Shown here: one piece after another, positions 1 through 64,000 of the stretch
How positions within the stretch are numbered: the stretch's first letter is position 1
Layout of the letters: each line of letters opens with the position of its first letter
Assembly: GCF_026242055.1 (NCBI RefSeq)
Contig: NZ_JAPJDL010000002.1
Span: 496,001-560,000 of the forward strand
Length of the DNA: 64,000 bases
Direction of reading: 5' to 3'
Origin: Lentzea sp. NEAU-D7
Lineage (GTDB): Bacteria > Actinomycetota > Actinomycetes > Mycobacteriales > Pseudonocardiaceae
Notes under the pieces: model-generated
The model's input: the letters and a program-made list of their open reading frames with translations, nothing else
Told to the model about the DNA's origin: nothing
Databases searched by the model: none
Program-made: the position numbers and the translations under genes

Positions 1-81
1 GACGTCGTGGTGCTGGAGCCCGAGGTCCTGGCCAAGTCGGTCCGCGACCGCCTGCAGGGCGCACTGGAAGGAGCGCGGTGA
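1..81 (+). CDS. pafB: PafB C-terminus (partial, WYL-family regulator)
   Basis: Only the last 26 codons and the TGA (79-81) lie inside the window. The frame is open from base 1 and ends inside the first codon of pafC (GTGA overlap at 78-81). The visible tail (VVVLEPEVLAKSVRDRL) is compatible with the C-terminal region of a WYL-type regulator but is too short to recognise alone. The call rests on position: in actinobacteria the gene directly before pafC, overlapping it in the same direction, is pafB, the partner subunit of the PafBC DNA-damage-response activator. Confidence 0.6.
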   Translation, partial: DVVVLEPEVLAKSVRDRLQGALEGAR

Positions 82-1058
82 CCGCGTCGAACGAAAGGCT
101 GCCGCGGCTGCTCGCACTCGTGCCGTACCTGCTCAACCGGCCCGCGATCACGGTCAAGGAGGCCGCGGCCGACTTCGGCATCACGCCCAAGCAGCTGCGC
201 AAGGACCTCGAGCTGCTGTGGATGTGCGGCCTTCCCGGCTACGGGCCGGGCGACCTGATCGACCTCTCGTTCGAGGGCGAGACGATCACCGTCTCGTTCG
301 ACGCGGGCCTCGACCGGCCGCTGCGCCTCACCGCGGCCGAGGCGGCGTCGCTGCTGGTCGCGCTGCGCGCGCTGGCGGACACGCCGGGCGTCGTCGACAC
401 GGACGCGGTGCAGCGGGCGCTGGCCAAGATCGAGGCCGCGGTCGGCAAGGCGCAGCCGGCGGGCATGGTGGTCGGGCTCGGCGCGTTCGAACGCGGGGAG
501 ACCGCAGAGGTCCGAGCCGCCGTGCAGGACGCCGTGAAGCGCGAACGGGCAGTGAGCATCCGTTACTACTCGCAGTCGCACGATGCGATGAGCGACCGAG
601 TGGTCGATCCGATGCGTCTGCTGCTCGTCGAAGGCCGCGGCTACCTCGAAGGATGGTGCCGCTCGGCGCTCGGCGTGCGGTTGTTCCGCCTCGACCGCAT
701 CGACGACGTGCGGGTGCTCGACGAGCCTTCGTCGCCTCCGCCGCACGCCCAGCTGACCGATACATCGGAGGGGTTGTTCCACCCGAGAGACGATCAGAAA
801 ATCGCGGTCCTTCTGCTCGAACCGGACGCGCACTGGGTCGCCGAGTACTACCCGGTCGACCACTCGGCCGAGCTCTCCGACGGCCGCACGCGTGTCCTCA
901 TGCGCTACGACGACCCTTCCTGGATGGTTCGCCTGCTCCTCGGGCTGGGCGGCGACGTGCACGTCGAACAGCCGTCGGAGCTCGCGGAGGAAGTTGTTCG
1001 CCAGGCGGCAGAAGCATTGCGCCGGGCAGATCACCTGCTGTCCACCCAAGACGTATAA
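78..1058 (+). CDS. pafC: PafC, WYL-domain transcriptional regulator
   Basis: Second subunit of PafBC, the activator of RecA-independent DNA-damage genes in actinobacteria. The 326-residue protein shows an N-terminal winged-helix region (about residues 8-65, with ITVKEAAADFGITPKQLRKD), a WYL region around 150-205 ending in GRGYLEGWC, and a C-terminal WCX-like extension to about 320. Length and order match the family. The GTG start overlaps the upstream stop, so translation is probably coupled to pafB. The genes after it (small membrane protein, tatA, tatC) keep the usual actinobacterial order. Function is inferred from family and synteny. Confidence 0.88.
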   Translation: MTASNERLPRLLALVPYLLNRPAITVKEAAADFGITPKQLRKDLELLWMCGLPGYGPGDLIDLSFEGETITVSFDAGLDRPLRLTAAEAASLLVALRALADTPGVVDTDAVQRALAKIEAAVGKAQPAGMVVGLGAFERGETAEVRAAVQDAVKRERAVSIRYYSQSHDAMSDRVVDPMRLLLVEGRGYLEGWCRSALGVRLFRLDRIDDVRVLDEPSSPPPHAQLTDTSEGLFHPRDDQKIAVLLLEPDAHWVAEYYPVDHSAELSDGRTRVLMRYDDPSWMVRLLLGLGGDVHVEQPSELAEEVVRQAAEALRRADHLLSTQDV

Positions 1059-1061
1059 CGT

Positions 1062-1340
1062 GTGCTTGTGCCGTCCACACCGACCCTGGCGCTGATCGCG
1101 CTCGGCCTGATCGTGCTCCTCGCGATCGCGATCCGAGTCATCCGATCCTTGCGTCGATTCGCCCGCGCCCGCACTCTGGTGGGGGACGGGGTCGGCAACG
1201 GCGTCGGTCTGCTCAAGGCGCGATCCGCGGCGCTGAAGGTGGCCATCGCCGAACGGCGGCCCAAGGAACAGGCCCGCACCAGGGCAAACCCCGCGTACGA
1301 TCGTCGTAGCGGGGCAGACAGGAGGATCACCAATGGGTAA
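1062..1340 (+). CDS. Small single-span membrane protein between pafC and tatA
   Basis: A 92-residue protein with one N-terminal hydrophobic helix (about residues 8-25, [19 protein letters not shown]) followed by a strongly basic cytoplasmic tail rich in R, K and A. It starts 3 bases after the pafC stop and its end overlaps the first 8 bases of tatA, so it belongs to the pafC-tat operon. GTG codons at 1062 and 1068 are both possible starts. I do not recognise a named family. The position and topology suggest a conserved small protein of the locus, but no function should be assigned. Confidence 0.7.
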
Positions 1341-1623
1341 CCTCGGACCCACCGAGCTGATCATCATCGCAGTGGTGATCATTCTGCTGTTCGGTGCGAA
1401 GAAGCTTCCCGACATGGCCCGTTCGCTCGGCAAGTCGGCGAAGATCTTCAAGGCTGAGACCAAGGGCCTGCGCGACCAGGACGCGGACGACGCGCCGGTG
1501 CAGCAGCAGCCCGTGCAGCAGCCGGTCCAGCAGCTCCCGCCCGCCCAGCCGCAGCCGGTCCAGCAGCCCCAGGTCGCGCCTCCCATCGAGCAGACCACGC
1601 AGAACAAGGCCGCGAACAACTGA
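1333..1623 (+). CDS. tatA: Sec-independent translocase protein TatA
   Basis: Pore-forming subunit of the twin-arginine translocase, which exports folded proteins carrying RR signal peptides. The 96-residue protein begins with the typical short N-terminus and membrane helix ([28 protein letters not shown]), then the FGAKKLP hinge and an amphipathic helix to about residue 45. The tail is low-complexity Q/P-rich (QQPVQQ units). An AGGAGG-like site at 1320-1326 precedes the ATG. It is followed by tatC after a 38-base gap. No tatB is present here, as is common in actinobacterial tatAC loci. The discoidin protein at 53442-56309 is a possible client. Confidence 0.95.
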
Positions 1624-1661
1624 CTTTCCTCCTCTCCTGACTTGTAAGGACGGTCAACGCG

Positions 1662-2645
1662 GTGGCAAGTCCGTTCCGGTGGGTCGCTGAACGCCGGGAA
1701 CGCGGCAGGCGCCGTCGGGGCAACGCCGACGGCACGATGTCGCTCAAAGAGCACCTCTACGAGCTGAGGTACCGGCTCGGCCTCGCGATGCTGGTCATCA
1801 GCGTGGGTGCCATCTTCGGTTTCATCTGGTTCCAGGTGCGGCTCGGCCCGATCCCGTCACTCGGGGACATCCTGACGGGGCCGTACTGCCAGCCGGACCT
1901 GGAGAAGTACCGCGCGAAGATCACCAACAACGGTGAGTGCGCGTTGTTGCAGACCGAGCCGTTCGAGATCTTCCTCGTGCAGCTGCAGGTCGGTGCGGCG
2001 GCGGGCGCGGTGCTGCTCAGCCCGCTGTGGCTGTACCAGATCTGGGCGTTCATCACGCCCGGCCTCTACCAGAAGGAACGCAAGTTCGCGCGCGTCTTCG
2101 TCGGCGCCGGCGCGCTGCTGTTCGTCGCGGGCGCGGTGCTCGCCTACCTGGTGGTGCCGGAGGGCTTGAAGGTCCTGCTGGGCTTCGGTGGCGACAACTG
2201 GGTCACGGCGCTCACCGGTAGCAAGTACATCAACTTCGTCATCACCATGCTGTTCATCTTCGGCGTGAGCTTCCTGCTGCCGCTGGTGGTGGTGATGCTC
2301 AACCGCGCGGGCGTGCTGTCCTACGAGCGGCTGGCGAAGTGGCGGCGCGGCCTGATGATGGGCCTGTTCGTGTTCGCCGCGATCGCGACCCCGGGCACCG
2401 ACCCGATCTCGATGGTCGTGCTCGCCCTCGCGCTGTCGGTGCTGTTCGAGATGGCGATCCAGATCTCCCGCGTGCACGACAAGCGCAAGGCGAAGCTCCG
2501 CGCCGCCGAGGGCTGGGACTCGCTCGACGACGACGAGGCGGCGCCGTTCCACTACGTCGCGTCCGACGCGGAGGGCAACGACCCCGGCGAGAAGGCCATC
2601 GCCGCGGATCCCCCGAAGCGCGTGAACTACGACGACGCCACGTGA
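1662..2645 (+). CDS. tatC: Sec-independent translocase protein TatC
   Basis: Multi-span receptor of the Tat system that binds the twin-arginine signal. The conserved N-terminal segment MSLKEHLYELRYRL (about residues 26-39) is followed by six predicted membrane helices up to about residue 265 and a charged, acidic cytoplasmic tail. The GTG at 1662 gives a basic 25-residue extension. An alternative ATG start at 1737 would begin at MSLKEH. Extensions of this kind are usual in actinobacteria, so the longer form is kept. The TGA overlaps the GTG start of the next gene (GTGA), indicating co-translation. Confidence 0.95.
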   Translation: MASPFRWVAERRERGRRRRGNADGTMSLKEHLYELRYRLGLAMLVISVGAIFGFIWFQVRLGPIPSLGDILTGPYCQPDLEKYRAKITNNGECALLQTEPFEIFLVQLQVGAAAGAVLLSPLWLYQIWAFITPGLYQKERKFARVFVGAGALLFVAGAVLAYLVVPEGLKVLLGFGGDNWVTALTGSKYINFVITMLFIFGVSFLLPLVVVMLNRAGVLSYERLAKWRRGLMMGLFVFAAIATPGTDPISMVVLALALSVLFEMAIQISRVHDKRKAKLRAAEGWDSLDDDEAAPFHYVASDAEGNDPGEKAIAADPPKRVNYDDAT

Positions 2646-3502
2646 CGCGCGCCGCGTTGCTGGTCTGCCCCGCGTCGGGCAAGGGGCGGGCGGCCCGGAT
2701 GGCCGGGTCGACCGCCTCAGCGCTGCGGCCGCACGTGTCGTCGTTGACGCAGCTGGTCGCGCACGACGCCGAGGGCACGCTGGCGATGGCGCACCAGGCC
2801 GTCGCGGACGGCGTCGACCTGCTCGTCGTCCTGGGCGGTGACGGAGCCGCGCACCTGGGCGTCCAGGCGGTCGCGGGCACGTCCACGGCGCTGGGCATCG
2901 TCCCGGCGGGCACCGGCAACGACCTGGCCGCGGCCGTGGGCTCGCAGTCGGTCGAGGACGTCGTGCACGGCACCCGCAGGCGGCTCGACCTCGGGCGGCT
3001 GTCGACGGGGCAGTGGTTCGCCACCGTGCTGTGCGCCGGGTTCGACTCCGCGGTGAACGAGCGGGCGAACGCGATGCGCTGGCCGGCCGGTCCGCGCCGC
3101 TACGACCTGGCGATCGTCGCGGAGCTCGCGTCGCTGAAGCCCGCGCCGCTGGTCGTGACCACCGAGTCCGGGACGGTCGAGCTGGACGCGACGCTGGTCG
3201 CGATCGGCAACACCCCGAACTACGGCGGCGGCATCCCCGTGTGCCCGGCGGCCGACGCCGGCGACGGGCTGTTCGACGTCACGGTCGTCGAGGGCGCCAG
3301 CCGCACGATGCTGATGCGGATGCTGCCCACGTTGCGCACGGGCAAGCACACCGAGCACCCGGCCGTGCGGACGTTCCGCGCGCGCGAGGTCTCGCTGTCG
3401 GGCGGCAACGGGTGGGTCGCTTACGCCGACGGCGAACGCCAGGAAGCCTTGCCCATCTCGGTTCACACGGTTCCCGGCGCCCTCACGGTCGTGGGTCGCT
3501 AA
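2642..3502 (+). CDS. Diacylglycerol/lipid kinase family protein (DAGK catalytic domain)
   Basis: Probable lipid kinase that phosphorylates diacylglycerol or a related lipid with ATP. The 286-residue protein has the DAGK-fold nucleotide-binding motif LGGDGAAH (about residues 63-70) and the PAGTGND segment that follows, both typical of the DgkB/YegS group. The C-terminal half contains the conserved NTPNYGGG and GLFDV segments. The GTG start overlaps the tatC stop by four bases, so it is part of the same operon. It is not part of the minimal paf-tat-helY order and looks like a lineage-specific addition. Substrate not determined from sequence. Confidence 0.85.
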   Translation: MTRAALLVCPASGKGRAARMAGSTASALRPHVSSLTQLVAHDAEGTLAMAHQAVADGVDLLVVLGGDGAAHLGVQAVAGTSTALGIVPAGTGNDLAAAVGSQSVEDVVHGTRRRLDLGRLSTGQWFATVLCAGFDSAVNERANAMRWPAGPRRYDLAIVAELASLKPAPLVVTTESGTVELDATLVAIGNTPNYGGGIPVCPAADAGDGLFDVTVVEGASRTMLMRMLPTLRTGKHTEHPAVRTFRAREVSLSGGNGWVAYADGERQEALPISVHTVPGALTVVGR

Positions 3503-3546
3503 ATTATGGGCTGTTCGGTTCGTTTCACGGTTTTCGGTAGGGATTC

Positions 3547-5400
3547 ATGGAGACGCTGGAGTTTCAGTCCGAGGCGCGTCAGCTGCTGCAGCTGATGATC
3601 CACTCGATCTACTCGAACAAGGACACGTTCCTGCGGGAGCTGGTCTCGAACGCCTCCGACGCGCTCGACAAGCTGAGGCTGGAGTCGTTCCGCGACAAGG
3701 ACATGCAGGTCGACGTCGACGACCTGCACATCGTGATCGAGTCCGATCCGGCCGAGCGCACGCTCACCGTGCGGGACAACGGCATCGGCATGACGCGCGA
3801 GGACGTCGTCCGGCTCATCGGCACGATCGCGAAGTCGGGCACCGCGGAGTTCCTGAAGCAGCTCAAGGAGCAGCAGTCCGGCAGCGCGTCCGACCTGATC
3901 GGCCAGTTCGGCATCGGCTTCTACTCGTCGTTCATGGTGGCGGACAAGGTCACCCTCGTGACGAAGTACCCGCACGCCGAGAAGGGCGTGCGCTGGGAGT
4001 CGACCGGCGAGGCCACGTACACGATCGACGACGTGGACGACGCGCCGCAGGGCACCTCGGTCACGTTGCACCTCAAGCCGACCGACGACGAGGACCGCCT
4101 GCCGGACTACACCGAGCCGGCGAAGATCCGCGAGATCGTCAAGCGCTACTCGGACTTCATCACCTGGCCGGTGCGCCTGGGCGGCGAGGAGATCAACTCG
4201 CGCAAGGCGCTGTGGGCGCGCCCGGCCTCCGAGGTGACGGAGGAGGAGTACGCCGAGTTCTACCGGCACATCAGCCACGACTGGAACGCGCCGCTCGAGA
4301 CCATCCGCATGCAGGCGGAGGGCACGTTCGAGTACCAGGCCCTGCTGTTCCTGCCCTCGCAGGCGCCGATGGACCTGTTCATGCGCGACGGCAAGCGCGG
4401 CGTCCAGCTCTACGTGAAGCGCGTCTTCATCATGGAGGACTGCGCCGAGCTGATGCCCGAGTACCTGCGCTTCGTGAAGGGCGTCGTCGACGCGGCGGAC
4501 CTCTCGCTGAACGTCTCGCGCGAGATCCTGCAGCAGGACCGCCAGATCCAGCTGATGCGCCGCCGCCTGGTCAAGAAGGTGCTGTCGTCGATCAAGTCGC
4601 TGATGGGCTCGCGCCCGGACGACTACGCGAAGCTGTGGCGCGAGGTCGGCGCGGCGCTGAAGGAGGGCCTGCTCTCCGACGCGGACAACCGCGACGCGAT
4701 CCTGGAGGTGTGCTCCTTCGCGTCCACCCACTCCGAGGAGTCGTCGGAGTCGCTGACCACGCTCGCCGAGTACGTCTCGCGGATGAAGGACGGCCAGGAG
4801 CACATCTACTACATGACCGGCGACTCGCGGGTGGCCGTCGAGAAGTCGCCGCACCTGGAAGCGTTGCGCGCCAAGGGCTTCGAGGTGCTGATCCTCACCG
4901 ACACGATCGACGAGATGTGGGTCGACTCGGTCCCGTCCTTCGACGGCAAGACGCTGCAGTCCGTCGCCAAGGGTCAGGTCGACCTGGAGACCGACGAGGA
5001 GAAGTCGGCCAACGAGGCCAAGGCCGCGGAGTTCGCCGACCTGCTCACGTGGATGAAGGAGCAGCTGGAGGACAGCGTCAAGGAGGTCCGCCTCTCGTCC
5101 CGGCTGACGACCTCGCCGGCGTGCGTCGTCGGTGACTCGTACGACATCACCCCGACGCTGGAGAAGATGTACAAGGCGATGGGGCAGGAGCTGCCGAAGA
5201 TCAAGCGGATCCTGGAGCTCAACCCGTCGCACCCGCTGGTGGAGGGCTTGCACAAGGCGTTCGCGACCGGCGAACGCGACGGGCTGGCCGACACCGCGGA
5301 GCTGATCCACGGGCTGGCGCTGCTGGCCGAGGGCGGCGAGCTCGCCGACCCGTCCCGTTTCGTGAAGCTGGTGGCGGACCGGGTGCAGCGCACCTTCTGA
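3547..5400 (+). CDS. htpG: Molecular chaperone HtpG (Hsp90 family)
   Basis: Cytoplasmic ATP-dependent chaperone. The 617-residue protein is full length. The Bergerat ATPase domain shows the N motif ([10 protein letters not shown]), the DNGIGM box, the [12 protein letters not shown] lid/glycine motif and GTSVTLHL, all within the first 180 residues. The middle domain carries the conserved [11 protein letters not shown] helix with the catalytic-loop Arg, and the C-terminal dimerisation region is complete. The start ATG follows TAGGGATTC, which can serve as a ribosome site. A strong hairpin terminator follows directly. Its placement between the tat genes and helY is unusual for actinobacteria. 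Confidence 0.96.
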
Positions 5401-5414
5401 CAAAACCGCAGGTG

Positions 5415-5450
5415 GAGGGCGGTGTCCTGGGGACATCGCCCTCTGTCGTT
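5415..5450 (+). terminator. Rho-independent-type hairpin after htpG
   Basis: Arms GAGGGCGGTGTCC (5415-5427) and GGACATCGCCCTC (5431-5443) pair with one G-T wobble around a TGG loop, followed by TGTCGTTT. It lies 15 bases after the htpG stop. Confidence 0.8.
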
Positions 5451-5515
5451 TCAGTGCGGGTTGAAGTTAATCTATCTCGACGGCAATTGTCGGTGCGATG
5501 TGAAAGCCTGGAGGG

Positions 5516-8257
5516 GTGTCAAGTGCTTCGCGGTCCCCGGCCGAGGCCTACGCCCACTCCCGGCGCAACGCCCAGCGGCCCAAGCTGACCGATTTCCTGT
5601 CCGTGATCTCGTTCGAGCTGGACCCGTTCCAGCGCCAGGCCTGCGAGGCCCTGGAGGACGGTCACGGAGTGCTCGTCTGCGCCCCCACCGGTGCCGGCAA
5701 GACGGTGGTGGGCGAGTTCGCCGTGCACCTCGCGCTGACCGAGGGCCGCAAGTGCTTCTACACGACGCCGATCAAGGCGCTGAGCAACCAGAAGTTCGCC
5801 GATCTCACCGCGCGGTACGGGCCGGAGAACATCGGCCTGCTCACCGGCGACACGAGCGTGAACGGCGGCGCGCCGGTCGTGGTCATGACGACCGAGGTGC
5901 TGCGGAACATGCTCTACTCGGGTTCGTCCACTCTGGACGGACTCGCGTACGTCGTGATGGACGAGGTGCACTACCTGGCGGACCGCTTCCGCGGCCCGGT
6001 GTGGGAAGAGGTCATCCTGCACCTGCCGGAGCACGTGCAGGTGGTCGGCCTGTCCGCGACGGTCAGCAACGCCGAGGAGTTCGGCGAGTGGCTGGTCGAG
6101 GTCCGCGGCGACACCTCCGTCGTGGTCGACGAGCACCGGCCCGTGCCGCTGTGGCAGCACATGCTGGTGGGCAACCAGATGCTCGACCTGTTCGAGGGCG
6201 ACCAGACGCACGCGCGGATCAACTCCCAGGTGCTGCGCAAGACCGAGGAGCTCGTGCGGTACCACGTGCCGTTCAGCCGCGGGCGCAACCGCGGCGGCGG
6301 CCCGGGGCGGCCGGCGCGCAACAGCGGGTTCAAGCCGCCGTCGCGCATCGACATGATCCAGCGGCTCGACGCGGCGTCGCTGCTGCCCGCGATCGTGTTC
6401 GTGTTCAGCCGCGCGGGCTGCGACGCGGCGGTCGCGCAGACGGCGCGGGCCGGGCTGCGGCTCAACTCCCCGGAGGAGACCGAGCAGGTCCGCCGGATCG
6501 TCGACGAGAAGACGCGGGACCTGCCCGAGGCCGACCTGATGGTGCTCGGGTACTGGGAGTGGCGCGAGGCGCTGGAGCGTGGCATCGCGTCGCACCACGC
6601 CGGGCTGCTGCCCGCGTTCAAGGAGACGGTCGAGGAGCTGTTCGTCCGCGGGCTGGTCAAGGTCGTGTTCGCGACCGAGACGCTCGCGCTGGGCATCAAC
6701 ATGCCCGCGCGGACGGTCGTGCTCGAAAAGCTCGTGAAGTACAACGGCGAGGCGCACGTCGACCTCACCCCGGGCGAGTACACGCAGCTCACGGGCCGTG
6801 CGGGGCGTCGAGGCATCGACATCGAGGGGCACGCGGTCGTCGTCTGGCAGCCGGGGATCGACCCCAAGGCTGTCGGCGGGCTCGCGTCCACCCGCACGTA
6901 CCCGCTGCGCTCGTCGTTCCGGCCGGGCTACAACATGGCCGTCAACCTCGTGCACCAGCTCGGCGCCGCGTCCGCGCGCGAGATCCTGGAGCAGTCGTTC
7001 GCGCAGTTCCAGGCGGACAGGTCGGTCGTCGGGCTCGCGCGCCGCATCGAGCGCAACAAGGAGGCGCTCGCGGGCTACACCGAGTCGATGACGTGCCACC
7101 TGGGTGACTTCACCGAGTACGCGTCCCTGCGCCGCCGCATCGGCGACCGGGAGAAGCAGCTGGCGAAGCAGAACACGAACGCGCGCCGCATCGAGACGGC
7201 CAAGTCGCTCGAACGGCTGCGCAAGGGCGACGTGATCGCGGTGCCGTCCGGGCGCCGCAGCGGCCTCGCCGTCGTCGTCGACCCCGGCCTGGAGCCGATG
7301 GGCGAGGCGAAGCCGCTGGTCGTCACCGAGGACCGCTGGTCCGGGCGCCTCACGTCGGCCGACTTCCCGTCGCCGGTCGAGGTCCTGGGCCACATCCGGC
7401 TGCCCAAGCAGGTCGACGTGCGCTCGCCCAAGTCGCGGCGCGACCTCGCGTCCACGATCCGCAACACGGGCATCACCGTGCCGTCGCGGGGCCGCAGGCA
7501 GACCACGGCGGACGACGACCCCGAGCTCGCGACGCTGCGCCGCGCCCTGCGCGCCCACCCGTGCCACGGCTGCGACCAGCGCGAGGACCACGCCCGGTGG
7601 GGAGAGCGGTACCACCGGCTGCTGGCCGAGAACCAGCAGCTGGAGCGCAAGGTCGCGGCGACGACGCACTCGCTGGCACGCCAGTTCGACCGCATCCGCG
7701 CGCTGCTGCGCGAGCGCGGCTACCTGAGCGAGTCGGAGGAGGTCACCGCCGACGGCAAGCGGCTGACCAGGCTCTACAGCGAGTCGGACCTGCTCGCCGC
7801 CGAGTGCATCCGCCAAGGCGTGTGGAAGGGCCTCAAGCCGGAGGAGCTCGCCGCCGTCGTGTCGTCGCTGGTCTACGAGGCGCGCCGGGACGGTCCCGTC
7901 GAGGCACGCCTGCCGCAGGGCCCGGTGGCCGACGCGATGCTCAAGACCGTGCGGCTGTGGGCGGAGATCGAGGACGACGAGCGCCGCCACAAGCTCGAAC
8001 GCATCACCCGCCAGCCCGACCCCGGCTTCGCCTGGCCGGTGTACCGCTGGGCGCGGGGCGAGTCGCTGGAGAAGGTCCTGATCGCCGCCGAGGCCGGTGG
8101 CAACGAGCTCGGCGCGGGCGACTTCGTGCGCTGGTGCCGCCAGGTGATCGACCTCCTGGACCAGATCCGCGACGTGGTCGGCCGCCAGGACCCGGTCGGC
8201 GCGGCCGCGGCCAAGGCCGTCGACGCGCTGCGCCGCGGAGTGGTGGCGATGATGTGA
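5516..8257 (+). CDS. helY: Ski2-like DEAD/DEAH-box RNA helicase HelY
   Basis: Large superfamily-2 helicase thought to act in RNA processing or decay. The 913-residue protein shows motif I APTGAGKT (about residue 55), motif II DEVH, motif III SATVSN, the GIASHHAGLLP and ATETLALGINMPAR segments, and motif VI QLTGRAGRRG, followed by the long C-terminal Ski2/DSHCT-type helical region. GTG start with a GGAGGGG sequence directly in front. Its place downstream of tatC matches the mycobacterial order, apart from the inserted lipid kinase and htpG. A weak promoter may lie near TTGAAG at 5461. Confidence 0.93.
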   Translation: MSSASRSPAEAYAHSRRNAQRPKLTDFLSVISFELDPFQRQACEALEDGHGVLVCAPTGAGKTVVGEFAVHLALTEGRKCFYTTPIKALSNQKFADLTARYGPENIGLLTGDTSVNGGAPVVVMTTEVLRNMLYSGSSTLDGLAYVVMDEVHYLADRFRGPVWEEVILHLPEHVQVVGLSATVSNAEEFGEWLVEVRGDTSVVVDEHRPVPLWQHMLVGNQMLDLFEGDQTHARINSQVLRKTEELVRYHVPFSRGRNRGGGPGRPARNSGFKPPSRIDMIQRLDAASLLPAIVFVFSRAGCDAAVAQTARAGLRLNSPEETEQVRRIVDEKTRDLPEADLMVLGYWEWREALERGIASHHAGLLPAFKETVEELFVRGLVKVVFATETLALGINMPARTVVLEKLVKYNGEAHVDLTPGEYTQLTGRAGRRGIDIEGHAVVVWQPGIDPKAVGGLASTRTYPLRSSFRPGYNMAVNLVHQLGAASAREILEQSFAQFQADRSVVGLARRIERNKEALAGYTESMTCHLGDFTEYASLRRRIGDREKQLAKQNTNARRIETAKSLERLRKGDVIAVPSGRRSGLAVVVDPGLEPMGEAKPLVVTEDRWSGRLTSADFPSPVEVLGHIRLPKQVDVRSPKSRRDLASTIRNTGITVPSRGRRQTTADDDPELATLRRALRAHPCHGCDQREDHARWGERYHRLLAENQQLERKVAATTHSLARQFDRIRALLRERGYLSESEEVTADGKRLTRLYSESDLLAAECIRQGVWKGLKPEELAAVVSSLVYEARRDGPVEARLPQGPVADAMLKTVRLWAEIEDDERRHKLERITRQPDPGFAWPVYRWARGESLEKVLIAAEAGGNELGAGDFVRWCRQVIDLLDQIRDVVGRQDPVGAAAAKAVDALRRGVVAMM

Positions 8258-8366
8258 CCCCGAGTTGTGACCCAGCCCTGACGAAGGTTTTGCGAGTCGG
8301 AGTAAAGACTGACGTCAACGGTGTGATTGGATTTCGCCGCAACGTCGTACACACGGAGGTCGACAG

Positions 8367-9071
8367 ATGAGCAGCCCGTACGGACCGTCCGGAGGGAACG
8401 ATCCGCAGCAGCCCTGGGGCCAGCCGCAACAGCCGCAGCAGCCCTATGGAGGCGGTTTCCCTCCCGGCACGCCGTCTGGCGGCTTCCCGGCGCAGAACCC
8501 GGGACAGAACCCGTACGGCCCGCCGCAGCCCCAGCCGGGCCAGCAGCAGCCGTACCCCGGTTTCGACCCGTCGCAGCAGCAGACGCAGCAGTACGGCGTC
8601 CCTGGCCAGCAGCCGCAGTCGAGCCCGTACGGCACTCCCGCCCAGGACCCGTACGGCCAGCAGACGCAGCAGTACGGCATGCCGGGCCAGCAGCAGCCCA
8701 ACCCGTACGGCCAGCAGCCGGGTTACGGCCCGCCGATGCCGCCGAAGAAGAAGTCCAGCGCCGCGATCTGGGTCGCCGCGGTCGTCGTCGTCCTGCTCGT
8801 GGGCGGCGTGCTGTTCACCGGCTTCGTGTCGCCGGCCTTCTTCAAGAAGAAGATCTTCAACAACACCGAGGTCCAGAAGGGCGTCGTCCAGATCCTGAAG
8901 GACGAGTACAAGATCTCGGACGTCGGCGCGGCGACGTGCACCGGTGAGAACGAGGTCAAGCCCAACACCTCGTTCGAGTGCAAGGTGCAGGTCGGCGGCA
9001 AGGACAAGAAGGTCAAGATCGTCGTCAAGACCGAGGACGGCGAGTACGAGGTCGGCCAGCCCACCGGCTGA
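8367..9071 (+). CDS. DUF4333 domain membrane protein with Pro/Gln/Tyr-rich N-terminus
   Basis: A 234-residue protein of unknown function. The first ~125 residues are low-complexity cytoplasmic sequence built on imperfect repeats (QQTQQYGVPGQQ and QQTQQYGMPGQQ, with PYG units). One membrane helix follows (AAIWVAAVVVVLLVGGVLFTG, about 130-150), then a small extracellular DUF4333-type domain with two cysteines (ATCTGENEVKPNTSFECKV). ACGGAGGTC at 8355-8363 is a good ribosome site. M. tuberculosis has a similar membrane protein after helY (Rv2091c, from memory), so the gene is part of the conserved block. Confidence 0.85.
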   Translation: MSSPYGPSGGNDPQQPWGQPQQPQQPYGGGFPPGTPSGGFPAQNPGQNPYGPPQPQPGQQQPYPGFDPSQQQTQQYGVPGQQPQSSPYGTPAQDPYGQQTQQYGMPGQQQPNPYGQQPGYGPPMPPKKKSSAAIWVAAVVVVLLVGGVLFTGFVSPAFFKKKIFNNTEVQKGVVQILKDEYKISDVGAATCTGENEVKPNTSFECKVQVGGKDKKVKIVVKTEDGEYEVGQPTG

Positions 9072-9086
9072 TCCCCGCTCTTCCGG

Positions 9087-9120
9087 AAGGCGTCCCCAGG
9101 GTCTCCCTCGGGACGCCTTT
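9087..9120 (+). terminator. Hairpin terminator after the DUF4333 gene
   Basis: Perfect 10-bp arms AAGGCGTCCC (9087-9096) and GGGACGCCTT (9110-9119) with a 13-base loop, then TTTCG. It separates the DUF4333 gene from the eis-like gene. Confidence 0.85.
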
Positions 9121-9176
9121 CGCGTCTGGTGGAAACTGAGGTGCGTTCGCCGTCGGCCTGAGCGACGATCGCGGGC

Positions 9177-10346
9177 GTGACGGAGATCCGCGTACTCACC
9201 GACGAATCGCAGTACCGCGCCCACAACACGCTCTTCCGCCGGGCGATGCACTGGGGCCCGCCCACGGACGAACAGTGGCCGGCGGTGCTGCCGTCCTACG
9301 GCGACGGCCGGGTGCTCGCCGCGTTCGAGGGCGACGAGATGGTCGGCACGACCCAGTCGTTCGACAGCACCCTGGTGGTACCTGGTGGCGCCGTCGTGCC
9401 GCACGCGGCCGTGTCGCGCGTAGGTGTGCGTGCGGACTACACGCGCCGAGGCGTGCTGAGCGCCCTGATGCGCGAGCAACTCTCGACGCTCCAGCAACCC
9501 GTCGCGACGCTGCGGGCATCGGAGGGCCGCATCTACGGCCGTTTCGGCTACGGCCTGGCCGGACGCGTGCGGTTCCTGCGGATCGACGCGCGCAAGGCCG
9601 TGATCCCGGGCTCGCCGGCCGGGCGCGTGCGGATGCTGGACCCCGACACCGCGGACAAGCTGCTGCCGGAACTGCATTCCGAATTCGGGCTGAACCGGCC
9701 GGGACAGATCTCCCGCTGGCCGGGCTGGTGGGCCAGGGAGCTCGACCGCAAGGGCAACGGCGAGAACCGGGTCACCGTCGTCCACAGTGGACCGGACGGC
9801 GACGACGGCTACGTCCGCTACAAGGTGACCGAGGACAAGGACTTCAAGCACCACATGGAGGTCGAGGACTTCGCGTGGGCAGGCGCCGACGCGTGGCGCG
9901 ACCTCTGGATCTACCTGACGAGGCTGGACCTGGTCGACACGATCGAGGTGGACGCGGCGCTCGACGACCCGTTGAACTGGCTCTTCGAGGACCCGCGGGT
10001 CGTGTGCACGAAGGACGTCTTCGACCAGATCTGGCTGCGGCTCGTGGACGTCCCGCGCATGCTCGCCGCCCGCACCTACAGCGGTACCGAGTCCGTCGTC
10101 ATCGAGGTGCACGACGGGCTTCTGCCCGCGAACAGCGGCCGGTACCGGATCTCGCCCGACGGCGCCGAACGCGTCGAGGCGCAGGCCGACATCACCGTTC
10201 CGGTCGACCTGCTCGGGGCCGTCTACCTCGGTGACACGAGGTTCTCCGACCTGGCGGCGGCCAAGCGGATCGAGGGGACGAGGTTCGCGGAGGCCGACGC
10301 GTTGTTCGCCGGCCCCGTCGCCCCGCTCTGCTCGACGTTCTTCTAG
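9177..10346 (+). CDS. Eis-family GNAT N-acetyltransferase
   Basis: Acetyl-CoA-dependent amine acetyltransferase of the Eis family, which acetylates aminoglycosides or peptides in characterised members. The 389-residue protein has the acetyl-CoA loop RVGVRADYTRRGVLSALM (about 84-101), the tyrosine-containing GRIYGRFGYG motif (about 118-127), a second degenerate GNAT fold and a C-terminal SCP2-like domain. It ends in Phe, and the Eis terminal carboxylate is catalytic. The GTG start has GACGAT (9164-9169) seven bases upstream and no ribosome site, so the mRNA is probably leaderless. Substrate unknown. Confidence 0.87.
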   Translation: MTEIRVLTDESQYRAHNTLFRRAMHWGPPTDEQWPAVLPSYGDGRVLAAFEGDEMVGTTQSFDSTLVVPGGAVVPHAAVSRVGVRADYTRRGVLSALMREQLSTLQQPVATLRASEGRIYGRFGYGLAGRVRFLRIDARKAVIPGSPAGRVRMLDPDTADKLLPELHSEFGLNRPGQISRWPGWWARELDRKGNGENRVTVVHSGPDGDDGYVRYKVTEDKDFKHHMEVEDFAWAGADAWRDLWIYLTRLDLVDTIEVDAALDDPLNWLFEDPRVVCTKDVFDQIWLRLVDVPRMLAARTYSGTESVVIEVHDGLLPANSGRYRISPDGAERVEAQADITVPVDLLGAVYLGDTRFSDLAAAKRIEGTRFAEADALFAGPVAPLCSTFF

Positions 10347-10413
10347 ACCGGGGTGGACGGGTCCGAGACGATCGGCGCCTCGGACCCGCCGGTGCTCAGA
10401 TGCCGTACCTGAG

Positions 10414-10596
10414 GCTGGCCGCGGCGACTGGGGCTACGAAGACCGCGCCTGGCTCACCAACTCGGACGGCACGGTGTCGTACTGCGCAAGGGTCGGCGAC
10501 GGTGGCCGCGTCCGGTGCGATCGGTTCGACGGCACCGGTTGGTCCACGGCGATCTCGCCACAGGTGGACGTGGGCTACCCGGACGCGTTCGCCTGA
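10414..10596 (+). pseudogene. Remnant of a protein-coding gene (C-terminal fragment)
   Basis: Between eis-like and the exonuclease gene, the frame ending at the TGA of 10594-10596 encodes a plausible protein tail: GDWGYEDRAWLTNSDG, then YCARVGDGGRVRCDR and DVGYPDAFA, with paired cysteines in a repeated Y/R-C pattern. Upstream of about 10414 the same frame turns into Arg/Pro/Ser-rich shadow sequence, and there is no convincing start. It looks like the 3' end of a deleted gene, perhaps a secreted VCBS- or lectin-like protein. No homologue can be named from sequence alone. Confidence 0.4.
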
Positions 10597-10599
10597 TCG

Positions 10600-11544
10600 T
10601 CAGGGACGGCGCTCCATCGCGTTCACCAGACGCGGCACCGAACTGCCGAGGCCCCAGCGCTGCGTGAGCTCGCGCAGCCGCTCGGGGTCGGCGGGCACGC
10701 GCGGCACGTCGTCGGCGCGGTCCAGCACGACCGGGGCGTCCAGCGCGGTGCGGACGACCACGGGCGCCACCGCCAGGTAGTCCTCGGCCGCGATGAGCGC
10801 GTTGCGGGCCTTGGTGGTGAGCTTGCGGTCCATCGGGTCGGTCACGGCCTTGAGGACCGCGTCGAGCGAGCCGAACTCGGTGATGAGCTTCGCCGCGGTC
10901 TTCTCGCCGATGCCCGCGACGCCCGGCAGGCCGTCGGACGGGTCGCCGCGCAGCACGGACATGTCGGCGTACGCCGAGCCCGCGTTCTCGACGGGCAGCG
11001 AGTACTTGGCGGCCAGCTCCTCGGGGCCGAGGACCTCCGCCTTGTTCCAGCCGCGGCCTACGTAGACGACGTGCACCGGCGTCGGTTCGTGGCGCACGAC
11101 CTGGAACATGTCGCGGTCGCCGGTGACGACCTCGACGGGCGACTTCGTCTCGCGGTGGGCGAGCGCGCCGATCACGTCGTCGGCCTCGTGGCCCGCAGCC
11201 TCGGCCGTGCAGATGCCGGCGGCGTCGAGGACGTCGAGGATGATCGGGATCTGCGGCGTCAGCGTGTCCGGCACCTCCTCCGAGCCGTCGGTGGCGTCCT
11301 CGGCGACCCGGTGCGCCTTGTACGACGGCAGCGCCTTCACCCGGAACTCGGGACGCCAGTCGGCGTCGAGGCAGGCGACGAGGCGGGCGGCGCCGCGTTC
11401 GGTGATGACGCGGGCGATCGTGTCGACGAACCCGCGCACGGCGTTGACGGGCGTGCCGTCGGGCGCGGTCATCGAGTCCGGCAGCGCGTAGTACGACCGG
11501 AAGTAGAGGCTCGCGGAGTCGAGCAGCACCAGGGGAGAGCTCAC
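10600..11544 (-). CDS. 5'-3' exonuclease (polymerase I-type, stand-alone)
   Basis: FEN-type nuclease without a polymerase domain, acting on 5' ends or flaps. The 314-residue protein carries the acidic metal ligands in LLDSASLYFRSYYALP, DADWRPEFR, HEADDVIGA and TGDRDMFQV, and the DNA-binding GDPSDGLPGVAGIGEKTA helix-hairpin-helix segment (about residues 190-208). GTG start with TAGCTT eight bases upstream, probably leaderless. It is divergent from the peptidase gene. M. tuberculosis has an exonuclease at the equivalent place (Rv2090, from memory). Confidence 0.92.
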   Translation of the reverse strand: MSSPLVLLDSASLYFRSYYALPDSMTAPDGTPVNAVRGFVDTIARVITERGAARLVACLDADWRPEFRVKALPSYKAHRVAEDATDGSEEVPDTLTPQIPIILDVLDAAGICTAEAAGHEADDVIGALAHRETKSPVEVVTGDRDMFQVVRHEPTPVHVVYVGRGWNKAEVLGPEELAAKYSLPVENAGSAYADMSVLRGDPSDGLPGVAGIGEKTAAKLITEFGSLDAVLKAVTDPMDRKLTTKARNALIAAEDYLAVAPVVVRTALDAPVVLDRADDVPRVPADPERLRELTQRWGLGSSVPRLVNAMERRP

Positions 11545-11552
11545 GAACGGAC

Positions 11553-11663
11553 AAGCTACTAGTGCGGGGGCCTTTCACGCCTGCCGGGCGCGCTCCGTGC
11601 GCGAAAGGCGTCCCGCCGGGAGCCGAACGCGCCCGGCAGGCGGTGCGGTCCACGCACTAGGCT
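11553..11663. promoter_or_regulatory. Divergent leaderless promoters with nested inverted repeats
   Basis: On the minus strand, TAGCTT (11553-11558) lies eight bases before the exonuclease GTG. On the plus strand, TAGGCT (11658-11663) lies seven bases before the peptidase ATG at 11671. The region between has outer arms CTAGTGCG (11559-11566) and CGCACTAG (11653-11660), and inner perfect 15-bp arms CGCCTGCCGGGCGCG (11578-11592) and its complement (11628-11642). The inner arms fall at the expected -35 region of each promoter. Confidence 0.6.
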
Positions 11664-11670
11664 TTCCGTC

Positions 11671-12792
11671 ATGGCAACGATCACCGGGCCCATCGACGTG
11701 TCCGCGCTGCGCGCGCGGCTCGACCGCGCTTCCGCCGCCGCCGAGCAGGCGGGCGTCGACGCCCTCCTCATCTCGCCCGGCTCGGACCTGCGGTACCTGA
11801 TCGGTGCCGGTGGCGACTCCTTCGAGCGGCTCACCTGCCTCGCGCTGCCCGTGGGCGGCACGCCGACGCTGGTCGTGCCGAAGCTGGAGCAGCCGGGCTA
11901 CGCGGCGATCCCCACCGACGAGCTCGGCGTCGAGGTCGTCACGTGGGTCGACGGCGAGGACCCGTACGCGCTGGTCAAGGCCGCGCTCAAGGGCTCGCGG
12001 ACGGCCGTGGCGGACATGATGCCCGCCCTGCACACCATCAAGCTCGGCCAGGCGATCGGCGGCACGCAGTCGCTGGCCGGCCCGATCATCCGCGAACTGC
12101 GCATGCGCAAGGACGCCGCCGAGATCGACGCCCTGCGCAAGGCGGGCGCCGCGATCGACCGCGTGCACGCGCGCATGGGCGAGTTCCTGCGCGTGGGCCG
12201 CACCGAACGCGAGGTCGCGCACGACATCGCGCTGGCGATCGTCGAGGAGGGCCACACCGTCGCCGACTTCGTGATCGTCGGCTCCGGCCCGAACGGCGCG
12301 TCCCCGCACCACCGCGACTCCGACCGCGTGGTCGAGGCGGGCGACGTCGTCGTCATCGACATCGGCGGCCCGGTCGCCGAGGGCTACAACTCCGACTCGA
12401 CCCGCACGTACGTGATGGGCGAGCCCGCCCACGACGACGTCCGGGACACCTACGCCGTCCTGCAGGCCGCGCAGCAGGCCGCCGTGGACGCGGTGAAGCC
12501 GGGCGTGACCTGTGAAGAGGTGGACGCGGCCGCCCGCACCGTCATCGCGGACGCCGGGTTCGGCGAGTTCTTCGTCCACCGCACCGGCCACGGCATCGGC
12601 CTGGACGTGCACGAGGAGCCCTACATCGTGAGCGGCAACTCGCTGCCGCTCGAAGCAGGCATGGCGTTCAGCGTGGAGCCCGGCATCTACCTGCCCGGCC
12701 GCTGGGGCGCCCGCATCGAGGACATCGTGGTCGCCACCCCGGACGGCGTCGAGTCCTTCAACAACCGACCTCACGACCTGGTGGTGCTTTGA
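11671..12792 (+). CDS. Xaa-Pro dipeptidase/aminopeptidase (M24 family, PepQ/PepE-like)
   Basis: Cytoplasmic metallopeptidase that removes residues preceding proline. The 373-residue protein has an N-terminal creatinase-like domain (to about 140) and a pita-bread catalytic domain with the five metal ligands visible in VVIDIGG (Asp), NSDSTRTY (Asp), RTGHGIG (His), SVEPGIYLPG (Glu) and ARIEDIV (Glu). ATG start, probably leaderless (TAGGCT seven bases upstream). Its stop overlaps the TTG start of the Lrp gene. M. tuberculosis has pepE at the equivalent locus (Rv2089c, from memory). Confidence 0.92.
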   Translation: MATITGPIDVSALRARLDRASAAAEQAGVDALLISPGSDLRYLIGAGGDSFERLTCLALPVGGTPTLVVPKLEQPGYAAIPTDELGVEVVTWVDGEDPYALVKAALKGSRTAVADMMPALHTIKLGQAIGGTQSLAGPIIRELRMRKDAAEIDALRKAGAAIDRVHARMGEFLRVGRTEREVAHDIALAIVEEGHTVADFVIVGSGPNGASPHHRDSDRVVEAGDVVVIDIGGPVAEGYNSDSTRTYVMGEPAHDDVRDTYAVLQAAQQAAVDAVKPGVTCEEVDAAARTVIADAGFGEFFVHRTGHGIGLDVHEEPYIVSGNSLPLEAGMAFSVEPGIYLPGRWGARIEDIVVATPDGVESFNNRPHDLVVL

Positions 12793-13235
12793 CCCTCGAG
12801 CAGATCGACAGAGCGATACTGAAGGAACTCGCCTCGGACGGCCGGTGCAGCTTCACCGACCTGGCCGAACGCGTGGGCCTGTCCGTCTCGGCCGTGCACC
12901 AGCGGGTGAAGCGCCTCGAGCAGCGCGGCATCGTGAAGGGCTACGCGGCCCGCCTGGACGGCGCCGAGATCGGCCTGCCGATGTCGGCGTTCATCTCGCT
13001 GTTCCCGATCAACCCGGCCGAGCCGGACGACTACCCGAAGCGCCTGGAGCACCTGCCGGAGATCGAGGCCTGCTACTCGGTGGCGGGCGACGCCTCCTAC
13101 GTGCTGCGTGTCCGGGTCGGCTCGCCGGTCGCGCTGGAGGAGCTCCTGCAGAAGATCCGGGAGTCGGCGAACGTGTCGACGAGGACGACGGTCGTGCTCT
13201 CGACGCCGTACGAGGACAGGCCGCCCGCGGTCTGA
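12789..13235 (+). CDS. Lrp/AsnC family transcriptional regulator
   Basis: A 148-residue feast/famine regulator. It has an N-terminal helix-turn-helix (about residues 6-55; CSFTDLAERVGLSVSAVHQRVKRLE) and a C-terminal RAM effector domain with the CYSVAGDASYVLRVRV strand that binds amino acids. The start is TTG at 12789, overlapping the peptidase TGA (TTGA), which makes the two genes translationally coupled. The link to a proline-specific peptidase suggests amino-acid-responsive control, but the ligand cannot be read from sequence. Confidence 0.9.
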   Translation: MTLEQIDRAILKELASDGRCSFTDLAERVGLSVSAVHQRVKRLEQRGIVKGYAARLDGAEIGLPMSAFISLFPINPAEPDDYPKRLEHLPEIEACYSVAGDASYVLRVRVGSPVALEELLQKIRESANVSTRTTVVLSTPYEDRPPAV

Positions 13236-13251
13236 CGGTGGACCGCCCGCT

Positions 13252-13273
13252 GCGGTGGGGGAGAACCCGCCGC
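13252..13273. terminator. Possible hairpin between convergent genes
   Basis: GCGGTGGG (13252-13259) and CCCGCCGC (13266-13273) form an 8-bp stem with one G-T pair and a six-base loop, in the 49-base gap between the Lrp gene and the ABC ATPase ending at 13285. No T-run follows. Confidence 0.4.
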
Positions 13274-13284
13274 GGCACCGGCCG

Positions 13285-13881
13285 TCAGCGCACCTGTCCG
13301 TCGGCGAGCACCAGCACCCGGTCGGCGACGGCGTGCACGGCGTCGTGGTGGGTCGCGATCAGCACCGCGGCCCCCTCGTCCGCGACCCGCCGCAGCAGCC
13401 CGACCGCGGCCTCGGCGCTGGCGGCGTCCAGGTGTGCGGTGGGCTCGTCGGCGAGCAACGCCGCGGGCCGCGCCACCACGGCCCGGGCCAGCGCCGCCCG
13501 CTGCTGCTGGCCGAACGACACCTGCCCCGGATACCGGGACCCCAGCTCGGAGATCCCCAGCTCGGCCAGCAACTCCGCGACGCCGGTCACCTCCCGCCCC
13601 GCCAGCCGCAGCGGCAGAGCGACGTTCTCCTCCAGCGTCAGCTCGGAGGCGAGCCCCAGCGACTGCGGCAGAACCGCGCACGCGGACCACGAGGCGGGTC
13701 CGGGCGACACCGACCCGCTGTCGGGGAGGTCGAACCCGCACAACAGGGACAGCAGCGCGGTCTTCCCGGACCCGGACGGCCCGCTCAGGGTCACCAGCTC
13801 GCCGGCGGAGACCGTGAGGTCCACCCCGCGCAGCACGGACACCCCGCCGAAGGCCCGGTGCACCCCGGCCGCGCGGATCAC
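13285..13881 (-). CDS. ABC transporter ATP-binding protein (atypical signature motif)
   Basis: Last gene of a three-gene exporter-type operon. The 198-residue ATPase has Walker A GPSGSGKT, a Q-loop in AVLPQSLGL, Walker B AALLADEPTAHLD and an H-loop His in IATHHDAV. The signature reads VSFGQQQRA instead of LSGGQ. The GTG start overlaps the stop of the upstream ATPase (13878-13881). A longer open frame exists upstream, but the ATPase fold begins at VIRAAGVHRAF, so 13881 is chosen. The altered signature suggests that, in a heterodimer with the next ATPase, one ATP site may be weak. Confidence 0.85.
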   Translation of the reverse strand: MIRAAGVHRAFGGVSVLRGVDLTVSAGELVTLSGPSGSGKTALLSLLCGFDLPDSGSVSPGPASWSACAVLPQSLGLASELTLEENVALPLRLAGREVTGVAELLAELGISELGSRYPGQVSFGQQQRAALARAVVARPAALLADEPTAHLDAASAEAAVGLLRRVADEGAAVLIATHHDAVHAVADRVLVLADGQVR

Positions 13882-14477
13882 GACGCGGCCAGCGGGACGC
13901 ACAGGTCCGCCAGCGCCACCAGCCGCGGGTCGTGCGACGCCACCACGGCCGGCACCGGCAGCGACTCGAGCGTCTCCAGCACGAGATCGGCCGACCGCGC
14001 GTCGAGCTGCGAGGTCGGTTCGTCGGCCACCACGACCGAGGCGCCGCGGGCGAGCGCGCACCCGAACGCCAGACGTTGTTGCTGGCCACCGGACAGCGCG
14101 CCGATCCGCCAGGTCGCGGACGCGCCCAGCCCGAGCCGGTCGAGCAGGGAGAGGTCCGCGGCACCGGCCGCGCGCAGGTTCTCGCCCACGGTCAGGTGCG
14201 AGATCAGGTTGTCGCCCGGGTTCTGGAAGACGACCGCGATCTCCTTGCTCCGCAACACCCGCAGCTCCGACCACGACAACGACGAGGTCGGCACGTCGTG
14301 CACGTACACCTCGCCGCGAGAAGGGCGTTCGACCAGCGACAGGACGCGCAGCAGGGTCGACTTGCCGGAGCCGGACGGTCCGGACAGGACGGTGAGGCCG
14401 GGCGCGATCGACAGCGACACGTCCGTGACGGCGTGCACGGAACCGTAGGACACTCCTACGCCACAAGCACGGATCAC
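13878..14477 (-). CDS. ABC transporter ATP-binding protein
   Basis: Second ATPase of the operon, 199 residues. It has Walker A GPSGSGKS, Q-loop VVFQNPGDN, canonical signature LSGGQQQR, Walker B VVVADEPTSQLD and the H-loop VVASHDP. The GTG start at 14477 overlaps the permease stop (GTGA), and its own stop overlaps the next ATPase start. Both ATPases are MacB/LolD-like in length and pair with a FtsX-type permease, so lipid, peptide or drug export, or cell-envelope remodelling, is more likely than nutrient uptake. Substrate unknown. Confidence 0.87.
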   Translation of the reverse strand: MIRACGVGVSYGSVHAVTDVSLSIAPGLTVLSGPSGSGKSTLLRVLSLVERPSRGEVYVHDVPTSSLSWSELRVLRSKEIAVVFQNPGDNLISHLTVGENLRAAGAADLSLLDRLGLGASATWRIGALSGGQQQRLAFGCALARGASVVVADEPTSQLDARSADLVLETLESLPVPAVVASHDPRLVALADLCVPLAAS

Positions 14478-16918
14478 CTGAGCAGTTCTCCCATCCGCGC
14501 GGTTCGCACACCGCGCAACGCGAGCCAGGCCGCCACGACGACGACCAGGGCACCGCACGTCACCATCGCACCCAGCAACGGCAGCAGGTCCGGCAGCACC
14601 GGCGCCGGGTTCAGCCAGGGCGCGGGGTCCAGGCGCGGCACGGCCGCCCCCGCGCTCGCGAACGAAGCCACCACACCGATCAGCACGGCCAGCGACGCCA
14701 GCGCGCCCACCTCCAGCAGATGGCTCGACCACAGCACGGACGGGCGCATGCCCATGCGGGTCGACAGGGCGCCGGACACGGCGTTCTGCCGGCGGCGGAC
14801 CTCGACGGCCAGCAGCAGCGCCACGGCGGCGACCACGGCCAGGACGACGCCGATCGCCGCCACGAAGCCGAAGGTCCACTCGACGGTCAGGAACGGCAGG
14901 CCGTCGAGGACGCGGGCGCGGTCGGCGGCGTTCGTGTAGTGGATGCCGTCGGCCTGCAACGCGGAGGTCAAGGCGGACAACGGAAGCGTCGACCACAGGT
15001 GCCACGAGCCCACCTGCTCGGCGGCGGGCACCGAGTCGCGGGCGACGACGTACCCGCGGGTGCCGAGCTTCGGGAACGACGGCAGCGCCGCCACGGGTTT
15101 GAGCAGCGGCAGGCCGGCGATCTGGATCTCCTGGTTCGCCGAGCGGCCGATGCGCAGAGCGGGCGCGACCTCACCGGTGCGTTTCAGGCCCGAGAGCAGC
15201 GACCGCACCTCGGCGGCGTCGTCCAGCACCGCGGCGTCGGTGAACGTCGCGGGGTCCACGACCAGTGCGCCCGTGCTCACCCCGACGAGAGTCGTGTTGC
15301 CCCGCAACGACGAGGGCAGCGCGACCCGGCCGAGCGCGATGTCCTGCGACACCTGGACCGTGCTGTTCGCGCCGACGAACACGCCCGACTTGGAGTCCAG
15401 CGCCGACTGCTGCGCCCCCGCGACCGCGCTGCCGACAGCGATGGTGCCGACCGCCAGCACGCCCACGAGCAGCACGCCGGTCACCGGTCCGACGGCGGCG
15501 GCCAGCCGGCGCAACGCGAACTGGGCGGCCGGGACCCGCCACCACCGCACGTGGTGCGACCACCCGAGCGACCAGCGCAGCAGCCGGGTCGCGAGCAACG
15601 CCGCCGCCAGCACCACGAGCAGGGGGAACGCGAGCGCGGCCACGTCGACGCGGGGCAGCGAGCCGGGCTTGAGCGACGTGCCCAGTCCATTGTGGGACAG
15701 GCGGACCCACGCGAGCACGGCCAGTCCGGCGACGACCAGCTCCCACGGCACCAGCCCGAGCCGCCGGGAACGGGCTCGCCCCTGGAACGTCCGGTGCGCG
15801 CGCCAGGACGCCACCAGCACCGTCACGGCGAGGCTCAGCGCCACCACGGCCAGCACGAACCCCAGCGCCACCCAGAGCGTTCCGGGGGCCAGCACGACAC
15901 CGGGCGCGTACAGCGGCAGCAGCAGCCGGGCGGTCACCAGCCCGAGCACGCCGCCCACGACCAGCGGCAAGCCCAGCTCCAGCACGCCGCGCAGGCCCAG
16001 CGCCAGGGGACTCGCGCCGCGCACCCACAGCAACCTCAGCTCGGAATGCCGCCGCTGCGCCCACTGCACGGTCACGGTGCCCACGCCCGCGAGCCCGACC
16101 AGCACGCTGATGATCACCAGCGGCAGCAGCGAGGAGGAGACGTTGCGCTCCGCGGTCCGTGCCGCGGCGACGGCGCCGGACAGCAGATCGGTCCTCGTCA
16201 GCGGCAGCCCGAGCGCCGCCAGCCGCGCGTTGCCGTTGTCCCGCAACGCCTCCGCCTCGGCGAGCGTCGCCGGTGCCTCGGCCGTGAAGCGCAGCGACAC
16301 CGTGGCGTCCGACGCGAACTCCGGTGGCAGCGCGGCGAGGTCCGCGGCGGAGGTCACCCAGATGACCGACGTGCTGGCGCCGTCGCCGGCCAGCGGGTTC
16401 GGCACCACGGTCTTCGCCTCGGAACACCACCAGCCGTCCACGGGCTGCGCGAGGTCGGCGTAGATCGCGGTCACCACCAGCGAGGAGCCGGTCAGCCGGT
16501 CGCCGACCTCCACCTCGGCGGCCGTCGCGATCGTCTGGGGCACCCACAACCCGGCGCCACCGCCCTGTACGGCGGTCAGGTGCGACACCGCGTCCGGCCG
16601 GTACCCGAACCGGCCGTAGGTCGCGATGCCGTTGAAGTCGGGCCGGCCGATCCGCGAGTAGGCCCCGCCGAGGTCGCCGCGCGCCGCCAGCGACACGGCC
16701 GTGGACAGCGGGAGCCGGTCCCCGTCCAGCGACGGGTGCACGGAATGCGGGCACATCCTGCTCTGCTGGTAGGCGAGAGCGGCGCTGCCCGCGGCGGAGG
16801 AGTGCAGGGCGGCCGCGGCCACCACGAAGCCCAGCAGCAACGTCGTCGCGATGCTCACGAGCAGGGTGAGCGGACTCGACAGCGCGGCCCTGGGCGCGGC
16901 TCTCCACGGCAACTGCAC
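14474..16918 (-). CDS. FtsX-like permease, two FtsX modules
   Basis: First gene of the ABC operon, encoding an 814-residue membrane protein. A first membrane helix (PLTLLVSIATTLLLGFVVAAAALHS, about 15-40) is followed by a long extracellular region (about 45-255). Groups of helices follow at about 260-400 and 430-500, then a second extracellular region, and a final set of three helices at about 680-800. This is the pattern of duplicated FtsX/MacB permeases. GTG start; TAGCGT (16925-16930, minus strand) lies six bases upstream, so the mRNA may be leaderless. It is coupled to both ATPase genes by four-base overlaps. Confidence 0.87.
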   Translation of the reverse strand: MQLPWRAAPRAALSSPLTLLVSIATTLLLGFVVAAAALHSSAAGSAALAYQQSRMCPHSVHPSLDGDRLPLSTAVSLAARGDLGGAYSRIGRPDFNGIATYGRFGYRPDAVSHLTAVQGGGAGLWVPQTIATAAEVEVGDRLTGSSLVVTAIYADLAQPVDGWWCSEAKTVVPNPLAGDGASTSVIWVTSAADLAALPPEFASDATVSLRFTAEAPATLAEAEALRDNGNARLAALGLPLTRTDLLSGAVAAARTAERNVSSSLLPLVIISVLVGLAGVGTVTVQWAQRRHSELRLLWVRGASPLALGLRGVLELGLPLVVGGVLGLVTARLLLPLYAPGVVLAPGTLWVALGFVLAVVALSLAVTVLVASWRAHRTFQGRARSRRLGLVPWELVVAGLAVLAWVRLSHNGLGTSLKPGSLPRVDVAALAFPLLVVLAAALLATRLLRWSLGWSHHVRWWRVPAAQFALRRLAAAVGPVTGVLLVGVLAVGTIAVGSAVAGAQQSALDSKSGVFVGANSTVQVSQDIALGRVALPSSLRGNTTLVGVSTGALVVDPATFTDAAVLDDAAEVRSLLSGLKRTGEVAPALRIGRSANQEIQIAGLPLLKPVAALPSFPKLGTRGYVVARDSVPAAEQVGSWHLWSTLPLSALTSALQADGIHYTNAADRARVLDGLPFLTVEWTFGFVAAIGVVLAVVAAVALLLAVEVRRRQNAVSGALSTRMGMRPSVLWSSHLLEVGALASLAVLIGVVASFASAGAAVPRLDPAPWLNPAPVLPDLLPLLGAMVTCGALVVVVAAWLALRGVRTARMGELLR

Positions 16919-16936
16919 CTGCGCACGCTAACCGCC

Positions 16937-16955
16937 GCTCCCCGATTTGGGGAGC
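16937..16955 (-). terminator. Hairpin between the VOC gene and the ABC operon
   Basis: Perfect 7-bp arms GCTCCCC (16937-16943) and GGGGAGC (16949-16955) with a five-base loop, directly after the VOC gene stop. There is no T-run, so its strength is uncertain. Confidence 0.5.
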
Positions 16956-16957
16956 CT

Positions 16958-17602
16958 TCAGGAGGTAACGGAACGCATGACGCCGAACCGGCCGCCGAAC
17001 GGGTCGACGAGCACCGCGATCCGGCCGACTCCGTCGAGGTCGTGGGGCGCGAGGAGCACCGGCGCGGCGGCCGCCACCTGGTCCACGTCGGCCACCTCGA
17101 AGTACGGCAGCCAGAAGGCCTGCGAGTCCGCGACGATCGCACCGAACATCCGGCCCGCGCCGGTGCCCGCAGGCTGCAGGAACTGGCCGGGCGCGCCGGG
17201 GATCACCTGGATCTCCCACGAGAAGAGCGAGCGGTAGAAGGCCGCGGACGCGCTGGGCGCGGGGGAGTGGAGCTCCAGCCACGTCAGCGATCCCGGGATC
17301 GACACCGCGCCGAGCCCGGCGGGACCCTGCCACACGCCGAACTCCTCGCCGTGCGGGTCGGTCAGCCGGATCTCCGCGGCGGGCGAGGTCCCGGCGAAGT
17401 GGACGGTCCACGAGCCGGGCCGCGAGGTCACGTGCCCGGCGACCGCCCGGCCCTCGCGGGTGAAGACGCCGGTGCCCGGCGTGTCGAGCGGCTGGTACTC
17501 CCAGCCGAGCACGCCGCTGTAGAACTCGGCCGCCTTCGCCTCGTCCGAGGTGCCCAGATCGATCCAGGCCGGCGCTCCGGGGACGTACTCGGTGGTGATC
17601 AT
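16958..17602 (-). CDS. VOC (glyoxalase-fold) family protein, two modules
   Basis: A 214-residue cytoplasmic protein made of two VOC modules (about 8-105 and 120-205). The first begins GAPAWIDLGTSDEAKAAEFYSGVLGWEY and the second GSLTWLELHSPAPSASAAFYRSLFSWE, so this is an internal duplication of the kind seen in the CFP-32/glyoxalase-like group. The start is ATG at 17602, preceded by AGGACCTGG. A longer open frame exists but lacks a ribosome site. Reaction unknown: VOC members include resistance proteins, dioxygenases and isomerases. No specific metal ligands were assigned. Confidence 0.82.
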   Translation of the reverse strand: MITTEYVPGAPAWIDLGTSDEAKAAEFYSGVLGWEYQPLDTPGTGVFTREGRAVAGHVTSRPGSWTVHFAGTSPAAEIRLTDPHGEEFGVWQGPAGLGAVSIPGSLTWLELHSPAPSASAAFYRSLFSWEIQVIPGAPGQFLQPAGTGAGRMFGAIVADSQAFWLPYFEVADVDQVAAAAPVLLAPHDLDGVGRIAVLVDPFGGRFGVMRSVTS

Positions 17603-17661
17603 CCAGGTCCTGTCCTGTGCGTTCGGTGGGCGAGCGACCTGGAGGCGGTGCAGGACGGGGC

Positions 17662-18528
17662 CTAGGCCCACCTCCAGCGGATACCTACCCAGTTCACCGA
17701 CACGTCAGTCTCGAAGTGGTGCACGGAGTTCGTGTGGTCCGGCACCAGGTCGATGGTCCGGTGCGGTTCCCGCTCCTCCCAGTCCTGCAGGTACACGTGC
17801 GGGTCGACCGGCAGCGCCGCGGGGTCGAAGTGCACCTCGATCAGGCTCTGCGCGAGGAAACAACGCACGCCGTGCGCGTACTCGACGCTGTCGAGCCGCG
17901 TGGGGTCGTGCGCGACGAACTCGAAGACCCACGTCTCGCCCTCCCGCAACGGCTTGTCGAAGAGCAGTTCGTGGACGACCACGCGCTCGGCCTCGTGACG
18001 GGTGGACCGGCCGAGACGGCAGTTGCGGACGGGCTCCTGCCGCAGTTCCGCGGTCTCGGCCGAGTCGTCGCAGAAGTAGTGCGCGTAGAACCTGTCGACG
18101 CCGTCGTGGCGGGCGCGGACGACCATCTGCGCGTGGACGCGCGAGGCGTGCCGTTCCGCGTCCACGAACACCCTGTCGTGCCGGGAGAGGATCTCCAGGT
18201 CGTTGGCGTTGAAGCCGGGCAGCATGCCGGGCACGACGTCCGGCCATCCGCTCGGGCCGGTGTGCTCCAGCAGGGCGAGCAGCGAGCGCGGCGGTACTTC
18301 CAGCAGCTCTTCGAGCACCGCCACGGCCCGCAGCGACTTCGGGGAGACCGGCCGCACCCGCCCCTGCTGCCAGTCGCTCAGCGTCGACAGCGCGACCGCC
18401 ACGTCCTGCTGCCGCAGTCGCAGCCGGAGCCGTTCCAGCGTCAGGCCACGCCGGCGGATGGCCGCGCGCAGCGCCGAGTGGAACGGTCCGATGCGCAGCA
18501 GCGCTTCCAGACTGGGCGTCGTTGTCAC
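17662..18528 (-). CDS. XRE-like helix-turn-helix regulator with unknown C-terminal domain
   Basis: A 288-residue protein with an N-terminal HTH (about residues 14-75, including LSTLSDWQQGRVRPVSPKSLRAVAVLE) and about 200 further residues, rich in H, D and W, that I do not recognise. The C-terminal part may bind a ligand or be a beta-sandwich (HVYLQDWEEREPHRTIDLVPD). GTG start at 18528 with TAGAGT (18536-18541, minus strand) exactly seven bases upstream, so the transcript is probably leaderless. An inverted repeat brackets that promoter and start codon, suggesting autoregulation. The target genes are unknown. Confidence 0.75.
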   Translation of the reverse strand: MTTTPSLEALLRIGPFHSALRAAIRRRGLTLERLRLRLRQQDVAVALSTLSDWQQGRVRPVSPKSLRAVAVLEELLEVPPRSLLALLEHTGPSGWPDVVPGMLPGFNANDLEILSRHDRVFVDAERHASRVHAQMVVRARHDGVDRFYAHYFCDDSAETAELRQEPVRNCRLGRSTRHEAERVVVHELLFDKPLREGETWVFEFVAHDPTRLDSVEYAHGVRCFLAQSLIEVHFDPAALPVDPHVYLQDWEEREPHRTIDLVPDHTNSVHHFETDVSVNWVGIRWRWA

Positions 18529-18548
18529 GCACTTGACTCTAGTGACAA
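18522..18548. promoter_or_regulatory. Inverted repeat over promoter and start of the XRE gene
   Basis: Arms TTGTCAC (18522-18528) and GTGACAA (18542-18548) are perfect complements separated by 13 bases. The gene's start codon lies in one arm and its -10-like TAGAGT reaches to the edge of the other. A repressor bound here would block initiation directly. Confidence 0.6.
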
Positions 18549-18563
18549 GGGGTGGCGGCCTGG

Positions 18564-19556
18564 CTAGAGCGCGAACCCCTCGGGGAACGGATCGGTCTCG
18601 TCCAGGAGGTACTGGCCCATGCCGGTGATCCACGCCCGTCCGGCCACGGTGGGCACGACGGCCGTGCGGTCGCCGAGCGGGACCTCCTCCAGCAGCCGGC
18701 CGACGAACCTCGTGCCGATGAACGACTCGTTCACGAAGTCCTCGCCGATGCCGAGGTCCCCGCGCGCGTGGAGCTGTGCCATCCGGGCGCAAGTGCCTGT
18801 GCCGCAGGGTGATCGGTCGAACCAGCCGGGGTGGATCGCCATCGCGTTGCGCGAGTGGGCGCCGTCGTTCCCCGGCGCGACGAACTGGACGTGCTTGCAC
18901 CCGCCGATCGCCGCGTCCACGGGGTGCACCGGCCGGTTCACCGCGTTGATCTCGTCCATGATGGACAGACCAGCGGCCAGAATCCGTTCTTTTTCCACAC
19001 GGTCGAACGGGATGCCCAAGTCCGCCAGCGGCACGATCGCGTAGAAATTGCCGCCGTACGCCATGTCGTAGCGGACCTCGCCGAGTCCGGGCACGGTCAC
19101 CACGGCGTCCAGCTCGTGCGCGTACGACGGGACGTTGCGGATCGTCACGAGCTTCGTGCGGGTGTCGTAGTCGGCGAGCACCAGACCTGCGGGGGTGTCC
19201 AGGCGCACGGTCGTGACAGGTTCTGTCATCTCGACCATGCCGGTCTCGACCAGCACCGTGGCGACGCCGATCGTGCCGTGCCCGCACATCGGCAGCAGGC
19301 CGGAGACCTCGATGAACAGCACGCCCCAGTCCGCGTCCTGGCGGGTCGGCGGCTGCAGGATCGCGCCGCTCATCGCCGCGTGGCCACGCGGCTCGTTGAC
19401 CAGCAACCTGCGGATGTGGTCGTGGTTCTTGATGAAGTTGAGCCGCTTCTCGGCCATGGTCTCGCCGGGGATCACGCCTACCCCGCCGGTGATGACCCGC
19501 GTCGGCATGCCCTCGGTGTGGGAGTCGACGGCGCTGAAGTACTTCGAGAACCTCAT
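18564..19556 (-). CDS. 4-hydroxyproline 2-epimerase (proline racemase family)
   Basis: Converts trans-4-hydroxy-L-proline to cis-4-hydroxy-D-proline, the first step of hydroxyproline breakdown. The 330-residue protein has both catalytic cysteines of the family: Cys91 in MCGHGTIG and Cys251 in PCGTGTCAR. Two cysteines fit an epimerase or racemase and argue against the dehydratase subgroup, in which one cysteine is replaced. The ATG overlaps the stop of the deaminase gene (ATGA). Context with the deaminase and a three-subunit D-amino-acid dehydrogenase favours hydroxyproline over proline as substrate. Confidence 0.88.
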   Translation of the reverse strand: MRFSKYFSAVDSHTEGMPTRVITGGVGVIPGETMAEKRLNFIKNHDHIRRLLVNEPRGHAAMSGAILQPPTRQDADWGVLFIEVSGLLPMCGHGTIGVATVLVETGMVEMTEPVTTVRLDTPAGLVLADYDTRTKLVTIRNVPSYAHELDAVVTVPGLGEVRYDMAYGGNFYAIVPLADLGIPFDRVEKERILAAGLSIMDEINAVNRPVHPVDAAIGGCKHVQFVAPGNDGAHSRNAMAIHPGWFDRSPCGTGTCARMAQLHARGDLGIGEDFVNESFIGTRFVGRLLEEVPLGDRTAVVPTVAGRAWITGMGQYLLDETDPFPEGFAL

Positions 19557-20446
19557 GACGTCGCCAGCTTCATGTCGGCGTCGACCTGCGCGAGCTGTTC
19601 GGGGCTCAGCGGGCCGCGCGGGGGACGGCACGGACCGCCGTAGCGGCCGACGTAGTCCATCGAACGCTTGATGGCCTGCACGAACTCGGTGCGCGAGTCC
19701 CAGCGGAACGCCGGCACGAGCTTCTCGTACAACGCCCGCGCCTCGTCGAGCCTGCCCTCCAGTGCCAGGTCGAACAGCTGCTTGCTCTCGGCCGGGAACA
19801 CGTTGGGGTAACCCGCGAACCAGCCCTTCGCGCCCATCAGCAGGCTCTCCAGCACGACGTCGTCCGCCCCCGCCACGACGGTGAGGTGCGGGGCGGCGGC
19901 GCGGATCTCCAGCACGCGCCGGACGTCACCGGAGAACTCCTTGACCGCCACGACGTTCTCGATCTGGCCGAGCTCGGCCAGCAGGTCCGGGGTGAGGTCG
20001 ACCTTGGTGTCGATCGGGTTGTTGTAGACCATGATCGGCAGCCCGGCCTTCGCGACCTCGCGGAAGTGGTGCACGACCTCGCCGCGGTTGGCCCGGTACA
20101 TCGTCGGCGGCAGGCACAGCACGCCGTCCGCGCCGTCCTCGGCCGCGAGCTCGGCCCAGTGCCGGGCCTGGTGCGCGCCCACGCCGTGCACGCCGATGAC
20201 CGCGATGCCGCGGCCCTTGACCGCCGCGATGGCGGTCTGCGCGACCTCACGGCGTTCCGCGTCGGTCAGCGACGAGTACTCGCCGAGCGAGCCGTTCGGG
20301 CCGACGCCGCGGCAGCCGCTGTCGACGACCCACCGGCAGTGCTCGGCGAACCTGTCCAGGTCGGGACGCAGCCCGGCGGGGGCCTTCGGGTCTTCCGCGT
20401 AGGGGAGCGCGGTGGCGACGATGACGCCGTCGAGGCGTTCGGTCAT
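19553..20446 (-). CDS. DapA-family lyase, probable 1-pyrroline-4-hydroxy-2-carboxylate deaminase
   Basis: TIM-barrel Schiff-base enzyme of 297 residues. Visible family residues are the GSLGEYSSL loop (about 52-60), Tyr141 in IMVYNNP and the Schiff-base Lys169 in VVAVKEFSGD. In hydroxyproline pathways the DapA-family member (LhpC type) converts 1-pyrroline-4-hydroxy-2-carboxylate to 2-oxoglutarate semialdehyde. The placement between epimerase and dehydrogenase genes, with four-base overlaps on both sides, supports this role over dihydrodipicolinate synthase. The next enzyme, a semialdehyde dehydrogenase, is not in the window. Confidence 0.82.
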   Translation of the reverse strand: MTERLDGVIVATALPYAEDPKAPAGLRPDLDRFAEHCRWVVDSGCRGVGPNGSLGEYSSLTDAERREVAQTAIAAVKGRGIAVIGVHGVGAHQARHWAELAAEDGADGVLCLPPTMYRANRGEVVHHFREVAKAGLPIMVYNNPIDTKVDLTPDLLAELGQIENVVAVKEFSGDVRRVLEIRAAAPHLTVVAGADDVVLESLLMGAKGWFAGYPNVFPAESKQLFDLALEGRLDEARALYEKLVPAFRWDSRTEFVQAIKRSMDYVGRYGGPCRPPRGPLSPEQLAQVDADMKLATS

Positions 20447-21633
20447 GACTGTTCCTCCGGGAGGTCGGCGAGTTCGCCAAGGGGGATCGGGACCGCGATG
20501 ACGCGGCGCTGGCCGTCGAACGGGACGCCGGTCAGCTCGGCGGCGTTGCGGGCGCAGATGCGGCCCTGGCAGCGGCCCATCGCGACACGGCTGGTGAGCT
20601 TGAGCTCGCGCATGCTCGTGGCGTCGGTCAGGTCCTCGAGACGGACCTTCTCGCAGCGGCACACGGTGGTGTCCGGGTTCAGCCACGTCCGCCAGCCGGG
20701 CTGGACCTCGTGCGCCCTGGCCAGGGCACCGGCGAACAGTCGTCCCCTGCGGACCGCCTCCACGGCCTTCGCGGGCGGTTCGTGGCCGGCCGCGGCGGCT
20801 CCGGCGACGACGCCTTCGGCCTCGGCCAAGTCGGCGCCGCCGATGCCGGTGACCTCACCGGCCGCGTAGACGTTCCCGATCGACGTCCGCTGGCGTTCGT
20901 CGACGTCGAGGAAGTCGCCGGTGCGGCGGGCGTGCGGCACCAGGTCCGTGCGGGGCAGGAAGCCGTAGCCGACGCAGACGAGGTCGGCGTGCTCGGTGCG
21001 GTGGCCGACGGGCCGCCACCGGCTGTCGAGCTTCGCGACCGTCACGCGGTCGCCGTGCTTGGCGATGACGGCGGTGCGGGTCTCCAGGCGGGGCAGCACC
21101 TTCCGGTAGCCCGCGAGCTCGCCGATCTTGTGCCGGTTGGCGAGCACCGCCCGGGACTCGCGCAGCCACCGGGTGGGCGAGGAGGCCTCGTAGACGCCGA
21201 CGAGGGTGGCGCCGAGGTCCTGCAACGCGGTCGCGACCGGCAGCAGGAACGGCCCGGTGCCCGTGACGATCACGCGTTCGGCCAGCGTGACGCCCTGCTT
21301 GGCGAGGGCCTGGGCGGCGCCCGCGGTGATCACGCCCGGACCGTCCCAGCCGGGGAACGGCAGGGGGCGGTCGTAGGCGCCGGTGGCGACGACCAGCGCG
21401 TCGAACCGCAGGAGCCCCGGTCCGCGCAGGTGCAGCGCGTCACCCTCCACCAGCCAGGCCTCGGTGTTCTTGAGGTGCGTCACCCCGGCGTGGCCGAACC
21501 TGGCCCGGCCGCGCAGGTACTGGCCGCCGGCCTCCGGCTCCGAGTCGACCATCGTGACCTCGGCGCCCGCGTCGGCGGCCGTCCGGGCGGCCGCCATTCC
21601 GGCGGGACCCGCGCCCACGACGACGACCCTCAC
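20443..21633 (-). CDS. D-hydroxyproline dehydrogenase, FAD/[2Fe-2S] (HcnB-like) subunit
   Basis: A 396-residue NAD(P)/FAD-dependent disulfide-type oxidoreductase. The FAD-binding GAGPAGMAAA motif is at residues 8-17 and a second dinucleotide fold near 121-150 (VIVTGTGPFLLPVA). A C-terminal BFD-like iron-sulfur domain has cysteines 325, 327, 355 and 360 (CRC and GRCQGRIC). This is the architecture of the alpha/HcnB subunit in heterotrimeric D-hydroxyproline dehydrogenases. The GTG start overlaps the ferredoxin stop, and its stop overlaps the deaminase start. It probably passes electrons from the DadA-like subunit to the respiratory chain. Confidence 0.85.
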   Translation of the reverse strand: MRVVVVGAGPAGMAAARTAADAGAEVTMVDSEPEAGGQYLRGRARFGHAGVTHLKNTEAWLVEGDALHLRGPGLLRFDALVVATGAYDRPLPFPGWDGPGVITAGAAQALAKQGVTLAERVIVTGTGPFLLPVATALQDLGATLVGVYEASSPTRWLRESRAVLANRHKIGELAGYRKVLPRLETRTAVIAKHGDRVTVAKLDSRWRPVGHRTEHADLVCVGYGFLPRTDLVPHARRTGDFLDVDERQRTSIGNVYAAGEVTGIGGADLAEAEGVVAGAAAAGHEPPAKAVEAVRRGRLFAGALARAHEVQPGWRTWLNPDTTVCRCEKVRLEDLTDATSMRELKLTSRVAMGRCQGRICARNAAELTGVPFDGQRRVIAVPIPLGELADLPEEQS

Positions 21634-21812
21634 GACGTCGTCCTGATCACGTCGCCGTCGCGCAGCGGGTGGCGGCACGCGCGCACCTCGGGCACGCCGT
21701 TGATCTCCGCGACGCAGCCGAAGCACACGCCGATGCCGCAGAAGTACCTTCCCGGCAACAACTCCGCGACGTGCGCGACCTCGCGCGGCAGGCCGTTGAA
21801 CGTCACCTTCAC
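21630..21812 (-). CDS. D-hydroxyproline dehydrogenase, small [2Fe-2S] (HcnA-like) subunit
   Basis: A 60-residue ferredoxin-like protein, easy to miss because a much longer open frame covers it. Cysteines at 25, 30, 33 and 46 (FCGIGVCFGC, then RACRHPL) give the C-x4-C-x2-C...C pattern of plant-type [2Fe-2S] subunits such as HcnA and sarcosine/D-hydroxyproline dehydrogenase gamma subunits. It starts at GTG 21812, overlapping the stop of the FAD subunit, and ends overlapping the start of the HcnB-like gene. Both overlaps are four bases, so the three subunits are made together. Confidence 0.85.
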   Translation of the reverse strand: MKVTFNGLPREVAHVAELLPGRYFCGIGVCFGCVAEINGVPEVRACRHPLRDGDVIRTTS

Positions 21813-22888
21813 ACCATCACCTCCGGCCGGTCGACGCGGAACGGGCGGGGATCCACCAGGGGGTCCTCGCCGGTGAGCAGCTGGGCGAGCAGGCGCCCGG
21901 TCGCCGGGGCCAGCCCGACGCCCGCGCCCTCGTGACCCGTGGCGTGCCACAGGCCGGGCGTGCGGGGGTCCTCGCCGATGATCGGCAGGTGGTCCGGCGC
22001 GTACGGGCGGAAGCCGCCGTACGCGCGCATGACCGGGACGTCCGCCAGCATCGCGAACATCGCGATCGCTCTGCGCGCCAGTGCTTTCAGCACCTTGCTC
22101 TCGATGGTGTCGTCGAAGCCCTTGCGCTGGCGGCTCGACCCGATCAGCACCGTGCCCGCCTGGGTCGACTCGACCACGCCGGACGTCTGGAGGTCCGCGT
22201 CGCCGCTCGCGACCGCGCCGACGTAGTCCGCGTCGTAGACCTTGTGCCGGATCCTGCCGGGGATCGGCGTGGTCACGAGCACCACACCGCGCCGGGGCAG
22301 CACGTTGACGCCGAAGTGCCGCGCCCAGGGGCCGGTGGCGTTGACGACCGCGCCGCAGCTGATCACGCCGTCGGACGTGGTCACGCTCCGGCCGTCCGCG
22401 GAGGACACCTCGGTGCGCCTGACCTCGATGCCGCGCAGCAGGGTCCGGGTGGCCTTGACCGGGTTGAGCTGCGCGTCCTGCAGGTAGTGGACGGCGGCGG
22501 TGATCCCGGGGTTCAGGTGCGGCTCGCAGGCCAGCGCGTCCGCCGCGCTGATCTCGCAGGCGTCGACGCCTGCCGTGCGCTGGGCCGCGGCGAAGGCTTG
22601 CAGCCCGACGACCGCCTCGGGGGTCGTGGCGACGACCAGGCCGCCCTTCTCCTCCCACTCGGCGTCGTCCGCGAGCTCCGGCCACAGGGCGCGGCTCGCC
22701 AGGGCGAGGCCGAGCTCCGGGCCCGGCTCCTTGTCGCTGACCAGCACGTTGCCCTCGCCGGCCGCGCTGGTGCCCGACGCGGGTCCGTGGCGGTCGACGA
22801 CGAGGACGGCGAGGCCGCGCGCCCGCAGGGCCTGGGCGCACGCGGCCCCGATGATGCCCGCGCCCATCACCACCACGTCCGGCTGCAT
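21809..22888 (-). CDS. D-hydroxyproline dehydrogenase, FAD (DadA-like) catalytic subunit
   Basis: FAD-dependent amine oxidoreductase of the DAO family, 359 residues. The N-terminal GAGIIGAACAQALR motif binds FAD, the STRTL-like segment is replaced by VKATRTLLRG (about 175), and the C-terminal GTGHEG-like motif reads HATGHEGAGVGLAPATG. The preferred start is ATG 22888, with GGAGG five bases upstream; a GTG six bases earlier lies inside that ribosome site. First gene of the five-gene hydroxyproline operon, directly behind an inverted-repeat operator. It should oxidise cis-4-hydroxy-D-proline to the pyrroline. Confidence 0.86.
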   Translation of the reverse strand: MQPDVVVMGAGIIGAACAQALRARGLAVLVVDRHGPASGTSAAGEGNVLVSDKEPGPELGLALASRALWPELADDAEWEEKGGLVVATTPEAVVGLQAFAAAQRTAGVDACEISAADALACEPHLNPGITAAVHYLQDAQLNPVKATRTLLRGIEVRRTEVSSADGRSVTTSDGVISCGAVVNATGPWARHFGVNVLPRRGVVLVTTPIPGRIRHKVYDADYVGAVASGDADLQTSGVVESTQAGTVLIGSSRQRKGFDDTIESKVLKALARRAIAMFAMLADVPVMRAYGGFRPYAPDHLPIIGEDPRTPGLWHATGHEGAGVGLAPATGRLLAQLLTGEDPLVDPRPFRVDRPEVMV

Positions 22889-22897
22889 GGCCACCTC

Positions 22898-22915
22898 CGT
22901 TCAATAGAATGAACG
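22898..22915. promoter_or_regulatory. Candidate operator of the hydroxyproline operon
   Basis: Perfect 6-bp arms CGTTCA (22898-22903) and TGAACG (22910-22915) around ATAGAA, in the 27-base gap between the regulator stop and the dehydrogenase start. It overlaps or lies just before the ribosome site of the first structural gene and is the likely target of the adjacent XRE-cupin regulator. Confidence 0.6.
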
Positions 22916-23461
22916 TTAGTGCTTCGGATACTCCAGCACCAGTACCGAGCTCACCTCACCGCCGATGGTCTCGTACGAGTGCGGCGCCGAGCCGGGGAAG
23001 CACACGTAGTCGCCCGGCCCCAGCTCGTACGGCGCGTCCACCGGCCCCACGAGCAGGCGGCCGCCCGTGACCAGCACGTGCTCCTTGCCGGGATGACCTT
23101 CGCTGGTCTGGACGGCGCCGGGCCGCACCCGCTGGTCGTAGATCTCCAGCACGGTGTCCCCGATGTCCATCCGCCGCATCAGCCGCAGGTCGACGGCGTT
23201 GCTGCTGAGCACCTCGACGTCGCGGGCGCGCACCAGCACGACGTCCGGTGTCGTCCGCTCGGTCACGAGCTCGGACACCGGCACGTCCAGAGCGTTCGAC
23301 AAACTGAACACCGTTTCGATCGTCGGGTTGCCCGCGCCGCTCTCCAGCTGGGACAGCGTGCCCTTGGCGATGGACGACCGCCGCGCGAGCTCCGACAGCG
23401 ACAGCCCGCGTTGCTCGCGGAACGCCCTGATGTTGGCGCCAAGCACCTGACCCGCACTCAT
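22916..23461 (-). CDS. XRE-cupin transcriptional regulator of the hydroxyproline operon
   Basis: A 181-residue regulator with an N-terminal HTH (about 6-62: LGANIRAFREQRGLSLSELARRSSIAKGTLSQLESG) and a C-terminal cupin sensing domain (about 105-180; GHPGKEHVLVTGGRLLVG and FPGSAPHSYE). It is immediately upstream of the hydroxyproline genes in the same direction, with an inverted repeat after its stop. By analogy with similar arrangements it probably responds to hydroxyproline or a pathway intermediate. ATG 23461 is chosen; an in-frame ATG at 23479 would add six residues. It is divergent from the TerB-like gene. Confidence 0.83.
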   Translation of the reverse strand: MSAGQVLGANIRAFREQRGLSLSELARRSSIAKGTLSQLESGAGNPTIETVFSLSNALDVPVSELVTERTTPDVVLVRARDVEVLSSNAVDLRLMRRMDIGDTVLEIYDQRVRPGAVQTSEGHPGKEHVLVTGGRLLVGPVDAPYELGPGDYVCFPGSAPHSYETIGGEVSSVLVLEYPKH

Positions 23462-23491
23462 GGTCGCTGATCGTTGCATAGGCTTGCACCC

Positions 23492-23878
23492 ATGACTGCG
23501 TACACGGAGGCGGAGGGGCAGACCCTCCGCACGGCCGTTTTCGGTGCCATGGTGCTGGTGTCCACTGCGGACCCCGGCTCGGTCGACGAGGAGAGCCAGG
23601 CCGGCGTCAGGGCCATCACCCTGCTGCCGGACGACATGCGCGCCGTCATCGCCGCCGCGCCGCCCTCGCTGCCGAAGGGCTCCACGTCCGAAGTGGAGTC
23701 CGGGGTCCTGGCCGCGCTGCGCGACTCCGTGGCGATCATCAACGCCCACGAGCCGCGTGACGTGCCGATCTTCCGCGCGGCCGTGTCGGAGATGTGCCGC
23801 TCGGTGGCCGGTGCGGACGGCGAGGTGGCGGCGGCGGAACGCGCGATGGTGACCAAGGTCGTCGAGGCGCTGGGCTGA
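23492..23878 (+). CDS. TerB-like small helical protein
   Basis: A 128-residue all-helical cytoplasmic protein. The C-terminal segment MCRSVAGADGEVAAAERAMVTKVVEALG resembles the metal-binding ADGxVxxxE helix repeats of TerB/DUF533 proteins. The N-terminal half (AVFGAMVLVSTADPGSVDEES) resembles the first TerB half, with an altered acidic pattern. ATG start with TAGGCT (23479-23484) seven bases upstream, so probably leaderless. It is convergent with the DUF4231 gene. I do not see other tellurite-resistance genes, so a stress role is only a guess. Confidence 0.55.
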   Translation: MTAYTEAEGQTLRTAVFGAMVLVSTADPGSVDEESQAGVRAITLLPDDMRAVIAAAPPSLPKGSTSEVESGVLAALRDSVAIINAHEPRDVPIFRAAVSEMCRSVAGADGEVAAAERAMVTKVVEALG

Positions 23879-23900
23879 CGGGACGCACCCGCCTGGCCGG

Positions 23901-24773
23901 TCAGGTCGTGCTGGGCCGAGTCGCGAGCCAGGCGGAGTGCTCCTTGCCGATCACGGCCTCGGCCTCGGCGACCACCGAGGCCCAGTCGCTCTCCGCCGCG
24001 TAGGGGAGTCGCCGGTCGACGTCCGCGAGCTCCCCGGCCGCCGTCGCGTAGCGGACGCTGAGGTTCTCGTACTGCCGCAGCCCGATCCACGCCGCGCCGC
24101 CCGCGACGGCCGCCGCCATCACACCGGACAGGTCGACGTCCCAGACGCCGTTGATGCGCAGGATGGCGAAGACGATCGCGACGAGCTCGCCGACGATCAT
24201 CAGGACGCGGAACACCGTCGCGCGGGTCTCGTTCATCGCGGACCTGTCGCGGTACCACTGCAGCTGCGGGCGCACGCGGGCCTCGCGGTAGGTGGTCCTG
24301 CGCTCGTCGAACGGCCTGGCCCGCAGCTCGGTCATGACCCGCTCGCCCGCGTCGTTCGTGCTGGTGAGCATGACCTCCCCGCGGTGGTCCCTGACCGCGT
24401 CGGCGATGGCGAGCTCCAGGGCGTGGCGGGGGTCCTGGGCGCCGCCGGGGAAGGGGGCGCCCGCCACGGCGTAGCGCCACGCCAGCGACTTGACCCGTTC
24501 GGCGACGGTCCTGCCCGCGTTCCACTTCAGCTCCGGGTGCATGACCCACAGCAGCAGCTCGCCGAACAGGGCGACGAGGAACCCGCCCAGCGCCACCCAC
24601 GCCCAGACGTCGACACCGGTGCCGCCGAGCTGCCACTTGAACGCACCACCCACCGCCGCGACCACCGCGCCGATCAGCCGCACCCTGCTGAACAGCAGCG
24701 TGAGCCGCTGACCGAGCCGGGAGACCGCCTCCGCGTCGTGGTAGAAGCCGGGCAGGTGCTCGTCGTTCATCAT
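23901..24773 (-). CDS. SLATT/DUF4231 membrane protein
   Basis: A 290-residue protein with two pairs of membrane helices, each preceded by a basic helical stretch: about residues 32-75 (LIGAVVAAVGGAFKW and VALGGFLVALFGELLLWV) and about 185-235 (VFRVLMIVGELVAIVFAILRI and GVMAAAVAGGAAWIGL). It ends in the EHSAWLATR box typical of SLATT families. SLATT proteins are proposed membrane-perturbing effectors of nucleotide-signalling defence systems. No nucleotidyltransferase or other partner lies beside it here, so its role is open. ATG codons at 24773 and 24770 both fit the AGGAC in front. Confidence 0.75.
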   Translation of the reverse strand: MMNDEHLPGFYHDAEAVSRLGQRLTLLFSRVRLIGAVVAAVGGAFKWQLGGTGVDVWAWVALGGFLVALFGELLLWVMHPELKWNAGRTVAERVKSLAWRYAVAGAPFPGGAQDPRHALELAIADAVRDHRGEVMLTSTNDAGERVMTELRARPFDERRTTYREARVRPQLQWYRDRSAMNETRATVFRVLMIVGELVAIVFAILRINGVWDVDLSGVMAAAVAGGAAWIGLRQYENLSVRYATAAGELADVDRRLPYAAESDWASVVAEAEAVIGKEHSAWLATRPSTT

Positions 24774-24899
24774 GTCCTGTTCTCGTGCGCCGAAGTTGAT
24801 CGTGGTCAGCCCACGGCTTGATTATCACGGCGCCGCCGGACCGCGAGGGTGATCTTGAATTGATCCGATGAGTTCGGGTGTTTGCGCCAACAAGAGGAC

Positions 24900-24961
24900 T
24901 TGACCGCCCTCGTTCCGGTTGCAATCATCGGATCTTCTCGCCGCCGCCCCGGACGAGAAGA
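24900..24961 (+). promoter_or_regulatory. Promoter and leader stem-loop of the fucosidase gene
   Basis: TTGACC (24900-24905) and AATCAT (24923-24928) are 17 bases apart and could form a sigma-70-like promoter. Just downstream, perfect 8-bp arms TCTTCTCG (24933-24940) and CGAGAAGA (24954-24961) end nine bases before the ATG. The repeat could be an operator or a leader hairpin hiding the ribosome site. Confidence 0.45.
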
Positions 24962-24970
24962 GCGTGGCGC

Positions 24971-27850
24971 ATGGGAGTACGTCGTGTGTGTGCGGCCGTG
25001 GTGGCCGTGTTGCTCGCAAGCTTGCTCACCGCGGTGGCCCAGGGGCCCGCGCAGGCCGAGGTGCGCCATCCGCGGCAGGAGTGGCTGCGCCAGTCCACCG
25101 CGGGCCTGTTCCTGCACTGGGGCATGTTCACCGCCCCGAAGCACCTGAACTGCGCCGAGTGGGAGCGGGACGTCACCGGTGGCGGCTGGACCGCCGACTA
25201 CTGGATCGACGAGGCGCGCAAGCTCGGCGCCTCCTACGTCGTGCTGGCGACGTTCCACAGCAGGCTCGGCTACGCACGGCCGTGGCCGTCGAAGATCCCC
25301 GGGAGCTGCGCCACCGGACGCGACCTGCTCGGTGAGCTCGTCCGGGCGGGCAAGGCCAAGGGCGTCAAGGTCGTCCTCTACATGACCGACGACCCGCAGT
25401 GGCACAGCGAGCAGGGCGTGCAGATGCTCGACTCGGCCGCCTACTCCGCGCACAAGGGCGAGCAGGTCGACCTCACCACGCGGGAAGGCTTCGGCCGGTA
25501 CAGCTACGACCTCTTCTTCGAGGTGATGAAGAACTACGACGACCTCGCCGGGTTCTGGATCGACAACGACAACGAGTACTGGGAGCGCAACAGGCTCTAC
25601 GAGCAGGTGCGGGCACTGCGGCCGACCTGGTTGCTGAGCAACAACAACGAGGACACGCCGATCATGGACACGGTCTCGAACGAGCAGAAGACCGGCATGG
25701 TCCCGTCCTACGACTACCCGGCGGCGACCTTCACGCCGATGCCGCGCCTGTCCGAGGCCTGCTACAAGCTGCCCACCACCGGCGACTGGTGGTACGACGG
25801 TGGCGACCACGCCGTCGACACCCGCCTGAACACCGGCCGCTACATCACCAACGCGGGCTCGTCGATCAAGTCGCTGATGGCCGAGACGCCGATGGTGAAC
25901 GGCAGGATGCCCGCGCGGCAGGAGGCCTACAACGACTTCATGGCGCGGTGGGTGCCGCCGATCCGCGAGTCGGTCCAGGGCGTCGAGGGCGGCGGGTACA
26001 TGTACGGCGGCATGCAGCCGGGGTTCTGGAACGACGGCGCGCACGGCGTGATCACCATCAACCCCAGGACCGGCAGGCAGTACGTCCACGTCGTGACCCG
26101 GCCACGTGCCGACTTCGTCCGCCTGCGGGACAACGGGTACCGGGTCACCGGCGTCCGTGACCTGCGGACCGGCGAGCGGCTGCGGTTCACGCAGTCGGCA
26201 GGGCACCTGACGATCCAGGGCATCACGCAGTGGGACGAGTACGACACGGTGTTCGCCGTGGACACCCTTGGCCGGCAGGGCTTCCACACGGACGTGAAGG
26301 CCTCGGCGACCTCGTCCGCGAACGGGTTCCCCGCCTCGAACCTCACCGACGGCAGCCACGAGACGTACTGGGACGCGGCCGGTGCCCAGCCCGTGTCGAT
26401 CTCGCTCGACCTGGGGCGCCGCAGGAAGGCCTCGTTCCTCGCGATCAACCAGCGCGAGTCGTCGCCGACGCACGCCCGCGTGTCGTTCGGCAGGCCGGAG
26501 GACTCGAGCCGCGTCAAGGACTACCAGCTCACGGCGTCCGACGACGGCCGCACCTGGTGGCACGTCCGCAGCGGCGCGCTGCCCTCGGCCCGTGGCACCC
26601 AGTTCATCGACATCGGCGCGCAGGAGGCCCGGTTCCTGAAGCTGACCGTGCTCGGCACCTGGGGCGGACCGCAGGCGCCGGCTTACTCCAGGCAGCTGAA
26701 GATCGACGAGATCCGCGTCGGCCACAGCTATCCGCGCGGGCCGGGGGACGGCGCGCTGGAGGCCGAGGACGCGTCGCGGTCGGGTTCGGTTCGCACCGAG
26801 TCCTGCGCGGCCTGCTCCGGCACGAGGCAGGTGGCCGGCCTCGGCGGCGGTGAGCGCGACGCCGTGACCTACTACGACGTTTCCGTTGCCACGACTGGAA
26901 GTTACGCCTTGCGGCTGGACGTGACGGCGGCTGAGGCGTCCACCGTGTCCGTCTCCGTGAACGGCGCGGAACCGGTGTCCGTCGCGGTGCCGAAGGACCG
27001 CGCCGACGTGCCGGACCCGGCGTCGATCGCGGTCCCGTTGAACGCGGGCCGCAACACCGTGAAGGTCTTCGGCGCCGGCCGGTTCGGCCTGGACCGCGTC
27101 TCGGTCGGCGGGCTGCCACCGTCGGACTACACGCCGAAGACGACCCTGACCGTGCAGCCCCATGGCGTGCAGTGGACCGGGCCGGGCCAGCAGTCCGTGA
27201 AGATCACCGCGCGCCTCCGGCTCGACGCCGACGACCAGATCGACGACGTCTCGCTGGCACCGTCGCTGCCCGCCGGCTGGACGCTGACCGGCGCACCCGC
27301 TGTGTGGACGTCGATGCGCCTCGCCGGTCTGCTCGAAGGCACCTGGACCGCGACCTCGCCCGCCGGGCAGGACGTGGGCTCGGTGAGCATCCCCGTCACC
27401 GCCTCGTTCCGGTTGCTGGGCGGTGACCGGAAGGTCTCGGGCGCGGTGCCGATGCGCACCAGGCCCGCCGGCCGCGTGTTCGTGCGCGAGGCCGAGGACT
27501 CGGCGAACCAGTTCGGCAGCACAGGCCTGGCGAACTGCGGTGCGTGCTCCGGCGCGGAGAAGGTGCGCAACATCGGTGGCAGCCCGGACGCCGCGGTGAC
27601 CTTCCCTCAGGTGACGGTGCCGGAGACGCGGTCCTACCGGCTGTTCGTCCAGTTCACGGTGAACGGGCCGCGTTCGTACTTCGTGGCGGTCAACGGGGAA
27701 GCGCCGGTCGAGGTCAGGCTCGACGGGGTCGGCAACAACACCCCTTACGTGGCCGAGATCCCGGTGGCGTTGAATGCCGGTGCCAACACCATCAGGTTCG
27801 GCAACGACACCGCCGGTGCTCCCGATCTGGACCAGATCGCACTTGCCTAG
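24971..27850 (+). CDS. Secreted multi-domain alpha-L-fucosidase (GH29-like)
   Basis: Extracellular glycosidase of 959 residues. A Sec signal peptide ends near AQGPAQA (about residue 29). A GH29-like barrel follows (STAGLFLHWGMF; the candidate nucleophile region is LAGFWIDNDNEYW near 195; to about 430). Then come an F5/8-type C (discoidin) domain (about 435-560), a CBM6/35-like module starting LEAEDAS (about 573-690), a NEW3-like beta domain (about 700-820) and a second CBM35-like module starting REAEDSANQF. The two modules share the Cys pattern CAACSG and CGACSG. The start is ATG 24971, because the signal peptide begins there. A terminator follows. Confidence 0.83.
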   Translation: MGVRRVCAAVVAVLLASLLTAVAQGPAQAEVRHPRQEWLRQSTAGLFLHWGMFTAPKHLNCAEWERDVTGGGWTADYWIDEARKLGASYVVLATFHSRLGYARPWPSKIPGSCATGRDLLGELVRAGKAKGVKVVLYMTDDPQWHSEQGVQMLDSAAYSAHKGEQVDLTTREGFGRYSYDLFFEVMKNYDDLAGFWIDNDNEYWERNRLYEQVRALRPTWLLSNNNEDTPIMDTVSNEQKTGMVPSYDYPAATFTPMPRLSEACYKLPTTGDWWYDGGDHAVDTRLNTGRYITNAGSSIKSLMAETPMVNGRMPARQEAYNDFMARWVPPIRESVQGVEGGGYMYGGMQPGFWNDGAHGVITINPRTGRQYVHVVTRPRADFVRLRDNGYRVTGVRDLRTGERLRFTQSAGHLTIQGITQWDEYDTVFAVDTLGRQGFHTDVKASATSSANGFPASNLTDGSHETYWDAAGAQPVSISLDLGRRRKASFLAINQRESSPTHARVSFGRPEDSSRVKDYQLTASDDGRTWWHVRSGALPSARGTQFIDIGAQEARFLKLTVLGTWGGPQAPAYSRQLKIDEIRVGHSYPRGPGDGALEAEDASRSGSVRTESCAACSGTRQVAGLGGGERDAVTYYDVSVATTGSYALRLDVTAAEASTVSVSVNGAEPVSVAVPKDRADVPDPASIAVPLNAGRNTVKVFGAGRFGLDRVSVGGLPPSDYTPKTTLTVQPHGVQWTGPGQQSVKITARLRLDADDQIDDVSLAPSLPAGWTLTGAPAVWTSMRLAGLLEGTWTATSPAGQDVGSVSIPVTASFRLLGGDRKVSGAVPMRTRPAGRVFVREAEDSANQFGSTGLANCGACSGAEKVRNIGGSPDAAVTFPQVTVPETRSYRLFVQFTVNGPRSYFVAVNGEAPVEVRLDGVGNNTPYVAEIPVALNAGANTIRFGNDTAGAPDLDQIALA

Positions 27851-27882
27851 GTGAGAGGACGTGCTCGACCGGTCGGCCGCTG

Positions 27883-27912
27883 AAAGGCACCCTGCCCCGG
27901 CGGGGTGCCTTT
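27883..27912 (+). terminator. Hairpin terminator after the fucosidase gene
   Basis: Perfect 10-bp arms AAAGGCACCC (27883-27892) and GGGTGCCTTT (27903-27912) with a 10-base loop, ending in a T-run. Confidence 0.88.
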
Positions 27913-27940
27913 CTCAGGAACCGGCGCGCATCATGGGGTG

Positions 27941-28771
27941 ATGCTGGAGGCATTGCGGCGGCAGGTGAGTCAGGGTCTCTTCGAGAAGGTCGTGGGTCCA
28001 GAGCGGGAGGAGCACGCGCGCAGGATCCACGGCGCGCCCGGCCCGCGGCTGTTCGCGGACGACCGGCCGATCCGGCACGTGCACGCCGATCACGCCATGT
28101 TCATCGGCGGGCTGCGGGCGTTGCTGCTGCAGTCGTTGCACCCGCTGGCGATGGCGGCGGTGGCGCAGCACTCCGACTACCTGACCGATCCGTGGGGCCG
28201 GTTGCAGCGCACGAGCCTGTTCGTGGGCGTCACCACCTACGGCACCGCCGAGGACGCGCTCAAGGCCGTCGAACGGCTCGGGCGTGTGCATCGGCACATC
28301 CACGGCACCGCGCCCGACGGCCGCTCGTACCGCGCCGACGACCCGCACCTGCTGGGGTGGGTGCACGTGGCCGAGGTCGACAGCTTCCTGCGCTGCCACC
28401 AGCGTTACGGCGAGAAGCCGCTCGACGACTACGACGGCTACGTCGCCGACATGGCGGTCATCGCCGACGCCATGGGCATCCCCGACCCGCCGCGCACGAC
28501 CGCCGCGCTCGAAGCGAAGCTCGACTCGTACCGGGCCGAGCTGAAGGGAACGCCCGAGGCGCGCGAAGCGGCCAGGTTCCTGCTGTTCAAGGCACCGTTG
28601 CCGCTGCTGGCACGGGGGCCGTACGCGATCCTGAGCGCCACGGCGGTCGCCACGCTGCCGGTGTGGGCGCGGATGCCGCTCCGGCTGCCCTACCTGCCGA
28701 TCTCGGAGGCCACCGGCGTGCGGGTCGCGGGCCACGCGCTGATGCGCGGCCTGCGGTGGGTCACGAGCTGA
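27941..28771 (+). CDS. MpaB/DUF2236 family oxygenase-like protein
   Basis: A 276-residue protein of the DUF2236 (rubber oxygenase/MpaB catalytic) family, which includes b-type haem oxygenases. Family features visible are LLLQSLHPLAMAAVAQHSDYLTDPWGRLQRT (about 50-80), the paired histidines in RVHRHIHG, and LLGWVHVAEVDSF. It lacks a signal peptide and obvious membrane spans. The start is ATG 27941 or the GTG one codon before; CATCAT lies six bases ahead of that GTG-ATG pair, so it may be leaderless. Convergent with the next gene, which ends 4 bases later. Substrate unknown. Confidence 0.82.
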   Translation: MLEALRRQVSQGLFEKVVGPEREEHARRIHGAPGPRLFADDRPIRHVHADHAMFIGGLRALLLQSLHPLAMAAVAQHSDYLTDPWGRLQRTSLFVGVTTYGTAEDALKAVERLGRVHRHIHGTAPDGRSYRADDPHLLGWVHVAEVDSFLRCHQRYGEKPLDDYDGYVADMAVIADAMGIPDPPRTTAALEAKLDSYRAELKGTPEAREAARFLLFKAPLPLLARGPYAILSATAVATLPVWARMPLRLPYLPISEATGVRVAGHALMRGLRWVTS

Positions 28772-28774
28772 GGG

Positions 28775-29821
28775 TCAGCGGAAGTCGCTGACCCGGAAGG
28801 TCGACAGCATGTCCTGAAAGCGCGGGTTGTTGCTGTGCGGGTAGAAGGACGCCTCGACGCCCACCCAACCGCGGAAGGCGCCGTCGTCGTCGATGATCTG
28901 CATCATCGGCTTCACGTGGGAGTTGCCCGTGTAGCAGGATTCGATGTCGGTGCCGTTCGAGTTCCTCGTGAGGCACGTGCACCAGTGCCAGTGGGTGTCC
29001 CTGCGGTCGCTGCTGGAGATGCGCTGGATGTAGTTCTGCAGCGAACTGTCGTTGATCGCACTGCCGCCGCCCGTGCCGGGACAGCTGGGCTGTTCCTGAC
29101 AGGCCTTCTCCGAGGAAGGCTGCAGGTAGGTCAGGCACCAGGTCGTGGTGGCGCAGGTGCGGAACGACCCGATCTTGAACGCGCCGCCCACGCCGTGGTT
29201 GAGCGCGTCGTGCGTCCAGCCCTGGTAGTCCTGCAGGAGCGTGCCGGGGAAGGCCCGCACGGTCGACGCGGAACGGCTGGTGCTCAGGGAGGCGTTGCTG
29301 CCGTAGGCGTAGCCGACCGTGGCCAGGGTGTTGAACGCCTGGTCGAGGCGGACGAGCTTGCCGTCCGGACTGGTCGCGATGATCCACTGCTCCGACCAGG
29401 CCTGGCCGGCATCGGTCCAGGTGATCTGCAGCTTGTCGCCGTCCAGCGAGTACCTGCCCGTCCTCGTCTCGGGAGGGGAGTCCATGAAGCCCCCGGCGGT
29501 CAGCACTTCGCACGCGCGCACCAGGGTCTGACCGACCGCGTTCGACCTGGTCGTACAGGTCGGGTCGGGTGTCGTTCCGGTGCGCTGACGAGCGACCGGG
29601 TGGCGTTGCCACCAGAGGTAGGTCCGCGCCCGCACGCCGCCGTCGGACGTGAACTGGTAGTTCCCGAGCCGTACCCAGTTGTCCCTCGCGGTCCCGGCCT
29701 TGAACGAGCCGAGCGCGACGACGAAGTTGGCCTTGCCGCCGGGCAGGTCGGCGGCCGACGCCGGGGCGGGCAGAAACGCGAACAGGGACAGGAGGAGCAG
29801 GACGACAGGTGCCTTGCGCAT
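28775..29821 (-). CDS. Secreted protein of unknown function
   Basis: A 348-residue protein with a clear Sec signal peptide (residues 1-23, ending PAPASA; KAPVVLLLLSLFAFLP core). The mature protein has about ten cysteines in its C-terminal half (TCATTTWCLTYL, CQEQPSCPG, HWCTCLTRN, ESCYTG), suggesting several disulfides and an extracellular life. It contains beta-strand-like Trp/Tyr-rich stretches such as LWWQRHPVAR and QITWTDAGQAWSEQWI. I do not recognise the family. GGGGG in front of ATG 29821 serves as ribosome site. The adjacent hydrolase gene ends 18 bases upstream in the same direction. Confidence 0.75.
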   Translation of the reverse strand: MRKAPVVLLLLSLFAFLPAPASAADLPGGKANFVVALGSFKAGTARDNWVRLGNYQFTSDGGVRARTYLWWQRHPVARQRTGTTPDPTCTTRSNAVGQTLVRACEVLTAGGFMDSPPETRTGRYSLDGDKLQITWTDAGQAWSEQWIIATSPDGKLVRLDQAFNTLATVGYAYGSNASLSTSRSASTVRAFPGTLLQDYQGWTHDALNHGVGGAFKIGSFRTCATTTWCLTYLQPSSEKACQEQPSCPGTGGGSAINDSSLQNYIQRISSSDRRDTHWHWCTCLTRNSNGTDIESCYTGNSHVKPMMQIIDDDGAFRGWVGVEASFYPHSNNPRFQDMLSTFRVSDFR

Positions 29822-29839
29822 GCATCCCCCAGAGATGAG

Positions 29840-30604
29840 CTAGCCCTCCAGGTAGTTCACCACGAGCGGCGTCGCTTCGCTCGCGAACTCCTCGAAGTAG
29901 CCGTGTCGCGCGCCCTCGATCAGGTGCATCCGGGCGCCCGGGATGCGTGACGTGATCAGGGGAGCGTTGGCCGTCGGGTTGAAGACGTCCTCGGTGCCGT
30001 GCACCACCAGGGTCGGTGCGGTGATCGACGGCAGCACGTCCCACGCGTCGTGTTCCGCGCTCGCGAAGAGGTGCCGCTTGCGCGCGTACGGCGGCATCTG
30101 CGGGTCACCGAGCGTGTTGTACGGGCCGCGGTAGGCCGGTGTGTACATCAGCTCCTCCAACGCCCTGCGCGCCTTCATCGGCTCGACCTGCGCCAGCGAC
30201 CTGCGCACCTCGGCGCTGCGCTCGACGCCGTGCGCGCCGCCGGGGGAGGTGCAGCCCAGCACCAGCCGGTCGACGTGCTCGCCGTGCTCCGCCGCGATCC
30301 ACTGCGCGATCCGCCCGCCCATCGAGGTGCCGTAGACGTGCGCCCTGCCGATCCCCGCGTCGGCCAGGATCGCGACGCAGTCGGACGCGAACATCCGCGT
30401 GCTGTACGGGACGTCGGGCTTGTCGCTGGAACCGGTGCCGCGGTGGTCGGTGACGATCGTCGTGAACCGCGCGGAGAAGTCCTCCCGGACCTGTGACCAC
30501 CAGCGCGACGAGTTCGACTGGCCCGCGATCAGCAGCAGGGGAGGCCCGGAGCCCTCGACCGAGTAGAAGAGCCTGGTTCCGTCGGCGGCACGAGCATGAG
30601 GCAC
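29840..30604 (-). CDS. Alpha/beta-hydrolase fold protein
   Basis: A 254-residue cytoplasmic serine hydrolase. The nucleophile elbow is GTSMGG (about residue 92), the acid is in VVHGTEDVFNP and the catalytic His in EGARHGYFEEF. The oxyanion-hole region is LLLIAGQSNSSRWW. The GTG at 30604 is chosen over the TTG three codons earlier, because TAGACT (30613-30618, minus strand) lies eight bases before it, the spacing seen at other leaderless genes here. It is divergent from the chitinase and shares its upstream region. Substrate unknown; lactonase or esterase are possible. Confidence 0.82.
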   Translation of the reverse strand: MPHARAADGTRLFYSVEGSGPPLLLIAGQSNSSRWWSQVREDFSARFTTIVTDHRGTGSSDKPDVPYSTRMFASDCVAILADAGIGRAHVYGTSMGGRIAQWIAAEHGEHVDRLVLGCTSPGGAHGVERSAEVRRSLAQVEPMKARRALEELMYTPAYRGPYNTLGDPQMPPYARKRHLFASAEHDAWDVLPSITAPTLVVHGTEDVFNPTANAPLITSRIPGARMHLIEGARHGYFEEFASEATPLVVNYLEG

Positions 30605-30651
30605 GACCGCCAAGTCTAGTGCCGCGACCAGAACCTTGACTTCCCGATAGA

Positions 30652-30663
30652 TGGTCTAGTCCA
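30652..30663. promoter_or_regulatory. DasR-like (dre) box upstream of the chitinase gene
   Basis: TGGTCTAGTCCA at 30652-30663 matches the palindromic dre core TGGTCTAGACCA of streptomycete DasR at 11 of 12 positions. It lies 48 bases before the chitinase ATG, downstream of TTGACT (30636-30641), a possible -35. The position suits repression relieved by glucosamine-6-phosphate. Confidence 0.65.
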
Positions 30664-30711
30664 ATTCGGGGTGACCCCCTGCCGGCCGCCAACGCGTGAG
30701 GGATGGAACCC

Positions 30712-32208
30712 ATGCTGTTGTTCGCTCGAATATCCGCGGTGGCCGCACTGGTGCTCGGCACCGTGATCGTGAGCCTCGCCCCCGCCAGTGCCGCCGGAGT
30801 CACGGCGACGTTCGCCAAGAACGGCTGGGCGAGCGGCTACACCGCGACGGTGACGATCAAGAACGAGACCAGCGCTGCCATCAGCTCCTGGAAGGTCGAG
30901 TTCGACTACCCGGCCTCGACCACCGTCGGCGCCTACTGGGACTCGCTGCTCACCAAGAGCGGCAACCACCACACGTTCGTCAACCGGGAGTACAACGGCT
31001 CCGTCGCGCCCGGCGCCAGCGTGACGTTCGGCTTCAACGCCGCCGGCACCGCCGACCCGTCGAACTGCACGGTCAATGGCGCCGTCTGCACCGGTGGTAC
31101 CGGCCCGACGACCAGTTCGACCACGAGCACGACGGCCACCACCACGACCACGACTACTACGACGACGACCACGACCGGTCAGCCGCCCACGGGGCAGTTG
31201 CCGCGCAAGGTGCTCGTCGGCTACCTGCACGCGAGCTTCGCCAACGGCTCCGGCTACATCCGGATGAAGGACGTGCCGGACGAGTGGGACGTCATCAACC
31301 TGTCGTTCGCCGAACCCACCAGCGCGACGAGTGGTGACCTGCGGTTCAGCCAGTGCCCGGTCGCGGAGTGCCCGAACGTCGAGTCCGAGGCCGAGTTCAT
31401 CGCCGGCATCCGCGCCCAGCAGCAGAAGGGCAAGAAGGTCAACATCTCCATCGGCGGCCAGAACGGCCAGGTCCGGCTGGAGACCACGGCGGCGCGCGAC
31501 GCGTTCGTGCGCTCGGTCAGCGCCATCATCGACAAGTACGGGCTGAACGGGCTCGACGTCGACTTCGAGGGCCACTCGCTGTCGCTGAACCCCGGCGACC
31601 TCGACTTCAGGAACCCGACCACGCCCGTGGTCGTGAACCTGATCTCGGCACTGCGGACGCTGAAGGCCCGCTACGGAGCCGACTTCGTGCTCACGATGGC
31701 GCCGGAGACGTTCTTCGTGCAGGTCGGCTACCAGTTCTACGGCGGCACGGGCACCGGTGACGCGCGCACGGGCGCGTACCTGCCGGTGATCGAGGCCATG
31801 CGCAACGACCTGACGTTGCTGCACGTCCAGGACTACAACTCCGGACCCGTGATGGGGCTGGACAACCAGTACCACAACATGGGTGGCGCGGACTTCCACG
31901 TGGCGATGACCGACATGCTGCTCGCCGGGTTCCCGGTGCGCGGTGACACGTCGAAGGTCTTCGCGCCGCTGCGCCAGGAACAGGTCGCGATCGGCCTGCC
32001 CGCCGCAATGTACGCGGGCAACGGGTTCACGTCCGTCGCGGACGTCCAGACCGCGCTGGACTGCCTCACCAAGGGCACCCGGTGCGGCACCTACAAGCCG
32101 AAGGGCGTGTACCCGAACCTGCGCGGCCTCATGACGTGGTCGATCAACTGGGACAAGTACAACAACTACGAGTTCTCCAAGGCCCACCGGGCTTACCTGC
32201 CCCGATGA
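30712..32208 (+). CDS. Secreted chitinase, CBM2 plus GH18
   Basis: Extracellular chitin hydrolase of 498 residues. A signal peptide ends near APASA (about residue 27). A CBM2-type domain (about 29-127; VTATFAKNGWASGYTATVTI, paired cysteines) is followed by a Thr-rich linker with a run of 13 Thr (about 133-158) and a GH18 catalytic domain (about 165-498). The catalytic DxxDxDxE motif appears as LDVDFE (about 281-286) and the substrate-binding Trp as LMTWSINWD. ATG 30712 is preferred, with GAGGG nine bases ahead; the ATG at 30703 abuts that ribosome site. A DasR-like box precedes it. Confidence 0.9.
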   Translation: MLLFARISAVAALVLGTVIVSLAPASAAGVTATFAKNGWASGYTATVTIKNETSAAISSWKVEFDYPASTTVGAYWDSLLTKSGNHHTFVNREYNGSVAPGASVTFGFNAAGTADPSNCTVNGAVCTGGTGPTTSSTTSTTATTTTTTTTTTTTTGQPPTGQLPRKVLVGYLHASFANGSGYIRMKDVPDEWDVINLSFAEPTSATSGDLRFSQCPVAECPNVESEAEFIAGIRAQQQKGKKVNISIGGQNGQVRLETTAARDAFVRSVSAIIDKYGLNGLDVDFEGHSLSLNPGDLDFRNPTTPVVVNLISALRTLKARYGADFVLTMAPETFFVQVGYQFYGGTGTGDARTGAYLPVIEAMRNDLTLLHVQDYNSGPVMGLDNQYHNMGGADFHVAMTDMLLAGFPVRGDTSKVFAPLRQEQVAIGLPAAMYAGNGFTSVADVQTALDCLTKGTRCGTYKPKGVYPNLRGLMTWSINWDKYNNYEFSKAHRAYLPR

Positions 32209-32213
32209 CGGTG

Positions 32214-32236
32214 TGGGGGCGGCATCGCCGCCCCCA
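32214..32236. terminator. Bidirectional hairpin terminator
   Basis: Perfect 10-bp arms TGGGGGCGGC (32214-32223) and GCCGCCCCCA (32227-32236) with a three-base loop, between the convergent chitinase and TenA-like genes. Confidence 0.8.
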
Positions 32237-32240
32237 TCCC

Positions 32241-32882
32241 TTACGCCAGGGTGGACCAGAACTGCAGTTCGTAGGCCTGCAGCAGGCGGCCATAGCGCCA
32301 CGCGTGCTTCGGCTGCCAGCCCGCGTCGAGGGCGGCCTGGATCGCGGCGATCGCACGCTCCTCGAGCTGCGGCGCGGGCGTCGCGAAGAAGTCGACGAAC
32401 GCGCACGCCTCGTCGCTGAACCCGTAGTGCTCGCGCAGCCCCTTCGCCATCCGCGCGCAGTACCCGCCCCACGCGGTGAAGTTCGCCAGGATCGCGAGGA
32501 TCACGTCCGCCGGCTCGCCGTTGAGCGCCATCCACGCCTGGTACGCGGGGTAGGCCTGGCAGCCGGGGAACGGTTCGTAGGCGTGGAAGTCCTTGGCGGA
32601 CATGCCCGCCGCCTTCGCGAGCGGCTCCAGCATCGGCAGCACCAGCTCCTCGCCGCCCGCGAGCAACGTGAAGAACCCCCGCGCGTTCGGTTCGCCCGCC
32701 TTGCTCGCGAGCGCCAGGAATGTTCGCCAGTCCGACGACACGATGTGGTTCTCCTCGGCGGCGAACGTGGCGATCACAGCGCGCGGCGCCTGTCCGGTCT
32801 CGATCAGCTTGACCACGAGGTTGTCGTGCTCACCGGGGTGCAGCTCGGTCCGGATGCGCGTGACCAGCTCTTTTGCGTTCAT
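32241..32882 (-). CDS. TenA/THI-4-like helical protein
   Basis: A 213-residue all-helical protein of the TenA/haem-oxygenase-like fold. Segments such as IATFAAEENHIVSSDWRTFLAL and ILANFTAWGGYCARMAKGLREHYGF, followed by CAFVDFF, resemble the TenA/PqqC superfamily. The strictly conserved thiaminase Cys is not obvious, so a true thiamine-salvage enzyme is uncertain. ATG 32882 with AAGAAT seven bases upstream suggests a leaderless transcript. It is divergent from the DUF6204 gene and convergent with the chitinase. Function unknown. Confidence 0.6.
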   Translation of the reverse strand: MNAKELVTRIRTELHPGEHDNLVVKLIETGQAPRAVIATFAAEENHIVSSDWRTFLALASKAGEPNARGFFTLLAGGEELVLPMLEPLAKAAGMSAKDFHAYEPFPGCQAYPAYQAWMALNGEPADVILAILANFTAWGGYCARMAKGLREHYGFSDEACAFVDFFATPAPQLEERAIAAIQAALDAGWQPKHAWRYGRLLQAYELQFWSTLA

Positions 32883-32951
32883 GGTCCGGATTCTTCCGCA
32901 GACGGGAAATCGTTCGCCAGACCGGCACGGGATCGGGGAGCATCTTCGCTC

Positions 32952-33278
32952 GTGGCTGAACACACCTACCGAGTTCTCGTCCGCGGACGTTTCGCCGACC
33001 TCACCGACGACCAGCGCGTGACGCTGCGGGAGCGTCTGAAGGGCTTCGACTTCCTGCGCGACGCCGGGTTCAGCGAAGAGGGCGCGCTGACCTACGACGA
33101 GAAGCTCGACTTCTTCAGCTACCGCGTGATCCTCACCGCGGCCGAGAAGCCGGACGACGCGGGACTGCGGCGCGCCTCGACCGCGCTCGACGCGCTCGGC
33201 GTCGACTTCAAGGGCCTGAAGGCCAAGGTCACCGACATGGACGAGATGAAGGTCAACCGGCCGAAGCGGCTGGGCTGA
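32952..33278 (+). CDS. DUF6204-type small protein
   Basis: A 108-residue cytoplasmic protein beginning EHTYRVLVRGRFADLTDDQR and containing the LTYDEKLDFFSYRV strand; the pattern recalls the actinobacterial DUF6204 family. It is alpha/beta in character with no membrane span. The GTG start at 32952 is divergent from the TenA-like gene, with CATCTT five bases upstream. The longer open frame reaching back across the TenA-like gene is spurious. Function unknown. A strong terminator follows. Confidence 0.75.
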   Translation: MAEHTYRVLVRGRFADLTDDQRVTLRERLKGFDFLRDAGFSEEGALTYDEKLDFFSYRVILTAAEKPDDAGLRRASTALDALGVDFKGLKAKVTDMDEMKVNRPKRLG

Positions 33279-33286
33279 CCGAAGGG

Positions 33287-33320
33287 ACGGCCCCGCGCTC
33301 CAGGGAGAGTGCGGGGCCGT
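33287..33320. terminator. Hairpin terminator between convergent genes
   Basis: Perfect 10-bp arms ACGGCCCCGC (33287-33296) and GCGGGGCCGT (33311-33320) with a 14-base loop, between the DUF6204 gene and the beta-helix gene. Confidence 0.8.
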
Positions 33321-33335
33321 CGGTTCACCGCGTGA

Positions 33336-35465
33336 TCACGGGTAGTTCGCCAGGTAGGCCTCGGTGGAACCGGCGGTCGCCGTGCCACCCGAGTTGTTGA
33401 TGATCCGCTGGATGGTTCCCTTGCCGCCCAGCGACACGGTCACCATGCTGTGGAACTTCACGCCGGGGGTGTTCGGCACCTCGAACGCCCGATCGGCGAC
33501 CACCGACGGGTTCGCGTTCATGAAGGCGTAGCTGCCCAGGCCCCACGCCTCGTGCGTCGTGACGTTGTTGGAGACCTTGTACGCCGCGTAGCCGCGGGTC
33601 GAGCCGTTCATCCACGCCGCCTGGTTGGGCACCTCGTACGGCATTTCGTTCTGGTAGAAGTACGTCCGGCCGCCCTGGCCGTTCCAGATGGTCTGGTACT
33701 TCTGGTAGTGCTCGACGAACAGGCCGTACATCGTCACGTTGTTGCCGTTGACGATCAGGCCGGTGTCGGCCGTGTTGAGGTCCCAGCCGACGCCGATGGA
33801 GTGGTCGCCGCGCCACAGCCACAGGTGGTCACCGATCACGTTGTGGCTGTTGACCACCAACGAGGTCGTGGCCCGCCCGACGGCCGAGCCGCCGATGCGC
33901 GCGTACACGTCGTGCAGCGACGTCGGGTTGGCGGAGTGGTTGGCGTTGCTGCCCGGAGCGCCGACCTGCATCAGCAGCGGCGAGTTGGTCGGGGCCGCGT
34001 CGATGAGGATCCCGGCGATCTTCACACCGTCCACATCGGCCACGTCCAGTGCCATGTTCCCGTTGGTGGGCATGACGGTCGCGAGACCGAGGCCCAGCAC
34101 GACGGTGTCGGGACGGGTGACGCGGATCGGCTCGCTCACCTGGTGGACGCCCGGCGTGAGCAGCAGGTGCTTGCCGGCCGCGAGCTGCGCGTTGATCGTC
34201 GCCGCCGAGGTGCCCGGCTTCGCGATGTAGAACTGCGACAGCGGGATGTTCGTGCCCTGCTGGGTGCCCGAGGCCCAGGTGGTGCCGCTGGTGTTCGAGC
34301 GCAGCGCCGGGACGAACACGTTGTAGTTGCCGCCGCCGTCGACGTTCAGGAACGGCTTCTCGCGCACGACGGGGGTCTGCGCCACGTTCGTGTACGGCGG
34401 TTCGGGGAACGAGGTCTGCGGCGCGTTGCGCGCGCCGACGAACACCATGTTCCAGTTCTCGCCGGTCCACGAGCCCCACTCGGTGTTGCGCGACAGCCAC
34501 TGCTGCTGCGAACCGGAGCGGACCTGGCCGGTGACCACGGAGTCGGCGAGGAAACCGCCACTGGACCAGCCGTTGTCGTCGAGCTGCATGTTGCCGTAGG
34601 TCTTGGTGCGGCGCATCGCGGACGCCTGCGACACGGCCCAGGTGTTGGTGCCCGAGGGCGGCCGGATCGCGAGGTTCTCCGCGCCGCGCCAGAAGTTGTG
34701 CGTCGCGTTGCCCTGGAACCAGTCGGCCTCGACGTGCACCTGACCGTTGATCGTCACGCCGTCCGGCAGCATGCCCAGGCCGAGGACCTGGGTGAAGAAG
34801 CCGATGTTGACGTCGACGTTGTAGTTGCCGGGCTTGAACATGATCGCGTACCGGCGCGCGTCGTACTGACCCTCTTCCTGCTGGCGGAAGATGTCGTCGA
34901 GCCGCGCCTGGATGGTGGCCGCGGGCATCGACGGGTCGAAGACGAGCACGTTCGGGCCGAAGTCGGGCTGGCCCGGCTGCTGCGTGCCGCCGGCGAGGCG
35001 GAAGAGCTGTGCGTTGGTCCCGTTGCAGGTGTACTGGACCAGCTGGACGTCGGCGGTGGACGCACCGGGCACGTCGAGGCACTTGGCGCTGTGGCGGTTC
35101 ACGAACCGGTAGGTGTCCGTGCCGACCTGTTCGGGGCGCCACTGCTGGTTGTTCGCGTTGAACGACTGCCACATGTGGACAGCGGCGTTGTCCGCGACCG
35201 AGACGTTCGAGACGTCCCAGACCTGACCCTGGCCGACGGTGAAGTAGCCGTCGCTCGTGGGCGTGAAGGTCCAGGTCTGCCCTGAGCATCCTTGTTGGCG
35301 GAGCTGTGCGCCGTTGGCCGTTCCCAGCGACTCCACGCACTTTCCGCTGCCGACGTTCGTCACTTGATAAGCGGTTCCGGGCACCACGTCGGCCTGCGCC
35401 GCGACCGTCCACACGGGAACGATCGCCGCTGCTGCCAACGCTGCCACCAGCAGGGGGGTTCTCAC
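33336..35465 (-). CDS. Secreted RICIN-domain plus beta-helix protein
   Basis: A 709-residue extracellular protein. A signal peptide ends near AAQA (about 25). A ricin-type beta-trefoil follows (about 30-158; repeats GKCVESLGTANG and AKCLDVPGASTA with QW motifs). Then come about 540 residues with two right-handed beta-helix regions (DFGPNVLVFDPSMPAATIQARLDDIF start; DTVVLGLGLATVMPTNGN and VIGDHLWLWRGDHS later). Database relatives carry inconsistent names such as coagulation factor 5/8 protein and adenylyl cyclase. The fold is closer to pectate-lyase/GH55-like polysaccharide enzymes. GTG start; activity unknown. Confidence 0.7.
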   Translation of the reverse strand: MRTPLLVAALAAAAIVPVWTVAAQADVVPGTAYQVTNVGSGKCVESLGTANGAQLRQQGCSGQTWTFTPTSDGYFTVGQGQVWDVSNVSVADNAAVHMWQSFNANNQQWRPEQVGTDTYRFVNRHSAKCLDVPGASTADVQLVQYTCNGTNAQLFRLAGGTQQPGQPDFGPNVLVFDPSMPAATIQARLDDIFRQQEEGQYDARRYAIMFKPGNYNVDVNIGFFTQVLGLGMLPDGVTINGQVHVEADWFQGNATHNFWRGAENLAIRPPSGTNTWAVSQASAMRRTKTYGNMQLDDNGWSSGGFLADSVVTGQVRSGSQQQWLSRNTEWGSWTGENWNMVFVGARNAPQTSFPEPPYTNVAQTPVVREKPFLNVDGGGNYNVFVPALRSNTSGTTWASGTQQGTNIPLSQFYIAKPGTSAATINAQLAAGKHLLLTPGVHQVSEPIRVTRPDTVVLGLGLATVMPTNGNMALDVADVDGVKIAGILIDAAPTNSPLLMQVGAPGSNANHSANPTSLHDVYARIGGSAVGRATTSLVVNSHNVIGDHLWLWRGDHSIGVGWDLNTADTGLIVNGNNVTMYGLFVEHYQKYQTIWNGQGGRTYFYQNEMPYEVPNQAAWMNGSTRGYAAYKVSNNVTTHEAWGLGSYAFMNANPSVVADRAFEVPNTPGVKFHSMVTVSLGGKGTIQRIINNSGGTATAGSTEAYLANYP

Positions 35466-35537
35466 CGGTCACAGGGTGGGGTGGTTCGATGCAACCGTCA
35501 ACGAACCTTACTGTTTCCGGTCGCGTTCCGGTATTGC

Positions 35538-35549
35538 CAAATCGATTTG
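35538..35549. promoter_or_regulatory. Perfect 12-bp palindrome before the winged-helix regulator
   Basis: CAAATCGATTTG is its own complement and sits in an AT-richer stretch between the divergent beta-helix gene (start 35465) and the regulator (GTG 35570). It is flanked by GCCA and TGGC further out. It is a likely operator, possibly autoregulatory. Confidence 0.5.
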
Positions 35550-35569
35550 TCAAATGGCACCGTGCGGGT

Positions 35570-36067
35570 GTGGAGCTGTCGCCGTTGCGCCTGTCGCTGC
35601 TGGAACTGCTGAAGTCGCCCGCCTCGGCGACGCAGCTCGCGGCGGCTCTCGACCTGCCGAGGCAGCGGGTCAACTACCACGTGCGAGCCCTGGAGCAGGC
35701 GGGACTCGTCGAACTGGTGGAACAACGGCAGCGGCGCGGCTGCGTCGAGCGCGTCCTGCGCGCGAAGCCCGGTCGCGAGATCGCCGCCGGTGTCCAGGAC
35801 CAGTTCGCCGCGACGCACCTGGTGTCGGTCGCCGGGGACGCGGCGCGCGAGGTCGAGCGGATGTCCGGCGCCGCGGCCTCGGCGGGAAAACGCTTGCTCA
35901 CGTTCACCGTGGAGACGACCGTCCGCTTCGGCGCGCCCGGCGACGTCCACGAGTTCACCAGCGACCTCGCCGAAGCGGTGCGGCAGATCGCGCTGAAGTA
36001 CGACACCGACGCAGGCCGCCCGTACCGGGTGGTCGCCATGGGCCATCCCGGAGCGGCAGATGAGTGA
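35570..36067 (+). CDS. ArsR-type winged-helix transcriptional regulator
   Basis: A 165-residue regulator. The winged HTH covers about residues 2-70 (LSPLRLSLLELLKSPASATQLAAALDLPRQRVNYHVRALEQAGLVEL). The C-terminal part is a helical region that I cannot assign. The GTG at 35570 is chosen, because an upstream ATG at 35489 would place a palindromic, AT-richer promoter-like stretch inside the coding region and leave only 23 bases to the divergent gene. The longer form cannot be excluded. Its end overlaps the start of the SRPBCC gene by 8 bases, so the pair is co-expressed, as is common for ArsR plus AHSA1-type genes. Confidence 0.75.
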   Translation: MELSPLRLSLLELLKSPASATQLAAALDLPRQRVNYHVRALEQAGLVELVEQRQRRGCVERVLRAKPGREIAAGVQDQFAATHLVSVAGDAAREVERMSGAAASAGKRLLTFTVETTVRFGAPGDVHEFTSDLAEAVRQIALKYDTDAGRPYRVVAMGHPGAADE

Positions 36068-36638
36068 CGAAGGCGTCCAGATCGAGATCACCGTGGCCGC
36101 ACCGGTGGCGGAAGTGTGGCAGTCGTTCCGCGACAAGGAGAAACTGCGCCACTGGCACGGCTGGGACATCCCGGAGCTCGACGCCGAGATCGAGGAGATC
36201 TACTTCGCGAACGCCGAGGAGGACGGCACCACGCTGGTCGTCCAGGGCCACGACACGTTCGTGCTGAGCACCGTTCCGGAAGGCACCCGCGTCGTGCTGA
36301 CCCGTGCGCCCAAGGGCACCTCACCCGAGTGGGACGACTACTACGACGACATCACCGAGGGCTGGATCACGTTCCTGCACCAGCTGAAGTTCGCGCACGA
36401 GTACCACCCCGGACAGAAGCGCCGGACGCTGTTCTGGCCCTCCGAGGTCGACCTCGGGGTGAGCGGCAGTCCGTTCTTCGAGTCGGCGAACCAGCGCGGC
36501 GTCGTGGTCGGGGCGTTCGGTCCGGGACTGGTGGTCACCAGCGCGAAGATGACCGTCGTGACGACCTACGGGTTCTCCGACGACGAGCTGGAGGCGCTGC
36601 GTCAGAAGGGGCCCGCGGACGTGGCGGACCCGAAGTAG
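36060..36638 (+). CDS. SRPBCC/AHSA1-like domain protein
   Basis: A 192-residue cytoplasmic protein starting VQIEITVAAPVAEVWQSFRDKEKLRHWHGWD, the typical opening of START-like SRPBCC domains that bind hydrophobic ligands. The central part (TRVVLTRAPKGTSPEWDDYYDDITEGWITFL) continues the fold to about residue 125, with a further beta-rich tail. Translation is coupled to the upstream regulator through an ATGAGTGA overlap. The 3' end overlaps the convergent alditol oxidase gene by 37 bases. Ligand unknown. Confidence 0.78.
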   Translation: MSDEGVQIEITVAAPVAEVWQSFRDKEKLRHWHGWDIPELDAEIEEIYFANAEEDGTTLVVQGHDTFVLSTVPEGTRVVLTRAPKGTSPEWDDYYDDITEGWITFLHQLKFAHEYHPGQKRRTLFWPSEVDLGVSGSPFFESANQRGVVVGAFGPGLVVTSAKMTVVTTYGFSDDELEALRQKGPADVADPK

Positions 36639-37813
36639 CGGGTCAGGAACTCGTTGCGGAAGACGCCTTTCGGGTCGTGCTCGCGCAGCAAGGCCCGGAA
36701 GGCGTCCCACTGCGGGTAGCGGGCCGCCAGCAGGGCCGGTGGCACCGTGAAGAGCTTGCCCCAGTGCGGCCGCGGCGCGATCGCCTCCTCCAAGCGGGGC
36801 AGCAGCCTCAGCACGGCCGGGGTGTCGGGCACCCAGGTGAAGTGGATCGCGAGGCTGTCGCGGTCGAAGGCGGGGCTGAGCCACTGCGGCTCGGCATCGA
36901 TCGTGCGGATCTCGCAGGCCTGCACCAGCGGTGAGATCACCGTCGACATCTCGGCCAGCGCCCGCAGCGCCGTCACCGCGCGGGTCCGCGGCACGAAGTA
37001 CTCGGTCTGCAGCTCCTCGCCGACCGACGGGGTGAACTCGGCGCGGAAGTGGGGCAGCCGCTCGTGCCACGGGCCGGGCACGCCGCCCTGCAGCGTGCAG
37101 CGGGAGGCGGGCTGACCGGGCACCGGGTGCGCTGGTTCGGCCGCCGGCCGCCCCGGGAAGGCGAACTCCTCGTCGCCCACCCGGTGCTTCGCCCACAGCG
37201 TCGCACCGCCCTGCCAGTCGACGAACGCGCTCACGCTGTACGCGCCGTCGAAGATCTGCTCCAGCCGGACGAGCAGCGTCGTCCAGGCGACGTCCTCGTA
37301 CACCGTCTGCGCGACCTGGAACGACGGCACCACGTCCAGGGTCACGGTCGTGACGACACCGAGGCCGCCCATCGACACCGGCGCGCCCGCGGAGGTGAGC
37401 TCGACGACCGAGCCGTCACCGCGCATGACCTCGACGGACCGCACGGCACCGGCCAGCGACCGGGACCCGGAGCCGTGCGTGGCGGTGGCGATCGCACCGG
37501 CCACGGTGATGTGCGGCAACGACGGCAGCGTGTGCAGGGCGAGGCCCGCCGCCTCCAGCCGGACGGCCAGCGAGGCGAGCGTCATGCCCGCGCTCACCCG
37601 CACCGCGTGGCCGGACACCTCGAAGATCTCCGGCATGGCCGCCAGCGACACCAGCGTGCCGGTCGTGTCGGCGATCGTGCTGAACGAGTGTCCCGAGCCG
37701 ACGACGTGCACGGCCGATGAGCCGCGCACGAGCGCACGCAGGTCTTCGGTTGAGGCTGGGGCCACGGTCTCGGCCGAGGTGAAGGTGACGTTGCCGGCCC
37801 AGTTGGTGCTCAT
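36602..37813 (-). CDS. Alditol oxidase (VAO-family flavoprotein)
   Basis: Oxidises xylitol, sorbitol or related polyols at C1 with oxygen, producing H2O2. The 403-residue protein closely follows Streptomyces AldO as I remember it: STNWAGN start, VVGSGHSFS with the His that carries covalent FAD (about residue 43), LPHITVAGAIATATHGSG, GVPGPWHERLPHFRAEFTPS, and ACEIRTIDAEPQWLSPA. ATG 37813 is chosen because TAACGT (37820-37825, minus strand) lies six bases before it; the GTG at 37819 would abut that hexamer. Divergent from the methyltransferase. Confidence 0.9.
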   Translation of the reverse strand: MSTNWAGNVTFTSAETVAPASTEDLRALVRGSSAVHVVGSGHSFSTIADTTGTLVSLAAMPEIFEVSGHAVRVSAGMTLASLAVRLEAAGLALHTLPSLPHITVAGAIATATHGSGSRSLAGAVRSVEVMRGDGSVVELTSAGAPVSMGGLGVVTTVTLDVVPSFQVAQTVYEDVAWTTLLVRLEQIFDGAYSVSAFVDWQGGATLWAKHRVGDEEFAFPGRPAAEPAHPVPGQPASRCTLQGGVPGPWHERLPHFRAEFTPSVGEELQTEYFVPRTRAVTALRALAEMSTVISPLVQACEIRTIDAEPQWLSPAFDRDSLAIHFTWVPDTPAVLRLLPRLEEAIAPRPHWGKLFTVPPALLAARYPQWDAFRALLREHDPKGVFRNEFLTRYFGSATSAGPF

Positions 37814-37909
37814 ATGCACACGTTAGGCGTCATAGCGCTGTGAGTGAACTGCACTATTGCTTCAGTGTTGACCAAAATTGAGTTGTCCTTGGTGGCAAGG
37901 TGGATCCAC

Positions 37910-38887
37910 GTGGACCACGACGTAGAACGGCTTCGACAGATGTCCGGGCTGATCACGCCGATGGCGCTCCGGGTCGCCGTGACCCTGGGACTGCCCGATC
38001 GCCTGCGTGACAACCCCGCCACCGCCCACGAACTCGCACCGGAACTGGACCTCGACCCGCTCGCGCTCGACCTGCTGCTCGCCCACCTGACGACCCTCGG
38101 GGTGGTCGAACGAACAGCGTCGGGCTACCGCACGACGTACTTCGGCGCGCTGCTCTGCGTGAACGTGGGCAACGGCCTGAACAACCTGCTGCACCACGAC
38201 TCCGCCGCCGGCCGCGCCGATCTGGCGTTCGTCGACCTGATCCACAGCGTCCGCACCGGCGGACCGGCCTACCCGGTGCGCTACGGCCAGGACTTCTGGA
38301 CCGACCTGGCCGAGCACCGGCACCTGCGTGACGCGTTCGACCGGCAGATGACCGACCGCATGCGGAACTGGGTGCCCCAGGTCGTCAGGAACTACGACTG
38401 GTCGCGGTTCGGCACGCTCGTCGACGTCGGTGGCGGGCACGGCAGCCTGCTCGCCGCGATCCTCACCGCGAACCCGGCGATGCGCGGCCACCTCGTCGAA
38501 CTCGGGGAGACCGCCGCAGGCGCCCGTGCGGTGCTCGGCCTGTACGGCCTCGCAGACCGCACCGAGGTGACCGGGAGCAGCTTCTTCGACCCGCTGCCGG
38601 CCGGAGCCGACGCCTACCTGCTGTTCGACATCTTGCACGACTGGGACGACGAGCGGGCGCACCGGATCCTGGCCCGGTGTGCGGAGGCCGCCGGGGAGCG
38701 CGGGCGGATCCTCGTCGTGGAGTCCCTCGGCGAGAGCACCGAGTTCGACCTCGTCATGCTCGTGCACTTCGGCGGGCGTGACCGAGGGCTCCACGACTTC
38801 GAACGGCTGGCGTCGGCGCACGGACTCCGGCTGGAGTCCGTGACTCAGGTGACCGACGGGCGCAGCCTGCTGGAGTTCACTCGCTGA
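37910..38887 (+). CDS. SAM-dependent O-methyltransferase (plant-type/CrtF-like)
   Basis: A 325-residue class I methyltransferase. The N-terminal winged-helix dimerisation domain (about 8-95, GLITPMALRVAVTLGLPDRL) is followed by the SAM-binding motif LVDVGGGHGSLLA (about 162-174) and the active-site LFDILHDWDDE segment with its catalytic His. GTG 37910 is chosen because AAGG lies about ten bases ahead; the open frame extends to 37844 without a better start. This family methylates hydroxyl groups on antibiotic or pigment scaffolds, but no biosynthetic core gene lies nearby. Its 3' end overlaps the SIP gene by 11 bases. Confidence 0.83.
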   Translation: MDHDVERLRQMSGLITPMALRVAVTLGLPDRLRDNPATAHELAPELDLDPLALDLLLAHLTTLGVVERTASGYRTTYFGALLCVNVGNGLNNLLHHDSAAGRADLAFVDLIHSVRTGGPAYPVRYGQDFWTDLAEHRHLRDAFDRQMTDRMRNWVPQVVRNYDWSRFGTLVDVGGGHGSLLAAILTANPAMRGHLVELGETAAGARAVLGLYGLADRTEVTGSSFFDPLPAGADAYLLFDILHDWDDERAHRILARCAEAAGERGRILVVESLGESTEFDLVMLVHFGGRDRGLHDFERLASAHGLRLESVTQVTDGRSLLEFTR

Positions 38888-39659
38888 GCGCGGCGAGCCG
38901 TTCCCGGGCCTCGGCGAGGTCGTCCGCGGTGGGGGCGTCGTCCTGGGTGAGCGCGCGCCGCCAGTAGCCGGAGAACTCGATGTCCCGCTTGGACACGCCC
39001 AGGCCGACGAAGTGCCTGCGCAGCGCCCGTACCGCGGAGGCCTCGCCGCCGAGCCACACCCATGCCGACGACGGCACCCCGGCCGCCGTCACCACCGAGA
39101 CCAGGTCTTCCCCGGCGCTGCGGTGCACCCACCGCACGCCGGGGACGTCCTGCTCCTCCACCGGGTCCGCGACCTCGACGAACGCCAGTCGTCGCTGGGA
39201 GCCGGGCAGCAGTTCCAGCAGCGAGGCGATCGCGGGCAGCGCCGTCTCGTCGCCCGCGAACACCAGCAGGTCCGCGGTGCCGAGCGGGCGGGCGTAGTCG
39301 CGGGAGGGCCCGAACCGCCCGATGACGTCACCGGCCTGAGCGGTGGCGGCCCAGCGCGACGCCGGGCCGGTGTCCCCGTGCAGCACGAAGTCGACGGTCA
39401 GCACGCCGTCGGCCAGCGACCGGACGGTGAAGCTGCGCATCCACGGCCGTTCGGGTTCCGGGATCGCCAGGTACGCCTGGTACCAGGTGCCGGCGTCCGA
39501 GGAGTCCGACACGTGCGCGGACCCGCCTGGCCGGGGGAAGAGGAGCTTGAGCTGCTGGTCCGGCCAGGTCTCGAGCTCGTCGAGGCCGGGGCCGTCGAAC
39601 GTCACGCGGGTCATGCGCGGGGTCAGCGGTGCGACGGAGGCCACCGTCAGCAGGCTCAT
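38877..39659 (-). CDS. Siderophore-interacting protein (FAD-dependent ferric reductase family)
   Basis: A 260-residue cytoplasmic flavin reductase of the SIP/ViuB family, which releases iron from imported ferric siderophores. The N-terminal FAD domain contains RSFTVRSLADGVLTVDFVLHG and the GPASRWA segment (about 75-110). The C-terminal NAD(P)H domain contains LLVFAGDETALPAIASLLE and the WLGGEASAVRALRRHF motif. The ATG overlaps the stop of the uvrA-like gene by four bases, linking the two transcripts. No siderophore genes are close. Confidence 0.9.
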   Translation of the reverse strand: MSLLTVASVAPLTPRMTRVTFDGPGLDELETWPDQQLKLLFPRPGGSAHVSDSSDAGTWYQAYLAIPEPERPWMRSFTVRSLADGVLTVDFVLHGDTGPASRWAATAQAGDVIGRFGPSRDYARPLGTADLLVFAGDETALPAIASLLELLPGSQRRLAFVEVADPVEEQDVPGVRWVHRSAGEDLVSVVTAAGVPSSAWVWLGGEASAVRALRRHFVGLGVSKRDIEFSGYWRRALTQDDAPTADDLAEARERLAALSE

Positions 39660-41929
39660 GCCAGGTACTCCTTCAGGTGCCGGGCGGTGAGGGTGTCCGA
39701 AGTGGACACGAGCTCGCCCGGGGTGCCGGAGAAGACGACCTGGCCACCGTCGTGGCCCGCGCCGGGGCCCATGTCGACGATCCAGTCGGCGTGCGCCATC
39801 ACGGCCAGGTGGTGCTCGATGACGATCACCGTGTTGCCGGCGTCGATCAGCTGGTCGAGCAGGCCGAGCAGCTGGTCCACGTCCGCGAGGTGCAGGCCGG
39901 ACGTCGGCTCGTCCAGCACGTAGGTCGAGACCTTCTCCGCCATGTGGATGGCGAGCTTCAGCCGTTGCCGCTCACCGCCGGACAACGTCGTGAGCGGCTG
40001 GCCGAGCGAGAGGTACGACAGGCCGACGTCGTGCAGGCGGCTGAGCACGGCGTGGGCCTGCCCGGAGGGGAAGAAGTCACGCGCCTCGGCGACGGACATG
40101 CCGAGCACCTCGCTGATGTTCCTGCCCCGCAACGTGTAGCGCAGCACCTCGGGCGTGAACCGCTTGCCCTCGCACTTCTCGCAGACCGAGGCGACACCGG
40201 CCATCATCGCGAGGTCGGTGTAGACGAGTCCGATGCCCTTGCAGTTCTCGCAGGCGCCTTCGGAGTTCGCGCTGAACAACGCGGCCTTCACCCCGTTGGC
40301 CTTGGCGAACGCGGTCCTGACCGAGTCGAGCAGCCCGGTGTAGGTGGCGGGGTTGGACCGGCGCGAGCCGCGGATCGGCGACTGGTCGACCGTCACGACG
40401 CCCGGCCGCCCGCGCAGCGAGCCGTGGATCAGCGACGACTTGCCGGAGCCCGCGACGCCGGTGACCACGGTCAGCACGCCGAGCGGCAGGTCGACCGAGA
40501 CGTCCTTGAGGTTGTTGGTGCTGGCACCGCTGATCGTCAGGAAACCCCTAGGGGAGCGGAACTCCGAGCGCAGCTTGGCCCGGTGGTCGAGGTGGCGGCC
40601 GGTCAGCGTGCCGGACGCGCGCAACCCGGCCACGTCGCCGGTGTAGCAGACGTGGCCGCCGCCCGCGCCCGCGCCGGGGCCGAGGTCGACGACGTGGTCG
40701 GCGATCTGGATGGTCTCCGGCTTGTGCTCGACGACGAGCACGGTGTTCCCCTTGTCCCGCAACAGGAGCAGGAGATTGTTCATCCGCTGGATGTCGTGCG
40801 GGTGCAGGCCGACGGTGGGCTCGTCGAACACGTAGGTGATGTCGGTGAGCGAGGAACCCAGGTGCCGCACCATCTTCACGCGCTGCGACTCGCCGCCGGA
40901 CAGCGTGCCGGACTCGCGGTCGAGTGAGAGGTAGCCGAGGCCGATCTCGACCAGCGAGTCGAGCGTGCCCCGCAGGGTGGCGAGCAGCGGGGCGACGGAC
41001 GGGTCGTCGATGGCGTGCACGAACTGCGCGAGGTCGCTGATCTGCATCGCGCAGCAGTCCGCGATGTTCACGCCGCGGATCTTCGAGTTCAGCGCGGCCT
41101 GGTTGAGCCGGGCGCCGCCGCAGCTCTGGCAGGGGGCGAACGTGACGGCCTTGTCGACGAACGCGCGGATGTGCGGCTGCATGGACTCGCGGTCCTTGCT
41201 CAGGATCGTGCGTTGCAGCTTGGAGATCAGGCCGTCGTAGGTGACGTTGGTGCCGCCGATGTTCAGTTTCGTCGTCGGCTTGTAGAGGAAGTCGTCGAGC
41301 TGCTGCTCGGTGAACGTCGAGATCGGCTGGTCGGCGGGGTAGAGGCCGGAGTTCGCGAGGACCTGCCAGTACCAGGTGCCCACGCCGTAGTTCGGGGCGT
41401 CGATCGCGCCGTCGTTGAGCGACTTGCTCCGATCGACGATGGCGTCCACGTCGATGGTGGTGACCTTGCCCAGGCCCTCGCAGGCCGGGCACATGCCCTC
41501 GGGCAGGTTGAAGCTGAACGCGCCGGACGTGCCGACGTGCGGCTCGCCCAGGCGGCTGAACACGATCCGGAGCATCGTGTGCGCGTCGGTGGCGGTGCCG
41601 ACGGTCGAGCGGGAGTTCGCGCCCATGCGCTCCTGGTCGACGATGATCGCCGCGCTCAGGTTGTGCAGCGCGTCCACGTCGGGGCGGCCGATCGACGGCA
41701 TGAAGGACTGCAGGAACGCGGTGTAGGTCTCGTTGATCATGCGCTGGGACTCGGCCGCGATCGTGCCGAAGACCAGCGAGGACTTGCCGGAGCCGGACAC
41801 GCCGGTGAAGACGGTCAGCCGGCGTTTGGGGACGTCGAGCGACACGTCCGCGAGGTTGTTCTCCCTGGCTCCGCGGACCTGGATCACGTCATGGCTGTCG
41901 GCGACAGCGTTCAAGGCTGCTTCCCCCAT
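39656..41929 (-). CDS. Short UvrA-like ABC ATPase (drug-resistance/DrrC type)
   Basis: A 757-residue protein with two ABC modules and zinc-binding cysteine pairs, but shorter than the ~950 residues of housekeeping UvrA. It shows GVSGSGKSSL and GVAGSGKSSL (Walker A), LSGGESQRVKM and LSGGERQRLKL (signatures), DEPTVGLHPHD and DEPTSGLHLAD (Walker B), and cysteine motifs CPACEGLG, CQSCGGARL and CENCKGIG. Such short UvrA proteins protect DNA against intercalating drugs (for example DrrC). ATG 41929 is preceded by AAAGAA. It is divergent from a TetR gene across a paired operator and shares a four-base overlap with the SIP gene. Confidence 0.88.
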   Translation of the reverse strand: MGEAALNAVADSHDVIQVRGARENNLADVSLDVPKRRLTVFTGVSGSGKSSLVFGTIAAESQRMINETYTAFLQSFMPSIGRPDVDALHNLSAAIIVDQERMGANSRSTVGTATDAHTMLRIVFSRLGEPHVGTSGAFSFNLPEGMCPACEGLGKVTTIDVDAIVDRSKSLNDGAIDAPNYGVGTWYWQVLANSGLYPADQPISTFTEQQLDDFLYKPTTKLNIGGTNVTYDGLISKLQRTILSKDRESMQPHIRAFVDKAVTFAPCQSCGGARLNQAALNSKIRGVNIADCCAMQISDLAQFVHAIDDPSVAPLLATLRGTLDSLVEIGLGYLSLDRESGTLSGGESQRVKMVRHLGSSLTDITYVFDEPTVGLHPHDIQRMNNLLLLLRDKGNTVLVVEHKPETIQIADHVVDLGPGAGAGGGHVCYTGDVAGLRASGTLTGRHLDHRAKLRSEFRSPRGFLTISGASTNNLKDVSVDLPLGVLTVVTGVAGSGKSSLIHGSLRGRPGVVTVDQSPIRGSRRSNPATYTGLLDSVRTAFAKANGVKAALFSANSEGACENCKGIGLVYTDLAMMAGVASVCEKCEGKRFTPEVLRYTLRGRNISEVLGMSVAEARDFFPSGQAHAVLSRLHDVGLSYLSLGQPLTTLSGGERQRLKLAIHMAEKVSTYVLDEPTSGLHLADVDQLLGLLDQLIDAGNTVIVIEHHLAVMAHADWIVDMGPGAGHDGGQVVFSGTPGELVSTSDTLTARHLKEYLA

Positions 41930-41936
41930 TGATTCT

Positions 41937-41980
41937 TTATGGCGTAAAGTATCGACCAACGAGGGTACTTTACGGCATAA
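41937..41980. promoter_or_regulatory. TetR operator between uvrA-like and tetR genes
   Basis: TTATGGCGTAAAGTA (41937-41951) and TACTTTACGGCATAA (41966-41980) are complementary at 14 of 15 positions across a 14-base spacer. Each arm also contains a near-palindromic TTTAYGSCRTAAA core, so two repressor dimers could bind. It covers both divergent promoters. Confidence 0.75.
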
Positions 41981-41992
41981 GGAGTTGCAACC

Positions 41993-42766
41993 GTGGTCGT
42001 CTACGCAGGTCAGGGCGACCCGCGCCGGTCCATCGAACTGCTCTGGCGGGCGTCGGTCGCGGAGAATCGTCCCGGCCCCAAGCCCGGACTGAGCGTGGAC
42101 GCGATCGTCGACGCGGCCGTCGAGGTCGCCGACGAGCAGGGCATCGCGTTCTCGATGCGCGCGGTGGGGGAGCGGCTCGGGCGGACCGCGATGGCGCTCT
42201 ACACCTACGTGCCGGGCAAGAACGAGCTGGTCGACCTCATGTACGACCGCGCGATGGCCGAGCTGCCGGCGTCCTACCCGCTCGACGACGGCTGGCGGGC
42301 CGCGGTCACGCGCTGGGCGCACGACATGTGGGAGTTCTACAGCCGTCACCCGTGGATGCTGCAGGTGTCGCAGGCGCGTCCGGTGCTCGGTCCGCACGAG
42401 TTCGCGGTGATCGAGGCGCTGGCCGCGATCCTGGTGTCCACCGGCCTGCCCGGTCGTGAGCTGCGCGGCATCGCAGGCGCCGTCAACTACTTCGTGCGCG
42501 GCGCGGCGCAGACCGTCGCCGAGGCCCGTGCCGCGGGGGGCGCGACCGGCGAGGGCGACGAGGAGTGGTGGTACGCGCGGTCGGCCGTGCTGCTGGAGAT
42601 CGAGCCCGACCTGGAGAAGAAGTTCCCGATGCTGCACGTGCTGGAGTCCGATCGGGAACCCGTCGACCCGGATCTGCCGTATCTGGAGAACGACGCCGTG
42701 GAGAACTTCCGCAGCGGGTTGAAGGTCCTGCTCGACGGAATCGAGGCCGCTGTAGCGAAACCGTGA
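41993..42766 (+). CDS. TetR/AcrR repressor (TetR_C_1 type)
   Basis: A 257-residue regulator. After a 35-residue N-terminal extension, the HTH covers about 35-80 (VDAIVDAAVEVADEQGIAFSMRAVGERLGRTAMALYTYVPGKNELVDLM), followed by a TetR_C_1-like ligand domain (about 95-250; WRAAVTRWAHDMWEFYSRHPW). GTG start with AAGGAG eight bases ahead. It is divergent from the short uvrA gene, and together they form a drug-inducible self-protection unit: the regulator probably releases the operator when it binds the DNA-damaging compound. Confidence 0.88.
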   Translation: MVVYAGQGDPRRSIELLWRASVAENRPGPKPGLSVDAIVDAAVEVADEQGIAFSMRAVGERLGRTAMALYTYVPGKNELVDLMYDRAMAELPASYPLDDGWRAAVTRWAHDMWEFYSRHPWMLQVSQARPVLGPHEFAVIEALAAILVSTGLPGRELRGIAGAVNYFVRGAAQTVAEARAAGGATGEGDEEWWYARSAVLLEIEPDLEKKFPMLHVLESDREPVDPDLPYLENDAVENFRSGLKVLLDGIEAAVAKP

Positions 42767-42812
42767 CGAAGTCCGGACGTGCAGAGCACACGGGCTCGGT
42801 GGGATCGGCGCC

Positions 42813-43175
42813 ATGGCAATCGTCAGAGTCCTTGTGGCCGTCGCGTGCGCCCTGGTGCTGACGGCGCCGAGCACGGCGGCCACTCCGCCTCCGGACGACG
42901 ACCGCTCCGCGACCACGACGATGACGTACCGAGCCGGAGATCTCGTCGCGGTGGTGCACGCGCCCCGCACCCTCGTCGGTGTGCGGCCGCTGGTGCTCAC
43001 CCACGACGTCTCCGCCCGGGTGCTGGTGCGACGAGGCGCCGTCGTCGTGCTGGTGCACGACCCGTCGTCGCTGGCCCGGCATCGTGAGCTGTGGCGTGAG
43101 CTGAGTGCGGGCACCGGGCCGCTGGAGGAGCGGTTCGGCGGGTTCGCCGGCCACTTCTCTGTGGCAGAACCGTGA
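42813..43175 (+). CDS. Secreted mini-paralogue of the following hydrolase
   Basis: A 120-residue protein with a signal peptide (about 1-23, ending PSTAA). It aligns with the N-terminal half of the next gene's product with gaps: AVVHAPRTLVGVRPLVL is identical over 17 residues, VRRGAVVVLVHD matches ARQGFVVVSVSV, and RHRELWRELSAGTGPLEERFGGFAGH matches RHLELWRDLNQGKGPLRLPGFRGH. The catalytic Ser, Asp and His are absent. Over the 17 identical codons seven bases differ, all at synonymous third positions, which indicates selection on the protein rather than simple decay. Function unknown. Confidence 0.65.
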   Translation: MAIVRVLVAVACALVLTAPSTAATPPPDDDRSATTTMTYRAGDLVAVVHAPRTLVGVRPLVLTHDVSARVLVRRGAVVVLVHDPSSLARHRELWRELSAGTGPLEERFGGFAGHFSVAEP

Positions 43176-43220
43176 CGCCGTCCTCACAGGACGCCCACAA
43201 TTTCCCGATGGGATCACCCC

Positions 43221-44255
43221 ATGGGAATCGGAAGAACCGCGGCCGCCGTCGTGATGGCGGTGGTGCTGGCCGCCCCGGCGGCCACCGCAGCCCCCGGCGG
43301 GTACGGCTCGGGCGTCAGGAAGGTCGAGTACTCGCTCGGTGATCGGGCGTTCCAGGTGCCCGGCTTTCACACCGGACCGGGCGGTCCCGTCGCGGACCTC
43401 GAACTCACCGCGGTCGTGCACGCGCCGCGCACGCTGGTCGGCGTACGGCCGCTGGTGCTGCTCGCACACGGCTACTGGAAACCGTGCGCCGGCGACCAGT
43501 GGGTCTGGCCGTGTCCGTCAGGGGACGCGTTCCCGAGCTACCGCGGGTACGACTACCTCGCCGAGGAACTGGCGCGGCAGGGTTTCGTGGTCGTGTCGGT
43601 GAGCGTGAACGGTGTCAACGCGGGCGAGATGGGCCAGATCGCGGACGTCGCCAGGGCCGCGGTGATGAACAGGCACCTGGAGTTGTGGCGTGATCTCAAC
43701 CAGGGCAAGGGGCCGCTGAGACTGCCGGGGTTCCGCGGGCACGTCGACCTCACCAACGTCGGCACGCTCGGGCACTCGCGCGGTGGCCGTGGCGCGGTCT
43801 ACCAGGCCTCGGACGAGCACGCCGCCGAACTACCGGCCGGCGTGCGGATCAAGGCCGTGCTCCCGCTCGCGCCGGCGGACTACTACGCGCCCGACCCGGA
43901 GGCGCCCGAGAACCTCGACTACCGCATCACGAGGACACCGTTCGCGGTCATGACGGGCAGCTGCGACGGCGCCGTCAGCGGCACCTCTTACATCGAGAAC
44001 GCCAAGGGCCGCAACGTCGTGCCGATCCACGCCGTCACGCCGGAGAACGCCAACCACAACTACTTCAACACCGAATGGTCCTACGACAACGACAGCACCT
44101 GCCCGGCGACCGCGCTGACCCCTGAGCAGCAGCGCCGGGCCGCCACCACCTACATCCCGGCGTTCTTCCGGCAGTACCTCGGCGGCCGGAAGAACCCGAT
44201 CGTCGGCAAGGGCTTTCCGGGTGTCGGCGTCGTGACGCATCAACCGATCGGTTAA
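43221..44255 (+). CDS. Secreted alpha/beta-hydrolase (cutinase/PETase-like fold)
   Basis: A 344-residue extracellular serine hydrolase. The signal peptide ends near APAATA (about 23). Nucleophile elbow GHSRGG (about 183-188), acid in MTGSCDGAV and His in ANHNYFNTE; there are paired cysteines (PCAGDQWVWPCPS, and SCDG with TCPA). A central LVLLAHGYW strand supplies the oxyanion hole. It could act on esters or polymeric substrates. The preceding gene encodes a shortened paralogue without the triad. ATG 43221 follows GGGATCACCCC. A hairpin follows before the PQQ gene. Confidence 0.83.
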   Translation: MGIGRTAAAVVMAVVLAAPAATAAPGGYGSGVRKVEYSLGDRAFQVPGFHTGPGGPVADLELTAVVHAPRTLVGVRPLVLLAHGYWKPCAGDQWVWPCPSGDAFPSYRGYDYLAEELARQGFVVVSVSVNGVNAGEMGQIADVARAAVMNRHLELWRDLNQGKGPLRLPGFRGHVDLTNVGTLGHSRGGRGAVYQASDEHAAELPAGVRIKAVLPLAPADYYAPDPEAPENLDYRITRTPFAVMTGSCDGAVSGTSYIENAKGRNVVPIHAVTPENANHNYFNTEWSYDNDSTCPATALTPEQQRRAATTYIPAFFRQYLGGRKNPIVGKGFPGVGVVTHQPIG

Positions 44256-44287
44256 GCCTCGAAGAGACTTTGGGGGGACGTGGTGCG

Positions 44288-44318
44288 CTTCCGCCACTGC
44301 CAGGCTGGGTGGCGGAAG
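44288..44318 (+). promoter_or_regulatory. Perfect stem-loop directly upstream of the PQQ gene's ribosome site
   Basis: Arms CTTCCGCCAC (44288-44297) and GTGGCGGAAG (44309-44318) with an 11-base loop, then GGGGAAAATTCC and the ATG at 44331. There is no T-run, so it may be a leader element or an operator as well as a weak terminator of the preceding gene. Confidence 0.5.
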
Positions 44319-44330
44319 GGGGAAAATTCC

Positions 44331-45878
44331 ATGCTCAGAACAACTGCGCTGCTCACCGCGGCACTGGTGGTGCTGACCGCGGCACCCGCCACCGCGCACC
44401 CCGGTGGCGACTGGACCGGGTGGGCGAAGGACCTCGACGGCACGCGGCACCAGGCCGCGGAATGGCGTCTCAACGCGGGCAACGCCGGCAAGCTCAAGCT
44501 GGAGTGGGCGTTCGCCTACCCCAAGGGCGCCTACAACGGCGTCCGCAGCCAGCCCGCCGTCGTGGGGGACACGATCTACTTCGGTGGTCCCGACGGGAAG
44601 TTCTACGCCCGTGACGCGCGCTCCGGCCGGTCCCGCTGGGAGTTCACGCTCCCGCAGGCCGAGCGGTACGCGTTCAACTCCGACGGCCCGACGGTGGCCG
44701 ACGGCAAGGTGTTCTTCGGCGACAGCGCGAGCAGGTTCTTCGCGCTCGACCAGCGCACCGGCCGCCTGAGGTGGCAGGTGCAGCTCGACACCGGCATCGC
44801 GTCGATGACCACCAGCTCGCCGATCGTCCACAACGGACTGGTGTACGTCGGTACCTCCAGCGGCGAGAACGTCCTGCCGAACACGCACGCGTGCTGCACG
44901 TTCCGGGGTCACATCGACGCCTTCGACATCGACACCGGCGCGCTGGTCTGGCGCCACTACACGGTGCCGGAGCCGGTCGAGGTCGGCACCTGGCCCAACG
45001 GCGCCAAGCGGTTCGAGCCGTCCGGCGTCGGCGTGTGGAGCTCGCCGGTGATCGACCGCCGGACCGGCACGCTCTACGTCGGCACGGGCCAGAACTACAC
45101 GGGCAAGGGCGGTGAGTTCGACTCGCTGCTGGCGCTCGACGCCCGCACCGGCGCGGTGAGGTGGACCAACCAGGTCACCGACGCCGACACGTGGCGCGAC
45201 GCGTGCAACCAGCCCGACGCCGAGGGCTACTGCCCCGGGCTCAAGGACGGCACCAACCTCGACCACGACATCGGGGCCACGCCGAACCTCTTCACCGTCA
45301 ACGGCCGCCGGCTCGTCGGCGTCGGCCAGAAGTCCGGTGTGTACCACGTGTTCGACGCCGCGACGGGGCAGGTCGTGTGGCGTCGTCAGCTCGGCGTGCC
45401 GCTGCCCAGCGGTGGCATCTCGGGCATCCAGTGGGGGTCGAGCTACGACGGCAAGCGGCTCTACATCGCGACCTACTACGCCGATCCCGGCAAGCTGTTC
45501 GCGGTGGATCCCGCCACCGGCACCGTGCTGTGGGAGACGGCGGCACCCGCCGACGGCTGCTCCACGGGCGGCGCGGCGGGCCAGCCCGGCTGCTACCAGG
45601 CGCATGGCGTACCGGTGTCCAGCTCACCCGGCGTGGTGTGGCTGGGCGCGCTCGACGGCAAGTTCCGCGCGTACGACTCCAGGACCGGCCAGATCATCTT
45701 CTCCCACGACACCATCCAGGACGTCCGCGGTGTCAACGGGCTGACCGGTCGCGGCGGCACGCTGGCCGGGCCCGGTGCGGGCGCGGTGGTGTCGGACGGC
45801 ATGGTCTACGTGCAGTCCGGTTACTCGTCGGGCTACGTGAACCCGCACGGCCACGTGCTACTGGCCTTCGGCCTGTAG
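44331..45878 (+). CDS. Secreted PQQ-type beta-propeller protein (polyvinyl-alcohol-dehydrogenase-like)
   Basis: A 515-residue exported quinoprotein-like propeller. The signal peptide ends near APATAHP (about 22). Repeated blades carry A-x-D-x-x-T/S-G-x-x-x-W motifs (YARDARSGRSRWEF, FALDQRTGRLRWQV, LALDARTGAVRWTN, FAVDPATGTVLWET). A vicinal cysteine pair occurs in HACCTFRG, as in PQQ alcohol dehydrogenases. No cytochrome c motif (CxxCH) is present, so electron transfer would need a partner. Substrate unknown. ATG 44331 with GGGGGAAAA ahead. The 3' end overlaps the convergent regulator by 21 bases. Confidence 0.82.
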   Translation: MLRTTALLTAALVVLTAAPATAHPGGDWTGWAKDLDGTRHQAAEWRLNAGNAGKLKLEWAFAYPKGAYNGVRSQPAVVGDTIYFGGPDGKFYARDARSGRSRWEFTLPQAERYAFNSDGPTVADGKVFFGDSASRFFALDQRTGRLRWQVQLDTGIASMTTSSPIVHNGLVYVGTSSGENVLPNTHACCTFRGHIDAFDIDTGALVWRHYTVPEPVEVGTWPNGAKRFEPSGVGVWSSPVIDRRTGTLYVGTGQNYTGKGGEFDSLLALDARTGAVRWTNQVTDADTWRDACNQPDAEGYCPGLKDGTNLDHDIGATPNLFTVNGRRLVGVGQKSGVYHVFDAATGQVVWRRQLGVPLPSGGISGIQWGSSYDGKRLYIATYYADPGKLFAVDPATGTVLWETAAPADGCSTGGAAGQPGCYQAHGVPVSSSPGVVWLGALDGKFRAYDSRTGQIIFSHDTIQDVRGVNGLTGRGGTLAGPGAGAVVSDGMVYVQSGYSSGYVNPHGHVLLAFGL

Positions 45879-48437
45879 CTTCGCGCGCACCCCGTCGGTG
45901 GGCAGGCCCGCCTGAGTGCGCAGCTCGACGGCTTTCTGCCAGGCCTGCCGGGCCAGTTCGGCGGCACCCGCCGCAGCGTGGGTGTCGCCGAGCTGTTCGT
46001 ACGCGCCGGCTCCGAGCGGGAGGTCGCCGCCGAGCCGGAACATCTCCGACGAGCGGGTGAACGCCTCGGCGGCCTTCGCGTGATCACCCAGCCCCAGGTG
46101 GGCGGTGCCGAGGTTGTCCCACGCCTCGGCCTGGCCGATCAGGTGGTCCATCTCCCGCCACCTCCGCATCGCGCGTTCGGCGTGCTCGACGGCCCGCGTG
46201 TACTCGCCGAGCTTGTTGTGGCCCCACGCGAGGCCGGTCAGCGCGTTGGCCTGGCCGTAGGAGTCGCCGCACTCCTCGAACAACGCGAGCCCGCGCCGCG
46301 TGTGCTCCATCGCCTCGCCGATCCGGTCGTCCGGGCACAGCATCGCGATGTTCAGCAGCACCCCTGCCTGGCCCGCCGGATTGCCCTCGTAGACGTCGAA
46401 CGCCCGGTGCAGCGCGGCGGTGGCCTCGTCGGGACGGCGCATGCGGCTCAGGCTGCGGCCGAGGTTGATCAGCGTGCGGCCCAGGCCGTCGGGGTCGTCG
46501 AGCTGTTCGACGGCGGCGACCGCGAGTTGCTGCGACGTCAGGAGATCGCGGTAACGCGCCTGGCGGTCGAGGGCGTCGGCGAGGGACCAGCCCATGAGCC
46601 ACGTCTGCGCGGGCGTGCCGTGGCGCATCGCCGCCATCAACGTCGGGTGCTCGGCCATCAGCCACGCCAGCGCTTCCTCGTGCGTGCCGAAGCGCAGGAC
46701 CACGACACCGGGAGCCGGTGGGTGGGTGGCCGGTCGGTGGCGGCTGGGCGTGTACACGACACCGGCCTCGACGCCCGTCAGCGCGAGGTGGTCGAGCAGC
46801 CGGTTCAGGGCCTCGTCGCGTTCGTCCTCGAGCGCCAGCTCGGCCGCGTAGTCGCGCAGCAGGTCGTGGCAGGTGAAGCGGCCCGGCTCCGGCTGGTCGA
46901 TCAGGTTCGCCGTCGCGAGTTCGGCGAGCAGCGCCCCGGTCTCCCGCACGTCCAGCGCCGCCAGTGACGCGGCCCCGGCGAGGCTGATGTCCGAGCCCGG
47001 CATCAACCCCAGCAACCGGAACAGCCGCAGCGCCGCGGGACTCAACGCCTTGCAGGAGTGGGAGAACACCGAGCGCAGGTCGGCCGTGACGTCATCGTCG
47101 TCGGCGAACGCGTCGAGATCCGCCAGTTCGTCCGCGAGCGCCGCCAGCGGGAACTCCGGCTGCGTCGCCGCCCGTGCACCGGCCACCGCGAGCGCGAGCG
47201 GCAGGCGGGCGCAGCGGCGGACCACGGTGTCGACCGCGTCCGGCTCGGCCCGCGCGCGGTCGTGCCCGATCCGGGCGGCCAGCAGCTCGCGGGCGTCCTC
47301 CGGCGGCAGCAGCCCCAGCGGCAACGCCTTGGCGTGGGGCGGTTTGAGCGACGTGCGGCTCGTGATCACCACGTGCGCGTTCGGCGTGCGCGGCAGCAAG
47401 GGCTCGACCTGCTCGGCGTCCGTCGCGTTGTCCAGCAGCACGAGCACCCGCTTGTCCGCGAGCGCGTCCCGCAGCAGGGCCGACTGCCCCGCGAGGTCGT
47501 GCGGCACCTGCGCGCGCGGCACGTCGAGCGCGGAGAGGAACCGCAGCAGCGCGTCACCGGGGCTGACCGCCGCGCCGCTCGGGCCGAAGCCGTGCAGGTT
47601 CACGTAGAGCTGGCCGTCGGGGAACCGGTCGATGGCCCGGTGCGCCCAGTGCACGGCGAGCGAGGTCTTGCCGACCCCGCCGGTGCCGGTGATCACCACG
47701 ACGCCGTTCGGCGCGTCGTCGAGCTCGGCGAGCTCCAGCGCCCGGCCGGTGAACGGCTTGGGCGCGGCCGGCAGCTGGCGCGGTGCCGAGGCGGCCCGCA
47801 GCCGACGGTGCACGGTCGCGAGGTGGCGTGACGGTTCGGCACCCAGCTCATCGGCGAGCCGGGCGCGCACGACCTCGAAGTGCCGCAACGCTTCCGCGGC
47901 GCGTCCGCTGCCGTGCAACGCCTCGATCAGCTGGGCGGCGATCCGCTCGTCCAGCGGCCGGCCGGCGGCCAAGGCGTGCAGTTCGGGCACCAGCTCCGCG
48001 TGCTCACCCCGGGCCAGCCGATCGTCGACGTGGTCGAGCCGGGCCGCGAGCAGCTCGTCCGCGAAGCCCGCGCGCAGCTGCCTGGCCCACGGTGTGTCCA
48101 GTGTGGACAACGGCTCGGCCGTGGCGAGCGCCAGCGCGTCGGCCGTCCTCCCCGCGCGCACCAGGTGCCGGAACAGGTGCAGGTCGATCTCCAGCGGGTC
48201 CACGCGCAGCACGTAGCCGCCGCGGTCGCGTTCGATCAGACCCGGCAACGTCTGCCGCAGCCTCGTCAGCCAGGTCTGCACCATCGCACGGGCTCGCGGC
48301 GGGGGAGCGTCGCCCAGGACCCGTTCGACCAGCTCTTCGGCGGTCACGACCTGACCCGCGTCGGCGAGCAGCACGCCGAGCAGGGCGCCGAGGCGCGTCG
48401 GACCGAACTCGGTCGCGCCGAAGACCGTGTACCGCAC
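45858..48437 (-). CDS. AfsR/SARP-type regulator: OmpR-like HTH, BTAD, NB-ARC and TPRs
   Basis: An 859-residue STAND regulator. Residues 1-80 form an OmpR-like winged helix (YTVFGATEFGPTRLGALLGVLL), and 90-230 a bacterial transcriptional activation domain. An NB-ARC ATPase follows, with Walker A GTGGVGKTSL (about 254) and Walker B VLVLLDNATD. The C-terminal third is made of TPR repeats (GLAWGHNKLGEYTRAVEHAE, NLGTAHLGLGDHAKAAEAF). GTG 48437 is chosen: it gives the usual SARP opening, and TACGGT (48445-48450, minus strand) lies seven bases upstream. A 14-bp palindrome overlaps this promoter. Target genes unknown. Confidence 0.85.
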   Translation of the reverse strand: MRYTVFGATEFGPTRLGALLGVLLADAGQVVTAEELVERVLGDAPPPRARAMVQTWLTRLRQTLPGLIERDRGGYVLRVDPLEIDLHLFRHLVRAGRTADALALATAEPLSTLDTPWARQLRAGFADELLAARLDHVDDRLARGEHAELVPELHALAAGRPLDERIAAQLIEALHGSGRAAEALRHFEVVRARLADELGAEPSRHLATVHRRLRAASAPRQLPAAPKPFTGRALELAELDDAPNGVVVITGTGGVGKTSLAVHWAHRAIDRFPDGQLYVNLHGFGPSGAAVSPGDALLRFLSALDVPRAQVPHDLAGQSALLRDALADKRVLVLLDNATDAEQVEPLLPRTPNAHVVITSRTSLKPPHAKALPLGLLPPEDARELLAARIGHDRARAEPDAVDTVVRRCARLPLALAVAGARAATQPEFPLAALADELADLDAFADDDDVTADLRSVFSHSCKALSPAALRLFRLLGLMPGSDISLAGAASLAALDVRETGALLAELATANLIDQPEPGRFTCHDLLRDYAAELALEDERDEALNRLLDHLALTGVEAGVVYTPSRHRPATHPPAPGVVVLRFGTHEEALAWLMAEHPTLMAAMRHGTPAQTWLMGWSLADALDRQARYRDLLTSQQLAVAAVEQLDDPDGLGRTLINLGRSLSRMRRPDEATAALHRAFDVYEGNPAGQAGVLLNIAMLCPDDRIGEAMEHTRRGLALFEECGDSYGQANALTGLAWGHNKLGEYTRAVEHAERAMRRWREMDHLIGQAEAWDNLGTAHLGLGDHAKAAEAFTRSSEMFRLGGDLPLGAGAYEQLGDTHAAAGAAELARQAWQKAVELRTQAGLPTDGVRAKLQAEGQ

Positions 48438-48449
48438 GGTGATCACCGT
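48436..48449. promoter_or_regulatory. 14-bp palindrome over the AfsR-like gene's promoter and start
   Basis: ACGGTGATCACCGT is a perfect palindrome covering the start codon region and most of the -10-like TACGGT. It is a possible autoregulatory operator, although part of it is coding. Confidence 0.4.
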
Positions 48450-48495
48450 AGTGGCTCCGGCTCCGCGTGCACCTCGGCCGAGCGTCACGTCGTCC

Positions 48496-49572
48496 TCACA
48501 CGAGGAACGACTCCCGCAGCTCCCGGACCATCAGCTCCGGCACCTCCAGCGCCGCGAAGTGGCCTCCCCGCGCCATCTCCGTCCAGCGCACGATGGTGTG
48601 GTTGCGTTCGGCCATCCGCCGGATCGGCACCCCGACGTCGTGCGGGAACACCACGACCGAGGTCGGTGTCGCGGACATCGGCTCCAGCTCGCCCCACGTC
48701 TCGTCCCCCTCCTGGTAGTACCGCGCCGACGAGCCCGCGGTCCGGGTGAACCAGAAGATCGACGCGGTCGTCAGCACCGCGTCGAGGGGTACCCCGATCT
48801 CCGGGTCGCTCCACGTGTGGAACGCCCACTCGATCCACTCGAGCTGGGCCACCGGAGAGTCGGTGAGCGCGTGGGCGACCGACTGCGGCCGCGTGCTCTG
48901 CATCGACACGTACCCGAACTGCTCGAACTCGTACCGGAAGGCCTTCTCCGCGGACCGGCGCTCGGCGTCGACGCTCATGTCCGCGGTCTCCTGGGTGACA
49001 CCGGCGGAGAAGATCTGGTTGACGTGGACGGCCTTCACCTCGTCGCACATCCCGAGCTGACGGGTGAGCATGGCGCCGAAGTCGTAGCCGTGCGCGAGGT
49101 AGCGGTCGTAGCCCAGGCGTCGCATCAGCTCGGCGAACACGCCGGCCACGCGGGGGATGGTCCAGCCGAGCTCCGTCGTGGGGCCCGGGAAACCGAAGCC
49201 CGGCACGGACGGGATCACCAGGTGGAAGTCGCGGCTCAGCGGTTCGATCATCTGCTCGAACGCGAAGCACGTGGTCGGCCAGCCGTGGGTGAGCAGCAGC
49301 GGTTCGGCGTTCGCTTTGGTGCTCTGCACGTGCAGGAAGTGCAGCGGGGTGCCGTCGATCTCGGTGAGGAACTGCGGGATCTTGTTGAGCCGCCGTTCCC
49401 GCTCGCGCCAGTCGAAGTCGCGCCAGTGGGCCACGAGCTCCTTGAGGCGGTCCTGGGGTGTGCCCTGCGCCCAGCTCGCGCCCGCCGGTTCGCTGGGCCA
49501 GCGGGTCTGGTCGAGGCGGCGGTGCAGGTCGTCGATCTCGGACTGGGGGATGGCGATCTCGAACGGCTTCAT
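48496..49572 (-). CDS. Epoxide hydrolase (EHN-domain alpha/beta hydrolase)
   Basis: A 358-residue epoxide hydrolase of the microsomal/juvenile-hormone type. The N-terminal EHN domain (about 1-105; FEIAIPQSEIDDLHRRLDQTRWP) is followed by an alpha/beta core with the HGWP oxyanion motif, the nucleophile Asp in AHGYDFGAM (about 166), a cap domain, and the catalytic His in MARGGHFAALE. ATG 49572 with TAGCGT seven bases upstream (49580-49585, minus strand), so leaderless. Divergent from a YafY-type regulator with a shared operator, which probably controls it. Confidence 0.87.
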   Translation of the reverse strand: MKPFEIAIPQSEIDDLHRRLDQTRWPSEPAGASWAQGTPQDRLKELVAHWRDFDWRERERRLNKIPQFLTEIDGTPLHFLHVQSTKANAEPLLLTHGWPTTCFAFEQMIEPLSRDFHLVIPSVPGFGFPGPTTELGWTIPRVAGVFAELMRRLGYDRYLAHGYDFGAMLTRQLGMCDEVKAVHVNQIFSAGVTQETADMSVDAERRSAEKAFRYEFEQFGYVSMQSTRPQSVAHALTDSPVAQLEWIEWAFHTWSDPEIGVPLDAVLTTASIFWFTRTAGSSARYYQEGDETWGELEPMSATPTSVVVFPHDVGVPIRRMAERNHTIVRWTEMARGGHFAALEVPELMVRELRESFLV

Positions 49573-49592
49573 GCAGGCGACGCTATGGCCAC

Positions 49593-49615
49593 TGTAGGAC
49601 AGTTATGGTCCTACA
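49593..49615. promoter_or_regulatory. Shared operator of epoxide hydrolase and YafY regulator
   Basis: Perfect 8-bp arms TGTAGGAC (49593-49600) and GTCCTACA (49608-49615) around AGTTATG; flanks GGCCA and TGGCC extend the symmetry with one mismatch. The right arm abuts the regulator ATG and includes part of its TATGGT -10; the left arm falls near the hydrolase -35. Confidence 0.7.
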
Positions 49616-50554
49616 ATGGCCTCTGCTCGGTTGTTGAAGTTGCTCGGTCTGCTGCAGTCGCGCCGCGAGTGGTCCGGTGCGGAGCTCGCGGACAGGCTGG
49701 GCGTCACCACGCGCACGGTCCGGCGTGACGTCGACCGGCTTCGTTCGCTGGACTACCCGGTGCACGCGTCGATGGGCACGTCCGGCGGTGGCTACCGGCT
49801 CGGGCCGGGTGCGCGGCTGCCGCCGTTGCTGCTGGACGACGACGAGGCCGTGGCCGTGGCGGTGGGGCTGCGGACCGCGAGCGGCATCGAGAACATCGGT
49901 GAGACGGCCGTGCGCGCGTTGCTGAAGGTCGAGCAGGTGCTGCCCTCCTCGCTGCGCCACCGCGTCGCGGCGCTGGAGATCGCGACGGTGCCGCACACCT
50001 CGGCGCCTCCCGCGGTCGACGCCGGGCTGCTGACGCTGGTCGGGACGGCCTGCCGCGACCGGCAGCGGATCCGGTTCTCCTACGTCGGGCACTCCGGGGA
50101 GGAGTCCCGGCGCGAGGCCGAGCCGCACCGGCTCGTGACGTGGGGCCGTCGCTGGTACCTGGTGGCCTGGGACGTGCTGCGGGAGGACTGGCGGACATTT
50201 CGACTCGATCGGATGAGCGTGAGCACCCCGTTCGGGGCCCGCTTCACGCCCCGTGAGATCCCAGGCGGTGACGCGGGAGCGTTCGTGGCGGCGCGCGTGG
50301 CCGATCGGTGGCCGGTGCAGGGCGTCGTGCGACTGAGCGTGCCCGCGTCCCAGGCCGTGGACTGGCAGAGCTACGGCGAGGTTTCGGCTGTGGACGAAAC
50401 CTCGTGCCACGTGCGGGTCGGAGGCGAGACGATGGACGACGTGGTGTTCATGCTCGCGAGCATCACCGTCGAGTTCGAGGTCGTCTCCCCGCCGGAGCTC
50501 TCCGCCGCGTTGCTCCGAGCAGCGGACCGGTTCCGCCGGGCGGCGAAGTTCTAG
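49616..50554 (+). CDS. YafY-type HTH-WYL transcriptional regulator
   Basis: A 312-residue regulator with an N-terminal HTH_11 winged helix (about 2-60; RLLKLLGLLQSRREWSGAELADRLGVTTRTVRRDVDRLRSL), a WYL domain (about 140-205; with GRRWYLVAWDVLREDWRTFRLDRM) and a WCX C-terminus. ATG 49616 lies six bases after TATGGT, so the mRNA is probably leaderless. An inverted repeat overlapping its promoter and that of the divergent epoxide hydrolase indicates autoregulation and control of the neighbour. Ligand unknown. Confidence 0.88.
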   Translation: MASARLLKLLGLLQSRREWSGAELADRLGVTTRTVRRDVDRLRSLDYPVHASMGTSGGGYRLGPGARLPPLLLDDDEAVAVAVGLRTASGIENIGETAVRALLKVEQVLPSSLRHRVAALEIATVPHTSAPPAVDAGLLTLVGTACRDRQRIRFSYVGHSGEESRREAEPHRLVTWGRRWYLVAWDVLREDWRTFRLDRMSVSTPFGARFTPREIPGGDAGAFVAARVADRWPVQGVVRLSVPASQAVDWQSYGEVSAVDETSCHVRVGGETMDDVVFMLASITVEFEVVSPPELSAALLRAADRFRRAAKF

Positions 50555-50624
50555 AGGATTTCTCAGGGTCCTGACAGCAGACTCCCAGGCCGGCAGGGCT
50601 TAGTGGAGGTCAGGGAGGTCCGCC

Positions 50625-51299
50625 ATGCTGATCGATCACACGAGGCCGCTGCACGCGGCTCCGCCGGCCACGGTTCCGCTGGGCAATGCGCTGACGGTGA
50701 CCCACGCGTCGGACCGCGGACCGCGCAGGTACAACGCCGACGCGTTCGCCGCGGGCCGCCGCACGTTCGTGGTCACCGACGGGGTGGGGGACTCCGCGGC
50801 CGCCGCCGAGGCCGCGTGGGCCGCCGCCCGTGCCGCGACCCTGCTGACCGATCCGGTCGCGGCGATCCTCGCCGCACGCGACGCCCTCCAGGTGCACTCG
50901 GGCGACGCCGTGATCGTCGTCGCCACCGCCCGTCCGGACGGCGGCTTCGACGTGGCGTGGGCAGGCGACGCCCGCGCGTACGCCGCCGACGGCTCGGACC
51001 TGGTCCAGCTCACCACCGACCACACGGTCGCCGAGTACTTCCGCGAGCGCGGCATCAAGGCCGAACCGCGGATGGACCACGTCGTCACCAACACCGTTCG
51101 CCACGCGACGGCCGAGAACATCGGCCGTGCCGCGACACGGTCTCCGCGGCTCGCTCTCGTGTCCGATGGCGTCTACGGGCCGTTGGGGTACAACGGGATC
51201 GAGGCGATCATGTCCGGGCACGGCTCGGCGGAGCGCTTGGTGCGTGCGGCTCTGTACGCGCGCGGCACCGACAACGCGACGGCGCTCGTGGTCAGCTGA
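50625..51299 (+). CDS. PP2C-type serine/threonine phosphatase
   Basis: A compact 224-residue metal-dependent protein phosphatase. Metal and phosphate ligands are visible in RRYNADAF (about 34-41), VVTDGVGD, AGDARAYA (the GDSR-like motif), LVSDGVYG and the terminal TDNATALVV. The usual regulatory extensions are missing, so this is a bare catalytic domain. GGGAGG six bases ahead of ATG 50625 is a good ribosome site. It may counteract Hanks-type kinases, none of which is in the window. The 3' end overlaps the Ku gene by eight bases. Confidence 0.85.
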   Translation: MLIDHTRPLHAAPPATVPLGNALTVTHASDRGPRRYNADAFAAGRRTFVVTDGVGDSAAAAEAAWAAARAATLLTDPVAAILAARDALQVHSGDAVIVVATARPDGGFDVAWAGDARAYAADGSDLVQLTTDHTVAEYFRERGIKAEPRMDHVVTNTVRHATAENIGRAATRSPRLALVSDGVYGPLGYNGIEAIMSGHGSAERLVRAALYARGTDNATALVVS

Positions 51300-52095
51300 C
51301 CTTCTTGCCGCGCTTCTTCTTGCTCGCCTCGACGCTGCGCTGCAACGCCTCCATGAGGTCCACGACCCCGGTGGCCTCCGCCGGCTCGTCCTCGACCTTG
51401 ACCTTGCTGCCCTTCTGCTTGGCCTTGATCAGCTTGTTCACGCGCTCGGTGTAGGTGTCGCGGTAGTCCTTCGGCCGCCACTCGCCGGCCATCGACTCGA
51501 CCAGCGACACCGCCATGTCGAGCTCCTTGCCGCGCGGTGCCCTGCCCTCCGGCACCACGTCGAGAACGTCCTTCGGTTTGCGGATCTCGTCTGCGAAGAA
51601 GAGCGTGTGCACGGCGAGGATGCCCTTGTCCTCGGTCAGCGCGGTCAGGTACTGCTTGCCGCGCATGACGAACATCGCGATGCCCGCCCGGTTCGTCTTC
51701 TTCATCGCCTGCGCCAGCAGCAGGTACGGGCGGGAGAACTCGGGCTTGGCCGGCCCCAGCCAGTACGTCTTCTGGAAGTGCACCGGGTCGATCTCGTCGA
51801 TGTCCACGAACGCCTCGATGTCGAGCGTGCGGCTGCGGCCCGGCGCGATCTCGTCCAGCTCCTCCGGCTCGACGACCACGTACTCGCCGTTCTCGACCTC
51901 GTGCCCCTTCACGATCTTGTCGTAGGGCACCTCACGGCCGGTGCGCTCGTTGACGCGCTTGTACCGGATCCGGTCGGACGTGCCGCGCTGGAACTGGTTG
52001 AAGTGCACGGTGTGGTCCTCGGTGGCGCTGTACAGCTCCACCGGGATGCTCACGAGTCCAAAACTGACAGAACCGCTCCAGATCGCCCTCGCCAT
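51292..52095 (-). CDS. ku: Ku protein (NHEJ DNA-end binding)
   Basis: Homodimeric ring protein that binds double-strand ends and recruits LigD for non-homologous end joining. The 267-residue protein starts MARAIWSGSVSFGLVSIPVELYSA, the hallmark of bacterial Ku, and contains FNQFQRGTSDRIRYKRVNERTGREV, the long-range beta-barrel region and a Lys-rich C-terminal extension (KKKRGKKVS) typical of actinobacterial Ku. No ligD lies in the window. ATG start. It is convergent with, and overlaps, the PP2C gene. Confidence 0.96.
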   Translation of the reverse strand: MARAIWSGSVSFGLVSIPVELYSATEDHTVHFNQFQRGTSDRIRYKRVNERTGREVPYDKIVKGHEVENGEYVVVEPEELDEIAPGRSRTLDIEAFVDIDEIDPVHFQKTYWLGPAKPEFSRPYLLLAQAMKKTNRAGIAMFVMRGKQYLTALTEDKGILAVHTLFFADEIRKPKDVLDVVPEGRAPRGKELDMAVSLVESMAGEWRPKDYRDTYTERVNKLIKAKQKGSKVKVEDEPAEATGVVDLMEALQRSVEASKKKRGKKVS

Positions 52096-52172
52096 GCAGG
52101 TCAGGTACCCACGACTCGGCGTGGTTAGTCGTCGATCGGCCGCGGAGGTCCGGCCTTGCTACCGTCACGGGC

Positions 52173-52667
52173 GTGAGAGTCGTGGTGCTGTCCGACACCC
52201 ACGCACCGCGCTTCTGGAAGCGGTGCCCACCGGCCGTGGCTGAGCATCTGCGGTCAGCCGACCTGATCCTGCACGGCGGGGACGTCTGCGTCGCTCCCGT
52301 GCTGGACGAGCTGGCGCAGTACGCACCCGTCATCGCCGTGTGCGGCAACAACGACGGCCCGGACGTGGTGGCGTGGGGCGCTCCGGAGACGGTCGAGTCC
52401 GACATCGGCGGCCTGCCGTTCGCGATGATCCACGACAGCGGCCAGAAGACCGGCAGGATGGCGAGGATGCGCAGCCGGTTCCCCGCCGCCCGGCTCGTCG
52501 TGTTCGGACATTCGCACATCCCGTGGGACGAGGAGCAGGACGGGGTCCGCGTGTTCAACCCCGGCTCGCCCACGGACAAACGGCGTCAGCCGCACGGCAC
52601 GGTCGGGCTGCTGGAGATCGAGGACGGTGTCCTGCTCGACGCCCGGATCGTGCCGGTCACGCGGTGA
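52173..52667 (+). CDS. YfcE/MJ0936-type metallophosphoesterase
   Basis: A 164-residue calcineurin-like phosphoesterase. Metal ligands are visible in VVLSDTHAPRF (Asp-x-His), LHGGDVC (Asp), CGNNDGP (Asn-Asp), IHDSGQ (His) and FGHSHIP (His-x-His). Members hydrolyse phosphodiesters of unknown physiological identity. GTG start with TACCGT (52160-52165) seven bases upstream, so leaderless. It is divergent from Ku, and its 3' end overlaps the convergent lipase gene by 11 bases. Confidence 0.88.
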   Translation: MRVVVLSDTHAPRFWKRCPPAVAEHLRSADLILHGGDVCVAPVLDELAQYAPVIAVCGNNDGPDVVAWGAPETVESDIGGLPFAMIHDSGQKTGRMARMRSRFPAARLVVFGHSHIPWDEEQDGVRVFNPGSPTDKRRQPHGTVGLLEIEDGVLLDARIVPVTR

Positions 52668-53433
52668 CTTCGGCCTCGCGCCCCGCCCAGGCCGCGAGTC
52701 GCGGGCCGAGCGCCTCGTAGACCTGCGGGTCGAACCCCATGCCGGTGTGCGTGCTGCGCACCTCGACGCATTCCGCGCACGGGTCCTGGCACAGCTCCCA
52801 CGGCACAACCCCGTCCTGCCGCGAGAAGACGGAGACCGCGGGAACGCGCAGCGGTTCGGCGAGCGCTTTGATGTGCTCGTCGAAGCACGGTCCGCGCATG
52901 CAGTCGTCGTCGAGCAGTCCGGGCACACCCGCGGCGGCGAGCCGGGCCAGGAACCGCGCGACGCGCATGACGCTGGGATGCGCGCCCATCGGGTCGAGCA
53001 CGGGGCTGCCCAGCATCACCAGGCCGTGCACGAGATCGGGACGCCGGGCGGCGACGAGCCGCGCGAGCCAGCCGCCGCGGCTCTGGCCGAACAGCACCAC
53101 CGGCCGGCCGGTGACCTCGGCATGCCTTTCGGTGCTGTGCATGAGCTTCGTCAGCAGTTCCGCGGTGCAGCCCACGGTGAACCCGACCCCGGAGGGGGCC
53201 GGGCGGTAACCGCGGGCGCGCAGCCACGACGCGGCGGGGGCCAGGCTGGCCTCGCCGGCTCCGAAACCCGGCACGAGCACGACGCCGAGTCCGTTGCCCT
53301 GGTGCGGATCCGCGTTCCGCCACACCGGGTGGCGCAGCAGCCTCGGCACGTCCCACACCGCCCTCACCACGCTTTCGCGTGAGGCGGATCGCAATCCGTC
53401 GAACATGACTGTGGGTTGCCGACCGATCGGCAC
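52657..53433 (-). CDS. Alpha/beta-hydrolase (PGAP1/lipase-like)
   Basis: A 258-residue hydrolase. Oxyanion region VVLVPGFGAG, nucleophile GQSRGG (about 116-121), acid in VFSRQDGVVPW, and His in RSTHTGMGF; the HTGM ending recalls esterases acting on complex esters. There are cysteines in DDDCMRGPCFDEH and LCQDPCAEC. GTG 53433 lies 8 bases after the stop of the discoidin gene, so the two are probably co-transcribed; ATG 53406 is an alternative start. No signal peptide. Substrate unknown. Confidence 0.75.
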   Translation of the reverse strand: MPIGRQPTVMFDGLRSASRESVVRAVWDVPRLLRHPVWRNADPHQGNGLGVVLVPGFGAGEASLAPAASWLRARGYRPAPSGVGFTVGCTAELLTKLMHSTERHAEVTGRPVVLFGQSRGGWLARLVAARRPDLVHGLVMLGSPVLDPMGAHPSVMRVARFLARLAAAGVPGLLDDDCMRGPCFDEHIKALAEPLRVPAVSVFSRQDGVVPWELCQDPCAECVEVRSTHTGMGFDPQVYEALGPRLAAWAGREAEVTA

Positions 53434-53441
53434 CTAAACCG

Positions 53442-56309
53442 TCATGTTCGCACCACGATCGTGCGCAATGAGGCGTGCCCGGGCCGCCAGCCGGTCGACA
53501 CGGCGACGTACCTCGCGGTGGTGGCCGAGCCGTAGGTCTTGCCGTCCACGCTGTACGTCACGGTGTGCGGCGGTCGCCCGCCGTGTGTCCACTCCAGATC
53601 GACGTCACCGATGGCGTGCACCGCGCCGAGGTCGACGACCATGCGGCCGTCGCGGCCCGGCGTCCACGCGGTGTGCCGATCACCGTCGACCGCGGCGGCC
53701 GGGTCGCTCATGCCGGGCGGCAGCACGGAGTTCGGGAACGTGACGCACCCCAGCGCGAGGTCGTCGATCGGGAACGCCCGCACACCCGGCATGCTGACCG
53801 TGCGCTCGGCACGGCCCAGAGCGACCTTGAGGCTTCGGCCGTCGCGGTGGACCAGCACGAACATCGCCGGGCCACCGCGGAAGGTGACCCGCTGCGCGTC
53901 GTGCACGACGGCCGTGATGCCCGGCGGGATGTCGCGGGCGGTGAACCACGGCACCTCGACCCGCGCGGTGGCCGCGGGCAGGGTGAGCGCGTACTCGGTG
54001 CCGTCGCGGGTCGTGACCTGCGTGCCGCGGTAGAGCCTGGAGCCGTGCAGCCGGACGGTTCCGGCCACGTCGGCGCCGGACAGGTTGAAGGCGCTGAGGA
54101 ACCCGTCCGCCGTGCTCGCGAGCACTCCCGGAGGGCACCGGGGCACCGGTTCCGCCGCGATCTTCCGCAGGTCCGCGCGGACGTAGCCCTCCACGATCCC
54201 GGCCGGCACGGTGATCGTGTCGCCCTGCACGGTGATCGGCTCGGCCGAGCGCGCGACGAACCCGGCCCGACCGTCCACGTCGAGCCAGCCCGTCGTGCTC
54301 GCGTCCGGGCGGGGGTACGAGGCCACCGTCGTCCACGTGCTGCCGTCCGTCGACGTCTCGACGCGGTAGGCGACCGCGGCCGCGGTCTCCCAGCGCAGGC
54401 GCACGCGGTCCACCGCGGTGGCGGTGCCGAGGTCGACGGCGATCCAGCTGTCCGCGCGGCCGCGTTCGGCACGGGCGACCGCCCAGCGCGTGGCGGGATC
54501 GCCGTCGACCGCCTTCGCCGGCTCGTAGCCGGGGTCGAACGACGACGCCGTCACCGTTCCCCGGCCCGCCTCGAACTCGAACAGCGAGTAGCCGTAGGTG
54601 GGGTGCGGGGTGACGCCGACCATGCGGACGTGCCGCGCGGTCGTCGCCGGGAACGTCAGGTCGTCGACGCGGAACCCCGTGCGCGCCGGGACCGTGACGC
54701 TGCCCGCCGAGCCCGTGTAGGTGCGGGACCCGGTGAGGCCGGGCATCCCGGCCATCGCGAGGTTGTGCACGTCGACCCGGCCAGGGCGGGGGAGCGCGCA
54801 CACGATCGTGCCGGTCGGCAGGGTGGCGGTGCCGGCGAACCCGTCCGCGAACCGCAGGAGGCTCGCCGTGGCGTCGACGCCGTCGCGCACCTGGTGGTGG
54901 ACAACGGTGTTGCGCCCGAGGACGGCCGCCGGGGGCAACAGCATCGGCGTCGAGCCGCTGATCTTGAACAGCCAGTCGTCGTGCGAGGGCTGCCACGCGA
55001 GCTTCGTGAACCCCGGCTTGGTCACCGTGCCCGCCCACGCGGCCGCCGACTGGTGGGTCACCAGACCGGGGCCGGCGCCGTGGTCGATCGTGGTGGCGGC
55101 GTCGCGGAAGAACTCCTGCTCGGACACGGGGTTCGCGGGCGGGCGCAGTTCGTGCAGCAGGTAGCTGATCGCGAGCTCGGCGCGTGCCTCCGGCTCGTAC
55201 TTGGCCTCACCGGAGAACTTCGCGAGCCGGTGGACCGGCGGATGGGCCTGGTAGGCGAGCAGCCGGGACGCGAGCGCGGCCTCGGCGCGAGCGGCCATCG
55301 GGTCGCGCAGGACGGTGGAGCGGAAGGCGAGCGGGATGACGTCCCGGCCGTAGAGGTGCTCGCGGTCGTTGACCATGGGCATCAACGGCTCACCGGCGTC
55401 GCTCATCGTCGCCAGGATGGTGCGCCACAACAGTTCTCCGTTGGGCTGCTTGGTCAGCACCTCGGGCAGCGGCCGTCCGGCGAGCAGGAAGTGCACGGCG
55501 TTGCGGCCCGAGGTGCGCCAGAGCTCCTCCTGGTAGTGCGGGCCGAACGAGCCGTGGTTCTCGACGATGAACGTGTCGTGCAGGTTCGTGGCCGTGTTGG
55601 CGGAGATCGCCGTTCCGTCCACGACGGACGGGTTGGCGAGGTCGGCCGCGGGCAGCCCGGCCTCGTTGCGGCTCCAGCGCCCGAACGCCTCGCGCCAGCC
55701 CGGTCCGTCGCCGTGCCAGGCCAGGCCGGGCGCGAGCGCCTGGGCGTAGACGCCCATCTCCTCCAGCTTCGTGTCGCCGCGGTGGCCGCCGACGAGCCCG
55801 TTCGGCGTCCAGGAACCGGAACGCGGGTCGTTCCCGGTGCCGAGCGACGTCGTGTACTCGGCCTGGCCACGTGCGATCGCCTCGACGTGCGCGCGGGTGG
55901 CGGCGTCGAGGTGCGGCCAGAGCAGCCGGGCGGCCAGCACGAAGTAGGACTGGAAGGTGGTGTCCCAGAACAGGGTCTTGCCCCACTCGGTGCCACCCGC
56001 GAGCACGTTGCTCGCCGCGAAGTGCTTGATCGTGGCGAGCGTGTGGTCGCGCAGGACGTCCTTCTCGACGCCCGCCAGTGCCGCGTCGTAGCCGCCCCTG
56101 GTGAGCAGGACGGCGTTGCCGAGCACGACCGCGAACCCGAAGTCGGTGCGACGGTAGCGTCCGGCCGCGGCGTCGTACTGCGTCTCGGCCCACCTCGTGT
56201 GCCTGAGCAGCACCTCGTAGTAGGTGTCCTTCAGCTGCGCCACCGAGACTTTCGGCGCGACCGCCAGCACACCCGTGGCGTAGAGGAACGTCCTGCGGTT
56301 GATCAGCAT
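53442..56309 (-). CDS. Tat-exported large protein: alpha-toroid-like N-terminal region plus two discoidin domains
   Basis: A 955-residue protein with a twin-arginine signal (NRRTFLYATGVLAVAP). Residues 30-400 are helical and rich in Trp and His (HTRWAETQYDAAAGRYRRTDFGF, GGTEWGKTLFWDTTFQSYFVLAA, ENHGSFGPHYQEELWR). That pattern suggests an alpha/alpha-toroid like polysaccharide lyases or GH enzymes, but I cannot name the family. Discoidin-type domains lie at about 580-690 (GYEPAKAVDGDPATRWA) and 870-955 (DPAAAVDGDRHTAWTPG), with beta-sandwich sequence between. The ATG overlaps the GH97 stop by seven bases, so a shared glycan substrate is likely. Confidence 0.65.
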   Translation of the reverse strand: MLINRRTFLYATGVLAVAPKVSVAQLKDTYYEVLLRHTRWAETQYDAAAGRYRRTDFGFAVVLGNAVLLTRGGYDAALAGVEKDVLRDHTLATIKHFAASNVLAGGTEWGKTLFWDTTFQSYFVLAARLLWPHLDAATRAHVEAIARGQAEYTTSLGTGNDPRSGSWTPNGLVGGHRGDTKLEEMGVYAQALAPGLAWHGDGPGWREAFGRWSRNEAGLPAADLANPSVVDGTAISANTATNLHDTFIVENHGSFGPHYQEELWRTSGRNAVHFLLAGRPLPEVLTKQPNGELLWRTILATMSDAGEPLMPMVNDREHLYGRDVIPLAFRSTVLRDPMAARAEAALASRLLAYQAHPPVHRLAKFSGEAKYEPEARAELAISYLLHELRPPANPVSEQEFFRDAATTIDHGAGPGLVTHQSAAAWAGTVTKPGFTKLAWQPSHDDWLFKISGSTPMLLPPAAVLGRNTVVHHQVRDGVDATASLLRFADGFAGTATLPTGTIVCALPRPGRVDVHNLAMAGMPGLTGSRTYTGSAGSVTVPARTGFRVDDLTFPATTARHVRMVGVTPHPTYGYSLFEFEAGRGTVTASSFDPGYEPAKAVDGDPATRWAVARAERGRADSWIAVDLGTATAVDRVRLRWETAAAVAYRVETSTDGSTWTTVASYPRPDASTTGWLDVDGRAGFVARSAEPITVQGDTITVPAGIVEGYVRADLRKIAAEPVPRCPPGVLASTADGFLSAFNLSGADVAGTVRLHGSRLYRGTQVTTRDGTEYALTLPAATARVEVPWFTARDIPPGITAVVHDAQRVTFRGGPAMFVLVHRDGRSLKVALGRAERTVSMPGVRAFPIDDLALGCVTFPNSVLPPGMSDPAAAVDGDRHTAWTPGRDGRMVVDLGAVHAIGDVDLEWTHGGRPPHTVTYSVDGKTYGSATTARYVAVSTGWRPGHASLRTIVVRT

Positions 56310-58855
56310 GTCAGGGCCGCCTCCGCCCAGTCGGCGTGGTCGAAGTTGCGGCCGTCGCCGCCGTCGGTGACGCGGAGGCTGAGCATCCGGACGGTGCTGA
56401 CGTCGACGTCGATCGGCACCGCCGCGCCCTTGCCGCTGACGACTCCGCTGTCGTGCAGGAGCTCGTTGTCGCCGAACACCTGGAACACGACCGATCCGGG
56501 CTGTTCGGTCTCGTCGTCGAGGCCGATCTTGGCCGTGAACCGCTCGCAGCCGCGGCCCAGGTAGACCGAGACCTCGGACGGTGCGTGCGTGCCGAGCCCC
56601 TTGGCGTAGGTGACACCGCCGATCGACAGCACCGCGCCGTCACCGCCGGTGTTCTCGCCGTTGGACCTGTCGCGTTCCACCGGGCCCCAGCCGTTGGTCT
56701 CGCTCATGAACGGCAGATCGCTGACCTGCGTCCCGTTCACCGGCACCGGGGGCGGCACGAACGCCTTGACCACCTGCTCGACGTGCACGCCGGGACTGAA
56801 GGTGGCGACGATCGGCACGTCGACCGGGCCGATGCCCGTTCCGGCGGTGAGCCGCCAGCGTCCGCTGACCGACTCGCCGGGCGCGAGCGTGCGCCGCCCG
56901 ACCGCGGCACCCGTGACGGACCAGCCCTCGGGGGCGACCGCGGTCAGCTTGACGTCGCGGATCGCCTTGTCCCCGTTGGTGAACGTGCCGGCGACCTCGA
57001 GCGTCGAGCCCGGCGGGGTGTCGATCGTGCCGGTGGGCTCGACCGTGAGCGTGGTCTTCGGCACCTGGCGGATCGGCTGGTCGCACGTCTGCAGGCCGGG
57101 GCGGTAGCGGCAGACGACCGCGGCGAAACCGCCGTTGCGCCTGGCCGGCACCGCGAGGGTGTCGGTGTGGCGCAGGACCTGCGTGTCGCGCACGACGTCG
57201 GCCCTGGTGGCGGGGTCGCGCACGGTCTCGACCAGCCACTGCCCGCCGCCGAGGAACTCCAGCGGCGCCCGCAGCGTGCGCTCCTGGGTGGCGATGCCGC
57301 CGACGAACCACCTGTCGCCGTTGCGGCGTGCGACGACGGCGTGCGAGTCCGGATCGCCGTCGAGCAGCCGGGTCTCGTCCCAGACCGTCGGGACCTGGTC
57401 GAGGTAGCGCAACGCCTGCGGATGCCGTTCGTAGGCCTCGGGCTTGTCCGCGAAGTGCGTCCAGCCCGACTCGTAGACGACCGGCAGCGCCACCTCGTGC
57501 GCGATCGACGCCTCCTTCGTGCCGACTTCGAGCGACACGGGCGTGTAGTCCATCGAGCCGGCGACGTTGCGGGTGAAGAACTGCACGGGGTTGTTGGCGG
57601 CGGGCGGGTAGTTCTCGGCGCCGCGGACGGCCTCCATCGTGAGCACGTGCGGCCAGGTGCGCGCGAGGCCGTGCGGGATGGTGGAACCGTGGAAGTTGAC
57701 CATCAGCTTCAGGTCGGCCGTCTTCTGCAGCACCGCGTCGTACCAGCGGTAGCGGTCCTGCGAGTCGGACTCCATGAAGTCGAGCTTCACGCCCTTCGCG
57801 CCCCACTGCTTGATCCTGGGCAGCACGGTGTCGCGTTCCTGCTGGGTGTCGAGGTCGCTCCAGCGCAGCCACAGCAGGATCTCCACGCCCTGCGCGCGGG
57901 CGTACCGGATGAGCTCCGGCACCCACGCGGCGCTCCAGCCCTCGTCGACCAGCGCGTACTCCCAGCCGTGGCGGGCGGCGAAGTCCACGTACTGCTTCTG
58001 CCGTGCGAAGTCGCCCGGACTGGAGTGCTCGCTCAGCCACGACCACGCGACCTTGCCCGGCTTGATCCAGCTCACGTCCGTGAACGTCGCGGGGCTGGCC
58101 AGGTCGTCCACGAGGGTGGAGGTGCTCACGGTGTGCAGGTCGCCGACGATGGCGGTACGCCACGGGGTCGTGCCGGTCGACGCCACCTGCGCGTCCGCCA
58201 GCACGACCTGGAAGCCGTCGCCGCTCCTGCGCAGCCTGCTGCCCGCGTACCTGCCATCCACATCGGACTCGGTGAGCAGCGCGAAGTCCTGTCCCGTCTG
58301 GAAGAGCGACGGATAGCCGAAGTCGCCGGTGGCCTCACCCGCGGTCGTGCGCACGCGGTTGGCCTCGTACCAGGCGTTGTAGGGCAGCAGCCACGCCTTC
58401 GAGTCGGCGGGGACGCGGAAGCTCGACGCCTCGGACGTGACCGCGGCCGGTCCCGGCAGCACGTACCGGTAGGCGACGCCGTCCGCCGAGGCGCGCACGA
58501 GCAGGTCGAAGCGGCCGGAGGCGTTGCGGAAGCCGAACCGCGCCTCGGTCATGCGGGCCGAACGCTGCACGCGCTTGCCGTGGGGCATGGTGTAGCGATC
58601 GATGACAACGCGGTCACTGCGCCCCGTGAACGTCAGGTCCTTGGTGAGATCCGCGGTGGTCGTGGTGAGACCGACGGCAGCCGGCTGGAGCACGGTTCTG
58701 CCCTGCCTGGTCACGTCCAGAGTCAGGTTTCCGCTGTTCAGGGATAGTCTCGCGGTGATCTGGCCCGGTCCGGCCACGGTCCAGCCGGTCGGCGCGGCCA
58801 CGGCGGGGGCGGAGGGCAACAGCAGGGCGAGCACGAGTACGAGCAGTCGTGACAT
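56303..58855 (-). CDS. Secreted GH97 glycosidase with NEW3 and NPCBM domains
   Basis: An 850-residue extracellular enzyme. Signal peptide to about residue 20 (PAVA). GH97 N-terminal beta domain (about 25-265; LPYNAWYEANRV), TIM barrel (about 270-560) and C-terminal beta domain. Asp359 in GVKLDFMESD is the position of the nucleophile in retaining GH97 alpha-galactosidases; Glu408 or Glu414 (LTMEAVRGAENY) are candidate acid/base residues. A NEW3 domain (about 645-740) and an NPCBM galactose-binding-like domain (about 750-850) follow. AGGAG nine bases before ATG 58855. Retaining alpha-galactosidase is favoured over inverting alpha-glucosidase, with caution. Confidence 0.85.
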   Translation of the reverse strand: MSRLLVLVLALLLPSAPAVAAPTGWTVAGPGQITARLSLNSGNLTLDVTRQGRTVLQPAAVGLTTTTADLTKDLTFTGRSDRVVIDRYTMPHGKRVQRSARMTEARFGFRNASGRFDLLVRASADGVAYRYVLPGPAAVTSEASSFRVPADSKAWLLPYNAWYEANRVRTTAGEATGDFGYPSLFQTGQDFALLTESDVDGRYAGSRLRRSGDGFQVVLADAQVASTGTTPWRTAIVGDLHTVSTSTLVDDLASPATFTDVSWIKPGKVAWSWLSEHSSPGDFARQKQYVDFAARHGWEYALVDEGWSAAWVPELIRYARAQGVEILLWLRWSDLDTQQERDTVLPRIKQWGAKGVKLDFMESDSQDRYRWYDAVLQKTADLKLMVNFHGSTIPHGLARTWPHVLTMEAVRGAENYPPAANNPVQFFTRNVAGSMDYTPVSLEVGTKEASIAHEVALPVVYESGWTHFADKPEAYERHPQALRYLDQVPTVWDETRLLDGDPDSHAVVARRNGDRWFVGGIATQERTLRAPLEFLGGGQWLVETVRDPATRADVVRDTQVLRHTDTLAVPARRNGGFAAVVCRYRPGLQTCDQPIRQVPKTTLTVEPTGTIDTPPGSTLEVAGTFTNGDKAIRDVKLTAVAPEGWSVTGAAVGRRTLAPGESVSGRWRLTAGTGIGPVDVPIVATFSPGVHVEQVVKAFVPPPVPVNGTQVSDLPFMSETNGWGPVERDRSNGENTGGDGAVLSIGGVTYAKGLGTHAPSEVSVYLGRGCERFTAKIGLDDETEQPGSVVFQVFGDNELLHDSGVVSGKGAAVPIDVDVSTVRMLSLRVTDGGDGRNFDHADWAEAALTC

Positions 58856-58948
58856 CGTTGTCAGCTCCTGGGTGTGGGACCGCTCTCATCGTGTGGGTCC
58901 GCACGTTCCCGGTCAAGGGGCTGATGATTATCAGTCGATTTGCGGACA

Positions 58949-58976
58949 GATGAAGAGATCTTCATCTTGGTCTCAT
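58949..58976 (+). promoter_or_regulatory. Regulatory element 1 of the two-component system
   Basis: GATGAAGA-GA-TCTTCATC (58949-58966) is an 8-bp inverted repeat, followed by TCTCAT (58971-58976); CTTCAT and TCTCAT form an 11-bp-spaced tandem pair as used by OmpR-type regulators. The -10-like CAGGCT (58998-59003) starts 21 bases further on. The same arrangement occurs at 61233-61260. Confidence 0.7.
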
Positions 58977-59010
58977 GCGGCACTTCGCGAGGGACGGCAG
59001 GCTCGGTCGC

Positions 59011-59286
59011 ATGCTGCCGTCCGCCCGCACCGGCACGGTCCTCGTGGCCGTGCTCAGCGTGGCGTGCGCGCTCGCGGCCGTGCTGCTCGTGCTGACCGTG
59101 GTGCGGCCGGTGCCCCCGGACGTGCGCACGCCGGAAGTGCGGATAGGACGTTCCGCTCCGCCGACGACGTCCTCGGTGGCGCCCACGCCCGAGTCGGTGG
59201 TGCCCACGCCGGGACCGGCGGTGCCCGCACCGGGGTCGGTGCTGCCGCCGCCACCGCCGGTCGATGACGACGACGAGGACGACTGA
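59011..59286 (+). CDS. Small membrane protein with Pro-rich region and acidic tail
   Basis: A 91-residue protein. One membrane helix (about 8-33, TVLVAVLSVACALAAVLLVLTVV) is followed by a Pro/Val/Thr-rich extracellular stretch (VAPTPESVVPTPGPAVPAPGS) and the tail DDDDEDD. ATG 59011 is chosen over ATG 58975, because the earlier start lies inside the regulatory element and CAGGCT is seven bases before 59011, as in other leaderless genes here. It ends two bases before the sensor kinase start. An accessory, perhaps cation-binding, sensor role is a guess. Family not recognised. Confidence 0.65.
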   Translation: MLPSARTGTVLVAVLSVACALAAVLLVLTVVRPVPPDVRTPEVRIGRSAPPTTSSVAPTPESVVPTPGPAVPAPGSVLPPPPPVDDDDEDD

Positions 59287-59287
59287 C

Positions 59288-60583
59288 GTGCCCGCACGCG
59301 TGAAGATCATGTGCTGGCTCCTCGGCCTGATGACGCTCGTCCTCGCGACCGTCGTGGTCGTGGTGTGGCGCCTGCTGCTCGTCGACGTCGACGACCGCGT
59401 CAACCGCGCCCTGGAGCAGGAGACCACCGAGTTCGGCGCCTACGCGGAGAACCACGCCGGTGACGCCGGCACCGTCGCCGACGCCCACCTGCGCCTGCAG
59501 TACCCCGACGAGCACGAGGTCCACCTGGCCGTGCTGCCCGGCCACGTGCTGGTGCAGCGCTCCGAGGTGACCTACGCGCTGGAGAAGGACCGCGCCGTGC
59601 TGGACGCGATCACGTCCGCCGGCACGCCGTGGGGCGTCGCGTCCACCCCGGCCGGGCCGTTCCGGTGGGCGAAGGTGCACACGGCCGCGCCGGCGGAGAT
59701 GTGGTTCGTCACCGGCTACTTCGAGGACGGTGTCCGAGCGCCGGTGCACTCGACGGTGCGCGTCCTGGTGCTGGTGTCGCTGGCCGGCCTGCTGATCGCC
59801 GCCCTCATCGCGTGGCTCGTGGCGGGCGTGGTCCTCGCTCCGATCCGCGTGGTCCGCCAGGCCGCCGCCGAGATCACCGAGGCCGACCTCACCCGCCGGA
59901 TCCCGGTGTCGGGCAACGACGACGTGGCGGCGCTGGCGAAGCAGTTCAACTCGATGCTCGACCGCCTCGACCGCTCGTTCCGCCTGCAGCGCCAGTTCCT
60001 CGACGACGCCTCCCACGAACTGCGCACACCGATCACCATCGTCCGCGGCCACCTGGAACTGCTGGGCGACTCGCCGCAGGAGCGCGCCGACGTGGTGCGG
60101 CTGTGCACCGACGAGCTCGACCGCATGGCCCGCCTGGTCGAGGACCTGCTGCTGCTGGTCAAGTCCGAACGCCCGGACTTCCTGCGCCCCGTCACCGTCA
60201 GCCTGCCGGAGCTCACCAGCGACATCGACGCCCACCTCCGCGCCCTCGGCGACCGCCGCTGGGTGCTCGACTCGATCGCGGAAGGCGAGGCCGTGCTGGA
60301 CCCGCAACGCGTGACCCAGGCCGTTCTGCAGCTCGCCTCGAACGCCGTCCGCCACACCACCCCGGGCGCGACCATCCGCTTCGGATCCTCTGTGGACTCC
60401 GTCGTCTCCTTCTGGATCGCCGACTCCGGTCCCGGCGTGAGCGACGAGTCGCTGCTGTTCTCCCGCTCCACCGGCCTCGGCCTGCCGATCGTGAAGGCCA
60501 TCGCCGAAGCCCACGGAGGCGCCGTGCGGGTGAGCTCGGTGGCGGGCGAGGGCGCGACGTTCGTGGTGGAGGTGCCCCGATGA
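59288..60583 (+). CDS. Sensor histidine kinase
   Basis: A 431-residue membrane kinase of the OmpR-partner type. TM1 at about 6-31, an extracellular sensor of about 120 residues (VDDRVNRALEQETTEFGAYAENHAGDAG...), TM2 at about 155-182, HAMP to about 235, HisKA with the phospho-accepting His in FLDDASHELRTPITIV, and HATPase_c with N-box LASNAVRHT, G1 DSGPGV and G2 GLGLPIV. GTG 59288 follows the previous stop by one base, and the TGA overlaps the regulator ATG. The acidic small protein upstream may share the signal. Stimulus unknown; control of a carboxylate transporter suggests a metabolite. Confidence 0.93.
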   Translation: MPARVKIMCWLLGLMTLVLATVVVVVWRLLLVDVDDRVNRALEQETTEFGAYAENHAGDAGTVADAHLRLQYPDEHEVHLAVLPGHVLVQRSEVTYALEKDRAVLDAITSAGTPWGVASTPAGPFRWAKVHTAAPAEMWFVTGYFEDGVRAPVHSTVRVLVLVSLAGLLIAALIAWLVAGVVLAPIRVVRQAAAEITEADLTRRIPVSGNDDVAALAKQFNSMLDRLDRSFRLQRQFLDDASHELRTPITIVRGHLELLGDSPQERADVVRLCTDELDRMARLVEDLLLLVKSERPDFLRPVTVSLPELTSDIDAHLRALGDRRWVLDSIAEGEAVLDPQRVTQAVLQLASNAVRHTTPGATIRFGSSVDSVVSFWIADSGPGVSDESLLFSRSTGLGLPIVKAIAEAHGGAVRVSSVAGEGATFVVEVPR

Positions 60584-61233
60584 CCGGCCGGATCCTCATC
60601 GTCGAGGACGAGGCGCGCATCGCCTCGTTCGTGGAGAAAGGCCTGCGGGCCAACGGCTTCACCACGTCCGTCGTGGCCTCGGGAGCCGACGCGCTGTCGT
60701 GGGCCGCCTCGTTCGACCTGGTGGTGCTGGACCTCGGACTGCCCGACCTCGACGGCTTCTCCGTCCTGCGGTCCCTGCGCGACCAGGGCGTCACCACACC
60801 GGTGATCATCCTGACCGCCCGCGACTCGGTGCACGACACCGTGGCGGGCCTGTCCGGCGGCGCCGACGACTACATGACCAAACCGTTCCGCTTCGAGGAA
60901 CTGCTGGCGCGCGTCCGCCTCCGCCTGCGCCCGCCCGGCGTGCCCGAGGCGACGGTGCTCACCGCCGGCTCGCTGTCGCTCGACCTGCGCACCCGCCAGG
61001 CCGTGCTGCCGTCCGGCCCGGTGGACCTCACCGCGCGCGAGTTCGCCCTGCTGGAGCTGTTCCTGCGGCATCCCGGGCAGGTGCTGGTGCGCGAACAGAT
61101 CCTCTCCCACGTCTGGGGCTACGACTTCGACCCCGGGTCCAACGTGGTCGACGTGTACGTGCGCTCGTTGCGGCGCAAGATCGGCGCGGAGCGGCTGGAG
61201 ACCGTGCGCGGCATGGGGTACCGCCTCAGCTAG
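60580..61233 (+). CDS. OmpR/PhoB-family response regulator
   Basis: A 217-residue regulator. The receiver domain (1-115) has the acidic pocket (VEDEARI), phosphorylated Asp in VVLDLGLPDLDG (about 51), Thr in IILTARD and Lys in MTKPF. The C-terminal winged helix (about 125-217; LTAREFALLELFLRHPGQVLVREQILSHVW, NVVDVYVRSLRRKIG) binds tandem repeats. ATG 60580 overlaps the kinase stop (ATGA). The stop codon's last base begins regulatory element 2, so the transporter promoter sits directly behind. It is the likely binder of both elements. Confidence 0.94.
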   Translation: MTGRILIVEDEARIASFVEKGLRANGFTTSVVASGADALSWAASFDLVVLDLGLPDLDGFSVLRSLRDQGVTTPVIILTARDSVHDTVAGLSGGADDYMTKPFRFEELLARVRLRLRPPGVPEATVLTAGSLSLDLRTRQAVLPSGPVDLTAREFALLELFLRHPGQVLVREQILSHVWGYDFDPGSNVVDVYVRSLRRKIGAERLETVRGMGYRLS

Positions 61234-61260
61234 ATGAAGAGTCCTTCATCCGGGCCTCAC
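61233..61260 (+). promoter_or_regulatory. Regulatory element 2, before the transporter gene
   Basis: GATGAAGA-GT-CCTTCATC (61233-61250) matches element 1 at 16 of 18 positions and is likewise followed by an 11-bp-spaced CCTCAC (61255-61260). CACGAT (61282-61287) starts 21 bases later, exactly the spacing at element 1, and lies seven bases before the GTG start of the transporter gene. Confidence 0.7.
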
Positions 61261-61294
61261 CTGTGGATCAGGGTGGCCGCGCACGATCGTTCTC

Positions 61295-63139
61295 GTGATG
61301 CTGACGCTGGTGGTCTTCGCGGTGGCGGTGGTGCTGTGGACGTGCACACCGCTGGACGACACGTTCGTCGCCCTCGCCGCCGTCGTGACCCTGCTGCTGT
61401 TCGGAGTCCTGCCCGCCTCGGCCCTGGCGGTGCTGGGAGGCTCGACGACGTGGCTGCTCATCGCCGCGTTCGTGCTGGCCGCGGGCGTCTCGGCGTCCGG
61501 GCTGCCCACGCGCCTGGCGACCTCGCTGGTGGGACGTGCCCGCTCGGTGCGCGGTCTGATGCACCTGACGGCGTTCGCCTTGCTGCTCACGGCGTTCTTC
61601 GTGCCGTCCACCTCGGGCCGTGCCGCCCTGACCCTGCCGGTGTACCGGGCTCTGCGGGTCAACGCGCGGGTGTCGCGGGCGCTCGGGGTGCTGTTCCCGT
61701 CGGTGATCCTGCTGACCGCGGTGGCGACGCTGGTGGGGGCGGGGGCGCACCTGATCACCAGCGCTTTGCTGGAGCAGGCGACGGGGCAGGGGATCGGGTT
61801 CGGGCAGTGGATGCTGCTCGGGCTCCCGCTCGCGGTGGTCAGCGCGCACGTGACGGCCGAAGTGGTGTTGTGGCTGTTCACGAGCCGTGCGGACCGCGCG
61901 GAGCCGCTGGTTGGCGCTGCGGAGCCGTTGACCGGCCATGGGGAGCCGTTGACCGGTCATGCGGAGCCGCTGGCTGACGGTGTGGATTCGTTGGTTGGCG
62001 GTGTGGGGTCGGCTGGCCGTGCGGAATCGTTGGCCGGCCGTGCGGGGGCGTCGACTGGCCACCCGCAGCCGCTGGCTGGCCGTGCCGGGCCGCTCGCTGG
62101 CCACACGCAGCCGCTGGCTGGCCGGATGGAGCCGCTCGCGAGCCACACTCAGCCGTTGAATCGCCACACGCAGCCGTCGGCCAGCCACGCGCAACTGTTG
62201 ACTGGCCATGCGGAACCGTTGGCTGGCCGCACCCAGCCGCTGGCTGACCGAGTGGAACCGTTGGCTGACCGCACCCCGCCGCTGGCTGACCGAGTGGAAC
62301 CGTTGGCTGGCCGCACCCCGCCGCTGACTGGCCGAGTGGAGCCGCTGGCCGACCACACTCAGCCGTTGAACCGCCGCACCCAGCCGCTGACTGGCCGCGC
62401 GAAGCCGCTGACCGGCCACACGCAGCCCCTGAACGTGAGCCACGAGCCCACAGCCGCCCTCGCAGCGCGGAGCGAGGGTCCCCTCCCAGGGGACCCCTGT
62501 TCTGATTCTCCCAGACAGCACCGACAGTTTTCGGCGCTCACCAGGCCCGAGATCACCTCCCTGGTCATCGTCGGCGTCGTCTCGGCGGGGTGGCTGACCG
62601 AGTCCTGGCACCACGTCCCGCCCGAGGTCACCGCCCTCGCCGGCGCCGTCGCCATCACCGCGCCGCGCCTCGGCACCACGACGCTCAAAGCCGCGTTCGC
62701 CGAGATCCCGTGGTCGCTCCTGCTCTTCATGGCCGCCACCACGATGCTCGGCTCGGCCCTGGTCAGCTCCGGCGCGGCGCACACCGTCGCCACCCTCATC
62801 AACCCGGCCCACCTGCTGCCGACCGTGATCGTGGTGAGCCTCCTCGCGCACCTCGTCATCCAGTCCCGCTCGGCCCGCTCCTCGGTCCTGGTCCCGATCG
62901 TCATCCCGCTCGCCGCGGCCGCGGGCATGAACCCCGCCGCGCTGGCATTCATCTCCACCGCGGCCGCCGGCTTCTGCCACACCACCACGGCGTCCGCGAA
63001 ACCGGTCGCCCTCTTCGCCGACGCCTACAGCCAGCGGGACCTGCTCAAGCTCTCGGCGGTCCTGGCGCCGATCACCGGCGCGCTCGTCCTCGCGTGCGCC
63101 GTTCTCCTCTGGCCGCATCTCGGCCTGCCACTGAAATGA
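61295..63139 (+). CDS. SLC13/DASS-type transporter with a 26-unit heptapeptide repeat in its central loop
   Basis: A 614-residue membrane protein of the divalent anion/sodium symporter superfamily. The N-terminal half (1-195) has about six spans and a VPSTSGRAALTLP hairpin resembling the SNT substrate motif. The C-terminal half (430-614) has the matching QSRSARSSVLVPIVIP hairpin and TAAAGFCHTTTASAKPVALF. Between them lie residues 201-381, 26 tandem units of consensus (H/R)xxPL(A/T)G, then a 45-residue linker. Without the repeats it would be 433 residues, a normal family length. GTG start, leaderless. The glycerate kinase starts nine bases after its stop, suggesting glycerate or a similar carboxylate as substrate. 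Confidence 0.8.
   Translation: MMLTLVVFAVAVVLWTCTPLDDTFVALAAVVTLLLFGVLPASALAVLGGSTTWLLIAAFVLAAGVSASGLPTRLATSLVGRARSVRGLMHLTAFALLLTAFFVPSTSGRAALTLPVYRALRVNARVSRALGVLFPSVILLTAVATLVGAGAHLITSALLEQATGQGIGFGQWMLLGLPLAVVSAHVTAEVVLWLFTSRADRAEPLVGAAEPLTGHGEPLTGHAEPLADGVDSLVGGVGSAGRAESLAGRAGASTGHPQPLAGRAGPLAGHTQPLAGRMEPLASHTQPLNRHTQPSASHAQLLTGHAEPLAGRTQPLADRVEPLADRTPPLADRVEPLAGRTPPLTGRVEPLADHTQPLNRRTQPLTGRAKPLTGHTQPLNVSHEPTAALAARSEGPLPGDPCSDSPRQHRQFSALTRPEITSLVIVGVVSAGWLTESWHHVPPEVTALAGAVAITAPRLGTTTLKAAFAEIPWSLLLFMAATTMLGSALVSSGAAHTVATLINPAHLLPTVIVVSLLAHLVIQSRSARSSVLVPIVIPLAAAAGMNPAALAFISTAAAGFCHTTTASAKPVALFADAYSQRDLLKLSAVLAPITGALVLACAVLLWPHLGLPLK
61895..62437 (+). repeat. In-frame 21-bp minisatellite, 26 units
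   Basis: Twenty-five units of 21 bases and one of 18 (unit 6), in frame within the transporter gene. Typical units read RTQPLAD, RVEPLAG, HTQPLNR and HAEPLTG. Units 17-22 (62228-62353) form three near-identical copies of a 42-base dimer, a sign of recent expansion; units 4-8 are the most diverged. All six frames stay open through the array, so long opposite-strand frames here are artefacts. Confidence 0.92.
62476..62496. repeat. Perfect hairpin just after the minisatellite, inside the gene
   Basis: GGGTCCCCT (62476-62484), CCC, AGGGGACCC (62488-62496): a 9-bp perfect stem with a three-base loop. The following 35 bases (TGTTCTGATTCTCCCAGAC...) differ in character from the surrounding GC-rich coding sequence. 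It may be a small palindromic (REP/MITE-like) insertion captured in the linker. Confidence 0.5.
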
Positions 63140-63147
63140 GGTCACCG

Positions 63148-64000
63148 ATGCGTTTCCTGGTCGCTCCCAGCGGTTTCAAGGAGTCTTTGGACGCGTGCGA
63201 CGTCGCCGATGCGATCGCACGGGGCATCTACCGCGTGGTGCCCGGCGCCATCGTGGACAAGGCACCGCTCGTCGACGGCGGCGAGGGCTCGGCCCGGGCG
63301 CTCGCCGAAGCCACGAACGGCGCGCTCGTCCCCGCGCTCGTCACCGGACCGGTCGGCGAGCAGATCCCGTCCCACTTCGCGCTGCTCGGCGGCCCCGGCC
63401 CGCGCACGGCGGTGGTCGAGATGGCCGCGGCGGCAGGACTGAGGCTCGTCCCGAAGGACCACCGCGACCCGGCGACCACCACCACGTACGGCGTCGGTGA
63501 GCTGATCCGCGCAGCCCTGGACCTCGGCGTCGACCGCATTCTGGTCGGGTGCGGCGACTCCGGCACGTCGGACGGCGGCGCGGGCGCGCTGCAGGCGCTG
63601 GGGGCCCGCATCACCGACGCGCACGGCCGCGAGATCGGACGCGGGGGAGCGGCCCTGGCCGGCGCCGCCGCACTCGATCTGTCCGAAGTGGACCCCAGGC
63701 TCGACAAGGCCGAGATCACCGTGGCCTGCAACCAGCACAACGTCCTGTGCGGCGACCGGGGCGTGGCGAGGGTGTTCGGCCCGCAGAAGGGCGCGGCCCC
63801 GGCACAGGTCGAACTGCTCAGCGACGCCTTGGACAACTGGGCCGACCTGCTCGGTCCCGGCGTCCGCACCATGCCGGGCGGGGGCGCGTCCGGCGGGCTC
63901 GGCGCCGGCCTGCACGCGCTGGGCGCCACCCTGCTGCCGCGCTTCGACGTCGTCCTCGAGCACTCCGACCTCGACGCCCGCCTGCCGGAGGCCGACCTGG
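63148..64000 (+). CDS. Glycerate kinase (GlxK/GarK family), partial at window end
   Basis: The first 284 codons of a glycerate 2-kinase, running off the window. Family signatures: VAPSGFKESLDACDVADAIARGI at the start, APLVDGGEGSARAL (about 39-52), VGCGDSGTSDGGAGALQALGA (about 132-152), and VACNQHNVLCG with MPGGGASGGLGAGLHALGA. Family members are about 370-380 residues, so roughly a quarter is missing. ATG 63148 is eight bases after the transporter stop, with GAGG at 63138-63141. It phosphorylates glycerate for entry into glycolysis or the serine pathway. It is probably co-transcribed with the transporter under the two-component system. Confidence 0.92.
   Translation, partial: MRFLVAPSGFKESLDACDVADAIARGIYRVVPGAIVDKAPLVDGGEGSARALAEATNGALVPALVTGPVGEQIPSHFALLGGPGPRTAVVEMAAAAGLRLVPKDHRDPATTTTYGVGELIRAALDLGVDRILVGCGDSGTSDGGAGALQALGARITDAHGREIGRGGAALAGAAALDLSEVDPRLDKAEITVACNQHNVLCGDRGVARVFGPQKGAAPAQVELLSDALDNWADLLGPGVRTMPGGGASGGLGAGLHALGATLLPRFDVVLEHSDLDARLPEADL

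Follow-up and report, generated by a model that had tools for sequence, protein, structure and literature searches.

A lineage-specific minisatellite in a Lentzea permease loop and its association with a dispersed hairpin-forming element

An in-frame array within a DASS-like permease

The window analysed here, a stretch of 64,000 nucleotides from Lentzea sp. NEAU-D7, contains a membrane transporter gene that is split by a minisatellite. How did an array of this kind form between the two halves of a permease, and does it serve the protein? The gene (61295..63139, + strand; called from the list of open reading frames, Pfam and Foldseek) is predicted to encode a DASS/SLC13-like permease 614 aa long, with a GTG start at 61295 followed by an ATG at 61298. 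Using Tandem Repeats Finder together with unit-by-unit reading, we located the array at 61895..62437 on the + strand (score 194-245). It is comprised of 26 heptapeptide units, 25 of them 21 bp long and one, at 62000, of 18 bp, and covers 181 codons with the frame kept throughout. The permease without the array is 433 residues long. Unit reading also showed three copies of a 42-bp dimer within the array (62228..62353, + strand). An earlier note, made from the sequence alone, had described the in-frame array between the halves of the transporter, the length left upon its removal and the three dimers, and we found all of these as described. It had also reported diverged units at one end; the most diverged units (61979-62059) do lie towards the 5' end, but they are not the terminal ones.

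The genome is a draft of 43 contigs, in which the length of an array could be wrong. Against this, the units are diverged and the longest exact repeat within the array is 32 bp, so the array should be resolvable by ordinary short reads, and long but different loops are also seen in orthologues from other assemblies. We therefore regard an assembly artefact as very improbable. Searching the array as DNA against its own 9.3-Mb genome returned the array itself only (best 40 of 115 candidates), and a degenerate unit pattern allowing up to three mismatches was found 305/278 times (forward/reverse) in this genome versus 336/330 times for the reversed control, which is no excess. Within the scope of these searches the unit is not a dispersed satellite, a point that the earlier note had raised.

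The permease scored above the gathering thresholds of Pfam Na_sulph_symp (82.6 vs 27 bits) and CitMHS (127.3 vs 31.9 bits). Its match to the NCBIfam DASS model TIGR00785, 108.6 bits, is under the cut-off of 198.6 bits, and for this reason we call it DASS-like. The DASS-type fold claimed earlier is borne out by the predicted structure, for which the best PDB matches in Foldseek were NaS1, NaDC3, NaCT, and VcINDY (E 1e-8 to 1e-6). The permease has the same fold and two-half architecture as VcINDY and NaCT. DASS/SLC13 carriers have two SN(T)-type ligand/sodium motifs. Alignment with VcINDY places STS and SRS at these two positions of the permease, whereas the motifs of VcINDY contain SN; the permease also differs in having a long loop that holds the array and the element described below. 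Both halves were predicted confidently, and residues 208-409 have a pLDDT of about 30, in agreement with the long linker loop that had been proposed. This loop, which we take to be cytoplasmic from the topology of DASS proteins, is probably a disordered linker according to the structural model. Among open-licence papers, we found none on point by title concerning an SLC13/DASS protein with a tandem-repeat loop.

Domain searches of the neighbouring genes, all on the + strand, identified a histidine kinase with HAMP, HisKA, and HATPase_c domains (59264..60583; the start may be 59300) and an OmpR-type response regulator (60583..61233) upstream of the permease, and a glycerate kinase gene that runs off the window (63148..63999) downstream of it. 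Another 21-bp tandem repeat lies just 5' of the histidine kinase gene at 59174-59246 of the window (3.5 copies, score 69). In a comparison of 12 loci that included the one in the window, a glycerate kinase lies 3' of the permease in 12/12 and the histidine kinase and response regulator lie 5' of it in 11/12. From this gene arrangement we infer that the substrate is of the glycerate type.

We compared the loop across permease orthologues, as the earlier note had proposed, and found large variation among Lentzea. Almost all of the best relatives that carry a name belong to Lentzea, one being a metagenome bin with the label Saccharothrix; a second strain of this species did not turn up. Placed by anchors, the loop ranges from 17 to 217 residues in 34 rows of the permease clade, and from 20 to 25 in three outgroup rows; eight rows were lost to anchor failure (P0002, P0011, P0019, P0023, P0024, P0032, P0049, P0055), and the partial protein P0041 was set aside. 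In the closest relatives, whose loops are 50-57 residues long, one to three AEPLAGQVEPL-type seed units occupy the same place. Two short arrays peculiar to L. albidocapillata subsp. violacea occur in this loop, and other lineages have unrelated repeats there (e.g. AHATSAHATAGHAT, PAEARPAEARPAE, VTGERVTGGRATGG). Thus, repeats arose more than once in the permease loop.

These comparisons bear on whether the array is a selected module, that is, a long cytoplasmic linker, rich in Pro, that would tether the two domains to each other, engage a partner or set transport activity through its length, as the earlier note had suggested. The array is in frame throughout and the dN/dS of its units is 0.63, below 1, both of which are consistent with selection on the peptide. 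However, dN/dS is also 0.71 in one shifted frame (1.20 in the other), the loops of sister species are only 50-57 residues long and those of others 17-42, and the repeats of sister lineages are either unrelated in sequence or absent. GC3 is 0.79 in the array units versus 0.949 in the N half of the permease, and the units evolve in a nearly neutral way. The role envisaged earlier is thus not borne out, and we consider a selected module quite unlikely, although the array may have a function in this one species.

In one further orthologue, that of genome G002 (L009, 1444-3366), the frame is broken by a stop codon within the loop, and part of the C half is duplicated beyond the element, so that STLTKPELTALITVLTVSALWLTEPWHGLPPEIPALA occurs twice. 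This is a sign that changes in the loop can damage the gene.

A dispersed hairpin-forming element in the same loop

The permease loop of the window also carries a copy of a dispersed Lentzea element of about 78 bp (62462..62538, + strand; 70.5 bits with our sequence model R1, which was built on 23 copies). This copy is in frame and is separated from the end of the array by 25 bp. Neither the element nor its link to other arrays in Lentzea was described in the earlier note. Its peptide, AARSEGPLPGxPCSNSPRQHRQF, is kept in an otherwise variable loop, and folding prediction places a hairpin with the inner stem GGGTCCCCT/AGGGGACCC at 62468..62504 on the + strand. In the permease clade, the loops of the 23 element-bearing rows are 50-217 aa long and those of the 11 element-free rows 17-42 aa, and 14 of the 23 are still longer than 42 residues after subtracting 26 for the element; the rows are related by descent, so these counts are not independent. 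Of the rows lost to anchor failure, the first six (P0002 to P0032) carry the element by our reading of the orthologues.

With up to 150 candidates scored per genome, matches to R1 at an E value of 1e-3 or better were found in 24/24 Lentzea genomes, with at least 6 to 70 copies per genome and at least 16 in the genome of the window. Genome G023 has a distinct subfamily of the element with at least 70 matches. When 150 genomes drawn from the family were searched at 1e-5, with 30 candidates scored in each, at least 28 had matches, at least 21 of them outside Lentzea, and the highest count, at least 30 copies, was in genus g43. To describe the sites we used 88 copies for which 10 kb of surrounding sequence was taken, which are 92 matches minus the four lowest-scoring. 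By gene calls made here, 68 are intergenic, 13 lie mostly within a predicted CDS, and seven partly so. The coding copies are in the permease, in a CoA-ligase/ATP-grasp protein, in the C-terminal end of NAD(P)H-hydrate dehydratase (two genomes), and elsewhere, with one host protein of each kind scanned for domains. Both the strand and the frame in which the element is read vary from gene to gene. In four Lentzea genomes (loci L250, L221, L188, and L257), it is in frame on the opposite strand in a linker of the CoA-ligase/ATP-grasp protein.

The predicted hairpin surpasses at least 38 of 40 shuffled sequences in stability in 57/88 and 33/40 copies, and in 26/40 copies from g43. RNAalifold run on 23 copies gave seven pairs, none with a compensatory change, so a conserved RNA structure is not supported and we claim hairpin potential only. 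A search of 61800-62700 against Rfam gave one chance-level match (16.4 bits vs a gathering score of 90).

The element's 23 codons have diverged little at synonymous sites. Among eight Lentzea permease genes, pS is 0.086 and pN 0.045 in the element, and pS is 0.295 and 0.279 in the N and C halves of the same genes; this comparison excluded G002, whose permease has a broken frame, and G001, which is without the element. A pS as low as that of the element was seen in 0/341 windows of the same length and in 0/20,000 random codon draws. This points to constraint on the element as DNA or RNA, rather than as peptide. Gene conversion between copies may also lie behind the low synonymous divergence. 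The permease copies have a common left end, AGCGCGGAGCGAGGG, that is missing from most other copies.

No terminal inverted repeats are evident in the Lentzea alignment of the element, and the one site examined for a clean empty site did not provide one. The Y1 transposase family PF01797 had no match in 3/3 Lentzea genomes and matched 5/14 control genomes, ruling out RAYT-driven mobility in the Lentzea genomes searched. A related sequence in another family (L086, genome G039, about 1460-1630) has inverted ends formed by two TGTCGGTGCC boxes that face each other, and looks like a complete MITE.

On the - strand of the window's copy, a TGTCGGTG-8 nt-GAGAAT box (62505..62526) resembles the RecA-NDp/PafBC promoter consensus, given in PMC5656591 as tTGTCRgtg-8 nt-TannnT, except that its -10 hexamer lacks the first T. 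TGTCR and nAnnnT are present at RecA-NDp spacing on the strand opposite the gene in 85/88 Lentzea copies, the box positions being part of what R1 was built on, and a full -10 of TAnnnT is present in 0/88. We note the likeness to a promoter without claiming that the box is one. The box would face a gene of matching orientation in 32/75 Lentzea copies and in 5/33 copies from g43, counts that do not support a general role of the element as an ordinary promoter of the neighbouring gene. If the box were damage-responsive and fired into its own hairpin, stress could cause slippage and hence new arrays and disordered protein segments wherever the element sits; we regard this as unlikely. At about 1460-1630 of L056 (G000 contig C15), two TGTCGGTGCT boxes face each other in an inverted repeat, and one of the boxes has a TATGAT hexamer at PafBC spacing.

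Tandem arrays beside the element in Lentzea

We asked how often arrays accompany the element, counting those with a Tandem Repeats Finder score of at least 60 that lie within 100 bp and mainly outside it. Arrays adjoin 30/88 copies of the element versus 9/254 control gaps. With orthologous sites grouped and the first member of each taken, the counts are 18/40 loci versus 8/181 non-divergent gaps (P 6e-10), and the same 18/40 versus 5/79 gaps of at least 150 bp (P 1.3e-6). G023 accounts for 14 of the 30 array-positive copies (14/26 of its copies examined), and leaving it out gave 16/62 versus 7/142 (P 4e-5). Array-adjacent copies are absent from 3/11 genomes of this first Lentzea set. A second Lentzea set showed a smaller effect at the same limits, 6/40 versus 3/91 (P 0.023), with 6/40 versus 1/42 against gaps of at least 150 bp (P 0.054) and 10/40 versus 5/91 within 200 bp (P 0.0024). 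When the two sets were pooled, with gap length and gene arrangement as strata, the odds ratio was 6.3 (P 1.6e-5). Thus, minisatellites are associated with the element in Lentzea.

It is possible that this association reflects shared permissiveness, with elements and minisatellites both gathering where DNA is free to vary and neither causing the other. Only 1/75 copies that are not mostly coding lies in a gap between divergent genes, as expected if elements settle where they do no harm. The excess of arrays is carried by gaps of at least 200 bp (19/34 vs 6/90), with no excess in gaps under 200 bp (1/57 vs 5/182), although an array itself lengthens its gap. Genus g43 shows no significant excess (8/40 vs 12/88, P 0.43; at a score of 50, 13/40 vs 15/88, P 0.065), and we therefore limit our claim to Lentzea. 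On the other hand, the excess persists against non-divergent gaps, against gaps of at least 150 bp, and after stratification. The arrays also crowd the element: their density is about 3 per kb at distances of 1-10 bp from it and declines to 0.06-0.08 per kb beyond 800 bp, a far figure that includes coding DNA, and 13/98 arrays touch the element or lie within 10 bp of it, eight of them touching. Moreover, gaps with other hairpins have arrays in only 5/54, 3/33 or 2/22 cases, depending on stem length, compared with 6/127, 8/148 or 9/159 for hairpin-free gaps. Taking both sides together, we think shared permissiveness a doubtful explanation, though one with some weight. The arrays lie on the hairpin side in 23 cases and on the other side in 15, and we claim no side preference.

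The arrays beside the elements have units unrelated to one another, each made of the local sequence at its site. At eight orthologous sites with at least three copies, arrays are present in 1/10, 1/3, 3/7, 2/6, 2/8, 1/4, 0/5, and 1/5 copies, both array-bearing copies of the 2/8 site being in one genome. Orthologous elements are common to up to ten genomes and the arrays are sporadic, so the element usually came before the array.

Because unrelated arrays are unusually common beside the hairpin in Lentzea, the hairpin likely promotes their birth. The reading that we favour, with somewhat better than even confidence, is that the permease array is a lineage-specific minisatellite formed from 21-bp segments native to the loop, its formation likely promoted by the embedded, genus-wide hairpin element. 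Under this reading, native segments would duplicate in tandem, in frame and repeatedly, and the adjoining hairpin would seed such duplications by making replication or repair slip. The units of the window's array contain no element sequence and the array stops 25 bp short of the element, which counts against seeding by the element in this instance. The loop, as a disordered linker that is probably cytoplasmic, would tolerate the array, with selection mainly keeping the frame, and the array itself is probably without a dedicated function. We see it best as one outcome of a broader process in this genus by which minisatellites of local sequence form beside the element, both between genes and, if the frame permits, within proteins. 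The association and the order of events come from the counts above; the causal role of the element and the molecular mechanism of array birth are what we infer from them.

The birth of bacterial minisatellites is usually guessed from finished arrays. Here an alignable dispersed element marks many sites, with and without arrays, so that array birth can be traced through orthologous sites. The element is also apparently constrained as DNA or RNA, yet it lies inside a coding frame and contributes a segment of a membrane protein.

Comparison with known systems

In the open-licence literature, we found no paper on point by title for tandem repeats in Lentzea and none joining repetitive extragenic palindromic sequences, minisatellites, and Streptomyces. 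The link between element and array is, as far as that literature goes, new.

Rickettsia palindromic elements (RPE) have one conserved peptide in all insertions, whereas the Lentzea element, with its varying strands and frames, does not. PMC10969869, following Ogata 2000 and 2002, describes RPE as dispersed palindromes in frame within protein genes, to which they add a peptide. The Lentzea element is likewise dispersed and self-complementary (24/24 genomes) and, by the gene calls made here, in frame in unrelated protein genes. It differs in being about 78 bp long rather than about 150, in being mostly intergenic (68/88), in having no fixed strand or frame across genes, in having unrelated minisatellites alongside, and in its host, a free-living actinomycete; we set the two apart by description. 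The REP/RAYT system, as described in PMC3733652, also consists of short dispersed palindromes that are mostly intergenic, but the Y1 transposase family of that system had no match in the three Lentzea genomes searched.

Borg elements contain rapidly evolving, independently formed, in-frame tandem repeats that give rise to disordered protein regions, according to the sections of PMC9879509 on these repeats. The repeats of the permease loop are also in frame, independently formed, and predicted to be disordered. In Lentzea, unlike in Borgs as those sections describe them, a dispersed hairpin element lies alongside the repeats, and the hosts are different. The BrickBuilt MITE of Porphyromonas gingivalis resembles our system in that a dispersed element is joined to a minisatellite. 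In the account of it that we drew from PMC4596501, BrickBuilt has one shared 23-nt unit and is always intergenic, whereas the Lentzea sites each have their own local unit and one site lies inside a gene.
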